Below, one piece after another: positions 1 to 64,000 of a stretch of DNA of 64,000 nucleotides. Position numbers and translations under genes: made by a program. The notes below the pieces were generated by a model. That model had not been told where the DNA came from. It was given only the letters and a program-made list of their open reading frames with translations, and did not search any database. Origin of the DNA: Metallibacterium scheffleri (lineage in GTDB: Bacteria > Pseudomonadota > Gammaproteobacteria > Xanthomonadales > Rhodanobacteraceae). Position 1 is the first letter of the stretch; every line of letters begins with the position of its first letter. The stretch spans positions 1,451,865 to 1,515,864 of the forward strand of contig NZ_LDOS01000002.1 in assembly GCF_002077135.1 (NCBI RefSeq), written 5' to 3'.

Positions 1-653
1 TGCGCCAGCGGCAGGCTGACCCAGACCTCGTCGATGGCGTTGTCGGCGACGTAGGCGCCGAGTCCATCGAGCGGCTGCGCCGCGACGCCGCCGACCTCGC
101 AGGCATCCATGCCCGGATCGAACACGGCGGCCACCTCGAAGCCGGCCCACTGCGGATCGCGCGCGCGCTGCAGCAGCGCCTGCGCCTGCGCGCCGCAACC
201 GACGATGACCGCCTTGCGCAGGTTGTAGCCGCGCGCGCGCAGCGCATGCAGCAGCATGTACAAGCCGACCCGCAGCAGCAGCAGCGCGGCGGCCGTGGAC
301 AGGAACCACAGCGCCATCCAGGCGCGCGACAGCAGATCGTTTTTCTTGACCAATACCAGCATCAGCAGGATCAGCGCGAACACCGCGGCCCAGCTCAGCA
401 GCACCTGCCCCACCGGCGCGCGCAGACCGCGCGCGCGCCACGAGCGATACACGCCCAGCAGCGGAAACAGCAGCGCCGCCAGCAGCGCCGCGATGACGAT
501 CACCGCGACATAGCTCAGCGGCAGCGCATCCGGCACCCGACGAAACCGCAGCGTGTACGCCAGCAAGCCACCGCCGATCACCAGCACCACGTCGGCGACG
601 CGACTGAGCGCGGTGAAACCCGCCGAATAGGCTCGCAACATCCCTCGTTTCAT
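1..653 (-). CDS. Undecaprenyl-phosphate sugar phosphotransferase, N-terminal part (runs off left edge)
   Basis: The frame opens at an ATG at 653 and stays open to the window edge, giving about 217 residues. It begins with MKRGMLRAYSAGF and shows four to five hydrophobic segments in the first 140 residues, then a CoA-binding-like domain around RGYNLRKAVIVGCGAQAQAL and VFDPGMDACEVGG. This is the architecture of WcaJ/GumD/WbaP initiating glycosyltransferases, which move a sugar-1-phosphate onto undecaprenyl phosphate at the inner membrane to start exopolysaccharide synthesis. The catalytic C-terminal domain would lie outside the window. A C-terminal domain of this same family is found separately at 3225-3622, so this copy may be broken or there may be two copies. 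The family call is firm; completeness is unknown. Confidence 0.85.
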   Translation of the reverse strand, partial: MKRGMLRAYSAGFTALSRVADVVLVIGGGLLAYTLRFRRVPDALPLSYVAVIVIAALLAALLFPLLGVYRSWRARGLRAPVGQVLLSWAAVFALILLMLVLVKKNDLLSRAWMALWFLSTAAALLLLRVGLYMLLHALRARGYNLRKAVIVGCGAQAQALLQRARDPQWAGFEVAAVFDPGMDACEVGGVAAQPLDGLGAYVADNAIDEVWVSLPLA

Positions 654-858
654 GTCTCCTCCATCGCCGTGTTGCTCCTGAGCATCCCGTGCTGCCCCGG
701 TAACCGCGCGACCCGACTGTCCCGCCGCGCATCGGCCACTCCGTACGATCGAGTTTGCTGCCTGGCCGCGCGCGCTGTAAAGGGCACTTCATTACGCTTT
801 CGACACGATGCGCGCGTGGTCCGCAGGGGCCTCGCGCGACAGCACGGTGCTTGTCTGC

Positions 859-1548
859 TCAGCGCCGCGAAGCTTCTTGCCGCGGCTTGCGCGCCCGCGG
901 CGACGCGCCGCAGGCATGGCCGAGTACGGCGCGCGGCAAATCGCAGCGCGTGTAGATGCGTGCGTGCCCGCTGACATCGCGCGCGATCACCGCGAGGATG
1001 CGGTTGGACGGCATCACGCGCCCGTAGGTGAGCAGCAGCGGCAGCAGCAGCACCAGCGCCATCCAGCCACCGGCCTGTTGCAGGCGCCCGGGGCGGCGCT
1101 CGTGCCACAGGAACACGCCCGCCAGTAGCGCGCCCCACAGCGTGCCGAGCACGGCTTCGGACGGCGAATGCGCGTCCAGGGTGAGGCGTGACACGGTGAC
1201 GCCCAGCGCCAGCAACGCGCCCACGGACAGCGCCAGCATCCGCCCGCGCGGTGATCGCCGCGCCGCCAGCAAGGCCGCCAGCACCGGCCAGATCAGGAAC
1301 GACAGCGCGCAGTGTCCGCATAGGCCGACGAAATCCAGCCCCGGCGGATGCAGTCCCCAGCCCATGTACAGCAGCTTGCTCAGCGCCACCACGCCGACAT
1401 CCACGCACAGCACGCCCAGCCACCACCAGCCCACCGCGCGCGTGCCGCCGCGCAGCAGCAGCCACGCCGCCAGCAGCAGCGCGATCGGCAGCAGCACCGC
1501 GCTGTCGCCCAGCGCCGTGATGCGCCACCACCATGCGTGCAGGTCCAT
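859..1548 (-). CDS. PAP2-family membrane phosphatase
   Basis: A 229-residue polytopic membrane protein. The ATG at 1548 is preferred because GAGGA lies just upstream; an in-frame start at 1575 is less likely. The phosphatidic acid phosphatase type 2 signature is visible in reduced form: CGHCALSF in place of PSGH, and SRLTLDAHSPSEAVLG as the SR-x5-H-x3-acid motif. The KX6RP element is not obvious. Members dephosphorylate lipid or undecaprenyl pyrophosphates at the membrane, which would suit a polysaccharide locus. The C-terminus is an arginine-rich tail of about 35 residues. Its first 68 codons (1344-1548) are repeated almost exactly at 3623-3827. Confidence 0.75.
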   Translation of the reverse strand: MDLHAWWWRITALGDSAVLLPIALLLAAWLLLRGGTRAVGWWWLGVLCVDVGVVALSKLLYMGWGLHPPGLDFVGLCGHCALSFLIWPVLAALLAARRSPRGRMLALSVGALLALGVTVSRLTLDAHSPSEAVLGTLWGALLAGVFLWHERRPGRLQQAGGWMALVLLLPLLLTYGRVMPSNRILAVIARDVSGHARIYTRCDLPRAVLGHACGASPRARKPRQEASRR

Positions 1549-1683
1549 GCGCGTCCTCGTCCGCGAATCGCGCATGATGCCGCATCGGACGCGCGCCAGT
1601 CAGCGCATCGACGCGCCGAGATCCTTCGCTACCGACGTTGTGCCACCACGCGAAACGGACCCGTCCAGCCGAATCGACGTGGC

Positions 1684-1701
1684 GTATCTACAGGTCTATA
1701 C
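1684..1701 (+). promoter_or_regulatory. vapB promoter with spaced palindromic operator (copy 1)
   Basis: The sequence follows GTAT-N2-AC-N2-GT-N2-ATAC, a perfect spaced palindrome. It overlaps a TATACT -10 element that has a TCGACG -35-like hexamer 17 bp upstream. Autorepression by the antitoxin at such a site is usual for AbrB-type modules; that role is inferred here. Confidence 0.5.
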
Positions 1702-1724
1702 TATGGCGCGTACAGGAGAACATG

Positions 1725-1973
1725 ATGCATTCGAATATTTCCCGCTGGGGCAACAGCCTGGCCGTGCGCCTGCCCGCGGTGCAAGTGCGCACGCTCGGCC
1801 TGCGCGAGGGAACCGCCGTCGAGGTCAGTCTGACCGCGGCCGGCGAGATCCGCATCGCGCCGCTGCGACCGTTCGACAAGTCGGCTTTCGTCAAGCGCCT
1901 GCGAGCGGCGCAGGCACGCATGCCGGAGACCGCGCCTGTGCTCGACGCGCTACGCGATGCGGCACGCTATTGA
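1725..1973 (+). CDS. vapB: Orphan AbrB/MazE-type antitoxin (VapB), copy 1
   Basis: An 82-residue protein starting MHSNISRWGNSLAVRLP, the swapped-hairpin AbrB fold used by VapB/MazE antitoxins to bind their own operator. AGGAG precedes two consecutive ATGs; the second (1725) has the better spacing. It matches the copy at 4004-4252 except for Lys instead of Asn at FV(K/N)RLR. No toxin follows: the vapC frame is cut after ATGATCT and replaced by unrelated sequence. If expressed, it could still neutralise the VapC made from the second locus. Confidence 0.8.
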   Translation: MHSNISRWGNSLAVRLPAVQVRTLGLREGTAVEVSLTAAGEIRIAPLRPFDKSAFVKRLRAAQARMPETAPVLDALRDAARY

Positions 1974-2101
1974 TCGCGCGCGCATGATCTTCTTGGTCAG
2001 GTCTGCGTTGGCGGCGAACTCCATCCAGTTGGCCAACACCCCCATCAACCAATTCGATCAAGCCGCCCAGTCTGAACCTCGAACAGACTGCTCGTGCTCA
2101 C

Positions 2102-2428
2102 TCACCCGAACAGATCGGAATGTGTGCCAGTCCTGACGAATTCGACGGTGCCGTCGTCCGGAAAGCGGTAGATGAGTAACCAGTCGTTGCCGACATGGCA
2201 CTCGCGGCAGTTGGTGTCACCATCGCGGCGTGGGTAGCGCCCGGTGAGTGGATGGTCGCGGAATTCAGGTGGCAGCGTTTCGCGGCGTTCGATCATCTGC
2301 ATCACCTTCTGTAGCGCAGCAAGATCTGCCTTCGCTTTCTTAGCGGCGGCTTTGTAGTCTTTCTTGAACTGCTTGACCCATGACACCGAACGGGGCACAA
2401 GTCCACTGCTCTTGTTTTTCGTTGACAT
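2102..2428 (-). CDS. yafQ: YafQ-like type II toxin (RelE/ParE superfamily)
   Basis: A 108-residue basic protein. The C-terminal half carries the YafQ hallmarks FRDHPLTGRY, CRECHVGNDWLLIYR and VEFVRTGTHSDLF, including the histidines used by this ribosome-dependent mRNA endonuclease family. The N-terminus is rich in lysine (FKKDYKAAAKKAKADL), as expected for RNA binding. It lies downstream of a DinJ-like antitoxin gene on the same strand, 50 bp away, so this is a two-gene module. Its N-terminus is some 15 residues longer than typical YafQ, so a later internal start is possible. Confidence 0.85.
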   Translation of the reverse strand: MSTKNKSSGLVPRSVSWVKQFKKDYKAAAKKAKADLAALQKVMQMIERRETLPPEFRDHPLTGRYPRRDGDTNCRECHVGNDWLLIYRFPDDGTVEFVRTGTHSDLFG

Positions 2429-2478
2429 ACGATTTCCTCATGAGTGAGCGCGACTTGTGCCCGCGACAAACTCAACCA

Positions 2479-2763
2479 TCAATCGGCGCTCCTCTCGAAC
2501 TCGTCGAGCATCGACGCGACGCTGCTTGCGCGGCCGATGTTCTTGCGATTGTAGGAATCGCTGATTGCCTTGAGCGTCGCGGCATTAGGCTGCGGCAGGA
2601 CAACTTCAAACGGCAAACCACCGCGCAGGACAACCTGGTTGAGAAACACCCGGATTGCGCCCGAGAGATCCATCCCGAGTTCGTTGAGCACCTGTTCAGA
2701 CTTGCTCTTGAGTTCGGCCTCGGTTCTTACTTGGATGGTGGTGGTCATGTTCATTGTCTCCAT
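2479..2763 (-). CDS. dinJ: DinJ/RelB-family antitoxin
   Basis: A 94-residue protein with a ribbon-helix-helix N-terminus (TTTIQVRTEAELKSKSEQVL) and the DinJ core LGMDLSGAIRVFLNQVVLRG, followed by an acidic toxin-wrapping tail. Three starts are possible (METMNMTTT); the ATGs at 2763, 2754 and 2748 are all in frame. The upstream region is strikingly AT-rich for this genome and contains a candidate operator at 2853-2868. The pair sits between two copies of vapB and has the look of an acquired module. Confidence 0.85.
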   Translation of the reverse strand: METMNMTTTIQVRTEAELKSKSEQVLNELGMDLSGAIRVFLNQVVLRGGLPFEVVLPQPNAATLKAISDSYNRKNIGRASSVASMLDEFERSAD

Positions 2764-2852
2764 CGAGAATATTAAATTACATCAGTATGTTGAATAGCTT
2801 TTCGTGTTTCTCTAATCCACCAAGCGTTTGCTCGGGGCGGCTCAGAGCGTAC

Positions 2853-2868
2853 TGACATATATATGACA
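2853..2868. promoter_or_regulatory. Candidate dinJ-yafQ operator palindrome
   Basis: The 16-bp site TGACATATATATGACA is symmetric except at one base pair and lies in AT-rich DNA about 90 bp upstream of dinJ. A TTGACA hexamer on the minus strand (2870-2875) abuts it. RelB/DinJ antitoxins bind palindromes of this type; binding here is an inference. Confidence 0.35.
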
Positions 2869-2882
2869 TTGTCAACACATAG

Positions 2883-3101
2883 TCAGGTCGATGCCGCGCG
2901 CGCCAGCTCCTGTCGGAATGCCTCCACGGCGACGAGGATGCGCGCGCGATCGTTGTCGTAAAGCCCCGGATAGATATGCGGCGTGCAGGCGACGGTGCTG
3001 ATGCCGTCCTGCGCGGCCATGCGCGCCATCGCCAGCGCCACCGCCAGATCCGGCGCGCCATCGTCGATCGCGGGCAGCATGTGGCAGTGCAGATCGATCA
3101 T
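2883..3101 (-). pseudogene. Truncated PHP-family tyrosine-protein phosphatase (CpsB/YwqE-like)
   Basis: The 72 residues start MIDLHCHMLPAIDDGAPDL and continue through GISTVACTPHIYPG, the metal-binding N-terminus of PHP phosphatases that dephosphorylate Wzc-type capsule kinases. Full-length members have about 240-260 residues, so roughly 70 percent is missing. The frame ends abruptly at 2883, where GC-rich coding sequence meets the AT-rich dinJ upstream region. This marks a deletion or insertion boundary, and the product should be inactive. Confidence 0.7.
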
Positions 3102-3224
3102 TGCGATGACCGTGTCGGGAAATCGCCGCGGGTTGGCCTCGCGAAGGACCGACAGCCCCGGACACGAGGCCGGCGCACGATCGGGCGCGTGCCGCGCCTC
3201 ATTCCGTCGCGACCTTGGGCGCGT

Positions 3225-3622
3225 TCAGTAGGCATTCTTGTTCACGAAACCGCGCAGCAAGGTGAGCGCGATGATGCGCAGGTCGAAGGCCAGCGACCAG
3301 TGCTCGATGTAGTACAGGTCGTGCTCGATGCGGCCCTGCATCTTGTTCACGGTCTCGGTCTCGCCGCGCCAGCCATTGATCTGCGCCCAGCCGGTGATGC
3401 CCGGCTTGACCGTGTGGCGCAGCGCGTAGTGATCGATCAGGTTCATGTATTGCGCGTTGTGCTCGACCGCGTGCGGACGCGGGCCGACGATGGACATGGC
3501 GCCCTTGAGCACGTTGAAGAACTGCGGCAGCTCGTCGAGGCTGCTGCGGCGCAGAAACGCGCCGAGGCGGGTCAGGCGCGGATCGTCGTGCGCCGCCTGG
3601 GTGAGCACGCCGGGCGCTTCGT
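3225..3622 (-). pseudogene. C-terminal fragment of undecaprenyl-phosphate sugar phosphotransferase
   Basis: About 131 residues give the catalytic C-terminal domain of the WcaJ family: DPRLTRLGAFLRRSSLDELP, MSIVGPRPHAVEHN, KPGITGWAQINGWRGETET and the terminal GFVNKNAY, with its native stop. The N-terminal membrane and middle domains are absent. Upstream codons come instead from a duplicated PAP2 phosphatase start, joined in frame at 3622/3623. An N-terminal half of the same family lies at the left edge of the window, so the fragment may descend from that gene or from a second copy. Confidence 0.8.
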
Positions 3623-3827
3623 GCGGATGCAGTCCCCAGCCCATGTACAGCAGCTTGCTCAGCGCCACCACGCCGACATCCACGCACAGCACGCCCAGCC
3701 ACCACCAGCCCACCGCGCGCGTGCCGCCGCGCAGCAGCAGCCACGCCGCCAGCAGCAGCGCGATCGGCAGCAGCACCGCGCTGTCGCCCAGCGCCGTGAT
3801 GCGCCACCACCATGCGTGCAGGTCCAT
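3623..3827 (-). pseudogene. N-terminal PAP2 fragment fused in frame to sugar-transferase tail
   Basis: These 68 codons (MDLHAWWWRITALG to GWGLHP) match the start of the PAP2 gene at 859-1548, including its ribosome-binding site. At 3622/3623 the frame passes without a stop into the sugar-transferase fragment, giving a potential chimera of about 200 residues. It lacks the PAP2 active site and the middle domain of the transferase. It is best treated as a rearrangement product. Confidence 0.75.
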
Positions 3828-3962
3828 GCGCGTCCTCGTCCGCGAATCGCGCATGATGCCGCATCGGACGCGCGCCAGTCAGCGCATCGACGCGTCGAGA
3901 TCCTTCGCTACCGACGTTGTGCCACCACGCGAAACGGACCCGTCCAGCCGAATCGACGTGGC

Positions 3963-3980
3963 GTATCTACAGGTCTATAC
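3963..3980 (+). promoter_or_regulatory. vapBC promoter with spaced palindromic operator (copy 2)
   Basis: The same GTAT-N2-AC-N2-GT-N2-ATAC palindrome as at 1684-1701. It overlaps the TATACT -10 box (3976-3981), with a TCGACG -35-like box at 3953-3958 and a 17-bp spacer. It is placed to let VapB or VapBC block RNA polymerase. The regulatory role is inferred. Confidence 0.5.
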
Positions 3981-4003
3981 TATGGCGCGTACAGGAGAAC
4001 ATG

Positions 4004-4252
4004 ATGCATTCGAATATTTCCCGCTGGGGCAACAGCCTGGCCGTGCGCCTGCCCGCGGTGCAAGTGCGCACGCTCGGCCTGCGCGAGGGAACCGCCGTCG
4101 AGGTCAGTCTGACCGCGGCCGGCGAGATCCGCATCGCGCCGCTGCGACCGTTCGACAAGTCGGCTTTCGTCAATCGCCTGCGAGCGGCGCAGGCACGCAT
4201 GCCGGAGACCGCGCCTGTGCTCGACGCGCTACGCGATGCGGCACGCTATTGA
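4004..4252 (+). CDS. vapB: AbrB/MazE-type antitoxin VapB
   Basis: An 82-residue antitoxin beginning MHSNISRWGNSLAVRLP with the AbrB DNA-binding fold, followed by an acidic and alanine-rich tail (MPETAPVLDALRDA) that would occupy the toxin. AGGAG at 3993-3997 supports a start at 4001 or 4004. The toxin gene begins 12 bp after its stop codon, the normal vapBC order. Expression is probably autoregulated through the palindrome at 3963-3980. Confidence 0.88.
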   Translation: MHSNISRWGNSLAVRLPAVQVRTLGLREGTAVEVSLTAAGEIRIAPLRPFDKSAFVNRLRAAQARMPETAPVLDALRDAARY

Positions 4253-4264
4253 TCGCGCGCGCGC

Positions 4265-4708
4265 ATGATCTACCTTGATACCAGCACCGTTGTTGCCTTG
4301 CTGACACACGAACCGGCCACCGCCGCCGTGACCACGTGGTTCGCCGCGACATCGTTGCCGCTGGTGTCAGCGGATTGGTGCGCGGTGGAATTCGCCAGCG
4401 CCATCGCCATCAAGCAGCGCATGGGCAGCCTGCGACCGGCGCACGCCAAGCATGCGCACGCGGCATTCAAGGAGCTCTGTGCTGGCGGCCTGCAATTGCT
4501 GCCGATCGGCCGCGATGCGTTTCAGCGCGCCGCCGATTTGTGTCGGCCGTGGCGCGATGGCTTGCGCTCGGGTGATGCGCTGCACCTGGCCGTGGCGGTG
4601 GACGTCGGCGCCAAAATGATCGCAGGCTTGGACCAACGCATGAATGCCGCTGCGCTGCGCCTTGGGTTGCGTCTTGCCTTCGATCCTGCGCTCGCGCCGG
4701 AGCATTGA
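4265..4708 (+). CDS. vapC: PIN-domain toxin VapC
   Basis: A 147-residue PIN-domain ribonuclease. Acidic metal-binding residues are at their expected places: Asp in MIYLDTSTVVALL, Glu in VEFASA, Asp in RSGDALHLA, and Asp in GLDQRM. VapC toxins cut specific RNAs, often initiator tRNA or rRNA, when freed from VapB. The length and gene order are typical. Only the first few bases of this gene persist after the orphan vapB at 1973. Confidence 0.9.
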   Translation: MIYLDTSTVVALLTHEPATAAVTTWFAATSLPLVSADWCAVEFASAIAIKQRMGSLRPAHAKHAHAAFKELCAGGLQLLPIGRDAFQRAADLCRPWRDGLRSGDALHLAVAVDVGAKMIAGLDQRMNAAALRLGLRLAFDPALAPEH

Positions 4709-4735
4709 GATGAGTCGAACCGTGAAACGCGCCCG

Positions 4736-5761
4736 ATGAGCCCGACCATCCTCGTCACCGGCGGCGCCGGCTATATCGGCGCGCACGCCTGCGTGGCGCT
4801 GATCGCGGCCGGCTACACGCCGCTGGTGCTGGACAACCTGTGCAACAGCAGCGCCGAATCGCTGCGCCGCGTGCGGCGCATCAGCGGCGTCGAGCCGCGC
4901 CTGATCGTGGCCGATATCCGCGATGCGCAGGCGCTGGATGCGCTGTTCGCCGCGCAGCCGGTCGCCGCGGTGATGCACTTCGCCGGGCTCAAGGCGGTGG
5001 GTGAATCCACGGCCGCGCCGCTGCGCTACCACGACAACAACGTCGGCGGCAGTGTCGCGCTGCTGCAAGCCATGCAGCGCGCCGGCGTGCGCACGCTGAT
5101 CTTCTCCTCATCGGCCACGGTGTATGGCGAGCCGAGCGTGGCGCAGTTCCGCGAGGACATGCGCTGCGACCCGGTGAACCCCTACGGTCGCGGCAAGTGG
5201 ATGATCGAGCAGATGCTGGGCGATCTCGCCGCCAGCGAGCCGGGCTGGCGCATCGCCGCGCTGCGCTATTTCAACCCGGTCGGCGCGCACCCGAGCGGAC
5301 TGATCGGCGAGGACCCGCGCGGCGTGCCCGACAACCTGATGCCATACATCACCCAGGTCGCCGTGGGGCGCCTGCCCGCGCTGCGCGTGTTCGGCGGCGA
5401 CTGGCCCACCGCGGATGGCAGCGGCGTGCGCGACTACATCCACGTGATGGATCTGGCCGAGGGCCACGTGGCCGCGCTGCGCCACCTGCTCGAGCACGCG
5501 CCGCAACGGCTGACGCTGAACCTGGGCAGCGGTCGCGGCACCTCGGTGCTGCAACTGCTGCATGCGTTCGAGCACGTGATCGGCCGCGCGCTGCCGCACG
5601 AGATCGTCGCGCGCCGCCCCGGTGACATCGCCGCGTACTGGGCCGATCCGACCCGCGCGGCTGCAGTCCTGGGCTGGCGCACGCAGCGCGACCTGTCCGC
5701 GCTGTGCGCCGATGCCTGGCGCTGGCAGCAGGCCAATCCGCGCGGTTACGCCGACGCCTGA
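4736..5761 (+). CDS. galE: UDP-glucose 4-epimerase
   Basis: A 341-residue short-chain dehydrogenase-type epimerase that interconverts UDP-glucose and UDP-galactose for surface polysaccharides. The NAD-binding loop TGGAGYIG is at the N-terminus, the catalytic Ser is in SSSATVYG, and Tyr-x3-Lys appears as YGRGK (Thr is usual at the fourth position). The family stretches ALRYFNPVGAHPSG and DGSGVRDYIHVMDLA are present. It sits beside remnants of exopolysaccharide genes, consistent with a sugar-nucleotide supply role. It converges on cdd with 23 bp between stops. Confidence 0.95.
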   Translation: MSPTILVTGGAGYIGAHACVALIAAGYTPLVLDNLCNSSAESLRRVRRISGVEPRLIVADIRDAQALDALFAAQPVAAVMHFAGLKAVGESTAAPLRYHDNNVGGSVALLQAMQRAGVRTLIFSSSATVYGEPSVAQFREDMRCDPVNPYGRGKWMIEQMLGDLAASEPGWRIAALRYFNPVGAHPSGLIGEDPRGVPDNLMPYITQVAVGRLPALRVFGGDWPTADGSGVRDYIHVMDLAEGHVAALRHLLEHAPQRLTLNLGSGRGTSVLQLLHAFEHVIGRALPHEIVARRPGDIAAYWADPTRAAAVLGWRTQRDLSALCADAWRWQQANPRGYADA

Positions 5762-5784
5762 TCGCGCGCGCAGCGGCCGATCGC

Positions 5785-6258
5785 TCAGCCCATGCCCAGG
5801 CTGGCCGGGCCGAAACCCGAGGGCAGCAGCGCCGCGATGCTGGTGATCTCGATGCGGCTCAGATCGTGGTTGCAGCACAGCACGCGGATGTCGTGGCGCG
5901 CACGCTGGGATGCCTCGAAGATCAACTGCCGGCAGCGCCCGCAGGGCGTGACCACCACGCCGCTCTGTTGCGCAGCCGTCGTCAGCAGGCGCCCGGTCAC
6001 CGCGATCACCTGCACGGCATCGCCCGCGCCATCGACATTGGCCGCGGCCAGCGCGCCCACCTCGGCGCACAGCACCACGCCGTAGGCGGCGTTTTCCACG
6101 TTGCAGCCGCGGTACACGACGCCGCCGCGCGTGCGCAACGCCGCGCCGACGGCATAGCCCGAGTAAGGCGCATAGGCATGCGCGGCGGCGCCCAGCGCGG
6201 CCTGCACCAGATCGCGATCCTGCGTCGAAAGATCGTCAAGGCTTGTGCAGGTGTCCAT
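5785..6258 (-). CDS. cdd: Cytidine deaminase
   Basis: A 157-residue homotetrameric-type enzyme that deaminates cytidine and deoxycytidine to the uridine forms in pyrimidine salvage. Visible motifs are NVENAAYG, the zinc/proton-shuttle element CAEVGA, and the zinc-binding PCGRCRQ. The frame extends upstream to 6327, but the ATG at 6258 fits the family length. It lies downstream of gspM with an 87-bp gap; the two are functionally unrelated. Confidence 0.92.
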   Translation of the reverse strand: MDTCTSLDDLSTQDRDLVQAALGAAAHAYAPYSGYAVGAALRTRGGVVYRGCNVENAAYGVVLCAEVGALAAANVDGAGDAVQVIAVTGRLLTTAAQQSGVVVTPCGRCRQLIFEASQRARHDIRVLCCNHDLSRIEITSIAALLPSGFGPASLGMG

Positions 6259-6345
6259 GCGGCCGACCGATTGCGGAGCTGCGCGCGAGACTAATCGATC
6301 ACGGCCGCGCACGGGTGTGCGTCGCATGCGGCCGTCGCCACCGCG

Positions 6346-6867
6346 TCAACCCGCGCTGCCGGAATCGCGGCGCTGCAAGCTCACGCTGCCCTGCACCTGT
6401 CCGGCGCCGGCGGCCTGCAGGTGCAGGGCGCTGATGTGGATGCCCTGCGCCTGCAGCGCGGCCAGCCATGGCAGCAGGCTGGCGAAGGGCAGCGGCTTGA
6501 GATTCAGTTGCAGCGTGGTGGACCGATCGCCGCCGGCGCGCACCTCGAGCACTCCGTACAAGCCTTGCGCGCGGGCGCTGGCGGTGACGCTGGCGGCCAA
6601 GGTCGCGGCCGTCGATGCGCCGGCGGCGGGCGCGCCGGCGGCCGGCTGCAACGCGGCCTGCGCGCGCAACGCGAGCAGGCGCACCGCGGCGCCGCGCATC
6701 CACAGCAGATCGCTGCGCAACACCGCGACGCGCTCGCTGCGCGCGGCGACGCCGCGCTGCAGCGGCGCCCAGACGCCGGCGTAGAACACACCGATGAGCA
6801 CCACCGCGAGCGCGGCCAGCAGCATGCGCCGCTCGCGTTCGGCCAGTGCCTGCCACCACGCGTTCAT
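6346..6867 (-). CDS. gspM: Type II secretion system protein GspM
   Basis: A 173-residue bitopic inner-membrane protein: short cytoplasmic start (MNAWWQALAERERR), one transmembrane helix (MLLAALAVVLIGVFYAGVW), then a periplasmic domain ending in a ferredoxin-like fold. GspM pairs with GspL on the assembly platform. It begins within the gspL stop codon (ATGA). The identification rests on position after gspL, topology and length, because GspM sequences diverge quickly. Confidence 0.85.
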   Translation of the reverse strand: MNAWWQALAERERRMLLAALAVVLIGVFYAGVWAPLQRGVAARSERVAVLRSDLLWMRGAAVRLLALRAQAALQPAAGAPAAGASTAATLAASVTASARAQGLYGVLEVRAGGDRSTTLQLNLKPLPFASLLPWLAALQAQGIHISALHLQAAGAGQVQGSVSLQRRDSGSAG

Positions 6868-8030
6868 GGCGCGCCCGCGCTGCTGACGCGCAGCAGCGCG
6901 GAGGCGCCGGCCGGCTGCGCGGGCGGCGCGGTCAACCGCACGCGCAGATCCTGCCGGGCCAGTTGCGTGCGCAGCGCGGCGTAATCGGCGCGCCGCGGCA
7001 GGGTGAACGCCAGCACCAACTGGCCATGGGCGTAGTCGAGGTGCTGCACGCGCGCGCCGGGCAGCGCGGTCAACGGCAGCGCGGCCTGCGCCAGCAGACT
7101 GAGCCCGCCACCACCGCCGGCCTTGTGTTGCGCGGCGAGCAAGGCTTCGGCCAGTTGCGCGCGCGCATCGACGATGCGCGTCTGCGCGGGCAGCACGTGG
7201 TGGAACAGGGTATCCACGCCCTGCTGCAGCAAGGCCTGCTCGCGGCCGAGGATGACGTAGCGCGTGCCCGAATAGGCCAGCGCGGTGAGCAGCGCCAGCG
7301 CCGCGGCCGCGCCCAGCCAGCGCCACGGCTCGCTGCCGCGCGTGCGCCGCGCGGCGTGGCGACCGCTGCGCAGGTTCAGCGCGAGGCCGGGGGCTTGCAG
7401 CAGCGCCAGCGCATCGACGCCGGGCGCGGATTCGTGCAGTGGCAGTTCGGCCGGCAGCGGCGGCAGCTCGCCATCGCCGCGCAGCACCTGCACGCTGCGC
7501 GGGCGCGCGTCTTCCGCGCAGCGCTGCCAGGCGGCGGCGAGCAGCGTCGGCAACAGCGCGCGCGTGCAGGCGAAACCATCCAGCGGACCCGTGCGCAGCA
7601 GCGCGCGTGCGCCACTCAGCAGCAGCGTCCACTGTCCGGCCTGCCACGGCAGCGCGAGCACGTCCGGCACGATCGCCTCGGCCTCGATGCCGGCCGCGGC
7701 ACAGGCGTCGATCCAGCCTTGCAGCAGGGCCGCGGAGACCACCGCGGCGGCGATGTCGCCGTCGCCGCGCGTCCACGCGAAGTGCTGGGTTTCCGGTGGC
7801 TGCAGCAGCCAGTCCTCCAGCGCGAACGGCAGCGCGCGCTGGATTTCGCTGCGGCTGCGGCTGGGAATGCGCACGCGCGCCAGCAGCACGCTCTCGCCCG
7901 GCACCAGCAGGATCACGCGCTGCGCATGCGCCGCGGCAGCGGCCTCGGCCAGCGTGCCGCGTTGGGTCTGGCCGCCCGCGCGCCAGGCGGCGCGGCCATC
8001 GGCATCGAGTTGGATGAGCAGGGAGTCCAT
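6864..8030 (-). CDS. gspL: Type II secretion system protein GspL
   Basis: A 388-residue protein with an N-terminal cytoplasmic actin-like domain (residues 1 to about 230, containing LPFALEDWLLQPPE), one membrane helix near residues 240-260 and a periplasmic domain. GspL recruits the GspE ATPase to the inner-membrane platform. gspE is not in this window, so the ATPase must be encoded elsewhere. The gene follows gspK by 12 bp and overlaps gspM by 4 bp. Confidence 0.88.
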   Translation of the reverse strand: MDSLLIQLDADGRAAWRAGGQTQRGTLAEAAAAAHAQRVILLVPGESVLLARVRIPSRSRSEIQRALPFALEDWLLQPPETQHFAWTRGDGDIAAAVVSAALLQGWIDACAAAGIEAEAIVPDVLALPWQAGQWTLLLSGARALLRTGPLDGFACTRALLPTLLAAAWQRCAEDARPRSVQVLRGDGELPPLPAELPLHESAPGVDALALLQAPGLALNLRSGRHAARRTRGSEPWRWLGAAAALALLTALAYSGTRYVILGREQALLQQGVDTLFHHVLPAQTRIVDARAQLAEALLAAQHKAGGGGGLSLLAQAALPLTALPGARVQHLDYAHGQLVLAFTLPRRADYAALRTQLARQDLRVRLTAPPAQPAGASALLRVSSAGAP

Positions 8031-8042
8031 GCGTCGATGATC

Positions 8043-8993
8043 CTAGGGCGTGGCGTTGCGCGCGCGCAGCAGCACGGTCACTTTACCGTTGTTGCCCAGC
8101 GCCAGCACGCTGTCCAGATCGCTGCGCACGCGGCCGATGTGCACCGCGATCGCGGACTGGAAATAGGCGCTGCCGACGTCGAGCCCGGCGCCATCGAGCT
8201 GCAGCCCGGCCAACGGCGCGCTGCCGAGAAACTGCGACAAAGTGGTGAACGGCGTCTTCGCGCGCAGCGTGAGGATCGCCTGCGCCTGCCCGGGGCTGAG
8301 CCCGAGCGCCTCCAGCACCGGCGCCGGCGCGGTGTTGACGTTGATCGTGGTGACCTGCGGCAGTGCGCTCACGGACGGCGCGATGAGCGCGTACACCGGC
8401 TGCGTGAACCCGCGCACCAGACGCAGGCTGCTGGCGCTGACGAACGGCGCGGCACCGGTGCGGTACGGCGGCTGCAGGCCCAGATAATAGGCATCGCCGG
8501 CGCCTTCGCTGCCGGTGGCGACGGCGATCGGGTTGCTCCAGTCGGCGACCGCATCGACCAGACCGGGATCGATGCCGGCCTGGCTGAGCAGGCGCTGGAA
8601 GCGCAGGCGCTGGATCGCGTTGTCGGTCGCGGTGGGGGCCAGATCGTTGAGGTTGAACAAGCCTTGCAGGTCGCTGATCGAGCCGATGATGACGGCGTCG
8701 GCGCCGACCTGGCCCTGCTGCGGCCGCGCCCACGGCTGGGTGAGGTTGACGTTGCCGACCCCCTGCAGGCTAGTGGCCAGGCCTTGCGCGGCCACCGCCT
8801 CGCCGCCCAGCGCCAGCGCCCAGGCCCGATCGGAGAGCAGCAGGTCCTCGGTGCGCCGGATCGCCAGGGTCTGCTGCCACGCCAGCGCGGTGCTGGCGCT
8901 GGCCAGAATGGCGACGATCAGCAGCGCGATCAGCAGCGCCACGCCGCGCGCGTGGCGCGCGGCCGGGCCATGCGGGCGACGCGGCCGCGTCAT
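8043..8993 (-). CDS. gspK: Type II secretion system minor pseudopilin GspK
   Basis: A 316-residue minor pseudopilin, much longer than its partners as is typical. The prepilin-like start is RGVALLIALLIVAILASAS, with the hydrophobic helix but without the Glu+5 found in other pseudopilins, a known GspK trait. The large inserted helical domain contains FNLNDLAPTATDN and INVNTAPAPVLEALGLSPG. GspK caps the pseudopilus tip with GspI and GspJ. The ATG at 8993 overlaps the gspJ stop; another ATG lies at 9011. Confidence 0.92.
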   Translation of the reverse strand: MTRPRRPHGPAARHARGVALLIALLIVAILASASTALAWQQTLAIRRTEDLLLSDRAWALALGGEAVAAQGLATSLQGVGNVNLTQPWARPQQGQVGADAVIIGSISDLQGLFNLNDLAPTATDNAIQRLRFQRLLSQAGIDPGLVDAVADWSNPIAVATGSEGAGDAYYLGLQPPYRTGAAPFVSASSLRLVRGFTQPVYALIAPSVSALPQVTTINVNTAPAPVLEALGLSPGQAQAILTLRAKTPFTTLSQFLGSAPLAGLQLDGAGLDVGSAYFQSAIAVHIGRVRSDLDSVLALGNNGKVTVLLRARNATP

Positions 8994-9601
8994 GGCAGCG
9001 CGAACAGCCATTGCACCGGCCCCGCCAGGCGATCGGGTTGCACGGTCACCTCCACCGCGCGCGGCAACGTGGTCGCGGTGACGCCAGCCGGCGGCCAGCT
9101 CAGTTGCCAGTTGCCGGACGCATCCAGATAACGCAGGTGCAGACTGCGCACGCCACGCAACAGCACGACCGGCTCGGGCAGGCCGACCGGCGCGCGATCC
9201 AGCACCGGAAACTGCAGACGCAGCAACTGGTGATCACGCAGCACGTAGCGCACGCGCAGCAACTGGCTGCGGCGCGCCCCGGCGGGGTTGGGGTAGCCGG
9301 CGCGGGTCAGCGCCACGACCTGTCCGGAGGGATCGCCGCGCAGCGCCGGCAGCGGCCCGCCCAGTTCGTCGCGCACGCCGCGCGGCGCGGCCTGGCTGAA
9401 ATCGCGCTGCATCACTTCGTAGGCGCGCTGCAGCACGTGCAGGTGCTGGTAGTGTTGGTCCAGCTCGCTGCGCTGGCGCAGCACCGCGTCCAGACCCGCA
9501 TAGGCCAGCACCGCCAGCACCGCGAAGATCGCCACCGCGACCATCATCTCGATCAGGGTGAAGCCGCGCGCGCGGCGTGGTGGATGGCGCCAGCCGCTCA
9601 T
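8990..9601 (-). CDS. gspJ: Type II secretion system minor pseudopilin GspJ
   Basis: A 203-residue prepilin-like protein. The leader MSGWRHPPRRARG is followed by the cleavage and helix motif FTLIEMMVAVAIFAVLAVLA, with Glu at +5 for assembly. The globular domain is of GspJ length. It overlaps both gspI and gspK through ATGA junctions, so translation of the tip subunits is probably coupled. Confidence 0.92.
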   Translation of the reverse strand: MSGWRHPPRRARGFTLIEMMVAVAIFAVLAVLAYAGLDAVLRQRSELDQHYQHLHVLQRAYEVMQRDFSQAAPRGVRDELGGPLPALRGDPSGQVVALTRAGYPNPAGARRSQLLRVRYVLRDHQLLRLQFPVLDRAPVGLPEPVVLLRGVRSLHLRYLDASGNWQLSWPPAGVTATTLPRAVEVTVQPDRLAGPVQWLFALP

Positions 9602-10017
9602 GGCACCCCCATGGCGGCATTGGCGGCCGCGGGCACCAGCGCCGCGGCCAGACTGCTGCGCAACGTGACCAGAGCCGGACCGTCGGCCTTCGCGCTGACG
9701 CTGATGCTCACGTTGCGCACCTGCGGCAGCGCGCCGCCGCTGATCTCCTCGCGCCAGTAAAAGGTGCTGCCGCCCATCGGCGCGTGGCCCGTGGCCGAGC
9801 CCGCCGCGGGCAAGGCGCTGGCCGTGCGCAGCGTGGCCAGGCGATTCATCGCCACCCAGTCGGCCAGGGTTTTCTGCTGCAGGGTCAGCGCGTTGCCGGC
9901 GGCCAGCGTGGTCAGCTCCACCGCCGCGGCCAGGCCCAGCGCCACGATCAGCAGCGCCACGACCACTTCCAGCAGGGTGAAACCGTGCGCGCGGCTAGCC
10001 GCGTGGCGCGCGCTCAT
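9598..10017 (-). CDS. gspI: Type II secretion system minor pseudopilin GspI
   Basis: A 139-residue pseudopilin with the processing site AHG/FTLLEVVVALLIVALG. It starts at 10017, overlapping the gspH stop by 4 bp. GspI nucleates the I-J-K tip complex. Its C-terminus (FYWREEISGGALPQVRNVSI) matches the GspI beta-sheet region. Confidence 0.9.
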   Translation of the reverse strand: MSARHAASRAHGFTLLEVVVALLIVALGLAAAVELTTLAAGNALTLQQKTLADWVAMNRLATLRTASALPAAGSATGHAPMGGSTFYWREEISGGALPQVRNVSISVSAKADGPALVTLRSSLAAALVPAAANAAMGVP

Positions 10018-10550
10018 GGCGCCGCCTCCGCGTCGCCCGCGCGCTGCACCCTGACCTCGCCGATGGCGTTGCCGCGCACGCGCATGGCGACATGGCCGGG
10101 GGCGCTGATCTCGACCACGAACGGCTGCATCTCGCCGCTGGACAGCAGGAACACCTGCGGCTTGGTCTTGTCGTGGTTTTCCAGCGTCACCGACTCGCCC
10201 TGCAGGTCCAGCGCGAACGACAGCCCGCGCGGCAGCGTGCGCGCGCGCAGCAGCGTGTCGTCGGTCAGCGGCTGCCACGCGCCACCGCCGCGCAACACGT
10301 AAAAGCGCCAGCCGTGGCGCCAGAAACCCAGTGCCAGGTTCTGCCCCTGCATGCTGGCGTTCTCGCCGGCCTCGCGCACCAGCTCGGCGAGGCGCTCGGC
10401 GTTGTCGCGCAGCGGGTGCGATTGACCCAGCGACAGGCTGAGCACGGCCACGCCGGTCATCAGACCGATGATCAGCACCACCACCAGCATCTCGACCAGC
10501 GAGAAACCGCGCGCCGCGATACGACCACCCTGGCGGACATGGAGCCGCAT
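10014..10550 (-). CDS. gspH: Type II secretion system minor pseudopilin GspH
   Basis: A 178-residue protein with the prepilin motif ARG/FSLVEMLVVVLIIGLM and a beta-rich C-terminal domain (ENHDKTKPQVFLLSSGEMQP). GspH links the tip complex to the GspG shaft. It begins 7 bp after gspG. Confidence 0.9.
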   Translation of the reverse strand: MRLHVRQGGRIAARGFSLVEMLVVVLIIGLMTGVAVLSLSLGQSHPLRDNAERLAELVREAGENASMQGQNLALGFWRHGWRFYVLRGGGAWQPLTDDTLLRARTLPRGLSFALDLQGESVTLENHDKTKPQVFLLSSGEMQPFVVEISAPGHVAMRVRGNAIGEVRVQRAGDAEAAP

Positions 10551-10557
10551 GGCCCGG

Positions 10558-11028
10558 CTACGGCTTCTTCGGCTGCTGCCAGCTGGTGATGTTGTCCTTG
10601 GCGCCGGTCACCCCGCTGGGACCCTTGGACCAGATATCGAACGGACCATGCTGGCCTGGGCACATGTATTGGTAGGGATTGCCCCACGGATCGTTGGGCA
10701 GCGCGGCGATGTAGCCGCCCTCCTTCCAGTTGGGCGCGGGCGGATCGCCCGAGGGCTTTTTCACCAGCGCCTCGAGGCCCTGGTCGGTGGACGGGTAATG
10801 GCCATTATCCAGGCGGTACATGGCCAGCGCCGACTCCAGCGTGCGGATGTCGGCCTGCGCCTTGGCCACGCGCGCGTCCTCGGCGCGGCCGATCACGTTG
10901 GGCACGATCAGCGCCGCCAGCACGGCGATGATCACCACCACCACCATGATCTCGATCAGGGTGAAGCCGCGCGCCCAGCGCGGCGCGGCCCTGCGGACAG
11001 GCAGACGGACAACAGGATTCATCGGCAT
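10558..11028 (-). CDS. gspG: Type II secretion system major pseudopilin GspG
   Basis: A 156-residue pseudopilin, first gene of the local gspG-H-I-J-K-L-M run. The motif is ARG/FTLIEIMVVVVIIAVLAAL, and the C-terminal half has the GspG calcium-site region YPSTDQGLEAL, LPNDPWGNPYQY and FDIWSKG. ATGs at 11028 and 11022 are both possible starts. In Xanthomonas-type xps loci gspE and gspF precede gspG; here an unrelated membrane-protein gene does. Confidence 0.95.
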   Translation of the reverse strand: MPMNPVVRLPVRRAAPRWARGFTLIEIMVVVVIIAVLAALIVPNVIGRAEDARVAKAQADIRTLESALAMYRLDNGHYPSTDQGLEALVKKPSGDPPAPNWKEGGYIAALPNDPWGNPYQYMCPGQHGPFDIWSKGPSGVTGAKDNITSWQQPKKP

Positions 11029-11111
11029 TCTCGCGACTGGCGACCGCCGTTGCGGTCAGCACGCACGCTAACCCACGCCGCGCGCGCGCGTCCATAGATG
11101 CAGCGCCTCGA

Positions 11112-12035
11112 TCAATGCCACTGCAAGACGATGGCCGAGGTGATCAGCAGCACCATGGCCTGGTGGAACACCACCAGCGCGCCCGGATGCCGCGGCTTCA
11201 GGTTGACCGCGTGGAACACGAAGAAGCCCACCGCCGCCTGCACCAGCGCCAGCACGAAGGCCACCGGATACAGCGCCTCCATCCAGCCCAGCGTGCCGAT
11301 CACCAGCAACGCGGCAAGACCGTGCAGGATGAAAATCCACTGCGCCGGACGCCGCGGCTGCACGAACGCCTCGATGGCTTTGCCGAAGCCGCGCTGGCCG
11401 GTGACCATGCCGCCCAGGAACAGCGCCAGCAGCACCGCGTGCAGCGCGCCGGTGGCTTCGAGATAGATCGGGAACGACACCCCCGGCAGATGCAGCGCGA
11501 CCAGGTAATCGAGGAACACCAGGTAGGCCAGCAGCCCGTGGGTGCCGTGCACCACCGCCGGCGCGCGCCCGGCCAGCACGTACAGCGTGCCCATGCCGAA
11601 CAGCGCGGTGACGATCACCAGGCCCAGCCCGACGAAGCTGGACTCGCCCGGATGCAGGATCGCCAGCGCCAGCGCGATCAGCCCGACCGTGGTCGCCAGC
11701 ATGCGGTGCGCGGCCTCGGGATCGCCACGCAGCATCAGCACGAGGATGTTGCGCGTGTACGGCCAGCGCGTGCCCAGCGACAGACCCCAGCCGAAACCCT
11801 CGACGATGCTGCCCAGCAGGATCAGCGCCACGGCGAACAGCACCTCGGCCACGGTCAGGCCCTGCACCAGCGCCGCCGTGCCCGATGCGGGCGCGGTCAA
11901 TCCGGCCCACACGCCGGCGACCACCGCCAGCAGCAGCCACGCGCTGATGGCGATGCCGATGGCGCGCAGGATCGGGCTGCGATGTCCGAGCGTCGCGTGT
12001 GGCGCACGGACGACACTGCTGCCGGTTTCACTCAT
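11112..12035 (-). CDS. Polytopic membrane protein with conserved histidines, function unknown
   Basis: A 307-residue protein with about eight hydrophobic helices. Histidines fall in or next to helices (AAHRMLATT, VVHGTHGLLAYL, GALHAVLLAL, FILHGLAAL, FFVFHAVN, VVFHQAMVL), which recalls heme-handling membrane proteins such as the COX15 heme A synthase fold. I cannot assign it to that family with confidence. The start at 12035 (MSETGSS) is preferred over 12119. It lies 83 bp upstream of gspG on the same strand and could be cotranscribed with it. Confidence 0.5.
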   Translation of the reverse strand: MSETGSSVVRAPHATLGHRSPILRAIGIAISAWLLLAVVAGVWAGLTAPASGTAALVQGLTVAEVLFAVALILLGSIVEGFGWGLSLGTRWPYTRNILVLMLRGDPEAAHRMLATTVGLIALALAILHPGESSFVGLGLVIVTALFGMGTLYVLAGRAPAVVHGTHGLLAYLVFLDYLVALHLPGVSFPIYLEATGALHAVLLALFLGGMVTGQRGFGKAIEAFVQPRRPAQWIFILHGLAALLVIGTLGWMEALYPVAFVLALVQAAVGFFVFHAVNLKPRHPGALVVFHQAMVLLITSAIVLQWH

Positions 12036-12141
12036 GTCATGCCTCGCGGATGCGGCGCCACATGGCACCAGCCATCCATCGCAGACCGCGGGATGCCGCC
12101 GGGGTTCCCGCGGCGGCATGGCGCAGCCGCCCGCGCGTGCG

Positions 12142-12768
12142 CTACAAACCCAGGAAATGCGGGTGCGCGAGCTGCTCGAGGAACTGCGGGAACGCGCGCG
12201 GCAGCAGGATCATGGTCACCAGCACGCCATAGGCGCCGCCGGTGAGGTGCGCGTTGTGGTTGATGTTGCTGCCGCCCTGGCGCTGCGCCATCACCGCGTA
12301 GGCCGTGTAGACGATGGCGTAAATGATCGCCGGCACCGGGATGAAGAACACCAGGATCAAACTCCACGGCGCCAGCAGGATGTAGGCGAACATCACCGCC
12401 GAGACCGCGCCGGATGCGCCCAGACTGCGGTAGCGCGGATTGTTGCGGTTGTTGAGGTAACTCGGCAGGATCGAGACCAGCAGCGCGCTGGCATAGAACA
12501 GCGGAAAGCCGAGCAGGCCCAGACGCGCGGTGAAGATCTGCGCGATGGCGCTGCCGAAGAAAAACAGCGTGATCATGTTGAACAGCAGGTGCTGGCCATC
12601 GGCGTGCACCAGCCCGTAACTCAGCAAACGCCACCACTCGCCTTTTTTCTGGATCGGCGGCGGCCACAGGATGAGTTTTTCCAGCAGGCGCACGTTCTTG
12701 AACGCGGCGATCGACACGCCGGCGGTGATCAGGATGATGACGAGGGTGACCAGCACGAAGGACTCCAT
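12142..12768 (-). CDS. Rhomboid-family intramembrane serine protease
   Basis: A 208-residue protein of six hydrophobic segments. It has the rhomboid signature GASGAVSAVMFAYILL with the nucleophilic Ser, and NHNAHLTGGAYG with the catalytic His. The family element HLLFNMITLFFFGSAI follows WWRLLSYGLVHAD. Rhomboids cleave transmembrane segments within the bilayer; the substrate is unknown. The ATG at 12768 (MESFVLV) is chosen; an upstream in-frame ATG lies at 12792. Confidence 0.88.
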   Translation of the reverse strand: MESFVLVTLVIILITAGVSIAAFKNVRLLEKLILWPPPIQKKGEWWRLLSYGLVHADGQHLLFNMITLFFFGSAIAQIFTARLGLLGFPLFYASALLVSILPSYLNNRNNPRYRSLGASGAVSAVMFAYILLAPWSLILVFFIPVPAIIYAIVYTAYAVMAQRQGGSNINHNAHLTGGAYGVLVTMILLPRAFPQFLEQLAHPHFLGL

Positions 12769-12903
12769 GACACCGGCATGACGCGCAAGCATAGCCGCAG
12801 GCCGTGCGCGGCAGGCGTCCGCCGGTTTACCGATGCTTGCAGCCGCGCAACGTCAGCCAGGCGGCGCGGCCCGCAGGCCGCGCCGCCTGGCATCCCGTCG
12901 CGG

Positions 12904-14976
12904 TCAGCGCTTGCCGTTGACCAGTTCCGCGGCCAGTTTCTGGTCGCCATAGACCGTGCGGATGGCCTCGATCAGCGCCGCGCTGTCCACCGCCACGGCG
13001 CGGTTGAGGCGCGCGTCGTACCAGAACGCACCGCCCAGCGAATGGATGTTGCCGTCGAAGATCAGGCCCACCACTTCGCCCTGACGATTGATCACCGGGC
13101 TGCCCGAGTTGCCGCCGATGATGTCGTTGGTGGTGACGAAATCGAACGGCGTGCGCAGGTCGAGCTTGCCCCTGGCGTTGATCCAGTCCGCGGGCAGCTT
13201 GAACGGATCGCTGCCGGTGGCACGCTGGTACAGGCCGGAGAAATGCGTGAACGGCGGCACGGGCTTGCCGTGCTCATCCCAGCCCTTGACCTGGCCATAG
13301 CTCAGACGCAGCGTGAACGTGGCATCGGGATAGATGCTGGTGCCCAGCCGCGCGAACTGCGCCCTGGCGATCAGCTCGCTGGCCTTGCGCAGCGGCGCGT
13401 CCACTTCGTCCTCGACCTGCTTGCGCACCGCCCGCGCCGCCGGGTCCACCTTCAGCGCCAGCCGGATCATCGGATCGTGCGAGGCCTCGACGGCCTTCAA
13501 CCCGCCGGCCCAGAGCTTGCGGCGCTCGGCGATCGAGGCCAGCTTGCTGCCATCGACCAGTTGCGCGGCCAGCGCGGACGGCGCCTGCTTGCCCAGCACC
13601 TGCTGCACGATCGGCGTATCCACGCCCAGCGCTTGGCGCAACTTTTCCAGCGACCAGGCCAGCGTGGTGCGCTCGAACTGCGGGTGCACCGGCGCGGTCG
13701 AGAACAGGAACTGCTCCAGCGCCGGCAGGTTGGAATCGCGGTACGGCGGCAGGCGCTCGGCATTGGGCTTGGCGCGCTCGATGGCGCCGCGCACCAGTGC
13801 ACGCGCGATCTGGAACAGGCGCGCGTCGAAACCCTGGCCGCGCTCGAGCATGCGGTAGGGCGTGGCCAGGCCGGCGTACACCTGCTCGGCCCGGGCGATG
13901 CTCGCCCACGGGTCGCCGTATTCGGCGCGACGCTTGGCATCGGCATCCACCCAGGCCTTGAGCGCGTCCTCCTGCTTCTGCTTGTAGGCCCAGAACGCAG
14001 GATCGTTGAGCGTCTGCAACTGCCCGGTGAAGGCCTTGATGCTGTTGTCGACGCCGAACAACTCATCCCCGGCCTGCTGCGCCTGCTCGGGTCCACGCCG
14101 GCTGTACTCCCACAGCACGCCGCGCATCTCCGACAGATACCCGTACAGCGGCAGCAGGCGGTCATCACGCAGGGACTTGAGCTGCGCAACGGTGTAGTTG
14201 CGCATGGTCGAGCCCGGATTGCCGACCACGAAGGTCAGCTCGCCGGCCTTGGGGCCGGCCGGATTGAACTTGAAGAAATCAGGCGTGTGCGCCGGCTGGC
14301 CGTGTTCGTAGGCGCGCAGGAAGGTGACGTCCAGGTCGTAGCGCGGAAAGTTGAAGTTATCCGGGTCACCGCCGAAGAAAGCGATGGCCTGCTGCGGGGC
14401 GAACACCAGGCGCACGTCCTGATAGCGCTTGTACTTGTACAGGTCATAGCGGCCGCCGTGGTACAGCGAGACCACCTCGCAGCGCAGGTTCCTGGCGTCC
14501 TTGCCGGCGCAGGCGTTCTCGATGTTGCCGATCACCGCGCGCTGCGCCTTGATGAAATCGGCGCCGCTCTTGCCCGCCGTCGCGGCGTTGACCTGCGCGG
14601 TGACGTCGGTGATGGCGAGCAACTGGTTCAGCTCGATTTCGGGGCAGCGCACCTCGTCCTTCTCGCTGCGCGCGATGAACGCCTGCGCCATGTAGTTTTT
14701 CTGCGGCGTGGAAATCTGCGCCAGGCACTCGTTGGCGCAGTGGTGGTTGGTCATCACCAGGCCATCGGCCGACACGAACGAACCCGAACAGCCGCCGGCC
14801 AGGCGCAGCGCCGCGCCCTGCACATGCCGCACCCAGGCCGCGCCGGGCGTGAATCCGTATTTCTCCTGCAAGGTCTTCACCGGCAGATTGTCCAGCGTCC
14901 ACATCCCCTCGCCCGCCCACGCCGCCGGCACCGCGGCCAGCAGTCCCAACGCAACCATCACACGCCAACGCAACAT
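12904..14976 (-). CDS. S46-family dipeptidyl-peptidase (DPP7/DPP11-like)
   Basis: A 690-residue exported protease. A signal peptide (MLRWRVMVALGLLAAVPAAWA) precedes the mature protein, and GGAGG-like sequence lies before the ATG at 14976. The chymotrypsin-fold triad is visible: His in VMTNHHCANE, Asp in NFPRYDLDVTFL and Ser in IIGGNSGSPV. S46 enzymes release dipeptides from peptide N-termini in the periplasm or at the surface and support growth on proteins. They are common in Xanthomonadaceae and Bacteroidetes. Which specificity subgroup applies cannot be read from sequence by eye. Confidence 0.93.
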   Translation of the reverse strand: MLRWRVMVALGLLAAVPAAWAGEGMWTLDNLPVKTLQEKYGFTPGAAWVRHVQGAALRLAGGCSGSFVSADGLVMTNHHCANECLAQISTPQKNYMAQAFIARSEKDEVRCPEIELNQLLAITDVTAQVNAATAGKSGADFIKAQRAVIGNIENACAGKDARNLRCEVVSLYHGGRYDLYKYKRYQDVRLVFAPQQAIAFFGGDPDNFNFPRYDLDVTFLRAYEHGQPAHTPDFFKFNPAGPKAGELTFVVGNPGSTMRNYTVAQLKSLRDDRLLPLYGYLSEMRGVLWEYSRRGPEQAQQAGDELFGVDNSIKAFTGQLQTLNDPAFWAYKQKQEDALKAWVDADAKRRAEYGDPWASIARAEQVYAGLATPYRMLERGQGFDARLFQIARALVRGAIERAKPNAERLPPYRDSNLPALEQFLFSTAPVHPQFERTTLAWSLEKLRQALGVDTPIVQQVLGKQAPSALAAQLVDGSKLASIAERRKLWAGGLKAVEASHDPMIRLALKVDPAARAVRKQVEDEVDAPLRKASELIARAQFARLGTSIYPDATFTLRLSYGQVKGWDEHGKPVPPFTHFSGLYQRATGSDPFKLPADWINARGKLDLRTPFDFVTTNDIIGGNSGSPVINRQGEVVGLIFDGNIHSLGGAFWYDARLNRAVAVDSAALIEAIRTVYGDQKLAAELVNGKR

Positions 14977-15070
14977 GAGCCGTCCTCCCGTGGATAAGGC
15001 CGCGATTGTGGCGCGAAGCCGGCACCGCGTCATGCGCCAGGCGTCATGGGTCATGCAGGGCATGCGCACG

Positions 15071-15102
15071 AAAACGCCCCGGGGCCTGACCCCGGGGTTT
15101 TG
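15071..15102. terminator. Bidirectional intrinsic terminator
   Basis: The arms CCCCGGGG and CCCCGGGG enclose a short loop and are flanked by AAAAC on one side and TTTTG on the other. It lies after the small exported-protein gene (stop at 15129) and before the S46 peptidase gene on the minus strand. Confidence 0.8.
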
Positions 15103-15128
15103 CGGTCGGCATCGCGTGGCAATGCGGA

Positions 15129-15545
15129 TTACTGGGCGGCGGCGCTCTGCAGGGTTTTCATCACCTGCTGCGCGTCGGCGTGGGCGGCCGCGAGCGTGGT
15201 GGTCTTCAGGCCCATCTCGGCCTGCTGCAGCGCGCCATGCAAATCGGTCTCGGCCTGCGCGTTGCCCATGGCGTCAACGATGGCGCCCTGCCCCATGCCC
15301 TTGCACGGGTCGAGATAATGCGCGTTGAAGCCCTTGCCCTTGGGCCCCACCAGGCAATTGATGACGTGGTGCAAATGCATGTGCGCGATCTTCAGTTCCT
15401 TCGCACCCAGCGCCATGCCGGCGTGGGCGATGGCGGTATCGGTCTGCTTCAGTGTCGCGCCGCCCAGGCCCGCGGCCTGCGCCGCGATGGGCAAGGCCAG
15501 TACCAGCAATACGGTGGAAATGCGCTGTGAAAGTTTGCACGTCAT
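15129..15545 (-). CDS. Small exported protein of unknown function
   Basis: A 138-residue protein with a signal peptide (LSQRISTVLLVLALPIAAQA) and a helical mature part. The mature part contains histidine-rich stretches (IAHMHLHHVINCLVG) and two cysteines (NCLVGPKGKGF, LDPCKGMGQG). The spacing of His and Cys suggests metal or heme contact, but no known motif is complete. The start at 15545 is chosen over 15596 because it opens directly on the signal sequence. I do not recognise the family. Confidence 0.7.
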   Translation of the reverse strand: MTCKLSQRISTVLLVLALPIAAQAAGLGGATLKQTDTAIAHAGMALGAKELKIAHMHLHHVINCLVGPKGKGFNAHYLDPCKGMGQGAIVDAMGNAQAETDLHGALQQAEMGLKTTTLAAAHADAQQVMKTLQSAAAQ

Positions 15546-15771
15546 GTCACACCTCGGCATCGGGATCGCGGCGCGTGGCCGCAGTGCCGCCAGCATAGAC
15601 CGCCGCCGTCAAGCGCGCGTGCTGCGCGGTTTACGATTCGCGCGGAGTGCGCGGCCAGACCGGCATGCGCATCCCTGTGCTCGTCATCCCCGCGCTCGTC
15701 CCCGCGCTCGTCATCCCCGCGCACCCACGGCTCGATAGGGGTCGGGAAGGCTCATCACCTCCCCGCCCTCC

Positions 15772-15804
15772 GAACCGTGCGTGCGGTTCTCCCGCACACG
15801 GCTC
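15772..15804 (-). ncRNA. Group II intron domain V
   Basis: On the minus strand the 33-nt hairpin starts GAGCCGTGTGCGGG, has a GAGA-type tetraloop region and closes with CGCACGGTTC. This is the standard catalytic domain V core, 3' of the maturase gene and followed by a domain VI-like stem. Confidence 0.88.
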
Positions 15805-15821
15805 TCCAGTGGGTGGTTGCT

Positions 15822-17144
15822 TCATCGAGATCGGCACGCCAAGGCATGGGCTTGGGTTAACGTGAAAAGCCCCTGCTGAGCGAAGTAGCTATTGGGCCAG
15901 CGCTGATGGTCCTCGCGGGTGTGACCGTGCCCACGCCGACCCTCGTATGCACGAAGGATAGAGCGCAGACGCCGGCGGATAAACCCGTCGAGCTTGCTGA
16001 AAGTGATCCGGTGGGCATGCCTGAAGTACTGGTACCAGCCCCGCAGCATCGGGTTGATCTGGCTGATGATGCTCGCCAGCGAACGCCCCTTGGTACGCGG
16101 CGTGTGCTGTCGAATTTTGTCCAGCATCGCGTTCCAGCTCTTCGTGCGTACCCGGCGTTGACCGGCCTCGAACCGATAGCCCAGAAACTCGAACCCGCGG
16201 CCTACCTGTCGGCAGTCGCCGACGTGGGTCTTGTCCGGGTGCAAGGTCAGCTCGTGGGCGTCCACCCACGTGCCAATCTCGGCCAGCGCACGTTGCGCCT
16301 CATCCGCGGTCTGACACAGCACCACGAAGTCATCGGCATAACGCACCATCCGATAGCCGCCTGCGGCCATCGTCTCGTCGAGCCCATGCAGGTAGATATT
16401 GGACAACAGCGGACTGATCACCGCACCCTGCGGCGTACCGCCCGTGGGGATCCAGCGTTCCAGTCCCGCCATCACTTCCTGCTTGAGCCACGATTCCAGC
16501 AAGCGCAGTACGCGGCCATCCGCGATCTGCTCGCGCACCCGCGCCATCAGACCGGCGTGCGGAATGCTGTCAAAGTAGCCGGCAAGGTCGGCATCCACCA
16601 CATGGCAATACCCCGCCCGCAGCAGTGCATCCACCTCCCGCAGCGCACGCTTGGCACCGCGGCCGGGCCGAAACCCGTAGCTGTGTGCGCAAAAGATCGA
16701 CTCGAAGATCGGCTCAATCACCAGCCGTACCGCCGTTTGCACCACGCGATCCTTCACCGTCGGTATCCCCAGTGGACGGGTTTGGCCCCGCCCTTTGGGA
16801 ATCTCGACCCGCCTGATCGCTTGGGGCCGGTACGTGTCACTGCGCAGCGCCCTCGCCAGCTCGTCGAGGTAGCGCTCGGCATGGGCCGCGAACGCGTCCA
16901 CACTTTGACGATCCACCCCGGCCGCTCCGCAATTGCGCACCACCCGTCCCCACGCCGCTTGCAGCGTCGCCGGACGCATCACCTTGTCCATCAGGCTGAA
17001 CCATTTTCCTCCCTTCACGCCGTTGTCCAGCGCTGCCAACATTCGGTCCGTCCATACCGAGGCTTCCACCCAACTCCAATCGCGAGTCTGGGTATCTTCA
17101 TCGTGCTTAGCCGTTACCGGCACTTGCGATGAGTTTGCGTGCAT
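15822..17144 (-). CDS. ltrA: Group II intron reverse transcriptase/maturase
   Basis: A 440-residue protein with RT motifs in order: IPKGRGQTRPLGIPTVKDRV, FCAHSYGFRPGRGAKRAL, DADLAGYFDSIPH, TGGTPQGAVISPLLSNIYL, the catalytic VRYADDFVVLC and HPDKTHVGD, then a maturase (X) domain with MLRGWYQYFRHAH. No HNH endonuclease domain follows, as in class C introns. It splices its host intron and copies it into new sites. An upstream in-frame TTG at 17153 exists; the ATG at 17144 is chosen. Confidence 0.93.
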   Translation of the reverse strand: MHANSSQVPVTAKHDEDTQTRDWSWVEASVWTDRMLAALDNGVKGGKWFSLMDKVMRPATLQAAWGRVVRNCGAAGVDRQSVDAFAAHAERYLDELARALRSDTYRPQAIRRVEIPKGRGQTRPLGIPTVKDRVVQTAVRLVIEPIFESIFCAHSYGFRPGRGAKRALREVDALLRAGYCHVVDADLAGYFDSIPHAGLMARVREQIADGRVLRLLESWLKQEVMAGLERWIPTGGTPQGAVISPLLSNIYLHGLDETMAAGGYRMVRYADDFVVLCQTADEAQRALAEIGTWVDAHELTLHPDKTHVGDCRQVGRGFEFLGYRFEAGQRRVRTKSWNAMLDKIRQHTPRTKGRSLASIISQINPMLRGWYQYFRHAHRITFSKLDGFIRRRLRSILRAYEGRRGHGHTREDHQRWPNSYFAQQGLFTLTQAHALACRSR

Positions 17145-17580
17145 CGTTCTCAACCTCCCGAATCCACCTTCCTGCCTCCCTTCCCTCCACGCGGTTTTGC
17201 TAGCCGCGCTTCGCGGACCTCAACTCAAGATCCTGCGGTACTACGAAGGCTCTGACTCCCGCACCCGTTCACATCGGGCGCGGGTCTCCCCGCTTACTGC
17301 ATCGCACCTTCCCAATGTTCCGTCCCCAACCACACGGTGTGCCCGATCATCGCTTTGACAGCCACCTCAGCGTGATCGGTGAGTTCCAGGCTTCGCCATG
17401 AATGAGCAGGCTCGCCGCAACACCCCGCCGAAACGGGTTCGCTTTACTACGGACCATCAGTTCGCTTCCGGTTGCTCTCCACCCCGCCTCTCAGCGACGC
17501 AGTTACCTTCAACTACAGGGCCTGTGGCTTGCCCCGACGCGGATTTGCACCGCGCTGATACGATGCCCTCACGGGCGCAC

Positions 17581-17647
17581 TCATCCCCGCGCAGGCGGGG
17601 ATCCAGTGACTTCAGCAAATGCTGGATCCCCGCCTGCGCGGGGATGA
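17581..17647. repeat. Inverted repeat hairpin flanking the intron
   Basis: The arms TCATCCCCGCGCAGGCGGGG (17581-17600, extending to ATCCAG) and its complement ending at 17647 form a perfect 26-bp stem around a 15-nt loop. It resembles the palindromic intergenic repeats with the core CCCCGCnnAGGCGGGG common in Proteobacteria. The intron starts at the very base of the stem. Related fragments (GTCATCCCCGCGC) occur at the other intron edge, 15676-15724. Confidence 0.85.
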
Positions 17648-17684
17648 CGACCGATCTTTTTCGATCGTTGGTCGCGGATTCGCA

Positions 17685-18284
17685 TCAGGCGAGCTCGCTG
17701 CGCATCTCGGCGCGTAGCGGCGGCGCGGCGCGCGCCCAGTCCGCGGCATCCAGCTCGAACCAGGCCAGCGGCTTCCCGGCATAGGACGGGTGCGCGAGCA
17801 CGCGCTCGCCGCGTCGATGCAGGCCGCACTTCAGCAGCACCTGCTGCGAGGCGCTGTTGTCGGGATCGGTGATCGCGGTGATCTGCCGCAGGCCGCGCAC
17901 GCTGAAACCGTAGTGCAGCAGCGCCCGACTCATCTCGGTGGCATAGCCATGACCCCAATACGGCCTGGCCAGCGCGTAGCCCACCTGGATGTGCGCCTCG
18001 CCACGGATATGGTTGAGCAGGTGCAGCCCCACCGCCGCGCCGCCGTCGCGCATGCAGGTCAGCCAGATGCCGAGACCCGGATATTCGTCGTAATACGCGA
18101 GGACACGCTCGCGCAGCATGATTTCGCATTCGTCGCGCGATTTCACCCCGCCGAGATACCGCGCCACGGCGGGATCGGCGTACAGGCCGTGCAGAAATCC
18201 GAAGTCGGCGGGCGTGAAACGCCGCAACGCCAGACGCGCGCTGCGCAGCCATGCGTGGGTGTCCTGCGGCCACGCGGTGTTCAT
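17685..18284 (-). CDS. GNAT-family N-acetyltransferase (RimJ/RimL type)
   Basis: A 199-residue protein with the RimJ/L layout: RSARLALRRFTPADFGFL at the start, VGLHLLNHIRGEAHIQVGYAL in the middle and the acetyl-CoA site GHGYATEMSRALLHYGF, then ITDPDNSASQQVLLKCGL. Members acetylate alpha-amino groups of ribosomal proteins or small molecules; the substrate here is unknown. The ATG at 18284 overlaps the rsuA stop (ATGA), so it is the last gene of the rsmC-rsuA-GNAT operon. That context suggests, weakly, a ribosomal target. Confidence 0.85.
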   Translation of the reverse strand: MNTAWPQDTHAWLRSARLALRRFTPADFGFLHGLYADPAVARYLGGVKSRDECEIMLRERVLAYYDEYPGLGIWLTCMRDGGAAVGLHLLNHIRGEAHIQVGYALARPYWGHGYATEMSRALLHYGFSVRGLRQITAITDPDNSASQQVLLKCGLHRRGERVLAHPSYAGKPLAWFELDAADWARAAPPLRAEMRSELA

Positions 18285-19030
18285 GCGCGGCTCTGCACGG
18301 ACGCGCGCGCGACGCCATCCGGCGCCGCGTCGGCAGCGAAGATGCGCGCGATCTCGTCGGCTGCCAGTGGCCGCCACGCGCCGGCCGCCAGATCGCCCAA
18401 CTGCAAGGCGCCAATGCCCTCGCGATGCAGGCCCAGCACATGGTTGCCGACCGCCGCGAACATGCGCCGCGCCTGGTGGTAGCGGCCTTCGCGCAAGGTC
18501 AGCACGGCGTGGCGCGGGTCCGCCACCCGCAGCGCGGCGGGCAGCAGCGGCGTGCGCTCGCCCTTGAGCAGCAGCGTGCCGCTGGCGAACAGCGCCGCCG
18601 CGTCCGCGCGCAGATCCTCGGCCAGTTCGACCCGATAGGTCTTCGGCACGTGTCGGCGCGGGCTGATGATCCGCTGCAGCAGCGCGCCATCATCGGTCAG
18701 CAACAGCAGACCGCTGGTGTCGCGATCCAGCCGCCCGACGCTCGACAGCGGCGGCTTGCGCATGCGGTAGCGCGGCGGCAACAGCGTGTAGACCAGCGGC
18801 CCGGCGTCGTCATGCGAGCAGGTGACGCCGCGCGGTTTGTGCAGCATCAGCACCAGCCCATGCGCGGGATCGAGCGGCTGGCCATCGATGCGCACCTCGG
18901 CGTGGACGCTGACGGTATCCGCAACCAGCGGCGCGCCGTGTGCATCGGTGACACGCCCTGCCGCGATCAGCGCCTGCACCTCGCGGCGGCTGCCATAACC
19001 GAGGTTGGCCAACGTGCGCAGCAGGCTCAT
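18281..19030 (-). CDS. rsuA: Ribosomal small-subunit pseudouridine synthase (RsuA-like)
   Basis: A 249-residue protein with an N-terminal S4-like domain (SLLRTLANLGYGSRREVQAL) and the RsuA/RluE catalytic core SSVGRLDRDTSGLLLLTDDG, whose Asp attacks uracil, followed by KTYRVEL and GRYHQARRMFAAVG. RsuA converts U516 of 16S rRNA to pseudouridine; the RluE/RluF relatives act on 23S, so the exact target is inferred from overall resemblance. It overlaps rsmC by ATGA, joining two rRNA-modifying enzymes in one operon. Confidence 0.85.
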   Translation of the reverse strand: MSLLRTLANLGYGSRREVQALIAAGRVTDAHGAPLVADTVSVHAEVRIDGQPLDPAHGLVLMLHKPRGVTCSHDDAGPLVYTLLPPRYRMRKPPLSSVGRLDRDTSGLLLLTDDGALLQRIISPRRHVPKTYRVELAEDLRADAAALFASGTLLLKGERTPLLPAALRVADPRHAVLTLREGRYHQARRMFAAVGNHVLGLHREGIGALQLGDLAAGAWRPLAADEIARIFAADAAPDGVARASVQSRA

Positions 19031-20073
19031 GCGCGCGGTCCGCTGGCGCGCAACACCTTGTAGCCCTGCGCTTGGGCGACAACCTCGACCTGCGTGAAGT
19101 GCGCCGTCAGCGTCGCTTCGTAGGGCAAATGCCGATTGGCCACCAGCCAGAACTGTCCTGGCGCGTGCAGCGCAGCGGCCGCCGCGGCGATGAACGCCCG
19201 CCCCAGCTCCGGGCGATCGGCGCGGTCGATGTGAAACGGCGGATTGCTGATGATCGCGTCGTAGCGGCGCGGCAGGCCATGGGTGACGTCGTGCCAGTGC
19301 AGCGCGATGTGCGCCGGATGGCCGCTGCGCGCAAGGTTGACGCGCGCCGGCTCGAGCGCGCGCGCGTCGGCCTCGTACAGATCCAGTTCGGCGATCCCCG
19401 CGCAGCGCCGCAGCAAGGCGCTGGACAGATAGCCCCAGCCGGCGCCCAGATCGGCCACGGCACCGCGCAGCGTGGCCGGCAGTTGCGCCGCCAGCAGTTG
19501 CGATCCGGGGTCGATGCGGTCCCAGGCGAACAGGCCGGGACGGCTGCAGTAGCCCGCCGGGTTGTCGCGCGGCGCATCCAGCGCGCGCCACTCGGCGCAC
19601 AGCGCATGGTCGATGTGCGCGGCGCGCAGCGGCGCCGTCCACACCGCGCGGCAATGGTGCTTGCTCAGCGTGGACACCGGCCCGGCCAGCGCGGCGAGGT
19701 CGTTTTGCAGGCTGCGCGCGCCCTCGTCGTTGTTCGCGGCCAGCAGCACCTGCGCATCCTCGGCGCAGTGCGCGACGGCTCGTGCCAACAGCGCGCGCGC
19801 GGCCTGGCGCTGGCGCGGCGGCAGCAGCAGCACGCGCGCATGGCGCGCGCCATCGGGTACCGGCGCGACGCCGCAACCCTGTGCCTGCAGCGCATCCGCG
19901 TGCGGCTTGAAGTCCTGCGCGTACTGCCATGCCGGTTGCGCGGCCGCCGGCAGCCACGCACTGCTGCGCGCGCCCAGAAACAGCACCGGCGCCGGCGTGG
20001 GCAATGGCGGTAACTGCGCCCAGGCAAGACCCAGCACGGCGGCGGCGGGATCGTCGATCAGCATGCGTGGCAC
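19027..20073 (-). CDS. rsmC: 16S rRNA (guanine-N2) methyltransferase, RsmC-like
   Basis: A 348-residue protein made of two class I methyltransferase domains; the first is degenerate and the C-terminal one is active. The SAM-binding motif is VADLGAGWGYLSSALL and the guanine-N2 catalytic motif is IISNPPFHI. RsmC methylates G1207 in 16S rRNA. The alternative start MLIDDP lies three codons in. It is the first gene of a translation-coupled operon with rsuA and a GNAT gene. Confidence 0.88.
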   Translation of the reverse strand: MPRMLIDDPAAAVLGLAWAQLPPLPTPAPVLFLGARSSAWLPAAAQPAWQYAQDFKPHADALQAQGCGVAPVPDGARHARVLLLPPRQRQAARALLARAVAHCAEDAQVLLAANNDEGARSLQNDLAALAGPVSTLSKHHCRAVWTAPLRAAHIDHALCAEWRALDAPRDNPAGYCSRPGLFAWDRIDPGSQLLAAQLPATLRGAVADLGAGWGYLSSALLRRCAGIAELDLYEADARALEPARVNLARSGHPAHIALHWHDVTHGLPRRYDAIISNPPFHIDRADRPELGRAFIAAAAAALHAPGQFWLVANRHLPYEATLTAHFTQVEVVAQAQGYKVLRASGPRA

Positions 20074-20257
20074 GAGTGGTGGTCAATCCGGCAGACAGGC
20101 TGGAAGTGTAAATGCGCGCGGGCTCGCGGCGAGCGCGGATTGCCCACATGCAGGACTTCTGCCCCGTTGTTCGCGCGACGCGCGGAAGCGATAGGCATGA
20201 CCCGCGAACACATCGCAGCGGGCAGCGGCATCCCGCCGCCCGCTCAGCCGCGGCGTG

Positions 20258-20974
20258 TCAGCGGTGGATGCCGTGGTGCAGCCGCGCCGGCTGCGCGCGT
20301 GGCCGCGCGACAGCGCAGCAAGCGCGCGGCGGCGCCACGGACCGGGCCTGGGGCGTTGCGGGTGTCGCCGCTGCGAACGGATCCCGTCGCGGCGCTGCGC
20401 GCATGCTCGATGGCCGCATGGTCGGCGCCGCGCCGAAGCGCGGCATGGCGGCCAGCGGCCTATCGAACCGAGGCCGGGAATCCGGCCGCGATGGCGTGTG
20501 CTCGCGCCAGTGCGCCAGTGGGCTGGGCGGCTGCCAGGCCACGGCGCCAGCGACCTTGCCATTGAGCGCGAACGCACGCGTCGTCGTCGTTGCCGCCGGC
20601 CGCGGAGCGACCCGGAAAGGCGTCGCAAACAGCCCACCGAGCGTAACCTGGACGTCCGGCAGTCGTCGCCGCGAACGGTAGAAGATGGGAATCGTCCAGC
20701 CGCTGCCCGCGGGCGCAGTGCAATCGGGAACATCGATAAAGAACCCGTGCGCGCCCGCTCTCGCATTGGTGATGTACAGGCCGCCCCATGCATCCGGATG
20801 CGACAACACGCTGCACGGCATGTCGTTCAACAGGGCGACGTTCTTGGGCCGGGTGTCGTACCGGTAGGAAAACCAGTGCGCCCATGGAGTGCGATCCGAC
20901 CACGCTGGCGCGGCCTGCGCGACCGCGGCGGTCATTGCGATCAACACGAACGCGAGGCTGGCCTGCAAGCGCAT
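20258..20974 (-). CDS. Exported protein of unknown function with basic C-terminal region
   Basis: A 238-residue protein starting MRLQASLAFVLIAMTAAVAQA, a clear signal peptide. The mature N-terminal half (HWFSYRYDTRPKNVALLNDM, LYITNARAGAHGFFIDVPDC) looks like a folded beta-rich domain. After about residue 135 it becomes rich in Arg, Pro and Ala and looks disordered. Two cysteines in the N-terminal half could pair. I do not recognise the family, and the far C-terminus could be over-extended. Confidence 0.55.
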   Translation of the reverse strand: MRLQASLAFVLIAMTAAVAQAAPAWSDRTPWAHWFSYRYDTRPKNVALLNDMPCSVLSHPDAWGGLYITNARAGAHGFFIDVPDCTAPAGSGWTIPIFYRSRRRLPDVQVTLGGLFATPFRVAPRPAATTTTRAFALNGKVAGAVAWQPPSPLAHWREHTPSRPDSRPRFDRPLAAMPRFGAAPTMRPSSMRAAPRRDPFAAATPATPQARSVAPPRACCAVARPRAQPARLHHGIHR

Positions 20975-21283
20975 GATGCATCTCCCGGCGAGGGATTGGC
21001 GCGGCGCTGGAGAACCGCGCACGCCGACTGTAGGCACCGCCGGGCGGGCGCCACAACCCGCGATCGCATCAATTCGCGGTAATGTCGCGGCGCCGCACGC
21101 GTCACGATCCACCCGCCACGCGGGGCAGCGCGGCACGCATCACGACGCGTGCTCGTGTCGCGCCGGGCAGGCAGGCCCCGCAATCCGGTGCAAGCCACGC
21201 CGACCGGCCCCGCACGACATGGGTTGGGCGCGCACCCCGACGTCATCACTTGCCCAGCCCCGGGATGTGCCGCGGACCGTGTA
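20975..21283. other. Intergenic stretch without recognised gene
   Basis: The 309 bp between the exported-protein start and the RIO kinase stop contain only short shadow frames. I see no strong terminator, tRNA or repeat. It should hold the promoter of the exported-protein gene. Confidence 0.4.
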
Positions 21284-22141
21284 TCAATCGCTGGCGTTGG
21301 CCGCCTCGCGGCCTTGCTGGCGGATGATGGCTTCCTGCCGCGCATCGTTGATCGCGGCCATGATGTCATCGACATCGGCGCGGTGCGTGTCGTCGGCAAA
21401 CGCGCCGGACAACTCGCTGTCGGGGCGCAATCGCCCCTGTTCGAACAGCGCCCACATCTCCTCGCCGTAGCGCGTACGCAGCAGCTCGGGCGCGAATTGT
21501 CCGAGCGTGTTGGCAAGGTTGCCGACATCGCGCAGCAGCATGGCGCGCGCGGCGTTGTTGCCGGCGGCGCTGACTACCTGCGGCAGATCGATGATCACCG
21601 GGCCATCCGCCGCGACCAGCACGTTGTATTCCGACAGGTCGCCATGGATCAGGCCCAGGCACAGCATGCGTACCACCTGCTGCAGCAGGAACCGGTGGAA
21701 AGCGCGCGCCTGCGCCGGCTCGAGATCGACCTCGCCCAGACGCGGCGCCGCGCGGCCCTCGGCATCGGTGACCAGCTCCATCACCAGCACGCCGTTGAAA
21801 AATCCGTACGGTTGCGGCACGCGCACGCCGGCCGCGGCCAGTTGGTACAGCGCATCGACCTCGGTGTTTTTCCAGTCGTTTTCCTGCTGCTTGCGGCCGA
21901 ACCGGGTGGCCTTGCCGATCGCGCGCGCCTCGCGGCTGCCGCGCACCTTGCGCCCTTCCTGATACTGCACGCGCGCCTGAAAACTGCGTTGCGCCAGGTC
22001 CTTGTAGACCTTCGCGCAGCGCACCATGTCACCGCTGCGCACCACGTACACCGATGCTTCCTTGCCGCTCTTCAGCGGCCGGATCACCGCGTCGATGATG
22101 CCGTCGTCGATCAGCGCCTGCAGTCCTTGGGGAGTCTTCAT
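21284..22141 (-). CDS. RIO-family serine protein kinase
   Basis: A 285-residue RIO1-like kinase. The phosphate-binding loop is SGKEASVYVV, the ATP-anchoring Lys is in RCAKVYKDL, the catalytic loop is LIHGDLSEYNVLV and the metal-binding Asp is in VIIDLPQ. Bacterial RIO proteins are uncharacterised for the most part, although the archaeal and eukaryotic ones act in ribosome maturation. The ATG at 22141 (MKTPQGLQAL) is chosen over an upstream frame reaching 22276. Confidence 0.9.
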   Translation of the reverse strand: MKTPQGLQALIDDGIIDAVIRPLKSGKEASVYVVRSGDMVRCAKVYKDLAQRSFQARVQYQEGRKVRGSREARAIGKATRFGRKQQENDWKNTEVDALYQLAAAGVRVPQPYGFFNGVLVMELVTDAEGRAAPRLGEVDLEPAQARAFHRFLLQQVVRMLCLGLIHGDLSEYNVLVAADGPVIIDLPQVVSAAGNNAARAMLLRDVGNLANTLGQFAPELLRTRYGEEMWALFEQGRLRPDSELSGAFADDTHRADVDDIMAAINDARQEAIIRQQGREAANASD

Positions 22142-22338
22142 GGGTTCCGGAGTTTTGCGGTGCAGGCTCGCGCGCGGCACCGCAGGATGAGGGGCATCGA
22201 GCCGGGCGCGGTCGCGGCGCACGGCAGACAAACGCCACAGTTTACCCGTGCTTGGATCGTATGTTGCGCGCGCCACGCGTCGGCGCGACGCTGGACCCGT
22301 CAGCGCGGCACATTGCCGCAGGTTTTGTCATGCTGCGG

Positions 22339-22371
22339 CGCATTAACAATTTAACAGTATCTAATATTACG
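22339..22371 (+). promoter_or_regulatory. AT-rich promoter-like stretch upstream of TonB-dependent receptor
   Basis: The run CATTAACAATTTAACAGTAT followed by CTAATATTAC stands out in GC-rich DNA and ends 35 bp before the receptor start. TTAACA and TAATAT hexamers are present, but no pair has good spacing, so exact boxes are not called. Confidence 0.35.
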
Positions 22372-22405
22372 CTGCGCGCCTTTGCCCACCACCCAGGGGA
22401 ATCGC

Positions 22406-24667
<2,262 letters not shown>

Positions 24668-24716
24668 GCCGGGGTTCGCGCCGCAACCGCCTGAGCCGGA
24701 TGTTGTCATCCGACTC

Positions 24717-25418
<702 letters not shown>

Positions 25419-25458
25419 TGCGCCTGCCCCCGCGTGCGACACCGCAGCACGGGCCCGC

Positions 25459-25650
25459 TCAATCCGGCGCATGCGCCTGCGGATGTCGTGCCAGCCACGC
25501 CGCGAGCTGCAGCCGGTAGCGCGCGAGCGCCTGTTCATGCAGATCGAAAACGCACAGGGTGCAACCACCGCCACAGCAATCGCCGGGCTCCGGCGCGGCC
25601 GGCGGCTGCGGACGCGGGTCGTCGGGAGGCACGGATTCTTCGCCGGACAT
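25459..25650 (-). CDS. Small oxidoreductase-like-domain protein (CCGxGC motif)
   Basis: A 63-residue protein. After a proline-rich start (PPDDPRPQPPAAPEPG) it has CCGGGCTLCVFDLHEQALARY, the cysteine signature of the short oxidoreductase-like domain found in small proteobacterial proteins. Its four cysteines could bind a metal or Fe-S cluster; the biochemical role is unknown. It begins 8 bp after the amidase stop codon and is probably cotranscribed with it. Confidence 0.75.
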   Translation of the reverse strand: MSGEESVPPDDPRPQPPAAPEPGDCCGGGCTLCVFDLHEQALARYRLQLAAWLARHPQAHAPD

Positions 25651-25658
25651 GGCCGCGC

Positions 25659-27068
25659 TCAACATCGCGGATCGATGGGCGTGGGCATCGCCGCGGCGCG
25701 CTCGATGCATTCGGCGGCATCCAGGCACAAATCCTCGCGGTAGCGCGCGCCGATCAACTGCACACCTTGCGGCAAACCCTGCGCCACGCCCACCGGCACC
25801 GCCACCGCGGGCAGCCCGAGCAGGTTGACACCGACACTGAGCGCCATCGATTGCATCAGCGCGCGCACGGCATCGACGCCGGCCAGATCGAAACCCACCG
25901 CGAACGGCGGCTGCGTGCTCACCGGCGCCAGCAGCAAAGGACAATCCTGCTGGAACAAGGCCCAGGCCCGCGCGATCTGGTTGCGCCGCGCCAACGCCTC
26001 GATGTAGCCGGGCAACGTCGACGCCGGCACCAGTTGCATGAAGTCATCGACGAAGCGCTGCGTATCCGGCGAGGTCAATGCGTGGACCGCCGGCAGCAGC
26101 GTGCTGCGCACATCGGCGGCGATGATGCGCATATAAGTCTCGAGCATGTCCTGCACCTGCGGCGGTGCGATCTCCTCGACGTCATAGCCCGCCTGCTGCA
26201 AGCACCGTGCGGCCTTGCGCACACCCTCGGCCACCTGCACATGCACGCCGCTGGCGCCAGGATCGACGCACACCGCGACCTTGATCGGCGCGCGCGGCGG
26301 CGGCCCCGCCAGCGGCGCCGGCACCCACCACGGATCGCGCGCGTCCGCGGCGCTCATCAGCGTGAACGCCAGGCGCAGATCACGCACGTGCCGTGCCATG
26401 GGGCCGTGCACCGAGAACATCTGAAAACTCAGCGGCGGCTCCACCGGCGTCGGCGGCGCCGCGCGCGCGACGCGTCCCAGCGTCGGACGCAGCGCGGCCA
26501 CCCCGCAGCACAGCGCCGGATAGCGCAACGAGCCGCCGAAATCATTGCCCAGCCCCAGTGGTGTCATGCCGGTGGCCAGCGCGATGGCCTCACCGCCGCT
26601 GGAACCACCCGGCGTCACCCGCGCGTCCCATGGATTGATGCTGGCGCCGTGCAGGGAACTGTCGGTGTGCCAGCGGAAACCGAAGTCGGGCATGTTGCCG
26701 CGCGCCAGTGGAATGGCGCCTGCGCCGCGCAGCTGCGCGACGTGCGGCGCGTCGCGGAGCGGCACGGCCTCGCGCAGCGCCGGCACGCCGGATGTGGTGG
26801 CCGATCCGGCCAGATCGATATTGGGCTTCACGGTAAATGGAACGCCATGCAGCGGCCCGACGGGGGCGCCCTGCGCCAGCGCGCGGTCAGCCTGCGCCGC
26901 CGCTTGCAGCGCCGCATCGCGCAAGACCTCGGACAGCGCGTTGACGCGTGGGTCGACCGCGTCGATGCGCTGCAAGTGCGCCTGCACCACCTCGGTGCTG
27001 GATACCGCGCGCGTGCGGATCGCCTGCGCCAGATCCTCCAGCGAGCCACGCCACAACTCGTTCGCCAA
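25659..27068 (-). CDS. Amidase-signature-family hydrolase
   Basis: About 469 residues with the amidase signature triad: Lys in FTVKPNIDLAG, the cis-Ser in TPGGSSGGEAIA and the nucleophile Ser in NDFGGSLRYPA. These enzymes hydrolyse amides, and some act in Glu-tRNA(Gln) amidation, but this is not an evident GatA. No good ATG stands near the family's normal start: a TTG at 27068 with GGAG seven bases upstream gives LANELWRGSLEDLAQAIR, which aligns with typical N-termini. The next in-frame ATG upstream is at 27149. Confidence 0.85.
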   Translation of the reverse strand: MANELWRGSLEDLAQAIRTRAVSSTEVVQAHLQRIDAVDPRVNALSEVLRDAALQAAAQADRALAQGAPVGPLHGVPFTVKPNIDLAGSATTSGVPALREAVPLRDAPHVAQLRGAGAIPLARGNMPDFGFRWHTDSSLHGASINPWDARVTPGGSSGGEAIALATGMTPLGLGNDFGGSLRYPALCCGVAALRPTLGRVARAAPPTPVEPPLSFQMFSVHGPMARHVRDLRLAFTLMSAADARDPWWVPAPLAGPPPRAPIKVAVCVDPGASGVHVQVAEGVRKAARCLQQAGYDVEEIAPPQVQDMLETYMRIIAADVRSTLLPAVHALTSPDTQRFVDDFMQLVPASTLPGYIEALARRNQIARAWALFQQDCPLLLAPVSTQPPFAVGFDLAGVDAVRALMQSMALSVGVNLLGLPAVAVPVGVAQGLPQGVQLIGARYREDLCLDAAECIERAAAMPTPIDPRC

Positions 27069-27309
27069 CGCACGACTCCATGACTGAAGATCGAGAGTGT
27101 GCCGCAGCACGCCGCGCGTGGCGACCGCGAACACGCCATATGGAGGCATCGGCAGACGGCCATGGTGCACCCGCACATGAAATCCCCCTGCCTGCGGCAT
27201 AGCATCGCAGGCGCAGCCACGGCCCGCCGCGGCACTGCGCAACCCGGTGCCATCACCCGCCATCCCGAGTGCTGCCCGCCCACGCAAACCAGACAACAGG
27301 GGAGTCATC

Positions 27310-27612
27310 ATGAGTTTTTTCGAGCCCAGCACCGTCATCAGTCTGGCCGCGATCGTGGTCATGCTCGTCTGTCTGGCGCAGGTTCTGCGCCTCGGCAAAT
27401 CGGTGCCCGGCGGCATCGTCGGGCGCACCTGGAAACAGCTCACCGGATTGGTGGTGTTATTCACCATCGGCTATCTGCTGACGCCGTTTTTCCCGCTGCT
27501 GCCGCAAGCGATCGTCAACCCGCTGGTGTCGCTGATTTTCCTGTTTGGCGCGGTGTACGTGCTGATCACGGTACGCCTGATCCATCGCGTCATCAGCGAA
27601 CTGGCCGGCTGA
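27310..27612 (+). CDS. Small membrane protein of unknown function
   Basis: A 100-residue protein with three hydrophobic helices (STVISLAAIVVMLVCLAQVL, LTGLVVLFTIGYLLTPFFPL, LVSLIFLFGAVYVLITVRLI). GGGGAG precedes the ATG at 27310. It begins a two-gene unit; the next gene starts 5 bp after its stop. The family is not recognised. Confidence 0.75.
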   Translation: MSFFEPSTVISLAAIVVMLVCLAQVLRLGKSVPGGIVGRTWKQLTGLVVLFTIGYLLTPFFPLLPQAIVNPLVSLIFLFGAVYVLITVRLIHRVISELAG

Positions 27613-27616
27613 TCCG

Positions 27617-28087
27617 ATGCGGCCGGAACTGGTTCTCGGCAAGACTGCCGCCGGCGTCGCGGAGCTCGAGAAACGCGCGCTGGGTCTGAGCATGGCCATG
27701 CGCCGCCTGCTGATCATGGTCGACGGCCATCGCAGCGTGGCCGATCTGATGCACGCCAACGCCGCGTCCATCGACGTGGTGGCCACGCTCGACCAATTGC
27801 TCGCCCTCGGCCTGATCGCGGCGCCGGCGGGAACGCGCGACGCCGATATGGCCGCCGAAGCCGCGCAGGTTCCCGGCAGTCCGCGTCAGGCACTGATGCA
27901 CATGGCCGAAACCCTGCTCGGCACGGGCGCCGGCGCGGTATTCAACAAACTGCAACACGCGAGCGACGACCGCGCCGCGCTGCAGCCCGCGGTGGATGCC
28001 TGCGTGCGCCTGATCCGCCTGACCATCGACGAGAACAAGGCCGCGGATTTCAAGCGTCAGGCCGAGGTCATCCTCGGCGGTCACTGA
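27617..28087 (+). CDS. Helical cytoplasmic protein of unknown function
   Basis: A 156-residue protein without signal or membrane segments. Residues 20-70 (ALGLSMAMRRLLIMVDGHRS, then VADLMHANAASIDVV) look like a winged-helix or helical-bundle domain. A linker follows, then a second helical part ending AADFKRQAEVILGG. It is tightly linked to the upstream membrane-protein gene, so the two may work together. The function is unknown. Confidence 0.7.
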   Translation: MRPELVLGKTAAGVAELEKRALGLSMAMRRLLIMVDGHRSVADLMHANAASIDVVATLDQLLALGLIAAPAGTRDADMAAEAAQVPGSPRQALMHMAETLLGTGAGAVFNKLQHASDDRAALQPAVDACVRLIRLTIDENKAADFKRQAEVILGGH

Positions 28088-28125
28088 AGCGCATGCGATC
28101 GGCCCGGAGGCGATCGCCCCGGGCG

Positions 28126-28283
28126 CTCAGAGTCTGTGAAAAATTCCGCGTCGTGCGGAATTTTTCATCGGCGCGTCCGGCACAGTTCCGTGCGCGCCTG
28201 CGCGAAGCAGCCACGTGCCTGACCGCTTCGCGTCCGGCCATCCATGGCCGGGCTGAGAGGCTGAAAAATTCACAGCCTCTCAG
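28126..28283. repeat. About 158-bp multi-hairpin element with imperfect terminal inverted repeats
   Basis: The ends CTCAGAGTCTGTGAA and TTCACAGCCTCTCAG are inverted copies (13 of 15). Between them lie a 13-bp hairpin (28137-28167), a CGCGAAGC/GCTTCGCG stem (28201-28232) and the palindrome GGCCATCCATGGCC. The right end overlaps the last codons and stop of the methyltransferase gene. It looks like a REP/MITE-type element. Confidence 0.6.
28137..28167 (+). terminator. Intrinsic terminator after the 27.3-28.1 kb gene pair
   Basis: The perfect 13-bp arms TGAAAAATTCCGC and GCGGAATTTTTCA surround the loop GTCGT. The second arm carries a run of five T. It lies 50 bp after the stop at 28087 and can function on either strand. 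Confidence 0.6.
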
Positions 28284-28945
28284 GCCGGCGCGCGCCACGC
28301 CACGATCAGCCAGCTATTGAATGGCGTGCGCCCCCACAGGGGCTGGCGCGAAACACGCAGCCCGAGCGCGGCGCAATGCTCGCTCAACTCGGCACCGGTC
28401 GGGATATGGTGCGCCCCGGTGCGCATCCAGCCGCTCGCGGCCGCCAGCAATTCCTCGGCCTGGGTGATGCGGTAGCGCCACGAGGCATCACGCAACACGC
28501 TGCGTATCAATAGCCGATCACCCGCGCCCAGACGTTGCGCGCAGGCCGCCAGCAGCGCCTGTTGCGGCGCGCGCGCCAGATAATGCAACGCATCCAGCAG
28601 TACCACGTGCCCGCTGAATTCGGGCAGCGCCTGCAAGTCACCGAAGCGCAATTCGAGTGCCGGTCGCAGTGCCGCGGCAGCGGCGCGGCCGGCGCGCAGT
28701 TTGCGCGGATCGTTGTCGATGCCGAGGTACGCGCCATGATGGCCGCATTCGCGCAGCCATTGACCCAGCAGGCCCATGCCGCAGCCCAGATCCAGCACCG
28801 GCCGCGCATCGGCCTGGAGCAGCAAGGCGGCGATGGTCGCGAACGCGGGATCATGGCGCAGCTTGCCGCGCACGTAACCCTGCCGCCAGCGCCCGGCGAA
28901 GCGCGCGGCGATGCGTTCGACAGGCTGGGGGCTGGGGGTCTGCAT
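28280..28945 (-). CDS. Class I SAM-dependent methyltransferase
   Basis: A 221-residue protein with SAM motif I VLDLGCGMGLLGQWL, motif II acidic LGIDNDPRKL, and a post-motif VVLLDALHYLA. The N-terminus MQTPSPQPVERIAARFAGRW resembles small lipid or unknown-substrate methyltransferases. The ATG at 28945 is chosen; the longer frame upstream crosses the tRNA gene and is not real. The substrate is not predictable. Its last codons fall inside a hairpin repeat. Confidence 0.82.
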   Translation of the reverse strand: MQTPSPQPVERIAARFAGRWRQGYVRGKLRHDPAFATIAALLLQADARPVLDLGCGMGLLGQWLRECGHHGAYLGIDNDPRKLRAGRAAAAALRPALELRFGDLQALPEFSGHVVLLDALHYLARAPQQALLAACAQRLGAGDRLLIRSVLRDASWRYRITQAEELLAAASGWMRTGAHHIPTGAELSEHCAALGLRVSRQPLWGRTPFNSWLIVAWRAPA

Positions 28946-29022
28946 TGCGGGCGTTACGTGCAAGTCCGGCCCCCGGCAACAGGCAAGCCGCGGCACCGGG
29001 CTGTCTGCACTGCACTCGAATC

Positions 29023-29097
29023 TGGTGGGCGGTATAGGGATCGAACCTATGACTCCTGCCGTGTGAAGGCAGTGCTCTACCGCTGAGCTAACCGCCC
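29023..29097 (-). tRNA. tRNA-Val (anticodon CAC)
   Basis: On the minus strand the 75-nt gene opens GGGCGGTTAGCTCAGCGGTA and closes with ACCGCCC-A-CCA. The acceptor arms pair perfectly, the D-loop is canonical, the anticodon stem CTGCC/GGCAG holds the loop TTCACAC (anticodon CAC, Val), and the T-arm reads GGTTCGATCC. The 3' CCA is encoded. Confidence 0.97.
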
Positions 29098-29261
29098 GCG
29101 AGCCGCGCAGTTTACGCAGCAGGCTGGCGACGGTCAACGCGCGCAGCGGCCTCATCACGCGTCTCGCGAGCCCTGCGCGCGTGCGCAGTTGGCGCGTCGC
29201 CTGCGCCCGCCTATGATGAAGGCGCGCAGCGGGCAGCGGTCCGCACTGGGGAGAACTATCA

Positions 29262-29504
29262 ATGCAGCGCTGGATCAAGCTTCCGGATGGACGTTTCGTG
29301 GATGCCGCGCGCGTGGCGTTGATCGGCAAGCCCGAGACTTATCAGCGCCTGGACGAGGAAGGCAACGACCTCGGCCCCGCGGTGACCTTCAACCTCGGCC
29401 TGGACTTCCAGCGCGAGCACCAGCTCAGCGTCAACGGCACGCGCGAGGAGATGAGCGCGCTGCTGAAGGCACTGATGGGTTCCACGGGCAACGGCGGCGC
29501 GTGA
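29262..29504 (+). CDS. Small conserved-looking cytoplasmic protein of unknown function
   Basis: An 80-residue protein (MQRWIKLPDGRFVDAARVAL, then QRLDEEGNDLGPAVTFNLGL) with alternating hydrophobic pattern suggesting a small beta-rich fold and a C-terminal helix (REEMSALLKALMG). GGGGAGAA lies before the ATG. It directly precedes the fluoride riboswitch, whose predicted promoter overlaps its stop codon. No family is recognised. Confidence 0.65.
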   Translation: MQRWIKLPDGRFVDAARVALIGKPETYQRLDEEGNDLGPAVTFNLGLDFQREHQLSVNGTREEMSALLKALMGSTGNGGA

Positions 29505-29530
29505 ACTTTCGCCGCGCACGCGGCACTAAT
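29501..29530 (+). promoter_or_regulatory. Weak promoter candidate for the crcB operon
   Basis: GTGAAC at 29501-29506 and ACTAAT at 29525-29530, separated by 18 bp, would start transcription near 29537, at the 5' edge of the riboswitch. The hexamers match consensus only partly, so the support is mainly positional. Confidence 0.35.
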
Positions 29531-29537
29531 CCGATGC

Positions 29538-29606
29538 CCAGGGGAGAAGGCATTCCTCCCGGCCTCGCGGCCGAACCACCTTATTCCGGTTGATGATGCC
29601 TGCTGC
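29538..29606 (+). promoter_or_regulatory. Fluoride riboswitch (crcB motif) upstream of crcB
   Basis: The conserved elements of the crcB RNA appear in order: GGGGAGAAGGCATTCCTCCC as the first stem with its GGCAUUCCUCC portion, a GGCC/GGCC hairpin, GAACC, and the 3' strand GGTTGATGATGCCTGCTG, which contains the conserved UGAUGAUGCCU. Bound fluoride stabilises the pseudoknot. The 3' strand overlaps the first arm of the terminator at 29599-29636, so ligand binding would let transcription continue into crcB. The gene downstream is a fluoride exporter, which confirms the assignment. Confidence 0.9.
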
Positions 29607-29636
29607 GCCGATCGCCTCGGCGCGGCAGGTTTTGTT
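29599..29636 (+). terminator. Riboswitch-controlled terminator before crcB
   Basis: The arms CCTGCTGCGCCGA (29599-29611) and TCGGCGCGGCAGG (29617-29629) form a strong hairpin followed by TTTTGTT. The first arm is shared with the conserved 3' strand of the fluoride aptamer, giving mutually exclusive folds. Confidence 0.8.
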
Positions 29637-29678
29637 GTGGGCGTGTCGAAACAAGCAAACACCTTGCCGAGGAGCGTG

Positions 29679-30065
29679 ATGAACCCGTCTGTACTTGCCG
29701 GTATCGGTATCGGCGCCGTACTCGGAGCCTGGCTGCGCTATGGCTTCGCCTTGATGCTCAACCCGCTGTTCCCCACGCTGCCACTGGGCACCGTCGCCGC
29801 CAATCTGCTGGGCGGTTTCCTGATGGGCATCGCGATCAGCAATTTCCCGCCTTACATGGGCCTGCCGGTGGAACTGCGCCTGGCCTTCGCTACCGGCTTC
29901 CTTGGCGGCCTGACCACGTTTTCCACGTTCGACGCTGAGTCGGTGACGCTGTGGATGCGCGGACAATGGGGCTGGGCCATGGCGCATATGGGCGTGCATG
30001 TGCTGGGCGGCATCGGGTTCTGCCTGGCCGGTATCGGGCTGGGCCGTTTGCTGACACGTCACTGA
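29679..30065 (+). CDS. crcB: Fluoride-specific export channel CrcB/Fluc
   Basis: A 128-residue, four-helix membrane protein that exports fluoride as a dual-topology dimer. Family motifs are present: GAVLGAWLRYGF at the N-terminus, the N-containing pore stretch GTVAANLLGGFLMG, and GFLGGLTTFSTFD with the Thr-Thr-Phe-Ser central motif and the phenylalanines lining the pore. The ATG at 29679 with GAGGAG upstream is chosen; a GTG at 29637 falls in the terminator tail and is unlikely. It is the first gene after a fluoride riboswitch and is followed after 15 bp by a DUF190 gene. Confidence 0.96.
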   Translation: MNPSVLAGIGIGAVLGAWLRYGFALMLNPLFPTLPLGTVAANLLGGFLMGIAISNFPPYMGLPVELRLAFATGFLGGLTTFSTFDAESVTLWMRGQWGWAMAHMGVHVLGGIGFCLAGIGLGRLLTRH

Positions 30066-30080
30066 GAGGAGACAAACTCC

Positions 30081-30431
30081 ATGATCGGATGTGCGTTGCG
30101 CTTTTACATGCATGAAAACCAGAAGCACCAAGGCAAGCTGGTCTACGAATGGCTGCTGGAGCAGGCCAAACGCCGCGGCATCCATGGCGGCTCGGCGTTC
30201 CGCGCCATCGCCGGCTTCGGGCGTCATGGACAACTGCACGAGCAGGCGTTTTTCGAGATGGCGGCCAACCTCACCGTGCTGGTCGAATTCGTGGTGAGCA
30301 AGGACGAGGCCGATGCGCTCATCGCGCTGGCCGAGGAGGACAAGGCGCCGTTGTTCTGGAGCCGCGCGCCGGTCGAATTCGGCAATACCGTGCCGCATGC
30401 CCAGCGGCCACCACCGCAGTCACCCGCTTGA
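30081..30431 (+). CDS. DUF190 family protein
   Basis: A 116-residue protein of the DUF190 family, a PII-like alpha/beta fold (LRFYMHENQKHQGKLVYEWL, KRRGIHGGSAFRAIAGFG, LTVLVEFVVSKDEADALIAL). DUF190 genes are often next to crcB in bacteria, suggesting a role in fluoride export, perhaps as a regulator of the channel. GAGAGGAG precedes the start. It is the second gene of the riboswitch-controlled operon. Confidence 0.9.
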   Translation: MIGCALRFYMHENQKHQGKLVYEWLLEQAKRRGIHGGSAFRAIAGFGRHGQLHEQAFFEMAANLTVLVEFVVSKDEADALIALAEEDKAPLFWSRAPVEFGNTVPHAQRPPPQSPA

Positions 30432-30463
30432 CCGCATTGCGGCAAAGTCGCAAGGAGTCCGCC

Positions 30464-31087
30464 ATGAGTCTCGAACTGATCCTGATCCGCCACGGCGCAG
30501 TGCCCGGCATCGATCCGCCGCGCTTCCGCGGCCGCACGGATCTGGCGCTGACCGATCTGGGCAAGGCGCAGGCGCTGGCGATGGGCGAATGGGTGCGTGA
30601 ACACTTCACGGTGACCGCGATCCATGCCAGCCCGCTGTCGCGCTGCATCGACACCGCCAACGCCATCGCCGGCCCGCTGGCACAACCGGTGCGCGCCAGC
30701 ATGGACTTGACCGACTGCGATTACGGCCGCTGGACCGGCCTGACCCATCGCGAGGCTGCGGCGCGTGATCCGGAGCCGTTTCGCGCGTGGCAGCGCGACC
30801 CCGGCATCAACCCGCCGCCGGATGGCGAAACCCTGCGTCAGGTCGAAGTGCGCGTGACGGGCGCCGTGCACGCCATCCTGCGTCGCCACGCCGGCGGCAG
30901 CGTGGTGCTGGTCACCCACGACGCGGTGATCCGCGTGCTGGTCCTGAATCTGTTGCAGGCACCGCTGAGCCATTACGCCAGCCTGCGCCAGGACCCGACC
31001 GCGGTGAACCGGATCGAGGTGCGCGCCGACGGAGGCTATCGCATCGCCCTGCTCAACAGCACCGCGCATCTGTCGCGCGCGGCCTGA
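30464..31087 (+). CDS. Histidine phosphatase family protein (phosphoglycerate-mutase fold)
   Basis: A 207-residue enzyme with the phosphohistidine motif LILIRHGAVPGI, the second Arg in SPLSRCIDTA, Glu-type contacts in DLTDCDYGRWTGLTHREAAA and the second catalytic His in VVLVTHDAVIR. CobC/PhoE-like family members dephosphorylate small metabolites or nucleotides. It follows DUF190 by 32 bp and probably belongs to the fluoride operon. Because fluoride blocks phosphoryl-transfer enzymes, a phosphatase here could replace or bypass an inhibited step; this is speculation. Confidence 0.88.
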   Translation: MSLELILIRHGAVPGIDPPRFRGRTDLALTDLGKAQALAMGEWVREHFTVTAIHASPLSRCIDTANAIAGPLAQPVRASMDLTDCDYGRWTGLTHREAAARDPEPFRAWQRDPGINPPPDGETLRQVEVRVTGAVHAILRRHAGGSVVLVTHDAVIRVLVLNLLQAPLSHYASLRQDPTAVNRIEVRADGGYRIALLNSTAHLSRAA

Positions 31088-31115
31088 GCGCACGGCAGGT
31101 GATCACGCGCGCGCA

Positions 31116-33071
31116 TCAAATCACGCCCACACCGAGCACGATGATCAGCAATATACCGATCAGTGCGAGATAGAGATTCATGTCGCCCGACTGCAGCACG
31201 ACGATGCGATCCGACAGCCACCACACCATGCGCGTGAGCGGACGGAACAGGCGCGACTCGAACAAGGGCGCGATGCGCTGCTCGAAGCTGAGCCGGCGCA
31301 CGAAATATTCGCGCTCGACGTGCTCGTGCTCCATGTCCAGGCGCGGCCGGTAGATGAAGCTGTAGAACACCTGCACCGCGTGCGAGAACGTCAGCGCCGT
31401 GGTGGCCGCGCGCGGCGACGGCGGATTGCCGCCAAACCACACCGGCGCGCGGCGCACGCCGTGGCGGCGCCTGGACCACAACGCCAGCGCGATCGGCAGC
31501 AGCGCCAGCAGCGGCATCACGATGACCAGCAACGTCGGCGAGATGAAGGCGAAGTGCGCGCTCAACGGCACCAGCAACAAGCCGCTGCGCAGTTGCATCG
31601 ACGACTGCGCGAACCAGTGCTGCGCCACCGGATCCAGCGCGTACAGCCACCACGGCATGCCCACCGCCAGCGCCAACACCAGTGCGCCCAGCAAGCCCAC
31701 GGCCAGGGCATGACCACGCGGTACTGGCCCGGTGTGCGCAGCGGGCGCGCCCTGCGTGCCCAGGCCGATGATCTTGACGAACGTGGCGTAGGCCAGCGCC
31801 GCGGTCAGCGCCAGACCGACGCCGCCCAGCGACAAGGTCAGACGCCCGGCCAGATCCGGCACCTGGAAGTTCTGGAACAAGGTCTGGAAGGCGAACCACT
31901 CGCTGACGAAGCCCGCCTGCGGCGGCATGCCGGCCAGACTCATGCCGGCGAAAACGATGCCGACGCCGTAGGTCCACAAGCTGGCGCGCAGCAAACCCGA
32001 CTGCTGCAGCCGATACGTGCCACGCGCGCGATAGGCGCCATCGGCACCGAGCAACAGGGCGCCCTTGGACAGGCTGTGTCCAGCCAGATGCAGCAGGCCC
32101 ACGATCCAGGCCAGCATGCTCAGATCGCCCAGGCCGGCACTGCGGAAAATCAGCGCGGCGCCGAGCAGCAGCGTGGCGATGGCGGCATTCTCGGCCGATG
32201 ACAAACCCAGCAACTGGCGCCAGTCGTCGGTCTGCAGCGCATACAGCACCGCCAAAATCGCGCTGAACGCAGCCACCGCCACGGTGATGATGCCGAGCAT
32301 TTCCTCCGGCGGCAGCCACACCAGCAGCGCGCGCGCCAGCGCGAACCACGCGGCGTTGAGCACGATGCCCGACAGCAGGCTGGCGCTGGCGCCGCTGCCA
32401 CTGGCATAGGCGCCGGCGAACCACTCGTAGAACGGCAGCAAGCCCAGCTTGGCGCCGAAACCGATCAGCATCAGCAAGCCAAGACCGATCACAGCCGCGC
32501 CCGGGAGAGCGATCAGCCCCGCCGCGAATCCATCCATGGCCATGCCGCCGCCGAGCAGCGCGAAAGTCAGCCAGCCCGCGAGCAGCGCAACCGCGCCGAC
32601 TTCCAGCAAGCCCAGCATCAGCAGCGTGGCATGACCGCCGTCGTCGCTGATGCCCAGGCGCTCGGACAGCAGCATCAGCGCGCCGCCCAGGCTCATCAAC
32701 TCCCAGGCGATCAGAAACGCCACGCCACCGTGCACACCCATCACGCCCAGCGCCCCGAGGATGGCCGCGATCGCGCCCACGTACCACACGCGCAGGCGTG
32801 CCGCCGGACTGCCCAATGCCAGCGCCAATGTCGCCGGGATCGCGCCGAACAGGCTCAGCCACAAGCCCGCGCCATCGAGCGCGAAGTGCGTCGCGGAGAC
32901 GCCAGCCAGACGCAGATGCTCGGCGCCGACCAGCGCACCCGCGCAGGCGATGATCAGGGCGATGCCACCGAGCACCGCCAGCACGCGGGTCAGGCCCGGC
33001 CATGGCAGCACGATGGCGACCGTGGCCGCCAGCAGCAGCGTCAGCACTGCCAGGGTGAACAGCTCAGCCAT
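31116..33071 (-). CDS. Proton-translocating antiporter-like subunit (HyfB/NuoL-type)
   Basis: A 651-residue protein with about 14-16 transmembrane helices. It resembles HyfB/HycC of hydrogenase-4: a conserved Glu in VAFLIAWELMSLGGA, the Lys channel element GFGAKLGLLPFYEWFAGAYA, a second element LAGHSLSKGALLLGADG and a HyfB-type C-terminus (VWFGGNPPSP, EYFVRRLSFEQRIAPLFESR). Such subunits carry protons or sodium across the membrane, driven by the redox module. It is the last gene of the six-gene riboswitch-led operon and overlaps the preceding gene by 8 bp. The start at 33071 follows GGAGGACGCCGCG. Confidence 0.9.
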   Translation of the reverse strand: MAELFTLAVLTLLLAATVAIVLPWPGLTRVLAVLGGIALIIACAGALVGAEHLRLAGVSATHFALDGAGLWLSLFGAIPATLALALGSPAARLRVWYVGAIAAILGALGVMGVHGGVAFLIAWELMSLGGALMLLSERLGISDDGGHATLLMLGLLEVGAVALLAGWLTFALLGGGMAMDGFAAGLIALPGAAVIGLGLLMLIGFGAKLGLLPFYEWFAGAYASGSGASASLLSGIVLNAAWFALARALLVWLPPEEMLGIITVAVAAFSAILAVLYALQTDDWRQLLGLSSAENAAIATLLLGAALIFRSAGLGDLSMLAWIVGLLHLAGHSLSKGALLLGADGAYRARGTYRLQQSGLLRASLWTYGVGIVFAGMSLAGMPPQAGFVSEWFAFQTLFQNFQVPDLAGRLTLSLGGVGLALTAALAYATFVKIIGLGTQGAPAAHTGPVPRGHALAVGLLGALVLALAVGMPWWLYALDPVAQHWFAQSSMQLRSGLLLVPLSAHFAFISPTLLVIVMPLLALLPIALALWSRRRHGVRRAPVWFGGNPPSPRAATTALTFSHAVQVFYSFIYRPRLDMEHEHVEREYFVRRLSFEQRIAPLFESRLFRPLTRMVWWLSDRIVVLQSGDMNLYLALIGILLIIVLGVGVI

Positions 33072-33903
33072 CGCGGCGTCCTCCGTGCAGATGCTGTTCG
33101 CTGCGCCCGAGCAGCAGCAGCAAGGCGTGCATGATCGCGGCCGGATTGGGCGCGCAACCCGGCAGATACACATCCACCGGAATCAGCCCCTGCAATCCGC
33201 TGCCGCCGGCGTAGCCCTCGCGCGCCATGCCGCCGCTGATCGCGCAGGCACCCATCGCCATCACCCACTTCGGCTCGGGCATCGCCTCCCAGGCGGCACG
33301 CAACGGCTCGCGCATCGGTTCGGTGACGGTGCCGGTGACCAGCAGCAGGTCGGCCGCGCGCGGCGAGGCAGTGAAGAAAATGCCGAGCCGATGCAGGTTG
33401 TAGAACGGATTCATCAGCGCCTGCAGCTCCGACTCGCAGCCGTTGCAGGAACCGGCATCGACATGACGGATGTGCAGGCTGTGCCTGAAACGCCGCGCGA
33501 TGACGTTTTGCAGTTCCAATGCCAAGGTGTCGCGCGCGGGCGTCCCCTGTTGCGGGTCGAACCGCAGGTCGGCGCGCGCACGCACGGCCAGCGCCCAGTC
33601 ATGGCTCGCCTGCAGCGTGCCCACGGGACACACCTCGACGCAGCGTTGGCAGGCGATGCAGCGGCCATAGTCCAGCGCGATGCCATGGCGCGGCGCAGCG
33701 TCGGCGCCACCGGGCACCTCGACCTGATGCAGCGCGTCGGTGGGACACGCCGCCACGCAGGCCGCGCAGGATTCGGCGCAAGCCTGCGCAGTGACGCGCG
33801 GCATGCCCTGCACGCCGTGCTGGCCGGCGGCTTGCGCATCGCCCTCGGGCCAGTCGCTGGTGGCGCGGCCGCGCGCGAGTCCGAAGAAAGTCCATAACGC
33901 CAT
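33064..33903 (-). CDS. Fused ferredoxin / NuoB-like small subunit (HyfH-HyfI type)
   Basis: A 279-residue protein. Residues 55-115 form a two-cluster [4Fe-4S] ferredoxin domain (CAESCAACVAACPTDAL and CIACQRCVEVCPVGTL). The C-terminal half is a NuoB/HycG-like subunit with the cluster ligands CNGCESELQALMNP, MGACAISGG and YLPGCAPNPAAI, all four cysteines kept. In E. coli Hyf these are separate proteins, so this is a fusion. It should carry electrons between the large subunit and a soluble donor or acceptor. It starts 10 bp after the large-subunit gene. Confidence 0.9.
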   Translation of the reverse strand: MALWTFFGLARGRATSDWPEGDAQAAGQHGVQGMPRVTAQACAESCAACVAACPTDALHQVEVPGGADAAPRHGIALDYGRCIACQRCVEVCPVGTLQASHDWALAVRARADLRFDPQQGTPARDTLALELQNVIARRFRHSLHIRHVDAGSCNGCESELQALMNPFYNLHRLGIFFTASPRAADLLLVTGTVTEPMREPLRAAWEAMPEPKWVMAMGACAISGGMAREGYAGGSGLQGLIPVDVYLPGCAPNPAAIMHALLLLLGRSEQHLHGGRRDG

Positions 33904-33913
33904 GATCCGGTCC

Positions 33914-35383
33914 TCAGCGGTCGCAGCCGGCGATGGTGCTGCCGAAGCTGGCTTCATTGATGGCGTAATCCATCATGTTGCTGCCATGCACGGTGTACGG
34001 AAACACGCGCCAGTTCGAATACGAGGGCGATTTGATCTTCACCCGGGCCAGGCGCGCGTGCTGGTCCAGATGCACCACGTAGTACAACGAGCCGCGCGGC
34101 GACTCGGCCCAGCCCAGCCCGATGCCGTCAGCCGGCGCGGCGCACGGCGCATGCACCGCGCCGGCAGGCAGATCGCGCAGCAGACGCCGCAACAACACGA
34201 ACGCTGCGCGCAACTCGCCGCAGCGCACGCGATAGCGCGCATAGGCATCGCCGTCCTGATGCAGCGTCACGACGGGGGGATGCTCGGCGTAGGCCGCATA
34301 GGGATGGTCGCGGCGCAGATCACGGTCCAGCCCGGAGGCCCGTTCAACCGGACCGGTGGCACCCTGATCGAAGGCCGCCGCGCGCGGCAACGGTCCGGTA
34401 GTGTGCAGGCGATCGAGAAAGGTCGACGTGCGTTCGAGCTGGTCGAGGTAGCGCAGACTCGCCGCTTCGAGCCTGTCGAGGCGCGGCAGGAAATCCGATT
34501 CCATGGCCAGATCGCGGCGCAGGCCGCCCGGGCGCAGCACGTTCATCAGCAGGCGCTGGCCGCACGCGCGCGCGGCCAGTTGCTTGGCCTGTTCCTCGAG
34601 CAGACGGCCCTCCGCCTGACCCACCTTGAGCGTGGTCGCATCCGCCAGCGCGCCGAGGTAATGCAGGTGGTTGTACACGCGCTCCAGTTCACCCAACACG
34701 CTGCGCCACGCGCGCGCGCGCGGTGGCGCCTGCACGCCGGCGGCGTCCTCGATGGCTTGGCAGAAAGCCAGCGCGTGCGCCAACGCGCCAACGCCGGAAA
34801 CGCGCTCGGCGAGGATGACCGCGGCGTCCGGCGCGAGACCCTGGAAGCGCTGCTCCATGCCGCGATGCTTGAGAAACAAACGCGGCTGATAACGCAGGAT
34901 GCGCTCGCCGATGTAGAAGAAGCGGAACTGCGCCGACTCGAACACGTCGGCGCGGATCGGTCCGAAGTCCAGTTCCTGCACGTCGTCGCCAGTGACTTCC
35001 GGCAGCACGTGCGGCGCCGGAAAACGCGCGGCGCCGTGCGTCAGCGTGAATGGCGCCGGCGCGTCCCCGCGTTCGATCACCAGCGGGAATGGTTCGGGGT
35101 GATTGAGCACGCCGACGCCGGACAGGTCCTGCATTTCGCGCTCGTACCAGCCCAGCAGAGGCACGTGCGCCGCCATGCTCGGCAAACCGCCGGGCGGCAC
35201 ATCCACGCGCCACAGCTCGAATGCTTTGCCGGCACCGGGCGCGGCGAGATAGCAAGCCTCGTCGCGACCATCGATCTGTGTCGCGTACACCATCTGCATG
35301 CGTCCGCCCTGCGCCAGCAGATGCTCGATGCTGCCGGGAATGTCGCTGGCATGCAGATGCAAAGTCAGCATGGCAGTGCTCAC
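33914..35383 (-). CDS. NuoCD/HycE-like large subunit lacking [NiFe] ligands
   Basis: A 489-residue protein with a NuoC-like N-terminal domain (HVPLLGWYEREMQDLSGV) and a NuoD/HycE-like domain (ELDFGPIRADVFESAQFRFF, LFLKHRGMEQRFQG). In [NiFe] hydrogenases the first ligand pair lies in RxCGxC; here the matching stretch is ERVSGVGALAHALAF, with neither cysteine. The second pair, DPCxxC near the C-terminus, is replaced by FGSTIAGCDR. A [NiFe] site cannot form, so this is an Ehr-like or quinone-reactive complex. GTG at 35383 overlaps the upstream stop (GTGA); ATG at 35371 is the alternative. Confidence 0.9.
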   Translation of the reverse strand: MSTAMLTLHLHASDIPGSIEHLLAQGGRMQMVYATQIDGRDEACYLAAPGAGKAFELWRVDVPPGGLPSMAAHVPLLGWYEREMQDLSGVGVLNHPEPFPLVIERGDAPAPFTLTHGAARFPAPHVLPEVTGDDVQELDFGPIRADVFESAQFRFFYIGERILRYQPRLFLKHRGMEQRFQGLAPDAAVILAERVSGVGALAHALAFCQAIEDAAGVQAPPRARAWRSVLGELERVYNHLHYLGALADATTLKVGQAEGRLLEEQAKQLAARACGQRLLMNVLRPGGLRRDLAMESDFLPRLDRLEAASLRYLDQLERTSTFLDRLHTTGPLPRAAAFDQGATGPVERASGLDRDLRRDHPYAAYAEHPPVVTLHQDGDAYARYRVRCGELRAAFVLLRRLLRDLPAGAVHAPCAAPADGIGLGWAESPRGSLYYVVHLDQHARLARVKIKSPSYSNWRVFPYTVHGSNMMDYAINEASFGSTIAGCDR

Positions 35384-36834
35384 GACGTGGCCCCCAGCTG
35401 ATGCGCGATCTGCGCGAACCACTGCGCGAACAGCGGCGGCCACCACAAACCCAATAGCAGCAGTGCGGCGACCGCCAGCAGCATCGGGATCCAGGTCATC
35501 ACGCCGGGCAGCGGGCCGCTCGGCGCAGGTGCCTCGGTCGGCACGTACATCTGCCGGAAGTGGTTGAGGAAACCGATAAAGATCACGATCAGCAGCAACA
35601 GGAACAGGACCGCCACCCAGCGCGTGCCGCCGTGCATCCAGCCCGCCATCAACACGCTCAGTTCGCTGCGGAACAAACCGAACGGCGGCGCGCCGGTGAT
35701 GGCCACCGCGCCGGCCAGCCACAGCCAGGCGAGACCCGGCATCGCCATCGGCAGGTTGCGCATCTGCTGCATGTCATGCGTGCCGTAACGATGCACCGCG
35801 CTGCCCGCGCCGATGAACATCAGCGTCTTGTTGATGCTGTGATTGAGCATGTGGTATAGCGCGCCGAACACGCCCAGCAGACCGCCGAAACCGAAACCCA
35901 GCGCGATCACGCCCATGTGCTCGACGCTGGAATAAGCCAGCATGCGTTTGAGCCCGCGCTGGCGCATGATGAACAGCGCGCCGACGACCAGCGAGGCCAC
36001 GCCCAGCGCGATCAGGATGCGATGCGGCCACATCCCGTGTCCGGCGATGTCGGTGGCCGCGAGAAAGCGCACGATGCCCAGCATCGCGCAATTCAGCAGC
36101 GCCCCGGAGAGCATCGCCGACACCGGCGCCGGACCCTCGCTGTGCGCATCGGGCAGCCAAGTGTGCATGGGCGCGAGTCCGGCCTTGACGCCGTAACCAA
36201 CCAGCGCCAGAAGAAAACCCAACTGCAGCAGCACCGCCGGCATCTTCGGCGCGATCGCATCCAGCGTCGACCAGTCCAGCGTATAGGTCGGCCCCAGCAC
36301 GAACGTGCCGCCCCAGTACAGCAGCACCGTGCCCAGCAGCGCGATGCTGATGCCGCCGGAAACAATGATGATGTACTTCCATGCCGCTTCCATGCTTTCG
36401 GCGCGGCGCTCGTATCCGACCAGGAACGTGCTCACCAGGGTGGTCATCTCGATGCCGATCCAGTACACGCCGATCATGTTGGCCATGGACGCGGCGAACA
36501 TGGTCCAGGCGAACAACGCGAACAGCGCGTAGAAATTGGGCAACCGTTTGGCATCCTCGCCTTGGCGCATGTAGTCCACGGCGAAGAACGAAGCCAGCAG
36601 GTACACCAGCGCCACGCACATCAGCACCCAGGCGCCGATGCGATCCACGTACAGCATCTGCTCGAAGTAGATGCGCGGCGCGGCCGCGCCGATCAGCAAC
36701 AGGATGCTGACCGGAAAACACACCAGCGCAGCCAGCAGGTTGACCCATTGCATCAGCCGCCGCACCAGCAGCGACCACAGCACCGACACCAAGGGCGCCG
36801 TCAGCAGCACGATGATCAGCGTGGAGGCGCTCAT
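35380..36834 (-). CDS. Proton-translocating antiporter-like subunit (HyfF/NuoN-type)
   Basis: A 484-residue protein with about 14 helices, related to HyfF and MrpD/NuoN. Key channel residues are present: Glu in YWIGIEMTTLVSTFLVGY, Lys in LVGYGVKAGLAPMHTWLPDA, and the Lys/His region YSSVEHMGVIALG and NHSINKTLMFIGAG. It gives the complex a second antiporter-like module beside HyfB. It begins one base after the stop of the preceding gene, and its stop overlaps the start of the large-subunit gene. Confidence 0.92.
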   Translation of the reverse strand: MSASTLIIVLLTAPLVSVLWSLLVRRLMQWVNLLAALVCFPVSILLLIGAAAPRIYFEQMLYVDRIGAWVLMCVALVYLLASFFAVDYMRQGEDAKRLPNFYALFALFAWTMFAASMANMIGVYWIGIEMTTLVSTFLVGYERRAESMEAAWKYIIIVSGGISIALLGTVLLYWGGTFVLGPTYTLDWSTLDAIAPKMPAVLLQLGFLLALVGYGVKAGLAPMHTWLPDAHSEGPAPVSAMLSGALLNCAMLGIVRFLAATDIAGHGMWPHRILIALGVASLVVGALFIMRQRGLKRMLAYSSVEHMGVIALGFGFGGLLGVFGALYHMLNHSINKTLMFIGAGSAVHRYGTHDMQQMRNLPMAMPGLAWLWLAGAVAITGAPPFGLFRSELSVLMAGWMHGGTRWVAVLFLLLLIVIFIGFLNHFRQMYVPTEAPAPSGPLPGVMTWIPMLLAVAALLLLGLWWPPLFAQWFAQIAHQLGATS

Positions 36835-36835
36835 C

Positions 36836-37522
36836 TCAACCCACCAGCTTCTGCAGCGCCTGGCTGCCGGTGGCACCGACCGAGGCCATCAGATACCTCA
36901 CCAGCACCGCGAAACAAGTCACCGCGACGAGCAAATCGAACAGCAGCACCAGCTCGATCATCAGCGGCATGCCCGGCACCAGGATCTGCGAGCCGAGGAA
37001 AATGCCGTTCTCCAGCATGAGGATGCCGAGGATCGAGCTCACCGCCTCGCGCCGGATCGCCAGCATCAGGAAGCCGATCAGCTTGATCGACAACATCACC
37101 GTCAGCGCCAGCAGCACCACGCGCGTCTCGATGTCCAGCGCGTGGCCGATGCGATACGCCACCACCACGCCGAAGATCACCAGCACGGCACCCAGTACCA
37201 GCGCGGTGGACGGCTGCACGATCTCGTGCAGTTCGCGGTTGACGTGCAGGCGCTTGAGCACCCACAGCAGCATCAGCGGCAGCACCAGGCCGCGGAACAG
37301 CGCGGTCAGCGCGGCGACGAAGTACAACTCGGTATAGCCACCGGCCCAGGCCATCAGCGCCGAGAGGATCGCGATCAGCCACGACTGCACGGCGAAGGCC
37401 AGCATGTAGTCCTTGAGCCAGCGCGAGCCCAGCATCACGAACGACAACACCAGCGCACCGATCGCGATCAGACTGAAGATCGAGGCCAACAGCGGGCTCA
37501 GATGCAAGGCAACCATGGGCAT
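36836..37522 (-). CDS. HyfE-like membrane subunit (NuoK-related)
   Basis: A 228-residue protein with about seven helices. HyfE/HycD-type elements are visible: LKDYMLAFAVQSWLIAILSA, TALFRGLVLPLMLLWVLKRL and ILGILMLENGIFLGSQILV, the last including the NuoK-type Glu. It starts in a TGATG overlap with the upstream HyfC-like gene. An internal ATG two codons in is equally possible. Confidence 0.88.
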   Translation of the reverse strand: MPMVALHLSPLLASIFSLIAIGALVLSFVMLGSRWLKDYMLAFAVQSWLIAILSALMAWAGGYTELYFVAALTALFRGLVLPLMLLWVLKRLHVNRELHEIVQPSTALVLGAVLVIFGVVVAYRIGHALDIETRVVLLALTVMLSIKLIGFLMLAIRREAVSSILGILMLENGIFLGSQILVPGMPLMIELVLLFDLLVAVTCFAVLVRYLMASVGATGSQALQKLVG

Positions 37523-38463
37523 CACCGGATCTGGTTGGCGACCATCGCCAACACGGCAAACACGAAGGCCGCCGCCAGTGGCTCCTGGTAGCGATAGAAG
37601 CGCAGGCGCGACTGCACGGTTTCCACGCCGATCACCGCACCAGCGATGATGGCGAACTTGAGCGCGATCGCGCCCAGCGTGCCCAGCACGCCGATCGCGC
37701 TGCCTTGCGCCGACAGGCCCCAGGGCAGGATGAACACGTTGGCGAAAATCGTGTAGAGGATGAACTGCTTCATCATCCCCGCCCACTTCAGCAGCGCCAG
37801 CAGCGGGCCGGAATACTCCAGCACCCGCGCCTCCTCGATCATGTACACCTCGATATGCGTGCTGGAGTGGATCGGCAGGCGATCGGTCTCGACCAGCAGC
37901 AGCACGAAGAACGCCGCCACCAGGAACAGATGCGCCGGGCTCCAGTACACCTCGGGATGCCGCACCAGCTCGTGGTTGACCACGAACGGCAGCATCGCCT
38001 GCGCCATCAGCGTGATGCCGACGAACACCAGGATCAGGATGGGTTCGGCGAGGATGCCGATCAGCACCGTGCGCGCCGACCCCATGCCGCCGTAGCTGCT
38101 GCCCGAGTCCATGCCCGCCAGGTTGATGAAGAACGAACCCAGGGTGAGGATCAGGCCGCCGCCGAGGATGTCGCCCATGTCCGACAGCGGCAGCGGATAG
38201 TTGGTGAGCACCGGGATCAGGATCGGCACCGTGAGCATTGCGGTGAACGCCACGAACGGCGCCGCCACGAACACCCAGCTCGCCGAATCCGGCAGCACCG
38301 TCTGCTTGCCGAACAGCTTGATCAGATCGCGCCAGGGTTGCAGCAGGCCGGGACCGGTCGCGCGCTGCACGCGCTCCTCGTAGCGCAGGATGAAACCCTG
38401 CAACAGCGGCGCTGCCAGCAGCACCGTGAGCACCTGACCGATCTGCAGCAGTGCGTCACGCAT
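37522..38463 (-). CDS. HyfC/NuoH-like membrane anchor subunit
   Basis: A 313-residue, eight-helix protein of the NuoH/HycD family that links the peripheral redox arm to the ion-pumping membrane arm. Characteristic stretches are ERVQRATGPGLLQPWRDLIK, the acidic loops VETDRLPIHSSTHIEVYMIEEARVLE (given as positions about 205-230, rich in Glu/Asp) and GVETVQSRLRFYRYQEPL. The ATG at 38463 with GGGG eight bases upstream matches family N-termini; ATGs at 38502 and 38547 are in frame. It is the first gene of the operon, about 100 nt after the fluoride riboswitch. Confidence 0.92.
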   Translation of the reverse strand: MRDALLQIGQVLTVLLAAPLLQGFILRYEERVQRATGPGLLQPWRDLIKLFGKQTVLPDSASWVFVAAPFVAFTAMLTVPILIPVLTNYPLPLSDMGDILGGGLILTLGSFFINLAGMDSGSSYGGMGSARTVLIGILAEPILILVFVGITLMAQAMLPFVVNHELVRHPEVYWSPAHLFLVAAFFVLLLVETDRLPIHSSTHIEVYMIEEARVLEYSGPLLALLKWAGMMKQFILYTIFANVFILPWGLSAQGSAIGVLGTLGAIALKFAIIAGAVIGVETVQSRLRFYRYQEPLAAAFVFAVLAMVANQIR

Positions 38464-38557
38464 CCAGACGGCCCCATGCCGGAGCGGAGGTTTGGCGAAC
38501 ATGTTCCTTGTGCGCCGCTTGCAGCGTACTTCTGCGAGGCATGCCATCACTCCCGGT

Positions 38558-38617
38558 GGTGGGTCTCGTAGGAGTCATCAGCCCGTTGCGGGCATTTCAG
38601 GCGAACTCCATCGCCCG
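38558..38617 (-). promoter_or_regulatory. Fluoride riboswitch (crcB motif) upstream of the hyf-like operon
   Basis: On the minus strand the RNA reads GGCGATGGAGTTCGCC (38615-38600), a short A-rich joint, the hairpin GCCC-GCAAC-GGGC (to 38581) and then TGATGACTCCTAC (38580-38568). These are the conserved crcB-motif segments in their proper order and spacing, arguably closer to consensus than the copy before crcB. Downstream GGGAGT (38554-38549) could pair with ACTCC of the aptamer's 3' strand, a possible expression platform. No T-rich terminator is seen, so control may be translational. A strong promoter lies immediately upstream. Confidence 0.9.
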
Positions 38618-38635
38618 CGATTGCGTTGTGCTTCG

Positions 38636-38664
38636 ATTACATGCCGCCGTGGGGAACTTGTCAA
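38636..38664 (-). promoter_or_regulatory. Sigma70-type promoter for the riboswitch-hyf-like operon
   Basis: TTGACA (38664-38659) and TGTAAT (38641-38636) on the minus strand are separated by exactly 17 bp, an almost perfect consensus. The predicted start near 38629 is about 12 nt before the riboswitch. The divergent cfa gene shares this intergenic region. Confidence 0.75.
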
Positions 38665-38729
38665 TCGTGTTCAGCGTCTGTGCATTCAGCGATTACCATC
38701 CGTCCTAGCCATTCTGCAAGGAGCCCCCC

Positions 38730-39851
38730 GTGTCCTCGGCAAACGTGCTCAAGACTCGAGCTGAAACCTTGCTGCAATCCGCCGGACTGCGCTTGAACGG
38801 TCCTGACACCTGCGACCCGCAGGTGCATGACGAGCGCCTGTACGCGCGCGTGTTCGCGCATGGCTCGCTGGGTTTCGGCGAGGCCTACATGGACGGCTGG
38901 TGGGATGTCGCCGATCTGACCGGCATGCTCGCGCGCGTCATTGGCGCGCACATCGATGACCGGCTGCACAACCTCGACACGGTGCTTTCGCACCTGCGCG
39001 CGCGCTGGCTCAACCTGCAGCGCGGACGCCATGCCTGGGAAATCGGCAAGCGCCACTACGACACCGGCAACGATCTGTTCGAGGCCATGCTCGGCAAGCG
39101 CCTGGTCTACAGCTGCGGCTACTGGGCCGCAGCCGACAATCTGGACGCTGCGCAGGAAGCCAAGCTCGACCTGGTTTGCCGCAAGCTGCAACTCAAACCC
39201 GGCATGCACGTGCTCGACATCGGCTGCGGCTGGGGCGAAGCACTGAAGTTCGCCGCCGAGCGCTACGGCGTCAGCGGCGTGGGCGTCACCGTGTCCAAGG
39301 CACAGGCCGAGTGGGCGCAAAACCTGTGTCGTGGACTGCCGATCGAGATCCGGCTGCAGGATTATCGTGAAGTCCGCGAGACCTTCGACGCGGTGTATTC
39401 CATCGGCATGTTCGAGCATGTCGGCGGGCGCAACTACCGCACCTATTTCAAAAGCGTGCGCGAGTGTCTCAAGCCCGACGGTTTGTCCGTGCTGCATACC
39501 ATCGGCAACAACGACTCGCCCAGCACGCCCGATCCATGGATCGAGAAATACATCTTTCCCAATTCGATGATTCCCGCGGCGAGCCAGGTGGCGACGGCGC
39601 TGGAGGGACTGTTCGTGGTCGAGGACTGGCACAACTTCGGCACCGATTACGACCGCACCCTGTGCGCTTGGAAGCAGAACTTCGATGCGGCGTGGCCGCG
39701 TCTCGCCGCGCACTACGACGGGCGCTTCAAGCGCATGTGGCACTTCTATCTGTGCACTTCGGCGGCGGTATTCCGCACGCGCCGCGACCAGTTGTGGCAA
39801 CTCACGCTGTCGCCCAACGGCGTGCCGGGCGGTTACCGCGTGCCGCGCTGA
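38730..39851 (+). CDS. cfa: Cyclopropane-fatty-acyl-phospholipid synthase
   Basis: A 373-residue enzyme that adds a methylene group from SAM to unsaturated acyl chains in membrane lipids, a change that protects against acid and other stress. Motifs: LGFGEAYMDGWWDV in the N-terminal domain, HYDTGNDLFEAMLG, SAM motif VLDIGCGWGEALKFAAERYG and SIGMFEHVGGRNY. It starts with GTG at 38730 after AAGGAG. It is divergent from the fluoride-controlled operon and shares its upstream DNA. Confidence 0.95.
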   Translation: MSSANVLKTRAETLLQSAGLRLNGPDTCDPQVHDERLYARVFAHGSLGFGEAYMDGWWDVADLTGMLARVIGAHIDDRLHNLDTVLSHLRARWLNLQRGRHAWEIGKRHYDTGNDLFEAMLGKRLVYSCGYWAAADNLDAAQEAKLDLVCRKLQLKPGMHVLDIGCGWGEALKFAAERYGVSGVGVTVSKAQAEWAQNLCRGLPIEIRLQDYREVRETFDAVYSIGMFEHVGGRNYRTYFKSVRECLKPDGLSVLHTIGNNDSPSTPDPWIEKYIFPNSMIPAASQVATALEGLFVVEDWHNFGTDYDRTLCAWKQNFDAAWPRLAAHYDGRFKRMWHFYLCTSAAVFRTRRDQLWQLTLSPNGVPGGYRVPR

Positions 39852-40017
39852 CTCGCCCTCAACAGCAGCAGCGACGGCCGCCAACGCACTTCGTCGCGGC
39901 ATGACAGTTGCTCCGATGCGTCAGTGCACACGTGGCGATTGACCGCGGCCACGTCGAATAACTAAACTCACCAGTGCAATTGCCGCGACTGCCCCGACGC
40001 GGCCCAGGAGTTCATGC

Positions 40018-41163
40018 ATGAAGCTCACCACTGCGCGCCTTGCCGCGCCACTGGCCGCCATCGTTCTGCTTGCTGCCTGCAGCAAGGGCCCTGCCCCGAC
40101 CCCACCGCCACCGCAAGTGGATGTGATCACCGCCAAGGCGGTCGATCTGCCTGTCGTGCAGACCATGGTCGGGCGCCTCGCACCCACGCTCACCGCCCAG
40201 GTCAACGCGCGCGTGACCGGCAATGTGCTGAGCAAGGATTACCAGGAAGGCGGCGAGGTCAAGGCCGGCCAGTTGCTGTTCCAGATCGATCCGGCGCCGC
40301 TCAAGGCCGCGCTTGATGCGCAACTCGCCGCGCTGGCTCAGGCGCGCGCCAGCGCCACCAACGCGGAGTTGATCGCCGCGCGCGACAAGACCCTGGTGGG
40401 CCGCGGCCTGATCGCCAGACAGACCTATGACACCGACGCGGCCACGGCACGCACCACGGCCGCCGCGGTGCGGCAGGCCGAAGCCAACGTCGAGGCCGCG
40501 CGACTGAATCTGTCCTACGCCCGCGTCACCGCGCCCATCAGCGGCCGCGCCGGCATCGCCAACGTCACCGTCGGCGCGCTGGTCAGCGCCACCTCGGCCA
40601 CGCCGATGACCACGATCGAGCGCCTCGATCCGATCTATGCCTTGTTCAGCGCCCCCTATGCGCAGGTCGCGCCCTTGCAGCAGGCCGAAGCCTCCGGTGC
40701 GTTCAAGACACCTGGCGACGCGCCCAGCGTGCATATCATCCTGCCGGATGGCAGTACCTATGCCGAGACGGGTCGGCTCGATTTCACCGACATGGCGGTC
40801 GACCCGCAGACCGGCGCGGTGCAGTTGCGCGCGATTTTCCCCAACCCGCAACGCCTGCTGCTGCCAGGTCTGTTCGTGACCGTCAAGCTCAGCGCCGGGG
40901 TCATGCACAACGTGTTTCTGATTCCGCAGGCGGCGGTGCAGCGTGACCCGCAGGGCGCTTACGTGTTCGTGGTGGGTGCCGGCGACAAGGTCGCGCAGCG
41001 CCCGGTCACCCTGGGCGAGATGCACGGTACCGACTGGGTGGTGACCCACGGCTTGGCCACCGGGGAGCGCGTGATCGTCAACGGCATCCAGAAGGTGCAT
41101 CCGGGCGGCATCGCCATCGTGGCAGCGCCGCAAGCCGGGGCTGCACCCGGCACGGCGCGCTGA
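40018..41163 (+). CDS. RND efflux periplasmic adaptor lipoprotein
   Basis: A 381-residue membrane-fusion protein. The lipobox LLAACSKG ends the signal sequence, so it is anchored by lipid. The barrel-sandwich (lipoyl) halves are at LTAQVNARVTGNVLSKDYQE and LNLSYARVTAPISGRAG, with an alpha-hairpin between them and the beta-barrel at FSAPYAQV to GLFVTVKL. It is of MexA/AcrA type and bridges the RND pump to an outer-membrane channel. The pump gene follows after 12 bp. No TolC-like gene is adjacent. Confidence 0.93.
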   Translation: MKLTTARLAAPLAAIVLLAACSKGPAPTPPPPQVDVITAKAVDLPVVQTMVGRLAPTLTAQVNARVTGNVLSKDYQEGGEVKAGQLLFQIDPAPLKAALDAQLAALAQARASATNAELIAARDKTLVGRGLIARQTYDTDAATARTTAAAVRQAEANVEAARLNLSYARVTAPISGRAGIANVTVGALVSATSATPMTTIERLDPIYALFSAPYAQVAPLQQAEASGAFKTPGDAPSVHIILPDGSTYAETGRLDFTDMAVDPQTGAVQLRAIFPNPQRLLLPGLFVTVKLSAGVMHNVFLIPQAAVQRDPQGAYVFVVGAGDKVAQRPVTLGEMHGTDWVVTHGLATGERVIVNGIQKVHPGGIAIVAAPQAGAAPGTAR

Positions 41164-41175
41164 GGAGCCTGCGCC

Positions 41176-44100
41176 ATGCCCAAGTTCTTCATCGATCGCC
41201 CGATCTTCGCCTGGGTGATCGCCATCCTGATCTGCCTCGCCGGCATCGCGTCGATCTACCGCCTGCCGGTCGAGGCGTACCCCGACATCGCGCCGCCCAG
41301 CGTGGTGATCAGCGCCAGCTATCCGGGCGCCAGCGCGCAGGTCGTGCAGCAGGCGGTGACCCAGGTCATCGAGCAGCAGCTCACCGGCCTGGACAATCTG
41401 CTGTATTTCAGTTCCAGTTCCAGCGCCAACGGCAGTGCCAGCATCACCGTCACGTTCGAGAACGGCACCAACCTCGATATCGCCGCGGTGCAGGTGCAAA
41501 ACCGCGTGGCCGTGGCCTTGCCGCAGCTGCCCACGCAGGTGCAGGCGCTGGGCGTGCAGGTGAACAAGGCCAATGCCGGTTTCCTCGAAGTGGTGGCGTT
41601 GCGTTCAAGCAACCCCAACATCGACACCTATGCGCTGAACAACCTGGTGGCTTCGCAGGTGCTCGATCCGCTGGAGCGCATCCCCGGCATCGGCAGCGCC
41701 AACCAGTTTGGCTCGGAATACGCGATGCGCATCTGGCTGAACCCGCTCAAGCTGCAGGGTTACGACCTGTCCGCGACGGATGTGCAAAATGCCGTCGCCA
41801 GCCAGAACATCCAGACCGCCGCCGGTTCGCTGGGCGCGGCTCCCGCGGTGAAGGGGCAGGCGCTGACGGTGACGGTGAACGGCGAGAGCCGCTTCAGCAC
41901 GCCACAGCAGTTCGAGAACATCATCCTGCGCACCAACAGCAACGGCACCACGGTGCGGCTCAAGGATGTCGCGAAAGTGCAGTTGGCGCCCTACAGCTAC
42001 GGCTTCCTGAGCCTGTACAACGGCAAGCCGGTGGCCGGCATCGGCCTGCAGCTGTTGCCCGGCGCCAACGCGCTGCAGGTGGCCAAGGCCGTCGATGCCA
42101 AGATGGCGCAGCTGCAGCAGACCTTCCCGCACGGCGTCACCTGGTTCAAGCCCTACGACAGCACGACCTTCGTCAATGTTTCGATCGACGAAGTGGTGCA
42201 AACGCTGTTCGAGGCGATGGTGCTGGTGTTCCTGGTGATCTATCTGTTTTTGCAGAACCTGCGCGCCACGCTGATTCCCTCGCTGGTCGTGCCGGTGGCG
42301 CTGCTGGGCACCTTCGCCGGGCTGTATGTCGCCGGTTTCTCGATCAACATCCTCACCCTGTTCGCGATGGTGCTGGCCATCGGACTGGTGGTGGACGATG
42401 CCATCGTGGTGGTGGAAAACGTCGAGCGGCATATCACCGAGGAAGGTCTTGCCCCGCGCGAGGCCACGATCGTGGCCATGGAGCAGATCACCGGCGCGAT
42501 CATCGCCATCACCCTGGTGCTGTTCGCGGTATTCATCCCCGCCGCCCTGCTCAGCGGCAGCGTGGGCGTGATCTACCGGCAGTTCTCGCTGACCATCGCC
42601 ATCGCCATGCTGCTGTCCGCCACCATGGCGCTGAGCTTCACGCCGGCGCTGTGCGCCAGCATCATCAAACCCAACCAGCACGAGAACCGTTTGCTGGGCT
42701 GGTTCAACCGTTTGTTCGATCGTACCCAGCGCGCCTACATCACGCGTGTGCACCAGTCCATTCGGCATACCCCGCGCTGGATGCTGCTGTATCTGGTGCT
42801 GATCCTCGGCGCTGCGTGGCTGTTCACGCGGCTGCCATCGAGCTTCCTGCCCGAGGAGGATCAGGGCTACGCACTGGCCATCGTGCAGTTGCCGCCGGGC
42901 GCCACCATCGATCGCACCATCGGCGTGATGAACCAGATCAAGAACATCGTGGTCAAGAGTCCGGCGGTAACCGGCATGATGGAAATTGCCGGGTTCAGCT
43001 TCGTCGGCTCGGGCGAGAACACCGGCATGGGCTTCATCCGCCTCAAGCCGTGGGGCGAGCGCACCAAGGCGGACGAACAGATCGGCCCCTTCATGGCCTG
43101 GGCCAATCGCGCGTTGAGCGGTATCAAGGGCGCGCAGATCTTCGTGGTGAATCTGCCCACCATCCGCGGACTCAGCCAGTTCGGCGGCTTCGACATGGAG
43201 CTGGAAGATCGCGCCGGACTCGGCCATGACAAGCTGATGCAGGCGCAAGGCATGCTGCTGGCCAGGGCGGCCAAGACGCCATCGCTGATGGGCGTGCGCC
43301 CCAATGGTCTGCCCCCCGCGCCGCAATTGAAGCTGACCGTGGATCGCGTGCAGGCGGCCTCGATGGGACTTTCGGTCAGCGATGTTTATACCGCGCTGCA
43401 GTTGATGCTGGCGCCGGTTTACGTCAACGATTTCAACTACCAGGGCCGCGTGTTGCGCGTGTTGCTGGAAGCCGACGCGCCATTCCGCATGGGCCCGCAG
43501 GACCTCAACGACTTCTACACCGCCAGCAGCAACGGCAGCATGGTGCCCCTGTCCACCGTGGTGCACACCAAGTGGGAATTGGGCTCGCCTGCGCTGACCC
43601 GTTACAACGGCTACGGCTCGGTGGAAATCGTCGGCAATGCCGCGCCCGGCTACAGCTCGGGCCAGGCCATGACGGCGATGCAGAACATCGTCGACCATGA
43701 TTTGCCCAAGGGCATCGGGTATGAATGGACCGGGCAGTCCTACCAGGAAGTCTTGTCCGGACAACAGGCACCCGTCCTCTACACCCTGTCGATGATCGTG
43801 GTGTTCCTCGCACTGGCAGCCTTGTACGAAAGCTGGACGATTCCCATCGCGGTGTTGCTGGTAGTGCCCATGGGCGTGCTCGGATCCCTGCTGCTGACTT
43901 GGCTGCGCGGCCTGCCCGATGACATCTACTTCAAGGTGGGACTGATCGCGATCATCGGCCTGTCGGCCAAGAACGCGATCCTGATCATCCAGTTCGCGCA
44001 CGAGCTTCAGCAAAAGGGCATGGGCCTGATCGCAGCCACCCAGGAGGCCGCGCGCCTGCGCTTGCGCCCGATCCTGATGACCTCGATCGCCTTCATCCTC

Positions 44101-44307
44101 GGCGTGCTGCCGCTGGCGATCAGCAGTGGCGCCGGCGCCAACAGCCGCCACTCGATCGGCACCGGCGTCATCGGCGGCATGCTCGGCGCCACCATCATCG
44201 GCCTGCTGCTGATTCCAGTGTTCTACGTGGTCGTGCGCCGCCTCACCGGCGACAAGAGTGATGGCACCGAATCCACCGGCGACGACGTGATCCGGCCATT
44301 CGACTGA
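41176..44307 (+). CDS. RND-family multidrug efflux pump (AcrB/MexB type, HAE1)
   Basis: A 1043-residue inner-membrane pump with the full 12-helix RND layout: KFFIDRPIFAWVIAILICL at the start, two large periplasmic loops, and the proton-relay helix GLVVDDAIVVVENVERH with the two Asp residues. Other family stretches are LPSSFLPEEDQGY and LSAKNAILIIQFA. It trades protons for drugs in a tripartite complex with the adjacent adaptor. The outer-membrane component must be encoded elsewhere. No local regulator is present. Confidence 0.95.
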   Translation: MPKFFIDRPIFAWVIAILICLAGIASIYRLPVEAYPDIAPPSVVISASYPGASAQVVQQAVTQVIEQQLTGLDNLLYFSSSSSANGSASITVTFENGTNLDIAAVQVQNRVAVALPQLPTQVQALGVQVNKANAGFLEVVALRSSNPNIDTYALNNLVASQVLDPLERIPGIGSANQFGSEYAMRIWLNPLKLQGYDLSATDVQNAVASQNIQTAAGSLGAAPAVKGQALTVTVNGESRFSTPQQFENIILRTNSNGTTVRLKDVAKVQLAPYSYGFLSLYNGKPVAGIGLQLLPGANALQVAKAVDAKMAQLQQTFPHGVTWFKPYDSTTFVNVSIDEVVQTLFEAMVLVFLVIYLFLQNLRATLIPSLVVPVALLGTFAGLYVAGFSINILTLFAMVLAIGLVVDDAIVVVENVERHITEEGLAPREATIVAMEQITGAIIAITLVLFAVFIPAALLSGSVGVIYRQFSLTIAIAMLLSATMALSFTPALCASIIKPNQHENRLLGWFNRLFDRTQRAYITRVHQSIRHTPRWMLLYLVLILGAAWLFTRLPSSFLPEEDQGYALAIVQLPPGATIDRTIGVMNQIKNIVVKSPAVTGMMEIAGFSFVGSGENTGMGFIRLKPWGERTKADEQIGPFMAWANRALSGIKGAQIFVVNLPTIRGLSQFGGFDMELEDRAGLGHDKLMQAQGMLLARAAKTPSLMGVRPNGLPPAPQLKLTVDRVQAASMGLSVSDVYTALQLMLAPVYVNDFNYQGRVLRVLLEADAPFRMGPQDLNDFYTASSNGSMVPLSTVVHTKWELGSPALTRYNGYGSVEIVGNAAPGYSSGQAMTAMQNIVDHDLPKGIGYEWTGQSYQEVLSGQQAPVLYTLSMIVVFLALAALYESWTIPIAVLLVVPMGVLGSLLLTWLRGLPDDIYFKVGLIAIIGLSAKNAILIIQFAHELQQKGMGLIAATQEAARLRLRPILMTSIAFILGVLPLAISSGAGANSRHSIGTGVIGGMLGATIIGLLLIPVFYVVVRRLTGDKSDGTESTGDDVIRPFD

Positions 44308-44760
44308 GCCGCGCGTGATGTTCCGGGCAGGGTCGCGGCCTGCCCGGATTCACTGGCAGCAAGGCATTGGCATCCGTGGTCTGCCCGTATTTCACCGCGA
44401 TCATTCCGGCGTTCGAGATCCCCGCCACCGGGCAGTGCAGGCGCGGCATCCTGTACTGCACACGGCACCGGACAACGCGGCGCGGATCACCCGCGATCGC
44501 GGCAGAACGCACCAGCTTCACCGCCGCTCCCGTCTTCGCATCGGCAGCAAACCGGGCATGACAATCACGCGCTCAGCGTGCCCTCCGGCATGCTTTCGGT
44601 CCCAGGATCCGCGCCTGCACTGCGTTTGTTCTTCTGCTGGAGCGGCGTGATCAGGGCGCGGTCGATCATTCGCGCTGATCGAACCCATTAACAAACCGGA
44701 CTGTGCCTGCTCGATATTTGCTTATATACAGTCGTGGCCCCTATTCGTGGAGTCCGCGTA
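44308..44760. other. Intergenic stretch of about 450 bp without recognised gene
   Basis: After the RND stop there is an imperfectly terminator-like hairpin (CCGGGCAGG at 44323-44331 with CCTGCCCGG at 44339-44347, no T run). The rest shows no convincing coding pattern. Just before the YeiH gene, TTATATACAG at 44722-44731 could supply a -10 element. Confidence 0.4.
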
Positions 44761-45858
44761 ATGTCAAACCCCCAGCCCGAGCATATCGATCCGGTCGAGG
44801 ACGTGATCGAGCACATTCTCCCGGCCGACGACATCGAGCTCACCGCGCCCGAGCCATTGGCGCCGCATCCGCTGGTCGCGCTGGCGCCAGGCCTCGGTCT
44901 GGTGTTGGTGATGGCGCTGATCGCCTGGTGGCTGGGACATCTGGCGCCGCTGGTCGGCGGCCCGGTGATCGGCATCGTGCTGGGCATCATCGTGCGCAAC
45001 CTGCGCGCGCCGGGCGCGGTGTTCCACACCGGCATACGCTTCGCCGCGCGCCAGGTGTTGCAGTGGTCGGTGGTGGTGCTGGGCTTCGGCCTCAGCCTGG
45101 GCACGGTGGCGCACACCGGGATGGCCTCGCTGTCGGTCACGCTGGTCACCATGACCGCGGCATTTCTGACCGCGTGGGGCCTCGGCAAACTGTTGGGCGT
45201 GTCGGGCAATCTGAAGACGCTGATCGGTGTCGGCACCGCGATTTGCGGCGGCTCGGCGATCGCCGCGGTCACCCCGATCGTGCGTGCCGACGAACACGAA
45301 ACCGCGTTCGCCATCTCCACGATCTTCCTGTTCAACCTGGTCGCGGTGCTGCTGTTCCCGTTCCTCGGCCACCTGATGCATCTGTCCGATTTCGGCTTCG
45401 GCATGTGGGCCGGCACGGCGATCAACGACACCTCCTCGGTGGTCGCGGCGGCGTACAGCTACTCGCACGCGGCAGGGGACTACGCGACCATCGTCAAGCT
45501 GACGCGCTCGACGCTGATCATTCCGGTGTGCCTGGTCCTGGCCGTGATCGAGGCCTGGCGGCAGAAGCAGAGCGGCGCGCAGGGTTTCAGCCTGGCGCGC
45601 ATCTTCCCGTGGTTCATCGTGTGGTTTCTGGTGGCATCCGGCGTGCGCACGGCGGGGCTGATCCCCAACGACTGGCAGCCCTATGTGGCCGAACTGGCGA
45701 CCTTCATGATCGTCATGGCGCTGACCTCGATCGGCCTGTCCGCCGATCTGCGCCGCATGGCCGCCACCGGCGCCAGGCCCATCCTGCTGGGCACCGGCGT
45801 GTGGGCCGCGGTGGCGATCAGCAGCCTCCTGGTGCAGCACGCGCTGGGGCAAATCTAA
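44761..45858 (+). CDS. YeiH/UPF0324-family membrane exporter
   Basis: A 365-residue protein with about ten helices. Family stretches are LVGGPVIGIVLGIIVRN, GIRFAARQVLQWSVVVLGFG, IGVGTAICGGSAIAAVTPIV and WAGTAINDTSSVVAAA. Members have been proposed to export sulfate or sulfonate-derived anions; the substrate is not settled. The start ATG at 44761 follows GGAGTCCGCGTA. Confidence 0.9.
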   Translation: MSNPQPEHIDPVEDVIEHILPADDIELTAPEPLAPHPLVALAPGLGLVLVMALIAWWLGHLAPLVGGPVIGIVLGIIVRNLRAPGAVFHTGIRFAARQVLQWSVVVLGFGLSLGTVAHTGMASLSVTLVTMTAAFLTAWGLGKLLGVSGNLKTLIGVGTAICGGSAIAAVTPIVRADEHETAFAISTIFLFNLVAVLLFPFLGHLMHLSDFGFGMWAGTAINDTSSVVAAAYSYSHAAGDYATIVKLTRSTLIIPVCLVLAVIEAWRQKQSGAQGFSLARIFPWFIVWFLVASGVRTAGLIPNDWQPYVAELATFMIVMALTSIGLSADLRRMAATGARPILLGTGVWAAVAISSLLVQHALGQI

Positions 45859-45923
45859 TAGCATCCGCTGCGCTTGCGCCACGCGCCGGCGCGGCAGTCC
45901 GCTGCGCGTGGCCGCGGCCGAAT

Positions 45924-47090
<1,167 letters not shown>

Positions 47091-47187
47091 GGGAGCCTCC
47101 GGAAAACGCTGCCGCGCGTGGCAAACGCGCGTTTGAAAAAGCACGATTGTAGCGCGGCGGCCCGCTTCCCCGCGCCCGCGCCGCCAC

Positions 47188-47985
47188 TCAACGCGAGTGC
47201 GCGTCAGGCGGGCACGGCTGCGGCGACGGCTTGCCACGGCGCTGCGCCAGCAGCCAATCGAGCAAGGCCGGCGTGTCGTAAGCCTCGGGCCAGATCACGT
47301 GCGGCGCCGGCCACGGGCCGTGACGGTACTCGGTGTAGCACGGCCTGCCGCCGGCCGCGCGCAACGCCGCCACCACTGGGCGCGAGCCGAGCATGGCCCC
47401 GCCGTAGCCGGTGACCACATTGGTGTCGTTGTCATCGGCCGCGGCGAATATCCATTCGGGGATCCGCGCGATGCGTGCCAGGCCTTTCAATTCGGTGGCG
47501 CCGGTCATCGGCACCAGCGCCGCGAATGCGTGCGGATAGGCCTTGGCCGTGGCCCATGCGCCGCTGGCGCCGGACGACAACCCGGTCAGATACACGCGCC
47601 CGCGGTCCACCGGCCAGCGCGCCTCGATCGCGCGGATCACACCCATCACCTGGCGCGGATTCCAAGTTTCCGTCGGCGATTGCGGTGCCGCGAACAGGAC
47701 CGGGATATGCGCGGCGATGGCGTTGTCGAGCAGCTCCAGCGCGCCATTGGCGTCGTATTTGATCTGCGCCAGGTTGTCAGCGCCGGCCTGATCCGAGCCG
47801 TGCAGAAACACGATCAGCGGCAGGCGCGTGTGCGCCGGCAGTGGCATGGGCACATAGATGCGATACGGCAAACCCGATACACCGGGCGCGCGCGCGGCAA
47901 GGAAATCCGCCGGCGTCACGCCCGCCGCACGCGCTGTGCCCAGGACGGCAAGCAGGCACAGCAGCAAGCAGCAGCAAGCGCGCAT
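47188..47985 (-). CDS. Exported alpha/beta-hydrolase (LpqC/PHB-depolymerase-like esterase)
   Basis: A 265-residue secreted hydrolase. The signal peptide (MRACCCLLLCLLAVLGTARA) precedes a catalytic domain with the oxyanion region LIVFLHGSDQAG, the nucleophile elbow YLTGLSSGASGAWA, Asp in FAAADDNDTNV and His in GPWPAPHVIW. The family includes feruloyl esterases and PHB depolymerases. The substrate is unknown. A TTG at 47997 is an alternative start. Confidence 0.85.
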   Translation of the reverse strand: MRACCCLLLCLLAVLGTARAAGVTPADFLAARAPGVSGLPYRIYVPMPLPAHTRLPLIVFLHGSDQAGADNLAQIKYDANGALELLDNAIAAHIPVLFAAPQSPTETWNPRQVMGVIRAIEARWPVDRGRVYLTGLSSGASGAWATAKAYPHAFAALVPMTGATELKGLARIARIPEWIFAAADDNDTNVVTGYGGAMLGSRPVVAALRAAGGRPCYTEYRHGPWPAPHVIWPEAYDTPALLDWLLAQRRGKPSPQPCPPDAHSR

Positions 47986-48090
47986 GGGGTCACCCAAAAG
48001 TCACGATTCTAGCTGCGTGATGCGGACCGGAGCCATGCTGCCGGGTGTGCCTGCAATGGTCGCGCTTGCGGCCAGCGTTCATGCTGAAAT

Positions 48091-48114
48091 ATCCTTTCAT
48101 CGCGATACATGGAT
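48091..48114. promoter_or_regulatory. Candidate operator of the ArsR-type regulator / metH operon
   Basis: The 24-bp ATCC-N4-ATCGCGAT-N4-GGAT is a dyad with a perfect 8-bp centre and perfect 4-bp ends. It lies in locally AT-rich DNA just before the GTG at 48120. Autoregulation by the downstream SahR-like protein is inferred. Confidence 0.45.
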
Positions 48115-48119
48115 TATTT

Positions 48120-49049
48120 GTGGACCTTCAACACGCTTCGCTGCTGCTGCGCCTGCTCGCCGATCCCACCCGCATGCGCCTGCTGGCGCTGCTGGAACAA
48201 GAGGAATTGACCGTCGCCGAGATCGCCGCGGCGCTGCGTCTGGCGCAACCGCGCGTATCCACGCACCTGGCCAAATTGCGCGAAGCCGGGCTGGTGCGCG
48301 ACCGTCGCGCCGGGGTGTCGGTGTATTACCGTGCCGACAGCGGCCACGCGCCGCAACGTGATGCGCTGCTGGCCGGCCTGCGCGAAGGGCTCGACGACAG
48401 CCTGCTGGCCGGTGATCGCGAGCGCCTGCCGCGGGTACTGGCCGAACGCACCGGCACCAGCGGCTGGGCCGACAGCGTGGCCGGCGACATGGAGCGCCAT
48501 TACTCACCTGGGCGCACCTGGGAAACCCTGGCGCGCGCACTGCTGCAACTGCTGGATACCGGTGCGGTACTCGACATCGCCTCCGGCGACGGCGTGCTGG
48601 CCGAATTGCTCGCGCCGCACGCGCAACGCATCGTCTGCGTGGATGTCAGCCCGCGCGTGGTCGCGGCCGCGCAGGCGCGGTTACAGCCCCACGCCAACGT
48701 CGAGGTGCGTCAGGGCGACATGCACGCGCTGGATTTGCCCGCGGCCAGCTTCGACCTGGTGTCGATGCTGCATGCGTTGACCTACAGCGCGCATCCCGCG
48801 CGCGCCGTGGCCGAGGCCGCACGCTTGCTGCGTCCCGGCGGCCGCCTGCTGCTGACCACGCTGGCGCGACATGAACACCGGGCCGCCGTGGCGCCATTCG
48901 GACACTGCAACCTCGGCTTCCGCCGCGAGGATCTGCTCGGCTACGCGCGCCGCGCCGGACTGGCCGTGCAATCCTGCCAGATCATCAGCCGCGAGCGCCG
49001 CGCGCCGCATTTCGAAGTCCTCAGCCTGCTCGCCCGCAAACCCGCATGA
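48120..49049 (+). CDS. sahR: ArsR-family regulator fused to SAM-methyltransferase-like domain (SahR-like)
   Basis: A 309-residue protein. Residues 1-90 form an ArsR winged helix ([39 protein letters not shown]). Residues 140-300 form a class I methyltransferase fold ([37 protein letters not shown]). This matches SahR, which senses S-adenosylhomocysteine through the methyltransferase-like domain and controls methionine-cycle genes. It overlaps metH by ATGA. GTG at 48120 is chosen because it places the dyad outside the gene; ATGs at 48081 and 48045 are in frame. Confidence 0.82.
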
Positions 49050-52000
49050 CCACGACCCTGCCCTGGCTCGACCCCGCGCGCGTCGAGCGCCTGCACGATG
49101 CGCTGGCGCGGCGCATCCTCATTCTCGATGGCGCCATGGGCACCATGCTGCAGCAGCACGCGCTCGATGAAAACGCGTTCCGCGGCGCACGCTTCGCCGC
49201 CGGTTGCGACACCGCGCAGCAGCACGCGCACGGCGCCGGCTGCGGCTGCGATCTCAAGGGCAACAACGACCTGCTCACGCTGACCCAGCCGCGGATCATC
49301 CGCGGCGTGCACCGCGCCTACCTCGAGGCCGGCGCCGACCTGATCGAAACCAACACCTTCAACGCGACCGCGGTGTCGCAGGCCGACTACCGGCTCGAGC
49401 ATCTGGCGTACGAACTCAACCGCGAAGGCGCGCGTCTGGCGCGCGAAGCCTGCACGGTGATGGAACACGACACGCCCGACCAGCCGCGCTTCGCCGTCGG
49501 CGTGCTCGGCCCGACCAGCCGCACCCTGTCGATCAGCCCGGACGTGAACAACCCCGCCTACCGCGCGCTGCGCTTCGATGCGCTGGCCGCGGCCTATCTG
49601 GAAGCCGCGCGCGGACTCCTCGACGGCGGCGCCGAGATCATCATGGTCGAGACCGTGTTCGACACGCTCAACGCCAAGGCCGCGCTGTACGCGCTGGAGG
49701 ATCTGTTCATGCAGCGCGGCGCGCGCCTGCCGCTGATGATCTCCGGCACCATCACCGATCGCTCCGGACGCACCCTGTCCGGGCAAACGGCGGAAGCGTT
49801 CTGGTATTCGCTGCGGCATGCGCAGCCGCTGTCGATCGGGCTCAATTGCGCGCTCGGCGCGGGCGAGATGCGCCAGCATGTCGATGTACTGGCGCAGGTC
49901 GCCGATGTGTTCGTCAGCGCCCACCCCAACGCCGGCCTGCCCAACGCCTTCGGCGAGTACGACGAGAGCCCGGCGATGATGGCGGCGACACTGCGCGGCT
50001 TCGCCGAAGCGGGCCTGCTCAACATCGTCGGCGGCTGCTGCGGCACCACGCCCGCGCACATCCGCGCGATCCGCGAGGCGGTGACGCCGTTCGCCCCGCG
50101 TACGCCGGCGCAACCGGCGCCGTATACGCGTCTGGCCGGGTTGGAGCCGTTCGTCATCACCCCCGAGAGCAACTTCGTCAACGTCGGCGAGCGCACCAAC
50201 GTCACCGGCTCGGCGCAGTTCAAGAAGCTGATCAAGGAGGATCGCTACGACGAGGCGCTGATCGTGGCGCGGCAGCAGGTGGAGAACGGCGCGCAGGTCA
50301 TCGACATCAACATGGACGAGGGCCTGCTCGACGCCGAAGCGGCGATGGCGCGCTTTCTCGACCTGATCGCCGCCGAGCCGGACATTGCGCGCGTGCCGGT
50401 GATGATCGACTCGTCGAGGTTCAGCGTGATCGAGGCCGGGCTCAAGTGCGTGCAGGGCAAGGGCATCGTCAATTCGATCTCGCTCAAGGAAGGCGAGCAG
50501 ACCTTCCTCGAACACGCCGCGCGCGTGCGCCGCTACGGCGCCGCGGTGGTGGTGATGGCTTTCGACGAGCAGGGCCAGGCCGACACACTGGCGCGCAAGC
50601 TGGCGATCAGCGCGCGCGCGTTCGAACTGCTCACGCGCAAGGCCGGTTACGCACCCGAGGACATCATCTTCGATCCCAACATCTTCGCCATCGCCACCGG
50701 CATCGAGGAACACGCCAACTACGCGGTGGATTTCATCGAAGCCGCGCGCGGACTCAAGCGCGCGTTCCCGCTCAGCCACATTTCCGGCGGTGTATCCAAC
50801 GTGTCGTTCTCGTTCCGCGGCAACAACGCGATGCGCGAGGCGATCCACGCCGTGTTCCTGTACCACGCCATCGCCGCGGGCATGGACATGGGCATCGTCA
50901 ACGCCGGTGCACTGGCGCTGTACGACGACCTCGACGCCGAGTTGCGCGAACGCGTCGAAGACGTCGTGCTCAATCGCCGCAGCGATTCCACCGAGCGTCT
51001 GCTGGACATCGCCGAGCGTTACAAGTCGAAAAAAGGCGAGATCGTCGCCGATGTGCTGGCCTGGCGCGAGCAACCGGTGCGCGCCCGCCTCAGCCACGCG
51101 CTGGTGCATGGCATCGACCAGTACGTGGTCACGGACACCGAGGAGGCGCGCCTGCTCAGCACGCGCCCGCTGGATGTGATCGAAGGCCCGCTGATGGACG
51201 GCATGAACGTGGTCGGCGACCTGTTCGGTGCCGGCAAGATGTTCCTGCCGCAGGTGGTGAAGTCGGCGCGGGTGATGAAAAAAGCGGTGGCGCACCTGCT
51301 GCCCTACATCGAGGCCGAGAAGGCGCGCAGCGGCGATACCGCCAGGTCCAACGGCAAGATCGTGATGGCCACGGTCAAGGGCGACGTGCACGATATCGGC
51401 AAGAACATCGTCGGCGTCGTGCTCCGCTGCAACAACTTCGAGGTGATCGACCTGGGCGTGATGGTGCCGGCGCAAAAGATCCTCGACACCGCGCGCGCGG
51501 AAAACGCCGACATCATCGGGCTATCCGGACTGATCACGCCGTCGCTGGAGGAGATGAGCCACGTCGCGCGCGAAATGCAGCGCCAGGATTTCCACATCCC
51601 GCTGCTGATTGGCGGCGCCACCACCTCGCGCGCGCACACCGCGCTGAAGATCGAGCCGCACTACCAGTCGCCCACGGTGTGGGTGAAGGATGCCTCGCGC
51701 GCGGTCGGCGTGGCGCAGTCACTGGTCAGCAAGGAACTGACCGATGCCTTCATGGCCAGGATCCGCGCCGACTACGCCGAGGTGCGTGCGCGCCATCGCC
51801 AGCGCGGCGGCAACAAGCCGCTGGTCACGCTGGAGCATGCACGCGGCCAGGCGTTCAGACCCGACTGGAGCCGCTATGCGCCGCCGCAGCCGCGCCGGCC
51901 CGGCATCACCGTGTTCGATGATTACGATCTGGCCGAGCTGCGCGCTGCCATCGACTGGACACCGTTTTTCCAGGCCTGGGAGCTGTCCGGCCACTACCCG

Positions 52001-52819
52001 CAGATTCTCGATGATGCGGTCGTCGGGGAGCAGGCCAGTGCGCTGTTCAAGGATGCGCAAACCATGCTCGACACGCTGATCCGCGAGCGCTGGCTGCGCG
52101 CGCGCGGCGTGATCGGGTTCTGGCCCGCGGCGCGCGTGGGTGACGATATTGCGGTGTACGCACAGCAGGCACCTGCTGCCGATGGAACAAGGGAAACCAT
52201 CGCCACGCTGCACCACCTGCGCCAGCAGGCCGAGAAACCCGCCGAACGCCCGGATTGGTGTCTCGCCGACTTCATCGCCCCCGCGGACAGCGGCCTGCAG
52301 GATTGGATCGGTGGCTTCGCGGTCACCAGCGGGCTGGGCATCGAGCCGCACCTGGCGCGCTTTCAGGCCGAGCACGACGACTATGCGTCGATCCTGCTCA
52401 AAGCCCTGGCCGACCGCCTTGCCGAGGCCTTCGCCGAGCGCCTGCACCAGCGCGTGCGCCGCGAGTTCTGGGGCTACGCGGCGAACGAGACACTGGACAA
52501 CGACGCACTGATCGCCGAGGGCTATCGCGGCATCCGCCCCGCGCCGGGTTACCCGGCCTGCCCCGACCATACCGAGAAAGCCACGCTGTTCCGCCTGCTC
52601 GACGCCACGGCCAACACCGGCATCGAGCTGACCGAAAGTTTCGCCATGGTTCCGACCGCAGCCGTTTCTGGCTGGTATTTCGCGCACCCGGACAGTCAGT
52701 ACTTCGTGGTCGGACGCCTGGCGCGCGATCAGATCGCCGACTATGCGCGACGCAAGGGCTGGACCCAGGCCGACGCCGAACGCTGGCTGGCATCGTGGCT
52801 GGATTACGACCCGGAATAA
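49046..52819 (+). CDS. metH: Cobalamin-dependent methionine synthase
   Basis: A full-length 1257-residue enzyme that transfers a methyl group from methyl-tetrahydrofolate to homocysteine. The homocysteine domain (zinc ligands [10 protein letters not shown] and [10 protein letters not shown]) is followed by the folate domain ([18 protein letters not shown]), the cobalamin domain ([20 protein letters not shown] with the lower-ligand His, and [16 protein letters not shown]) and the SAM-dependent reactivation domain ([12 protein letters not shown]). Translation is coupled to the SahR-like regulator through an ATGA overlap. I see no cobalamin riboswitch upstream. Confidence 0.97.
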
Positions 52820-52889
52820 GCAGTCGCTGGTGCTTCCGGCATGCGCCACGCCGGATTGCGCTTGATACGCTGGCGTCCGGCCCCCATGC

Positions 52890-54050
52890 ATGCTGGCGAT
52901 GTCGACAATCACGCGCGCGAACGACTGCGATGGCAATGCGGCACTGCTGGCAGGCGCAGACATGCGCATGCCGTCGTCGCGCTACGCCTTCGCACTGGAG
53001 CCGGCCGCGCTGGTCGATGCGTTTCGCCAGCATCCGCCACTGGACTTCAGCGCCTGGGAACACGCCGACGGCACGCCACTGTTCGCCACGCGCTTCGATC
53101 TGTTGACCACCACCGAGGCTGCGCTGCAGCGACGCGTGCGCGCCGTGCCCGGTTTTCGTCTGTGGCAACGCCTGCTGATGCCGCGCACGCTGTTCGCCGG
53201 CAGCACGGTCAGCGAATATCTGCCACTTTCCAGCCGTGCCGCGGCCGCCACGCTGCCGCGGCAATTGCGCGCGCAGTACGGGCGTGAATTCGCACTGATC
53301 ATCATCAAGGACATTCCCTCGCACTCGCCGCTGCTGGATGCCGCCGACAACCGCGCGGCCGACACACTGGCCGCGAATGCGCGCGACGCCGGCTACGTGC
53401 TGCTGCAAGGCCAGGCATTGGCGCATCTGCCGATCGATTTCAGCAGCATCGATGCCTGGCTGGAGAGGTTTACCGCCAAACATCGCTACGACATCCGGCG
53501 CAAGCTCAAGCAGCGCAGCGCACTGAGCGTGGAGCACTGGCCGCTGGGCTCGCCGCCGCTGCAGGACCCCGCGCGTCGCGCCGAGCTGTACGCGCTGTAC
53601 CAGCAGGTTTATGCGCAAAGCGAGATCCACTTCGACCAGCACCGCGCGCGCTTTTTCGATGCGCTGTTCTGCGATGCCACGCAGCCCGGGTTCCTGTTCG
53701 TGTTCCGCGCGCAGCAACGCATCGTCGGCTGGAAACTGTGTTACGTGCACGGCGACAAGCTGATCGACAAATACGTGGGCTTCGCCTATCCCGAGGCGCG
53801 GCGCTACGGCCTGTTCTTCGTCAGTTGGGCCGAATGCATCGACTATGCATTGCGTCACGGTCTGCAGCACTACATCAGCGGCTGGACCGATGCCGAGGTC
53901 AAGGCCTATCTGGGCGCGCAATTCACCATGACCCGCCACGCCGTGTACTTGCGCAATCCGCTGCTGCGCTTCGGGCTGCGCCACCTCGCATACAAGTTCG
54001 AAAGCGACAGCCGCTGGGCGAATGTCGACACGCCCAGTCGGTCCACCTGA
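52890..54050 (+). CDS. FemAB/GNAT-like acyltransferase of unknown substrate
   Basis: A 386-residue cytoplasmic protein. The C-terminal half resembles the Acetyltransf_6 (FemAB-like GNAT) group: WLERFTAKHRYDIRRKLKQR, FRAQQRIVGWKLCYVHGDKL, DKYVGFAYPEARRYGLFFVS and GWTDAEVKAYLGAQF. Such proteins may act in peptidoglycan or extracellular polymer modification. The true start may be 52899 or 52962, because the first 25 residues are not conserved-looking. Confidence 0.65.
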   Translation: MLAMSTITRANDCDGNAALLAGADMRMPSSRYAFALEPAALVDAFRQHPPLDFSAWEHADGTPLFATRFDLLTTTEAALQRRVRAVPGFRLWQRLLMPRTLFAGSTVSEYLPLSSRAAAATLPRQLRAQYGREFALIIIKDIPSHSPLLDAADNRAADTLAANARDAGYVLLQGQALAHLPIDFSSIDAWLERFTAKHRYDIRRKLKQRSALSVEHWPLGSPPLQDPARRAELYALYQQVYAQSEIHFDQHRARFFDALFCDATQPGFLFVFRAQQRIVGWKLCYVHGDKLIDKYVGFAYPEARRYGLFFVSWAECIDYALRHGLQHYISGWTDAEVKAYLGAQFTMTRHAVYLRNPLLRFGLRHLAYKFESDSRWANVDTPSRST

Positions 54051-54119
54051 TCCGGTACCGGTTTCACGGCATGCCTGCCCGCGGCACGGCAAGCCATCCG
54101 TGGCTTGCCGCGATCGCGC

Positions 54120-54755
54120 TCAGCCCGCAGCGTTGGCGGATGGTGCATCCGGCGGCGTGCCGGGCGCGGCGAAATCCACCACCAGCGCGACGCGACGGTT
54201 GACTTCACCGTGCGCACCCCATGCGCCCGGCTTGACCAGGCGGTTGCGCGCATCGCCATAGCTCACCGCACGCAGCTCGCCGGCGCTCATGCCTTGGGCG
54301 ATCAGGTAATCGCGCACCGCTTGGGCCCGGCGCATGCCGAGGCGCTGGTTGTAGGCTGCCGTGCCGGCTGGATCAGCGAAACCCTCGACCGTGATCAGCA
54401 CATCCGGGTGGTGCTCGCGGATCACCCGGGCAAAACCGTCCAGCATTTGTTTGTCCTGGTCGCTCAGCGTGGCGCTGTTGAAGGCGAAGTGCGAGACGGT
54501 ATCCACGCGAATGCGCCCCTGCAGCGCGGTGATCTGCGCGTCGTACTTGCTGAATGCGGATTTCATCTGCTGCGAGATCTGGTCGATCTGCTGTTGCTGC
54601 TGATCCAGTTGCTGCTGTTGCTTCTGGTCAGCGGCGCGCAACTGCGCGACGGTGCTGTCGAAGTCCGACTTGGTGACGTAATTGGCGCAACCGCCCAGCG
54701 CGAGCGTGGCCAGACCGGCGATGAACCATGTGGCGCGGGATGATCGTTGCAACAT
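54120..54755 (-). CDS. OmpA-family outer membrane lipoprotein
   Basis: A 211-residue protein. The lipobox LALGGCAN follows a signal sequence, then a glutamine-rich coiled coil (ADQKQQQQLDQQQQQIDQIS) leads to an OmpA C-terminal peptidoglycan-binding domain (VSHFAFNSATLSDQDKQML, VEGFADPAGTAAYNQRLGMR, RAQAVRDYL). It probably tethers the outer membrane to the cell wall, and is like Pal but with an inserted coiled coil. The ATG at 54755 is chosen. Confidence 0.9.
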   Translation of the reverse strand: MLQRSSRATWFIAGLATLALGGCANYVTKSDFDSTVAQLRAADQKQQQQLDQQQQQIDQISQQMKSAFSKYDAQITALQGRIRVDTVSHFAFNSATLSDQDKQMLDGFARVIREHHPDVLITVEGFADPAGTAAYNQRLGMRRAQAVRDYLIAQGMSAGELRAVSYGDARNRLVKPGAWGAHGEVNRRVALVVDFAAPGTPPDAPSANAAG

Positions 54756-54949
54756 GACGAGCCTCCTTCTGTGCCTGGTGCGCCCGGGCGCCAGCGCGCG
54801 CATCGGGCATCGACTCTCAGGGGTGGCGCTGTGGACGAACCCTAACGCCGCCGTCAGGAGAACGCATGCCTGCGCGCCTGCCGGGTTCGCCACGGTTCAT
54901 GCTGGGCGCGCCGGGGATGCAGCGTGCCGCTCTGTTAGTCTGAACGACC

Positions 54950-56323
54950 ATGATCATGGATTCCCCGCCAGCAGGCGCACGCAACGTGCTCACCCCCAGC
55001 AGTCTCAACCGCCTGGTGCGCGGGCTGCTGGAGGATGCCATGGCGCTGCTGTGGATCGAGGGCGAGCTGTCCAACCTCGCGCGGCCGGCCTCGGGGCACG
55101 TGTATTTCACCCTCAAGGATGCGCAGGCGCAGGTGCGCTGCGCCATGTTTCGCCCGCGCAGTCAGACGCTGCGCTTCGCGCCCGCCGAGGGCCAGCGCGT
55201 GTTGCTGCGCGCGCGCGCGACGTTGTACGAGCCGCGCGGCGACTACCAGCTCATCGTCGAGTCGATGGAGGATGCCGGCGCCGGCGCGCTGGCGCGCGCG
55301 CTGGAGGAACTCAAGGCGCGACTGGCCGCCGAGGGCCTGTTCGATGCCGCGCGCAAGCGCGCGCTGCCGGCGTATCCGCGGCGCATCGGCGTGATCACTT
55401 CAGCCAGCGGTGCCGCCATCCGCGACGTGCTCAGTGTGCTGCGCCGGCGTTTTGCCCTGGTCGAGGCGGACCTGCTGCCCGTGCCGGTGCAGGGCAAGGA
55501 GGCGCCCGCGGCGATCGCGGCGATGCTGCAGCGCGCCTGCCGCAGCGGCCGCTACGACGTCGTGCTGCTGACCCGTGGCGGTGGCGCCAACGAAGATCTG
55601 GCCGCGTTCAACGATGAGACCGTGGTGCGCGCGGTCGCCGCATGCAGCGTGCCGGTGGTCGCCGCGGTCGGCCACGAAATCGACTTCACCCTGGTGGATT
55701 TCGCGGCCGATCTGCGCGCGCCGACGCCATCGGCCGCGGCCGAACTACTGGTGCCCGACGCCATCCTGTTGCACACCCGCCTGACACGCCTGCACGCGCA
55801 GTTGCAACGCCGCGCCGCGCAGGCGTTGCAGCAACTGGCGCAGCGCCTGGATGCCTGGCAGGCACGTCTGCACAACCAGCACCCGGCGCAACGCCTGGCC
55901 CGCGCCCGCGAACGCCTGCAAACCCTGCGCGCGCACATGTACTCGCTGCTGCCGACGCAACTGACCCGGCTACGCGCCCATGTGCAGCAATTGCGCGGCC
56001 ATCTGCAAATCAGCGCACTGCGTAACCGGCTTGCCGCGGCACGCATGCGTCTGGCTGCAGCGCAGGCGCGCCAGCAACAGACGCTGCGCACGCTGCTGTT
56101 GCAACAGCAGACGCGGCTCGATGCGCTGCGCCGCGCGCTGCATGCGATCAGCCCGTTGGCCACGCTGGAGCGCGGTTACGCCATCGTGTTCGATGCCGAA
56201 GGCCACATCGTGCGCAGCGTGCGCGCCGTGCAGCCGGGGCAGTCCTTGCATGCACGACTTGCGGACGGTGATATCGGCCTGCGCGTCGTGGCCGCCGCGC
56301 CCGGCAAGACCAGCCCGGACTGA
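54950..56323 (+). CDS. xseA: Exodeoxyribonuclease VII large subunit
   Basis: A 457-residue nuclease subunit. It has the N-terminal OB domain (WIEGELSNLARPASGHVYFT, LKDAQAQVRCAMFR) and the catalytic core (PRRIGVITSASGAAIRDVL, VLLTRGGGANEDLAAFNDE and AAVGHEIDFTLVDFAADLRA), then a long coiled coil and a short basic end. With XseB it degrades single-stranded DNA to oligonucleotides. xseB is not in the window. ATG at 54956 is an alternative start. Confidence 0.95.
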   Translation: MIMDSPPAGARNVLTPSSLNRLVRGLLEDAMALLWIEGELSNLARPASGHVYFTLKDAQAQVRCAMFRPRSQTLRFAPAEGQRVLLRARATLYEPRGDYQLIVESMEDAGAGALARALEELKARLAAEGLFDAARKRALPAYPRRIGVITSASGAAIRDVLSVLRRRFALVEADLLPVPVQGKEAPAAIAAMLQRACRSGRYDVVLLTRGGGANEDLAAFNDETVVRAVAACSVPVVAAVGHEIDFTLVDFAADLRAPTPSAAAELLVPDAILLHTRLTRLHAQLQRRAAQALQQLAQRLDAWQARLHNQHPAQRLARARERLQTLRAHMYSLLPTQLTRLRAHVQQLRGHLQISALRNRLAAARMRLAAAQARQQQTLRTLLLQQQTRLDALRRALHAISPLATLERGYAIVFDAEGHIVRSVRAVQPGQSLHARLADGDIGLRVVAAAPGKTSPD

Positions 56324-56621
56324 GGCCTGATCCCGACGTCCGCATCCGCTTCGGCAGCGGTGTATCGCACTGCCATGCCCCAGGCCCATTCGGCGTGCGG
56401 CATGGACGGCGGTCTGAACGCCGAAGGAGGCTACGGTCACGCCGATGCTGCACTGCGGCTACACTATCGCCTGATGCGCCCTGCACTTGCGACACGCCGG
56501 CGCTCATTCACGCCGCCACTGCATCCCCGCGCGCCGCATGAAGCAGTGCGTCCTGTGCATTCACGCGCATTCCATTTTTCAGGCCGCGGAATCCGCAGCC
56601 TGATGCGAGCCGAGGTTTTCC

Positions 56622-58442
56622 ATGTCCCACGATGATCCCCAATTGACAACTGCCGAGCCGGCCCTGGCCAACTTCTCGACGCTGGGCTTGCCCGAGCCAC
56701 TACTGCGCGCGCTGCAGACGGTCGGCTATGAAACGCCGTCGCCGATCCAGGCTGCCACGATTCCGCCACTGCTGGCCGGCAAGGATTTGCTCGGTCAGGC
56801 GCAGACCGGCACCGGCAAGACCGCCGCGTTCGCGCTGCCGATCCTGGCGCGCATCGACCTGAGTCGCGCCGCGCCGCAGGCGCTGGTGCTGGCGCCGACG
56901 CGCGAACTGGCCATCCAGGTCGCCGAGGCGTTCGCGCGCTACGCCGCGCAGATGCCGGGCTTCCACGTGCTGCCGATCTATGGCGGCCAGGGGTATGCCC
57001 CGCAGTTGCAGGCGCTCAAGCGCGGTGCGCACGTCATCGTCGGCACGCCAGGACGCGTGATCGACCATCTCGAACGCGGCACGCTGAAACTCGACGCGCT
57101 GGCGCATCTGGTACTCGATGAAGCCGATGAAATGCTGCGCATGGGTTTCATCGACGATGTCGAAACCATCCTCAAGAAGACCCCGCCGCAGCGCCAGGTG
57201 GCGCTGTTCTCGGCAACCATGCCGCAGGCGATCCGGCGCATCGCGCAGACCTATCTGCGTGAGCCGGTCGAGATCACCATCAAAGGCAAGACCACGACGG
57301 TCGCACAAGTTCAGCAACGCTACTGGCTGGTTAGCGGCATGCACAAGCTCGACGCGCTGACGCGCATCCTCGAAGTGGAAACCTTCGATGGCATGATCGT
57401 GTTCGCCCGTACCAAGCAGGCCACCGAGGAATTGGCAGAGAAGCTCTCCGCGCGCGGGTTCTCCGCCGCCGCGCTCAATGGCGATGTGCCCCAGGCATTG
57501 CGTGAACGCATCGTGCAACGCTTCAAGGATGCGCAGATCGACATCCTGGTGGCCACCGACGTGGCCGCGCGCGGTCTGGATGTGGAGCGCGTCAGCCACG
57601 TGCTCAATTACGACATCCCCACCGATACCGAGAGCTATGTGCATCGCATCGGTCGCACCGGCCGCGCCGGGCGCAGCGGCGACGCGATCCTGTTCGTGAC
57701 GCCGCGCGAACGTCACCTGCTGCGCGCCATCGAGCGCGCCACGCGGCAACCGATCACGCCGATGCAGTTGCCCGCCGCCGAGGCGGTCAACGATCGCCGC
57801 ATCGCGCGCTTCATGGAACGCATCACCGAGGCGCGCACGCGCGAGGGCAATGATGAATTCCAGCGCCTGCTGGAACGCTACGAACAGGAGCAGAACGTGC
57901 CCGCGATCGAGATCGCCGCCGCGCTCGCGCGCATGTTGCAGGGCGACAAGCCACTCCTGCTCAGCGATGCGCCCAGCGCACGCGCGCGCGAATTCGCGCC
58001 CGATGCCCACATTGCGCGCAATGACCGCGGGGAACGCAACGAACGCACTGCGCATGGCGGCGCCACGCGTGGCCCGCGGGCGAGCGGTGGTGGCGCCGCG
58101 GGATCACTGGTCACGTATCGCGTCGAAGTGGGCCGCCGGCACGGCGTCAAGGTCGGCAATCTGGTGGGTGCCATCGCCAACGAGGGCGGTCTGGACAACA
58201 GCCAGATCGGCGCCATCGCGCTGCAGGGCGACCACAGCTTTGTCGATCTGCCCGCTGACTTGCCCGCGACCACACTGCACGCACTGGCCAAGGCGCGTGT
58301 CGGCGGCGAGCGCCTGCAGTTGCGCCGCGCCGACGACAACGAGGCCGCGCACAGCGCACGCCCGCGCAAACCATTCGGCGCACGCACCGATGCCGCGCCA
58401 CGCAAGAGCGGCTTTGGTTCACCGCGCAAGCCGCGCGCATGA
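56622..58442 (+). CDS. deaD: DEAD-box ATP-dependent RNA helicase (DeaD/CsdA)
   Basis: A 606-residue helicase with the complete motif set: Q-motif FSTLGLPEPLLRAL, AQTGTGKTAAFALP, PTRELAIQ, TPGRVIDH, VLDEADEML, SATMP, VATDVAARGLD and HRIGRTGRAGRSG. The C-terminal region has the DbpA/CsdA RNA-binding fold (VTYRVEVGRRHGVKVGNLVG, IALQGDHSFVDLPADLP) and an Arg/Lys-rich tail. CsdA acts in cold-shock ribosome assembly and mRNA turnover. The nearly 300-bp upstream region includes a hairpin at 56580-56602 in the likely leader. Confidence 0.95.
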   Translation: MSHDDPQLTTAEPALANFSTLGLPEPLLRALQTVGYETPSPIQAATIPPLLAGKDLLGQAQTGTGKTAAFALPILARIDLSRAAPQALVLAPTRELAIQVAEAFARYAAQMPGFHVLPIYGGQGYAPQLQALKRGAHVIVGTPGRVIDHLERGTLKLDALAHLVLDEADEMLRMGFIDDVETILKKTPPQRQVALFSATMPQAIRRIAQTYLREPVEITIKGKTTTVAQVQQRYWLVSGMHKLDALTRILEVETFDGMIVFARTKQATEELAEKLSARGFSAAALNGDVPQALRERIVQRFKDAQIDILVATDVAARGLDVERVSHVLNYDIPTDTESYVHRIGRTGRAGRSGDAILFVTPRERHLLRAIERATRQPITPMQLPAAEAVNDRRIARFMERITEARTREGNDEFQRLLERYEQEQNVPAIEIAAALARMLQGDKPLLLSDAPSARAREFAPDAHIARNDRGERNERTAHGGATRGPRASGGGAAGSLVTYRVEVGRRHGVKVGNLVGAIANEGGLDNSQIGAIALQGDHSFVDLPADLPATTLHALAKARVGGERLQLRRADDNEAAHSARPRKPFGARTDAAPRKSGFGSPRKPRA

Positions 58443-58452
58443 GCCATCGCGC

Positions 58453-59886
58453 TCAACGCGCCGCCTGCGCGCGCAGCTGCTGATAGGCCGCCAGCGCCTG
58501 CGCGCGCGAGGCAGCCAGATCCAGCAGCGGCGGCGGATAACCCGTGCGCTGCAAGAGTGCGGCATCGCGCCAGGGTTGAAACAGCAGCGGTGCCGGCACG
58601 GCGGCCAGTTCGGGCAGCCAGCGGCGAATGTAGTCTCCTGCGGCATCGAATTTCGCGCTCTGCGCGACCGGGCTGAAGATGCGGAAGTACGGCGCGGCGT
58701 CGGCGCCAGTGCCGGCGCTCCACTGCCAGCCCTGGGTATTGTTGGCCAGATCGGCATCGACCAGGGTGTCCCAGAACCAGCGCGCGCCGTGCAGCCAGTG
58801 CAGCCGCAGGTTCTTGGTCAGCAGGCTGGCCACGATCATGCGCACGCGGTTGTGCATCCAGCCGGTGTGCCATAGCTCGCGCATGCCGGCATCGACGATG
58901 GGGATGCCGCTGCGACCCTGCTGCCAGCGCGCCAGTGCCTCGGCATGGACGCCGTCATCCGCCCACGCAAACACATCGAACCGCGGGTTGAAGTTGCGCG
59001 TCGGGGTGTGCGGAAAGTGGTACAGCAGGTGATGCGAAAACTCGCGCCAGCCCAGTTCGCGTACGTAGGGCGCGATGCTGCTGGCGGCGCCCACGCGATC
59101 GTTGCCGGCGTGCTCGCGCAGTGCCGCCAGGATCTGGCGCGGGCCAATCTCGCCGAAATGCAGATGCGCTGACAAGCGCGACGTGCCGGTGACGGCGGGG
59201 TAGTCGCGCTGCGCTTTATAGCCGTGCACGGCCTGCTCGATGAACGCATGCAACAGCGCCTGCGCGCCGCTCTCGCCAGGTTGCCAGTGCGCGGCCAGCC
59301 CACGATCCCAACGTAGCCGCGGCAGCAGATCCAGCGCAGCCAGCGGCGTGCATGTCGGCATGGGCGGCATGTCGATGCGCTGCGCCGCCGGCGTGCACGC
59401 CACCGCGTCCATGCTCGTCAGTGCACTACGCCAGAACGGCGTGAACACGCGGTAGGGACTGCCCTCGCCCGTGGCCAGTTGCCATGGCTCGAACAGCAGC
59501 GCCGCGTTGCAGCTGTGCGCCGTGATGCCCCGCGCACGCAGGCTTTGCTTGATATCACGATCGCGCGCCAGCGCGGCAGGTTCATACAGGCGATTCCAGT
59601 ACACCGCCGCGGCGCCACAGGACTCGATCAGGCGCTGCAGCGTCTGCAGACTGGGGCCGCGCACGATATGCAGTCGCGCGCCGCACGCACGCAGGGACTC
59701 ATCGAGCGCAGACAAGCTGTGGTGCAGCCACCAGCGACTGGCCGCACCGGGTTGCCAGGGCGCTTCTTCCTCGGGCGCATGGATATAGACCGGCAGCACC
59801 CGTGCATGCGCCGCCAGAGCCGCATGCAGCGCGGGATTGTCGGCGAGGCGCAAATCACGTCGCAGCCAGACGATGGCCGTGCTCAT
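58453..59886 (-). CDS. phrB: Deoxyribodipyrimidine photolyase
   Basis: A 477-residue class I photolyase. The N-terminal antenna domain begins TAIVWLRRDLRLADNPALHA. The FAD domain includes GTSRLSAHLHFGEIGPRQIL, RELGWREFSHHLLYHFP, DAGMRELWHTGWMHNRVRMI and WFWDTLVDADLANNTQGWQW. It repairs cyclobutane pyrimidine dimers with blue light. It converges on deaD with 10 bp between stops. The start at 59886 is favoured over 59904. Confidence 0.95.
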   Translation of the reverse strand: MSTAIVWLRRDLRLADNPALHAALAAHARVLPVYIHAPEEEAPWQPGAASRWWLHHSLSALDESLRACGARLHIVRGPSLQTLQRLIESCGAAAVYWNRLYEPAALARDRDIKQSLRARGITAHSCNAALLFEPWQLATGEGSPYRVFTPFWRSALTSMDAVACTPAAQRIDMPPMPTCTPLAALDLLPRLRWDRGLAAHWQPGESGAQALLHAFIEQAVHGYKAQRDYPAVTGTSRLSAHLHFGEIGPRQILAALREHAGNDRVGAASSIAPYVRELGWREFSHHLLYHFPHTPTRNFNPRFDVFAWADDGVHAEALARWQQGRSGIPIVDAGMRELWHTGWMHNRVRMIVASLLTKNLRLHWLHGARWFWDTLVDADLANNTQGWQWSAGTGADAAPYFRIFSPVAQSAKFDAAGDYIRRWLPELAAVPAPLLFQPWRDAALLQRTGYPPPLLDLAASRAQALAAYQQLRAQAAR

Positions 59887-60017
59887 GCGCGCACGCAGGG
59901 GCACGTCGCGCTGGCTCCCTGGATCGATGCGGTCGTTTCCATTGCGCTGTCCTCGCGGCTATTGCCGGCAGGTTGCCGGCAACAGCGTACAAGCGGCGTG
60001 AACCGGTGCGCGCCGGC

Positions 60018-62669
60018 TCAGTTCAATCCGATGCGACGGATCAGCAGCATTTTCACGCCCTGCGCCAGCAGCATGTAAACCACCAGGATGGCGATCAGAT
60101 ACAGCCAATAAAGATGGGGCAGCGCCGCGAATCCGAACAATCCAGCCAGCGGCGAAACCGGCAAGAGAATGCCGAGCAGGCAAAAACCCAGCGTGCTGAC
60201 CAGCAACGGCAGGCTGGGATTGGACTGCAGGAACGGCACGCGCGCGGTGCGGATCACGTACACGATCAGTGTCTGCGACAGCAGCGACTCGACGAACCAT
60301 CCGGTCTGAAACAGCACCGGGTGATGCGAGAGTCCGAGCAGGAACCACATCACGCCGAAGGTCACGTAGTCGAACAGGGAACTCACCGGCCCGAACACGA
60401 ACATGTAGCGCGCGATGTTGCCCATCTCCCAGCGCCGCGGCGTGGCGACGAAATCATCGTCCACGTTGTCGGTGGCGATGGTGGTCATCGACAAGTCGTA
60501 CATCAGATTGTTGATCAGCAACTGGATCGGCGCCATCGGCAGGAACGGCAGCAGCGCGCTGGCGCCGATCACGCTGAACACATTGCCGAAGTTGGAACTG
60601 GCCGTCATCTTGATGTACTTGAGGATGTTGCCGAACACGCGGCGGCCCTCCTGCACGCCCTCCTCGAGCACGGCCAGGCTTTTCTCCAGCAGGATGATGT
60701 CGGCCGATTCCTTGGCGATGTCCACGGCGCTGTCCACCGAGATGCCGACATCGGCGGCACGCAGCGCCGGGCCGTCATTGATGCCGTCGCCGAGGAAGCC
60801 CACCACGTGGCCCTGCGCGCGCAACGCCTCGATCACGCGCACCTTCTGCTGGGGATTGAGCCGCGCGAACAATTGCGTTTCGGGCAGCGCGGCCACGAGC
60901 TGCGCGTCGTCCAGGGCATCCAGCTCGGGGCCGGTGAGCACGTGCTCGAGGTCGATGCCTACATGCCGGCAGACATGGCGTGCGACCACGTCGTTGTCGC
61001 CGGTGAGGATCTTCACCACGATGCCGTGGCGGGTCAGCGCGGCGATGGCTTCGGCGGCGCTCTCCTTGGGTGGATCCAGAAATGCCATGAAGCCGAACAG
61101 GGTCAGCTCGCGCTCGTCCTCGCGCGCGTATTGCATGCGCGGCGGCGCCATCTCGCGCATGCCCACGGCAATCACGCGGAAGCCGTCGGCGTTGAGATCG
61201 TGCGCCACCTGGCGCACCTCGGCCTGGCGGTCGGCGTCGAATGCGACGGGACCTTGCGCGGTCTGCACCTGCGTGCAGATGGCCAAGGTCTCGGCGACCG
61301 CGCCCTTGCTGATCAGCATGTGGCGGCCCGCCGTGTCGCGCACCACCACCGACATGCGCCGGCGCTCGAAATCGAACGGCATCTCATCGACCAGGGCGAA
61401 CTCGGCGGCAAGACGCTGCGTCTGCTCAGGATCCACCGCGGTCAGCACGGCCTTGTCCAGCAGGTTGCGCAGGCCGGTCTGGTAATGGCTGTTGAGGAAG
61501 GCCAGTTCCAGCACGCGCGCATCGTCACCGCCCGCGGCATCGACATGCCGCTCCAGGATGACCTTGTCCTGGGTCAGCGTGCCGGTCTTGTCGGTGCACA
61601 GCACGTCGATGGCGCCGAAATTCTGGATCGCCGGCAGACGCTTGACGATGACGTCCTTGCGCGCCATCGCCAGCGCGCCCTTGGCCAGATTGAAGGTGAC
61701 GATGGCCGGCAGCATCTCCGGCGTCAACCCGACCGCGACCGCGATCGAGAACATCAGAGCCTCCAGCCAGTCGTCCTTGAGCACGCCGTTGATCAGGAAC
61801 ACCAGCGGCACCATCACCGCGATGAAGCGCAGCATCAGGCCGACGAAACGGCGCAGGCCGCGATCGAAGCTGGTGGACGGCGCGCGTGGCGTGGCCAGCG
61901 CGCTGGCCAGGGCACCAAACGTGGTGTCGCGTCCGGTCGCCGCCACCAGACCCAACGCACTCCCGCTGATCACGTTCGAACCCATGAAGCACAGGTTGTG
62001 TGCCTCCAGCGGCGCGCTGCAGCGCGTGTCGGGGGCGGCGAATTTCTCCACCGGCATCGATTCGCCGGTGAGGCTGGACTGATTGACGAACAAGTCCTTG
62101 GCCGCGAGCAGGCGCAAGTCCGCGGGGATCATGTCACCCGCGGTCAGGTGCACGACATCGCCCGGCACCAGATCCTCGATCGGCAGCTCGCCGCGACCAT
62201 TGGGCAGATCCGGACGGCGTACCAGCGCGGTATTGCTGACCATGCTGCGCAGCGCCGCGACCGCGCGCGAGGATTTGCTTTCCTGCACATAGCCGACGAT
62301 CACCGCCACGCTGACCATCACCGTCATGATGCCGGCGCCCACCGGATCGGAGGTCAGGATCGATACCACCGCCAGCGCCAGCAGCAGCAGGTTGAGCGGA
62401 TTGACCACGCGCCGCGCGATCTCGACGAACCACGGCGCGCGGGATTCGCTACCGACCACGTTGCGGCCGAAAGTCTGCAGACGCGCCTCGACCTGCCCGG
62501 CGTCCAGGCCTGCGATGCTGCTGTCGCCCGCGGCCAGCGCTGCATCGACGTCCAACCGCGCCAGGCCCAGCAGGCGCCGCGCCTGCGCCTGACTTTGCGC
62601 GGAGGTGGACTTGCTGCGCGCGCCGGCACGCTCGGGAGTCAGGCCGATCAGGGACCACCGTGCCGCCAT
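60018..62669 (-). CDS. mgtA: Magnesium-translocating P-type ATPase (MgtA type)
   Basis: An 883-residue P3B-type ATPase. Visible motifs: the actuator TGES in NQSSLTGESMPVEKFA, the phosphorylation site VLCTDKTGTLTQDKV, the hinge FLGDGINDGPALRAADVGIS, and the M4 stretch VGLTPEMLPAIVTFNLAKGA. The C-terminal helices end MLLAQGVKMLLIRRIGLN. It imports Mg2+ driven by ATP. The ATG at 62669 is chosen; the next upstream is 62702. The leader holds a CGGAGTC/GACTCCG hairpin. Confidence 0.93.
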   Translation of the reverse strand: MAARWSLIGLTPERAGARSKSTSAQSQAQARRLLGLARLDVDAALAAGDSSIAGLDAGQVEARLQTFGRNVVGSESRAPWFVEIARRVVNPLNLLLLALAVVSILTSDPVGAGIMTVMVSVAVIVGYVQESKSSRAVAALRSMVSNTALVRRPDLPNGRGELPIEDLVPGDVVHLTAGDMIPADLRLLAAKDLFVNQSSLTGESMPVEKFAAPDTRCSAPLEAHNLCFMGSNVISGSALGLVAATGRDTTFGALASALATPRAPSTSFDRGLRRFVGLMLRFIAVMVPLVFLINGVLKDDWLEALMFSIAVAVGLTPEMLPAIVTFNLAKGALAMARKDVIVKRLPAIQNFGAIDVLCTDKTGTLTQDKVILERHVDAAGGDDARVLELAFLNSHYQTGLRNLLDKAVLTAVDPEQTQRLAAEFALVDEMPFDFERRRMSVVVRDTAGRHMLISKGAVAETLAICTQVQTAQGPVAFDADRQAEVRQVAHDLNADGFRVIAVGMREMAPPRMQYAREDERELTLFGFMAFLDPPKESAAEAIAALTRHGIVVKILTGDNDVVARHVCRHVGIDLEHVLTGPELDALDDAQLVAALPETQLFARLNPQQKVRVIEALRAQGHVVGFLGDGINDGPALRAADVGISVDSAVDIAKESADIILLEKSLAVLEEGVQEGRRVFGNILKYIKMTASSNFGNVFSVIGASALLPFLPMAPIQLLINNLMYDLSMTTIATDNVDDDFVATPRRWEMGNIARYMFVFGPVSSLFDYVTFGVMWFLLGLSHHPVLFQTGWFVESLLSQTLIVYVIRTARVPFLQSNPSLPLLVSTLGFCLLGILLPVSPLAGLFGFAALPHLYWLYLIAILVVYMLLAQGVKMLLIRRIGLN

Positions 62670-62866
62670 GCCGCCTCCGCAACAATCAACGTCCGGCTGC
62701 AAGACAGCCGCACCACGGAGTCATCAGGAGTCAGACTCCGCCAAGACCAACCCCACGCGGGAAGGCTGGCGGATGCCGGCTCAAGCGCGCGGGAGCAACA
62801 ACAGGAGATTCAAGCAACTGCCCGGTTCCACGCGAATGCGCGCTCTGCCACCATGCCGCGTGGAGT

Positions 62867-63871
62867 CTAGCGAGGCTGGCTGACGCGAGGCAACGACAGA
62901 ACGGTGACAGCCGCGAGCCGCTGCAGCAGCGCGATGACGAAACCGGGCGGCAACTGCGCGCGCACCGGCAGCGCCCACCAGTGCCGGCGCGCGAAAGCAA
63001 CGCACTTGACCGCGTCCTTCTCGGTCATCAGCAGCGGCAAGGCGCCGTCATCAAAAGCAAAATCCGCCGCTACGTAAGCGTGATGATCGGCGAAGGCATG
63101 CTCGTGCACGCGGTAGCCCAGTGCACGCAGGGTGGCAAAGAACCGCGCCGGATCACCGATGCCGGCAATGGCGTGGACCTCGGCGCCCGGCGGCGGCGCA
63201 GCCGCGCCGGCCGCTAGCGCATACGGCGTCCCGGCTTGCAACGACATCGGCACTTCGCCCGGCTGCGCTGCGCCGCCGTTGCACACCACGAAATCCACGC
63301 CGGCCAGGCGCGTCGCCGGTTCGCGCAGCGGGCCCGCGGGCAGCAGCCGCCCATTGCCGAAACGGCGCACGCCGTCGATCACGCACACCTCGATGTCGCG
63401 CCCCAGCGCGCGGTGCTGCAGTCCATCGTCACTGAGGATCACGTCCACGCCCCGCGCCAGCAGCAGTCGCGCCGCGTCCGCGCGCCGCGCACCCACCGCC
63501 ACCGGCACCTGGCCGCGCCGCTGCAGCAGCAGCGGCTCGTCACCCACACGCGCTGCCGTATCGGCGGCGGCAAGCAGGTGCGGCGTGCGCTGCATGCCGC
63601 CATAGCCGCGGCTGACCACACCCGGATGCCAGCCGGCCGCGTGCAAGGACTCGATCAGCGCCAGCGTCAGCGGGGTCTTGCCGCTGCCGCCGACGCCGAG
63701 ATTGCCGATCACGATCACCGGTACCGGCAGGCGCTGTATCCGGCGCAAACCCAGCGCGTAACGCGCATGATCGATCAGCCGCAACAGCCGATACAGCGGC
63801 ACCAGCGACCGCGCCCAGCGCGGCACCGGCTGCGCGCCATACCAGAATGCCGGGGCTTGCCCGCGCGGCAT
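62867..63871 (-). CDS. lpxK: Tetraacyldisaccharide 4'-kinase
   Basis: A 334-residue kinase that phosphorylates the lipid A disaccharide at the 4' position. The Walker A motif is VIGNLGVGGSGKTPLTLALI; other family stretches are GVVSRGYGG, VGDEPLLLQRR, VILSDDGLQHRALGRDIEVC and LLMTEKDAVKCVAF. It follows msbA on the same strand with only 3 bp between stop and start, the usual lipid A export and synthesis pair. Confidence 0.96.
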   Translation of the reverse strand: MPRGQAPAFWYGAQPVPRWARSLVPLYRLLRLIDHARYALGLRRIQRLPVPVIVIGNLGVGGSGKTPLTLALIESLHAAGWHPGVVSRGYGGMQRTPHLLAAADTAARVGDEPLLLQRRGQVPVAVGARRADAARLLLARGVDVILSDDGLQHRALGRDIEVCVIDGVRRFGNGRLLPAGPLREPATRLAGVDFVVCNGGAAQPGEVPMSLQAGTPYALAAGAAAPPPGAEVHAIAGIGDPARFFATLRALGYRVHEHAFADHHAYVAADFAFDDGALPLLMTEKDAVKCVAFARRHWWALPVRAQLPPGFVIALLQRLAAVTVLSLPRVSQPR

Positions 63872-63874
63872 GGC

Positions 63875-64000
63875 TCAGTCGCCGCGCGGCGCACTGAATT
63901 GCATGCGATGCAAGTGCGCGTAGGCGCCGTCGGGACGCGCCAGCAGTTCGTCGTGGCTGCCCTGCTCCAGCACGCACCCCTGATCGAGCACGATGATGCG
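63875..64000 (-). CDS. msbA: Lipid A export ABC transporter MsbA, C-terminal end (runs off right edge)
   Basis: The 41 residues before the stop read [20 protein letters not shown] and then [15 protein letters not shown], the standard C-terminus of an ABC ATPase after the H-loop. Immediate position before lpxK identifies it as msbA. The rest lies beyond the window. Confidence 0.85.

Follow-up and report, generated by a model that had tools for sequence, protein, structure and literature searches.

The window, a stretch of 64,000 nucleotides from Metallibacterium scheffleri, probably carries an operon that is switched on by fluoride and encodes a nickel-free redox complex resembling complex I and belonging to the Ehr (energy-converting hydrogenase-related) group, which would pump ions, probably protons, and take part in fluoride defence. 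Relatives of this complex in other bacteria keep a fluoride riboswitch and the complex together, and the complex is therefore probably a respiratory ion pump acting against fluoride poisoning.

Promoter, aptamer and operon

The preliminary description of this DNA had placed a promoter, a crcB-motif aptamer and six complex I/Hyf-like genes in series on the minus strand, and had suggested a run of the Rfam model over the aptamer. The promoter (38636..38664, minus strand), comprising TTGACA at 38664-38659, 17 bases and TGTAAT at 38641-38636, was borne out by the sequence and by an alignment of the window with three relatives, in which TTGACA was identical in all four sequences and the -10 element was TGTAAT in three and TATAAT in one. 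A consensus promoter scanner returned 0 sites at this hyfC leader promoter, because it demands an A at the second -10 position. The aptamer (38562..38624, minus strand) matched the fluoride riboswitch model RF01734 along its whole length (model positions 1-64) with 58.4 bits, above the gathering score of 34, and an E-value of 1.3e-13, and by this covariance score the element is confirmed as a predicted fluoride riboswitch.

Family matches were obtained for the frames behind the aptamer, in agreement with the six genes expected there, all on the minus strand and in the order C-E-F-G-I-B of the type A loci to which the window belongs. These are a hyfC/nuoH-like membrane subunit (37522..38463; PF00146, 113 bits), whose start, placed by the ends of its homologues, is probably at 38463; a hyfE-like membrane subunit (36836..37522), matching the hydrogenase 4 membrane subunit model NF008556 at 50 bits, short of the curated cut-off of 136; a hyfF-like antiporter-type subunit (35380..36834; PF00361, 175 bits); a HyfG-like large subunit with fused 30k and 49k parts and without Ni-Fe ligands (33914..35383; PF00346, PF00374 and PF00329); a small subunit in which a ferredoxin-type part (2x[4Fe-4S]) is fused to a NuoB/HyfI-like domain (33064..33957; PF01058 and Fer4 families), with 12 conserved cysteines; and a hyfB-like antiporter-type subunit (31116..33071; PF00361, 75 bits), which like the hyfF-like subunit has conserved Lys, Glu and His residues. 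Among the six genes there was none for an electron donor or acceptor, none for the NADH-oxidising subunits NuoE, NuoF and NuoG, and no counterpart of HyfA or HyfD. The earlier term 'hydrogenase-4-like' is valid for the homology of these genes only, because the Ni-Fe ligands are missing.

Association of the riboswitch with the complex across genomes

In a class-level sample of 369 genomes, 64 had a HyfG-like match at an E-value of at most 1e-20, at 82 places in total. Seven of these places were of type A, namely that of the window and six at 46-53% identity to it, and an Rfam riboswitch lay 2.8-2.9 kb upstream on the same strand at all seven. Of four type B places, three had an Rfam riboswitch and the fourth (L042) had one by a second model, R1, alone (30.8 bits), and among the Rfam matches listed none lay within 10 kb of the remaining 71 HyfG-like places. 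Seen from the side of the riboswitch, 10 of the 17 matches over the cut-off in these 64 genomes, which had been chosen for their HyfG-like proteins, headed a HyfG-like gene.

A scan of one genome per species gave 243 relatives, of which the best 80 were kept; according to their record titles these 80 derive from Gamma-, Beta- and Alphaproteobacteria and from Acidobacteria. Among them, the riboswitch was found just before hyfC in 67 of the 67 loci with at least 3.6 kb of sequence upstream of the large-subunit gene. Four loci with slightly less than 3.6 kb also carried a riboswitch before hyfC, and since such loci could count as hits only, the stricter figure of 67 of 67 is used here; the other nine of the 80 reach at most 3.1 kb upstream. 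The resulting 71 riboswitches were identified in 66 cases by R1 at an E-value of at most 0.01 and in five by the Rfam model over its cut-off. R1 was built on an RNAalifold structure with the pseudoknot stem in place of the Rfam stems and underrates aptamers of the ATGCC type, and the ten R1 matches before hyfC with fewer than 30 bits were all over the Rfam cut-off at the same coordinates. In the 38 genomes holding the first 40 loci, a match to RF01734 was present in 38 and over the cut-off in 37. The Ancylobacter dichloromethanicus genome (G391, locus L067) had 24 fluoride riboswitch matches, most of those listed lying on contig C49 at about 15-71 kb.

Other fluoride genes were present in 55 of the same best 80 loci, with crcB in 34, DUF190 in 25, eno in 24, a histidine phosphatase or phosphoglycerate mutase gene in 14, ppa in 8 and CLC in 6. 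The sister type C gave a different picture: in 21 loci of 18-20 kb each there was no riboswitch at an E-value of at most 0.01 (best E-value 0.082) and no crcB, DUF190, eno, ppa, CLC, phosphatase or cfa gene. NUDIX homologues were found in two of these loci (L147 and L151) and a dynamin-like homologue in one (L153), and an antiporter-type gene preceded hyfC in 20 of the 21, the last being cut by a contig end. The genome from which the window was taken also has a riboswitch-free homologue of type C (L043, G000:C1:190253-191998). Chance juxtaposition of riboswitch and complex was ruled out by the contrast between 67 of 67 loci and 0 of 21 type C loci.

The same division was apparent in a quick tree of 69 large subunits (long branches flagged: nuoCD, L128, L130 and L129), in which a single branch with an SH-aLRT value of 96 separated all 42 rows of the riboswitch clade (36 of type A, 4 of type B and 2 from Gram-positive plasmids) from 24 type C rows, two E. 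coli hydrogenases and NuoCD. The preliminary description had assigned the complex to the fluoride response and had proposed a survey of riboswitch-hyf pairs in related genomes; such pairs were found in every locus with enough upstream sequence, and together with the four shorter loci, the 0 of 21 in the sister type and the fluoride genes in 55 of 80 loci, the assignment is strongly supported at the level of sequence and gene neighbourhood.

A phylum-wide survey starting from the riboswitch gave 64 matches over the cut-off, and up to 5.5 kb of downstream sequence was retrieved for 60 of them, leaving out the window's own and those of G610, G721 and G562. None of these 60 riboswitches headed hyf-like genes, and 45 had crcB (34) or CLC (11) downstream. 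This speaks against the complex as a common partner of fluoride riboswitches in general; it is a specialised one.

Several individual loci differed in arrangement or setting. On a Mycobacterium branderi plasmid (L130:6058-14112), a riboswitch and a NUDIX gene were followed by the six subunit genes as C-E-F-G-I-B, next to genes for enolase and DUF190, so that an Actinobacterium shows this arrangement too. Plasmid NZ_CP066785.1 of Alicyclobacillus sp. ALC3 has a lone HyfG-like gene directly after a riboswitch of 47.4 bits (L128:11600-13302), and tblastn of this plasmid returned no other full subunit, with a HyfC-like stretch of 26-44 residues near 16.3 kb; the gene is either a remnant or has a function of its own. 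In plasmids of Burkholderia multivorans (L125) and B. cenocepacia (L126), the operon is part of fluoride islands that also have two enolase and two pyrophosphatase genes; the 41 kb fetched contained 10 and 11 Rfam riboswitches, respectively. As the B. cenocepacia plasmid is typed as conjugative, the island may be mobile. Paired MutS-like genes follow a fluoride riboswitch at L125:8455-11537 and have homologues in 24-25 of the 80 loci. Metagenome bin YP4.bin76 holds three type A large-subunit genes on three contigs (L065, L069 and L081), which represent either real copies or a mixed bin.

Loss of the Ni-Fe site and an altered pocket in the large subunit

An alignment of 90 large-subunit rows (88 distinct) with E. 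coli HyfG, HycE and NuoCD had cysteine in none of the 90 at any of the four Ni-Fe cysteine positions, which were occupied by Ser in 84, Ala in 5 and Val in 1; by Gly in 66, Asp in 21 and Ala in 3; by Thr in 82, Ser in 7 and Ala in 1; and by Gly in all 90. The C-terminus was a conserved Arg in every row, without the tail of HyfG and HycE that is the target of the maturation protease. No homologues of FdhF, HypD or HycI were found in the window or in the 89 loci, and HypD was absent from seven of nine whole genomes, the two with HypD being that of the window and one other.

These features bear on the reading found in print. Formate hydrogen lyase genes were named behind the crcB motif by Weinberg in 2010 (PMC2864571), and a review of 2024 repeats the link and reads it as formate oxidation (PMC11139923), so that the association mentioned in the preliminary description does have a published source. 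Under this reading the operon would encode a true formate hydrogenlyase or a [NiFe] hydrogenase of group 4, with formate oxidation giving energy under fluoride. Apart from the printed label, it draws on the closest solved structure, which by both sequence and fold is the formate hydrogenlyase subunit HycE, and on the presence of HypD in the window's own genome; set against the absent ligands and maturation tail in 90 of 90 rows, the missing FdhF, HypD and HycI homologues at the loci and the lack of HypD in most of the whole genomes, it is hardly credible. An identity as [NiFe] hydrogenase or formate hydrogenlyase was ruled out by ligands, tail and neighbouring genes: judged from their sequences, these complexes cannot be hydrogenases, and the label 'formate hydrogenlyase' does not fit them. 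The link of the riboswitch to 'formate hydrogen lyase' genes is thus not new, dating from 2010; what the riboswitch-controlled, nickel-free complex brings is a corrected identity and a testable function.

Changes were also found in the pocket where hydrogenases hold the metal. The structure paper on formate hydrogenlyase gives a list of catalytic and proton-path residues, terms HycE Asp529 strictly conserved and describes this canopy aspartate as needed for quinone reduction in complex I (PMC9474812). All 90 type A rows and all four type B rows have Gly at this position, and all 21 type C rows have Asn; given the Gly in all 90, the usual quinone chemistry cannot be taken for granted. In 89 of 90 rows Arg replaces the loop histidine (GPLH in HyfG), with the nearby pocket glutamate kept in all 90. 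Every one of the 90 type A rows retained His284, Arg395 and Arg478, and 86 of them retained Glu437, whereas Arg478 was lost in all four type B rows. The position of the quinone-site tyrosine of the 49-kDa subunit had Tyr in 65 rows, Phe in 24 (including the window) and Cys in 1; Tyr is present there in the E. coli hydrogenases as well. At the HycE Asp192 position (His in NuoCD), the 90 rows had Leu in 38, Val in 33, Phe in 8, Met in 7, Thr in 3 and one residue not listed. By these residues, the site matches neither a hydrogenase nor complex I.

An AlphaFold2 model of the large subunit (pLDDT 81, pTM 0.86) matched the fold of HycE first (TM 0.88 by query) and that of E. coli complex I next (0.84), and HycE was also the closest solved structure by sequence. 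The strands of the pocket (141-150 and 481-489) are modelled with low confidence, so that the model is uninformative about the pocket itself.

Two further readings were considered. In one, the complex would be a primary redox-driven extruder or sensor of fluoride (or HF), with the emptied Ni-Fe pocket serving as an anion site. The change of the cysteines to Ser, Thr or Gly, the loop histidine to Arg in 89 of 90 rows, and the Gly in place of the canopy Asp throughout types A (90 of 90) and B (4 of 4), where the sister type has Asn (21 of 21), could be so understood, and if this were true the riboswitch clade would represent a new functional class of complex I-like machine acting on fluoride. 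Such a machine is without precedent, however; all 90 rows retain the pocket glutamate, the four type B rows lack Arg478, 34 of the 80 loci encode CrcB and 6 encode CLC, and the low-confidence stretches of the model are the very places where the pocket is changed, which together make this reading very improbable. In the other, the complex would be a fluoride-tolerant stand-in for respiratory complex I, replacing an inhibited enzyme rather than adding a pump. This would parallel the second eno and ppa copies in the islands, extra enolase and pyrophosphatase copies being part of an experimentally tested fluoride operon of Enterobacter cloacae (PMC5533749), and the fold of the large subunit is close to that of complex I. 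Nevertheless, with no NADH-binding subunits in the operon, and with a canopy Gly in place of Asp and a hydrogenase-like CxxC proximal cluster that are both unlike complex I, a role as a stand-in is considered unlikely.

Retention of the iron-sulphur relay and of antiporter residues

The small subunit had all 12 iron-sulphur cysteines in every row that aligned (81-83 of 90, because nine rows were wrongly cut or truncated), and its proximal cluster had the hydrogenase-type CxxC spacing in the 81 readable rows, the corresponding cluster of complex I having an adjacent cysteine pair (PMC7684303). After rows covering less than 60% of the window's frame had been dropped (89 to 88 for the hyfF-like, 87 to 84 for the hyfB-like and 86 to 81 for the hyfC-like subunit), K222, H337, K341 and E396 of HyfF were conserved in 88 of 88 rows, and in HyfB K213, H337 and K341 were conserved in 84 of 84 and E396 in 83 of 84. 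By sequence, the electron wire and the ion path appear to be kept and the catalytic metal gone.

The two antiporter-type subunits with their conserved residues, and a report that Na+/H+ antiporters are common riboswitch-linked genes (PMC11139923), would also suit an Mrp-like H+/Na+ antiporter for pH homeostasis with a vestigial redox arm. The 12 cysteines in every aligning row would be unexpected in a vestige, and this reading is regarded as improbable. A vestigial redox arm as such was set aside as unlikely on the same retention of cysteines.

Relation to known complexes

Ehr complexes have been described as relatives of group 4 hydrogenases without Ni-Fe ligands and of suspected or unknown function (PMC6349859, PMC10284858). 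The present complex shares with them its group 4 homology, the missing Ni-Fe ligands and the antiporter-like subunits (HyfF and HyfB, PF00361), and differs in forming a separate clade with a riboswitch, the gene order C-E-F-G-I-B, the canopy Gly and a known chemical cue; its assignment to Ehr follows the published definition (PMC6349859, PMC10284858). With E. coli formate hydrogenlyase and hydrogenase 4 it has in common the subunits C, E, F, G, H+I and B and the fold of the large subunit, but not the Ni-Fe cysteines, the tail, nearby formate dehydrogenase or maturation genes, HyfA or HyfD. NuoCD of complex I likewise lacks the four Ni-Fe cysteines and has the same blunt C-terminus and a similar fold, the differences being the absence of an NADH module, the CxxC proximal cluster, and the canopy Asp to Gly and Lys to Arg changes. 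A further match by sequence was the Pyrococcus sulfane sulphur reductase MBS (6u8y_L), a relative that continues to drive ion movement although Ni-Fe ligands have been lost (PMC7684303). Of the four cysteines, two are still present in MBS, and its proximal cluster contains three cysteines (PMC7684303), whereas the present complex has none of the four Ni-Fe cysteines and a full set of cluster cysteines. A limited literature search found no paper joining a nickel-free or Ehr complex to fluoride riboswitches.

Leader RNA and switch logic

Between the aptamer and hyfC there is a 28-codon open frame (38456..38542, minus strand), absent from the preliminary description, which shares its last 8 bases, stop included, with the start of hyfC. 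It is preceded by a Shine-Dalgarno-like GGGAGT (38549..38554, minus strand), with which ACTCCT (38570..38575, minus strand), the 3' strand of the aptamer pseudoknot, may pair as an alternative partner. This ACTCCT:GGGAGT hairpin was present in the centroid fold of the window leader and absent from its minimum-energy fold, and the window leader was no more stable than its shuffles (z -0.48).

Across 72 leaders (those of 71 loci and the window), the 3' pseudoknot strand was able to pair downstream with at least 5 pairs in 59 and at least 6 in 51, mononucleotide shuffles of the downstream part giving about 2.9 for stems as long as those observed; the alternative pairing was not seen in 13 of the 72. 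The paired strands covaried, ACTCC occurring with GGAGT and ATGCC with GGCAT. By the labels of the script, the downstream arm was Shine-Dalgarno-like in 43 of the 72 leaders and was followed by a T run in 7, these being six Burkholderiales and L084. Most leaders can thus form the alternative pairing that an ON switch would have, mostly with a ribosome-binding site, as far as their sequences indicate. The logic would be that of the known RF01734 fluoride riboswitch, in which the 3' pseudoknot strand is also one arm of the alternative pairing; the difference is that the other arm is here mostly a Shine-Dalgarno sequence with a leader frame and not a terminator (43 against 7 of 72), overlapping terminators having been reported for many crcB-motif cases (Weinberg 2010, PMC2864571).

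Of 77 leaders, 60 had a short frame after a Shine-Dalgarno-like sequence, four of 81 (L055, L060, L091 and L123) having been dropped as no hyfC was obtained for them, and hyfC started 4 bases before the end of the short frame in 33 and 8 bases before it in 10, both counts coming from a search that favours frames ending near hyfC. The architecture is common, and the amino acids of the frame are conserved only among close relatives. The simplest reading would be that the frame is a translated relay coupling the switch to hyfC.

Proposed function

From the predicted riboswitch, the possible alternative pairing, the loss of the Ni-Fe ligands, the retention of iron-sulphur and antiporter residues and the co-inheritance of complex and riboswitch, we infer how the pairing and the coupling would work, what would donate and accept the electrons, which ion would move and in which direction, and how the cell would benefit. 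Without fluoride, the 3' pseudoknot strand would pair with the Shine-Dalgarno sequence of the 28-codon leader frame. Fluoride would dock the pseudoknot and so free the Shine-Dalgarno sequence, allowing the leader frame, and by coupling to it hyfC, to be translated. In the assembled complex, electrons would pass through three [4Fe-4S] clusters to the remodelled pocket where hydrogenases hold Ni-Fe, and the energy would move protons (or Na+) outward via the two antiporter-type subunits. This pumping would rebuild the membrane potential and the cytoplasmic pH, both of which are lowered by HF entry and needed for fluoride export by CrcB.

The entry of HF has been described as lowering both cell pH and proton-motive force, on which CrcB and CLC-F depend (PMC11139923). 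Restoration of the proton gradient, as already suggested before this analysis, may be the role of the complex, and the retained iron-sulphur and antiporter residues fit it; an inducible redox-driven pump likewise fits between export and replacement enzymes. If the complex is such a pump, fluoride defence includes an inducible energy supply beside these two. The findings argue against the printed reading of a fluoride-induced formate hydrogenlyase that gains energy from formate. They link one nickel-free clade with one chemical cue at each related locus whose upstream sequence is long enough, across Proteobacteria and Acidobacteria, with more distant members on Actinobacterial and Bacillota plasmids. 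This single cue offers a concrete handle on the role of an Ehr-type complex, and some of the genera concerned are represented by named isolates.

Neighbouring fluoride genes in the window

Convergent with the hyf-like operon, on the opposite strand, lies an operon of crcB, a DUF190 gene and a histidine phosphatase gene. It is headed by a second candidate fluoride aptamer (29534..29609, plus strand), which scored 33.0 bits with RF01734, one below the gathering score of 34, with an E-value of 1.4e-07 for 351 bases. A terminator-like hairpin of 14 pairs (29598..29630, plus strand; shuffles mean 0.3) overlaps the 3' part of this aptamer, and the context of crcB and terminator argues that the element works like a fluoride riboswitch. 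The genes are crcB, for a Fluc fluoride channel (29679..30065, plus strand; PF02537, 90 bits; NF010792, 125.1 bits at a cut-off of 125), the DUF190 gene (30081..30431, plus strand; PF02641, 73 bits) and the histidine phosphatase gene (30464..31087, plus strand; PF00300, 174 bits). The two aptamers, the hyf-like operon and the crcB operon form a small fluoride island.

Divergent from the hyfC riboswitch is a gene for cyclopropane fatty acyl phospholipid synthase (cfa; 38730..39851, plus strand; NF008686, 568 bits). A cfa gene 72% identical to it lies behind riboswitch-crcB-DUF190 in a genome of the same family (L218), and crcB-cfa follows a riboswitch on the Burkholderia multivorans plasmid (L125). 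The window's cfa is, on these parallels, probably a member of the fluoride island, and given its position behind riboswitch and crcB elsewhere, membrane modification may belong to fluoride defence. Outside the island, two frames of 381 and 1043 residues at 40018-44307 (plus strand) resemble, from a reading of their translations, an RND efflux adaptor and pump, and a match of 56.1 bits to the group II intron family RF00029 lies at 15735-15806 (minus strand).
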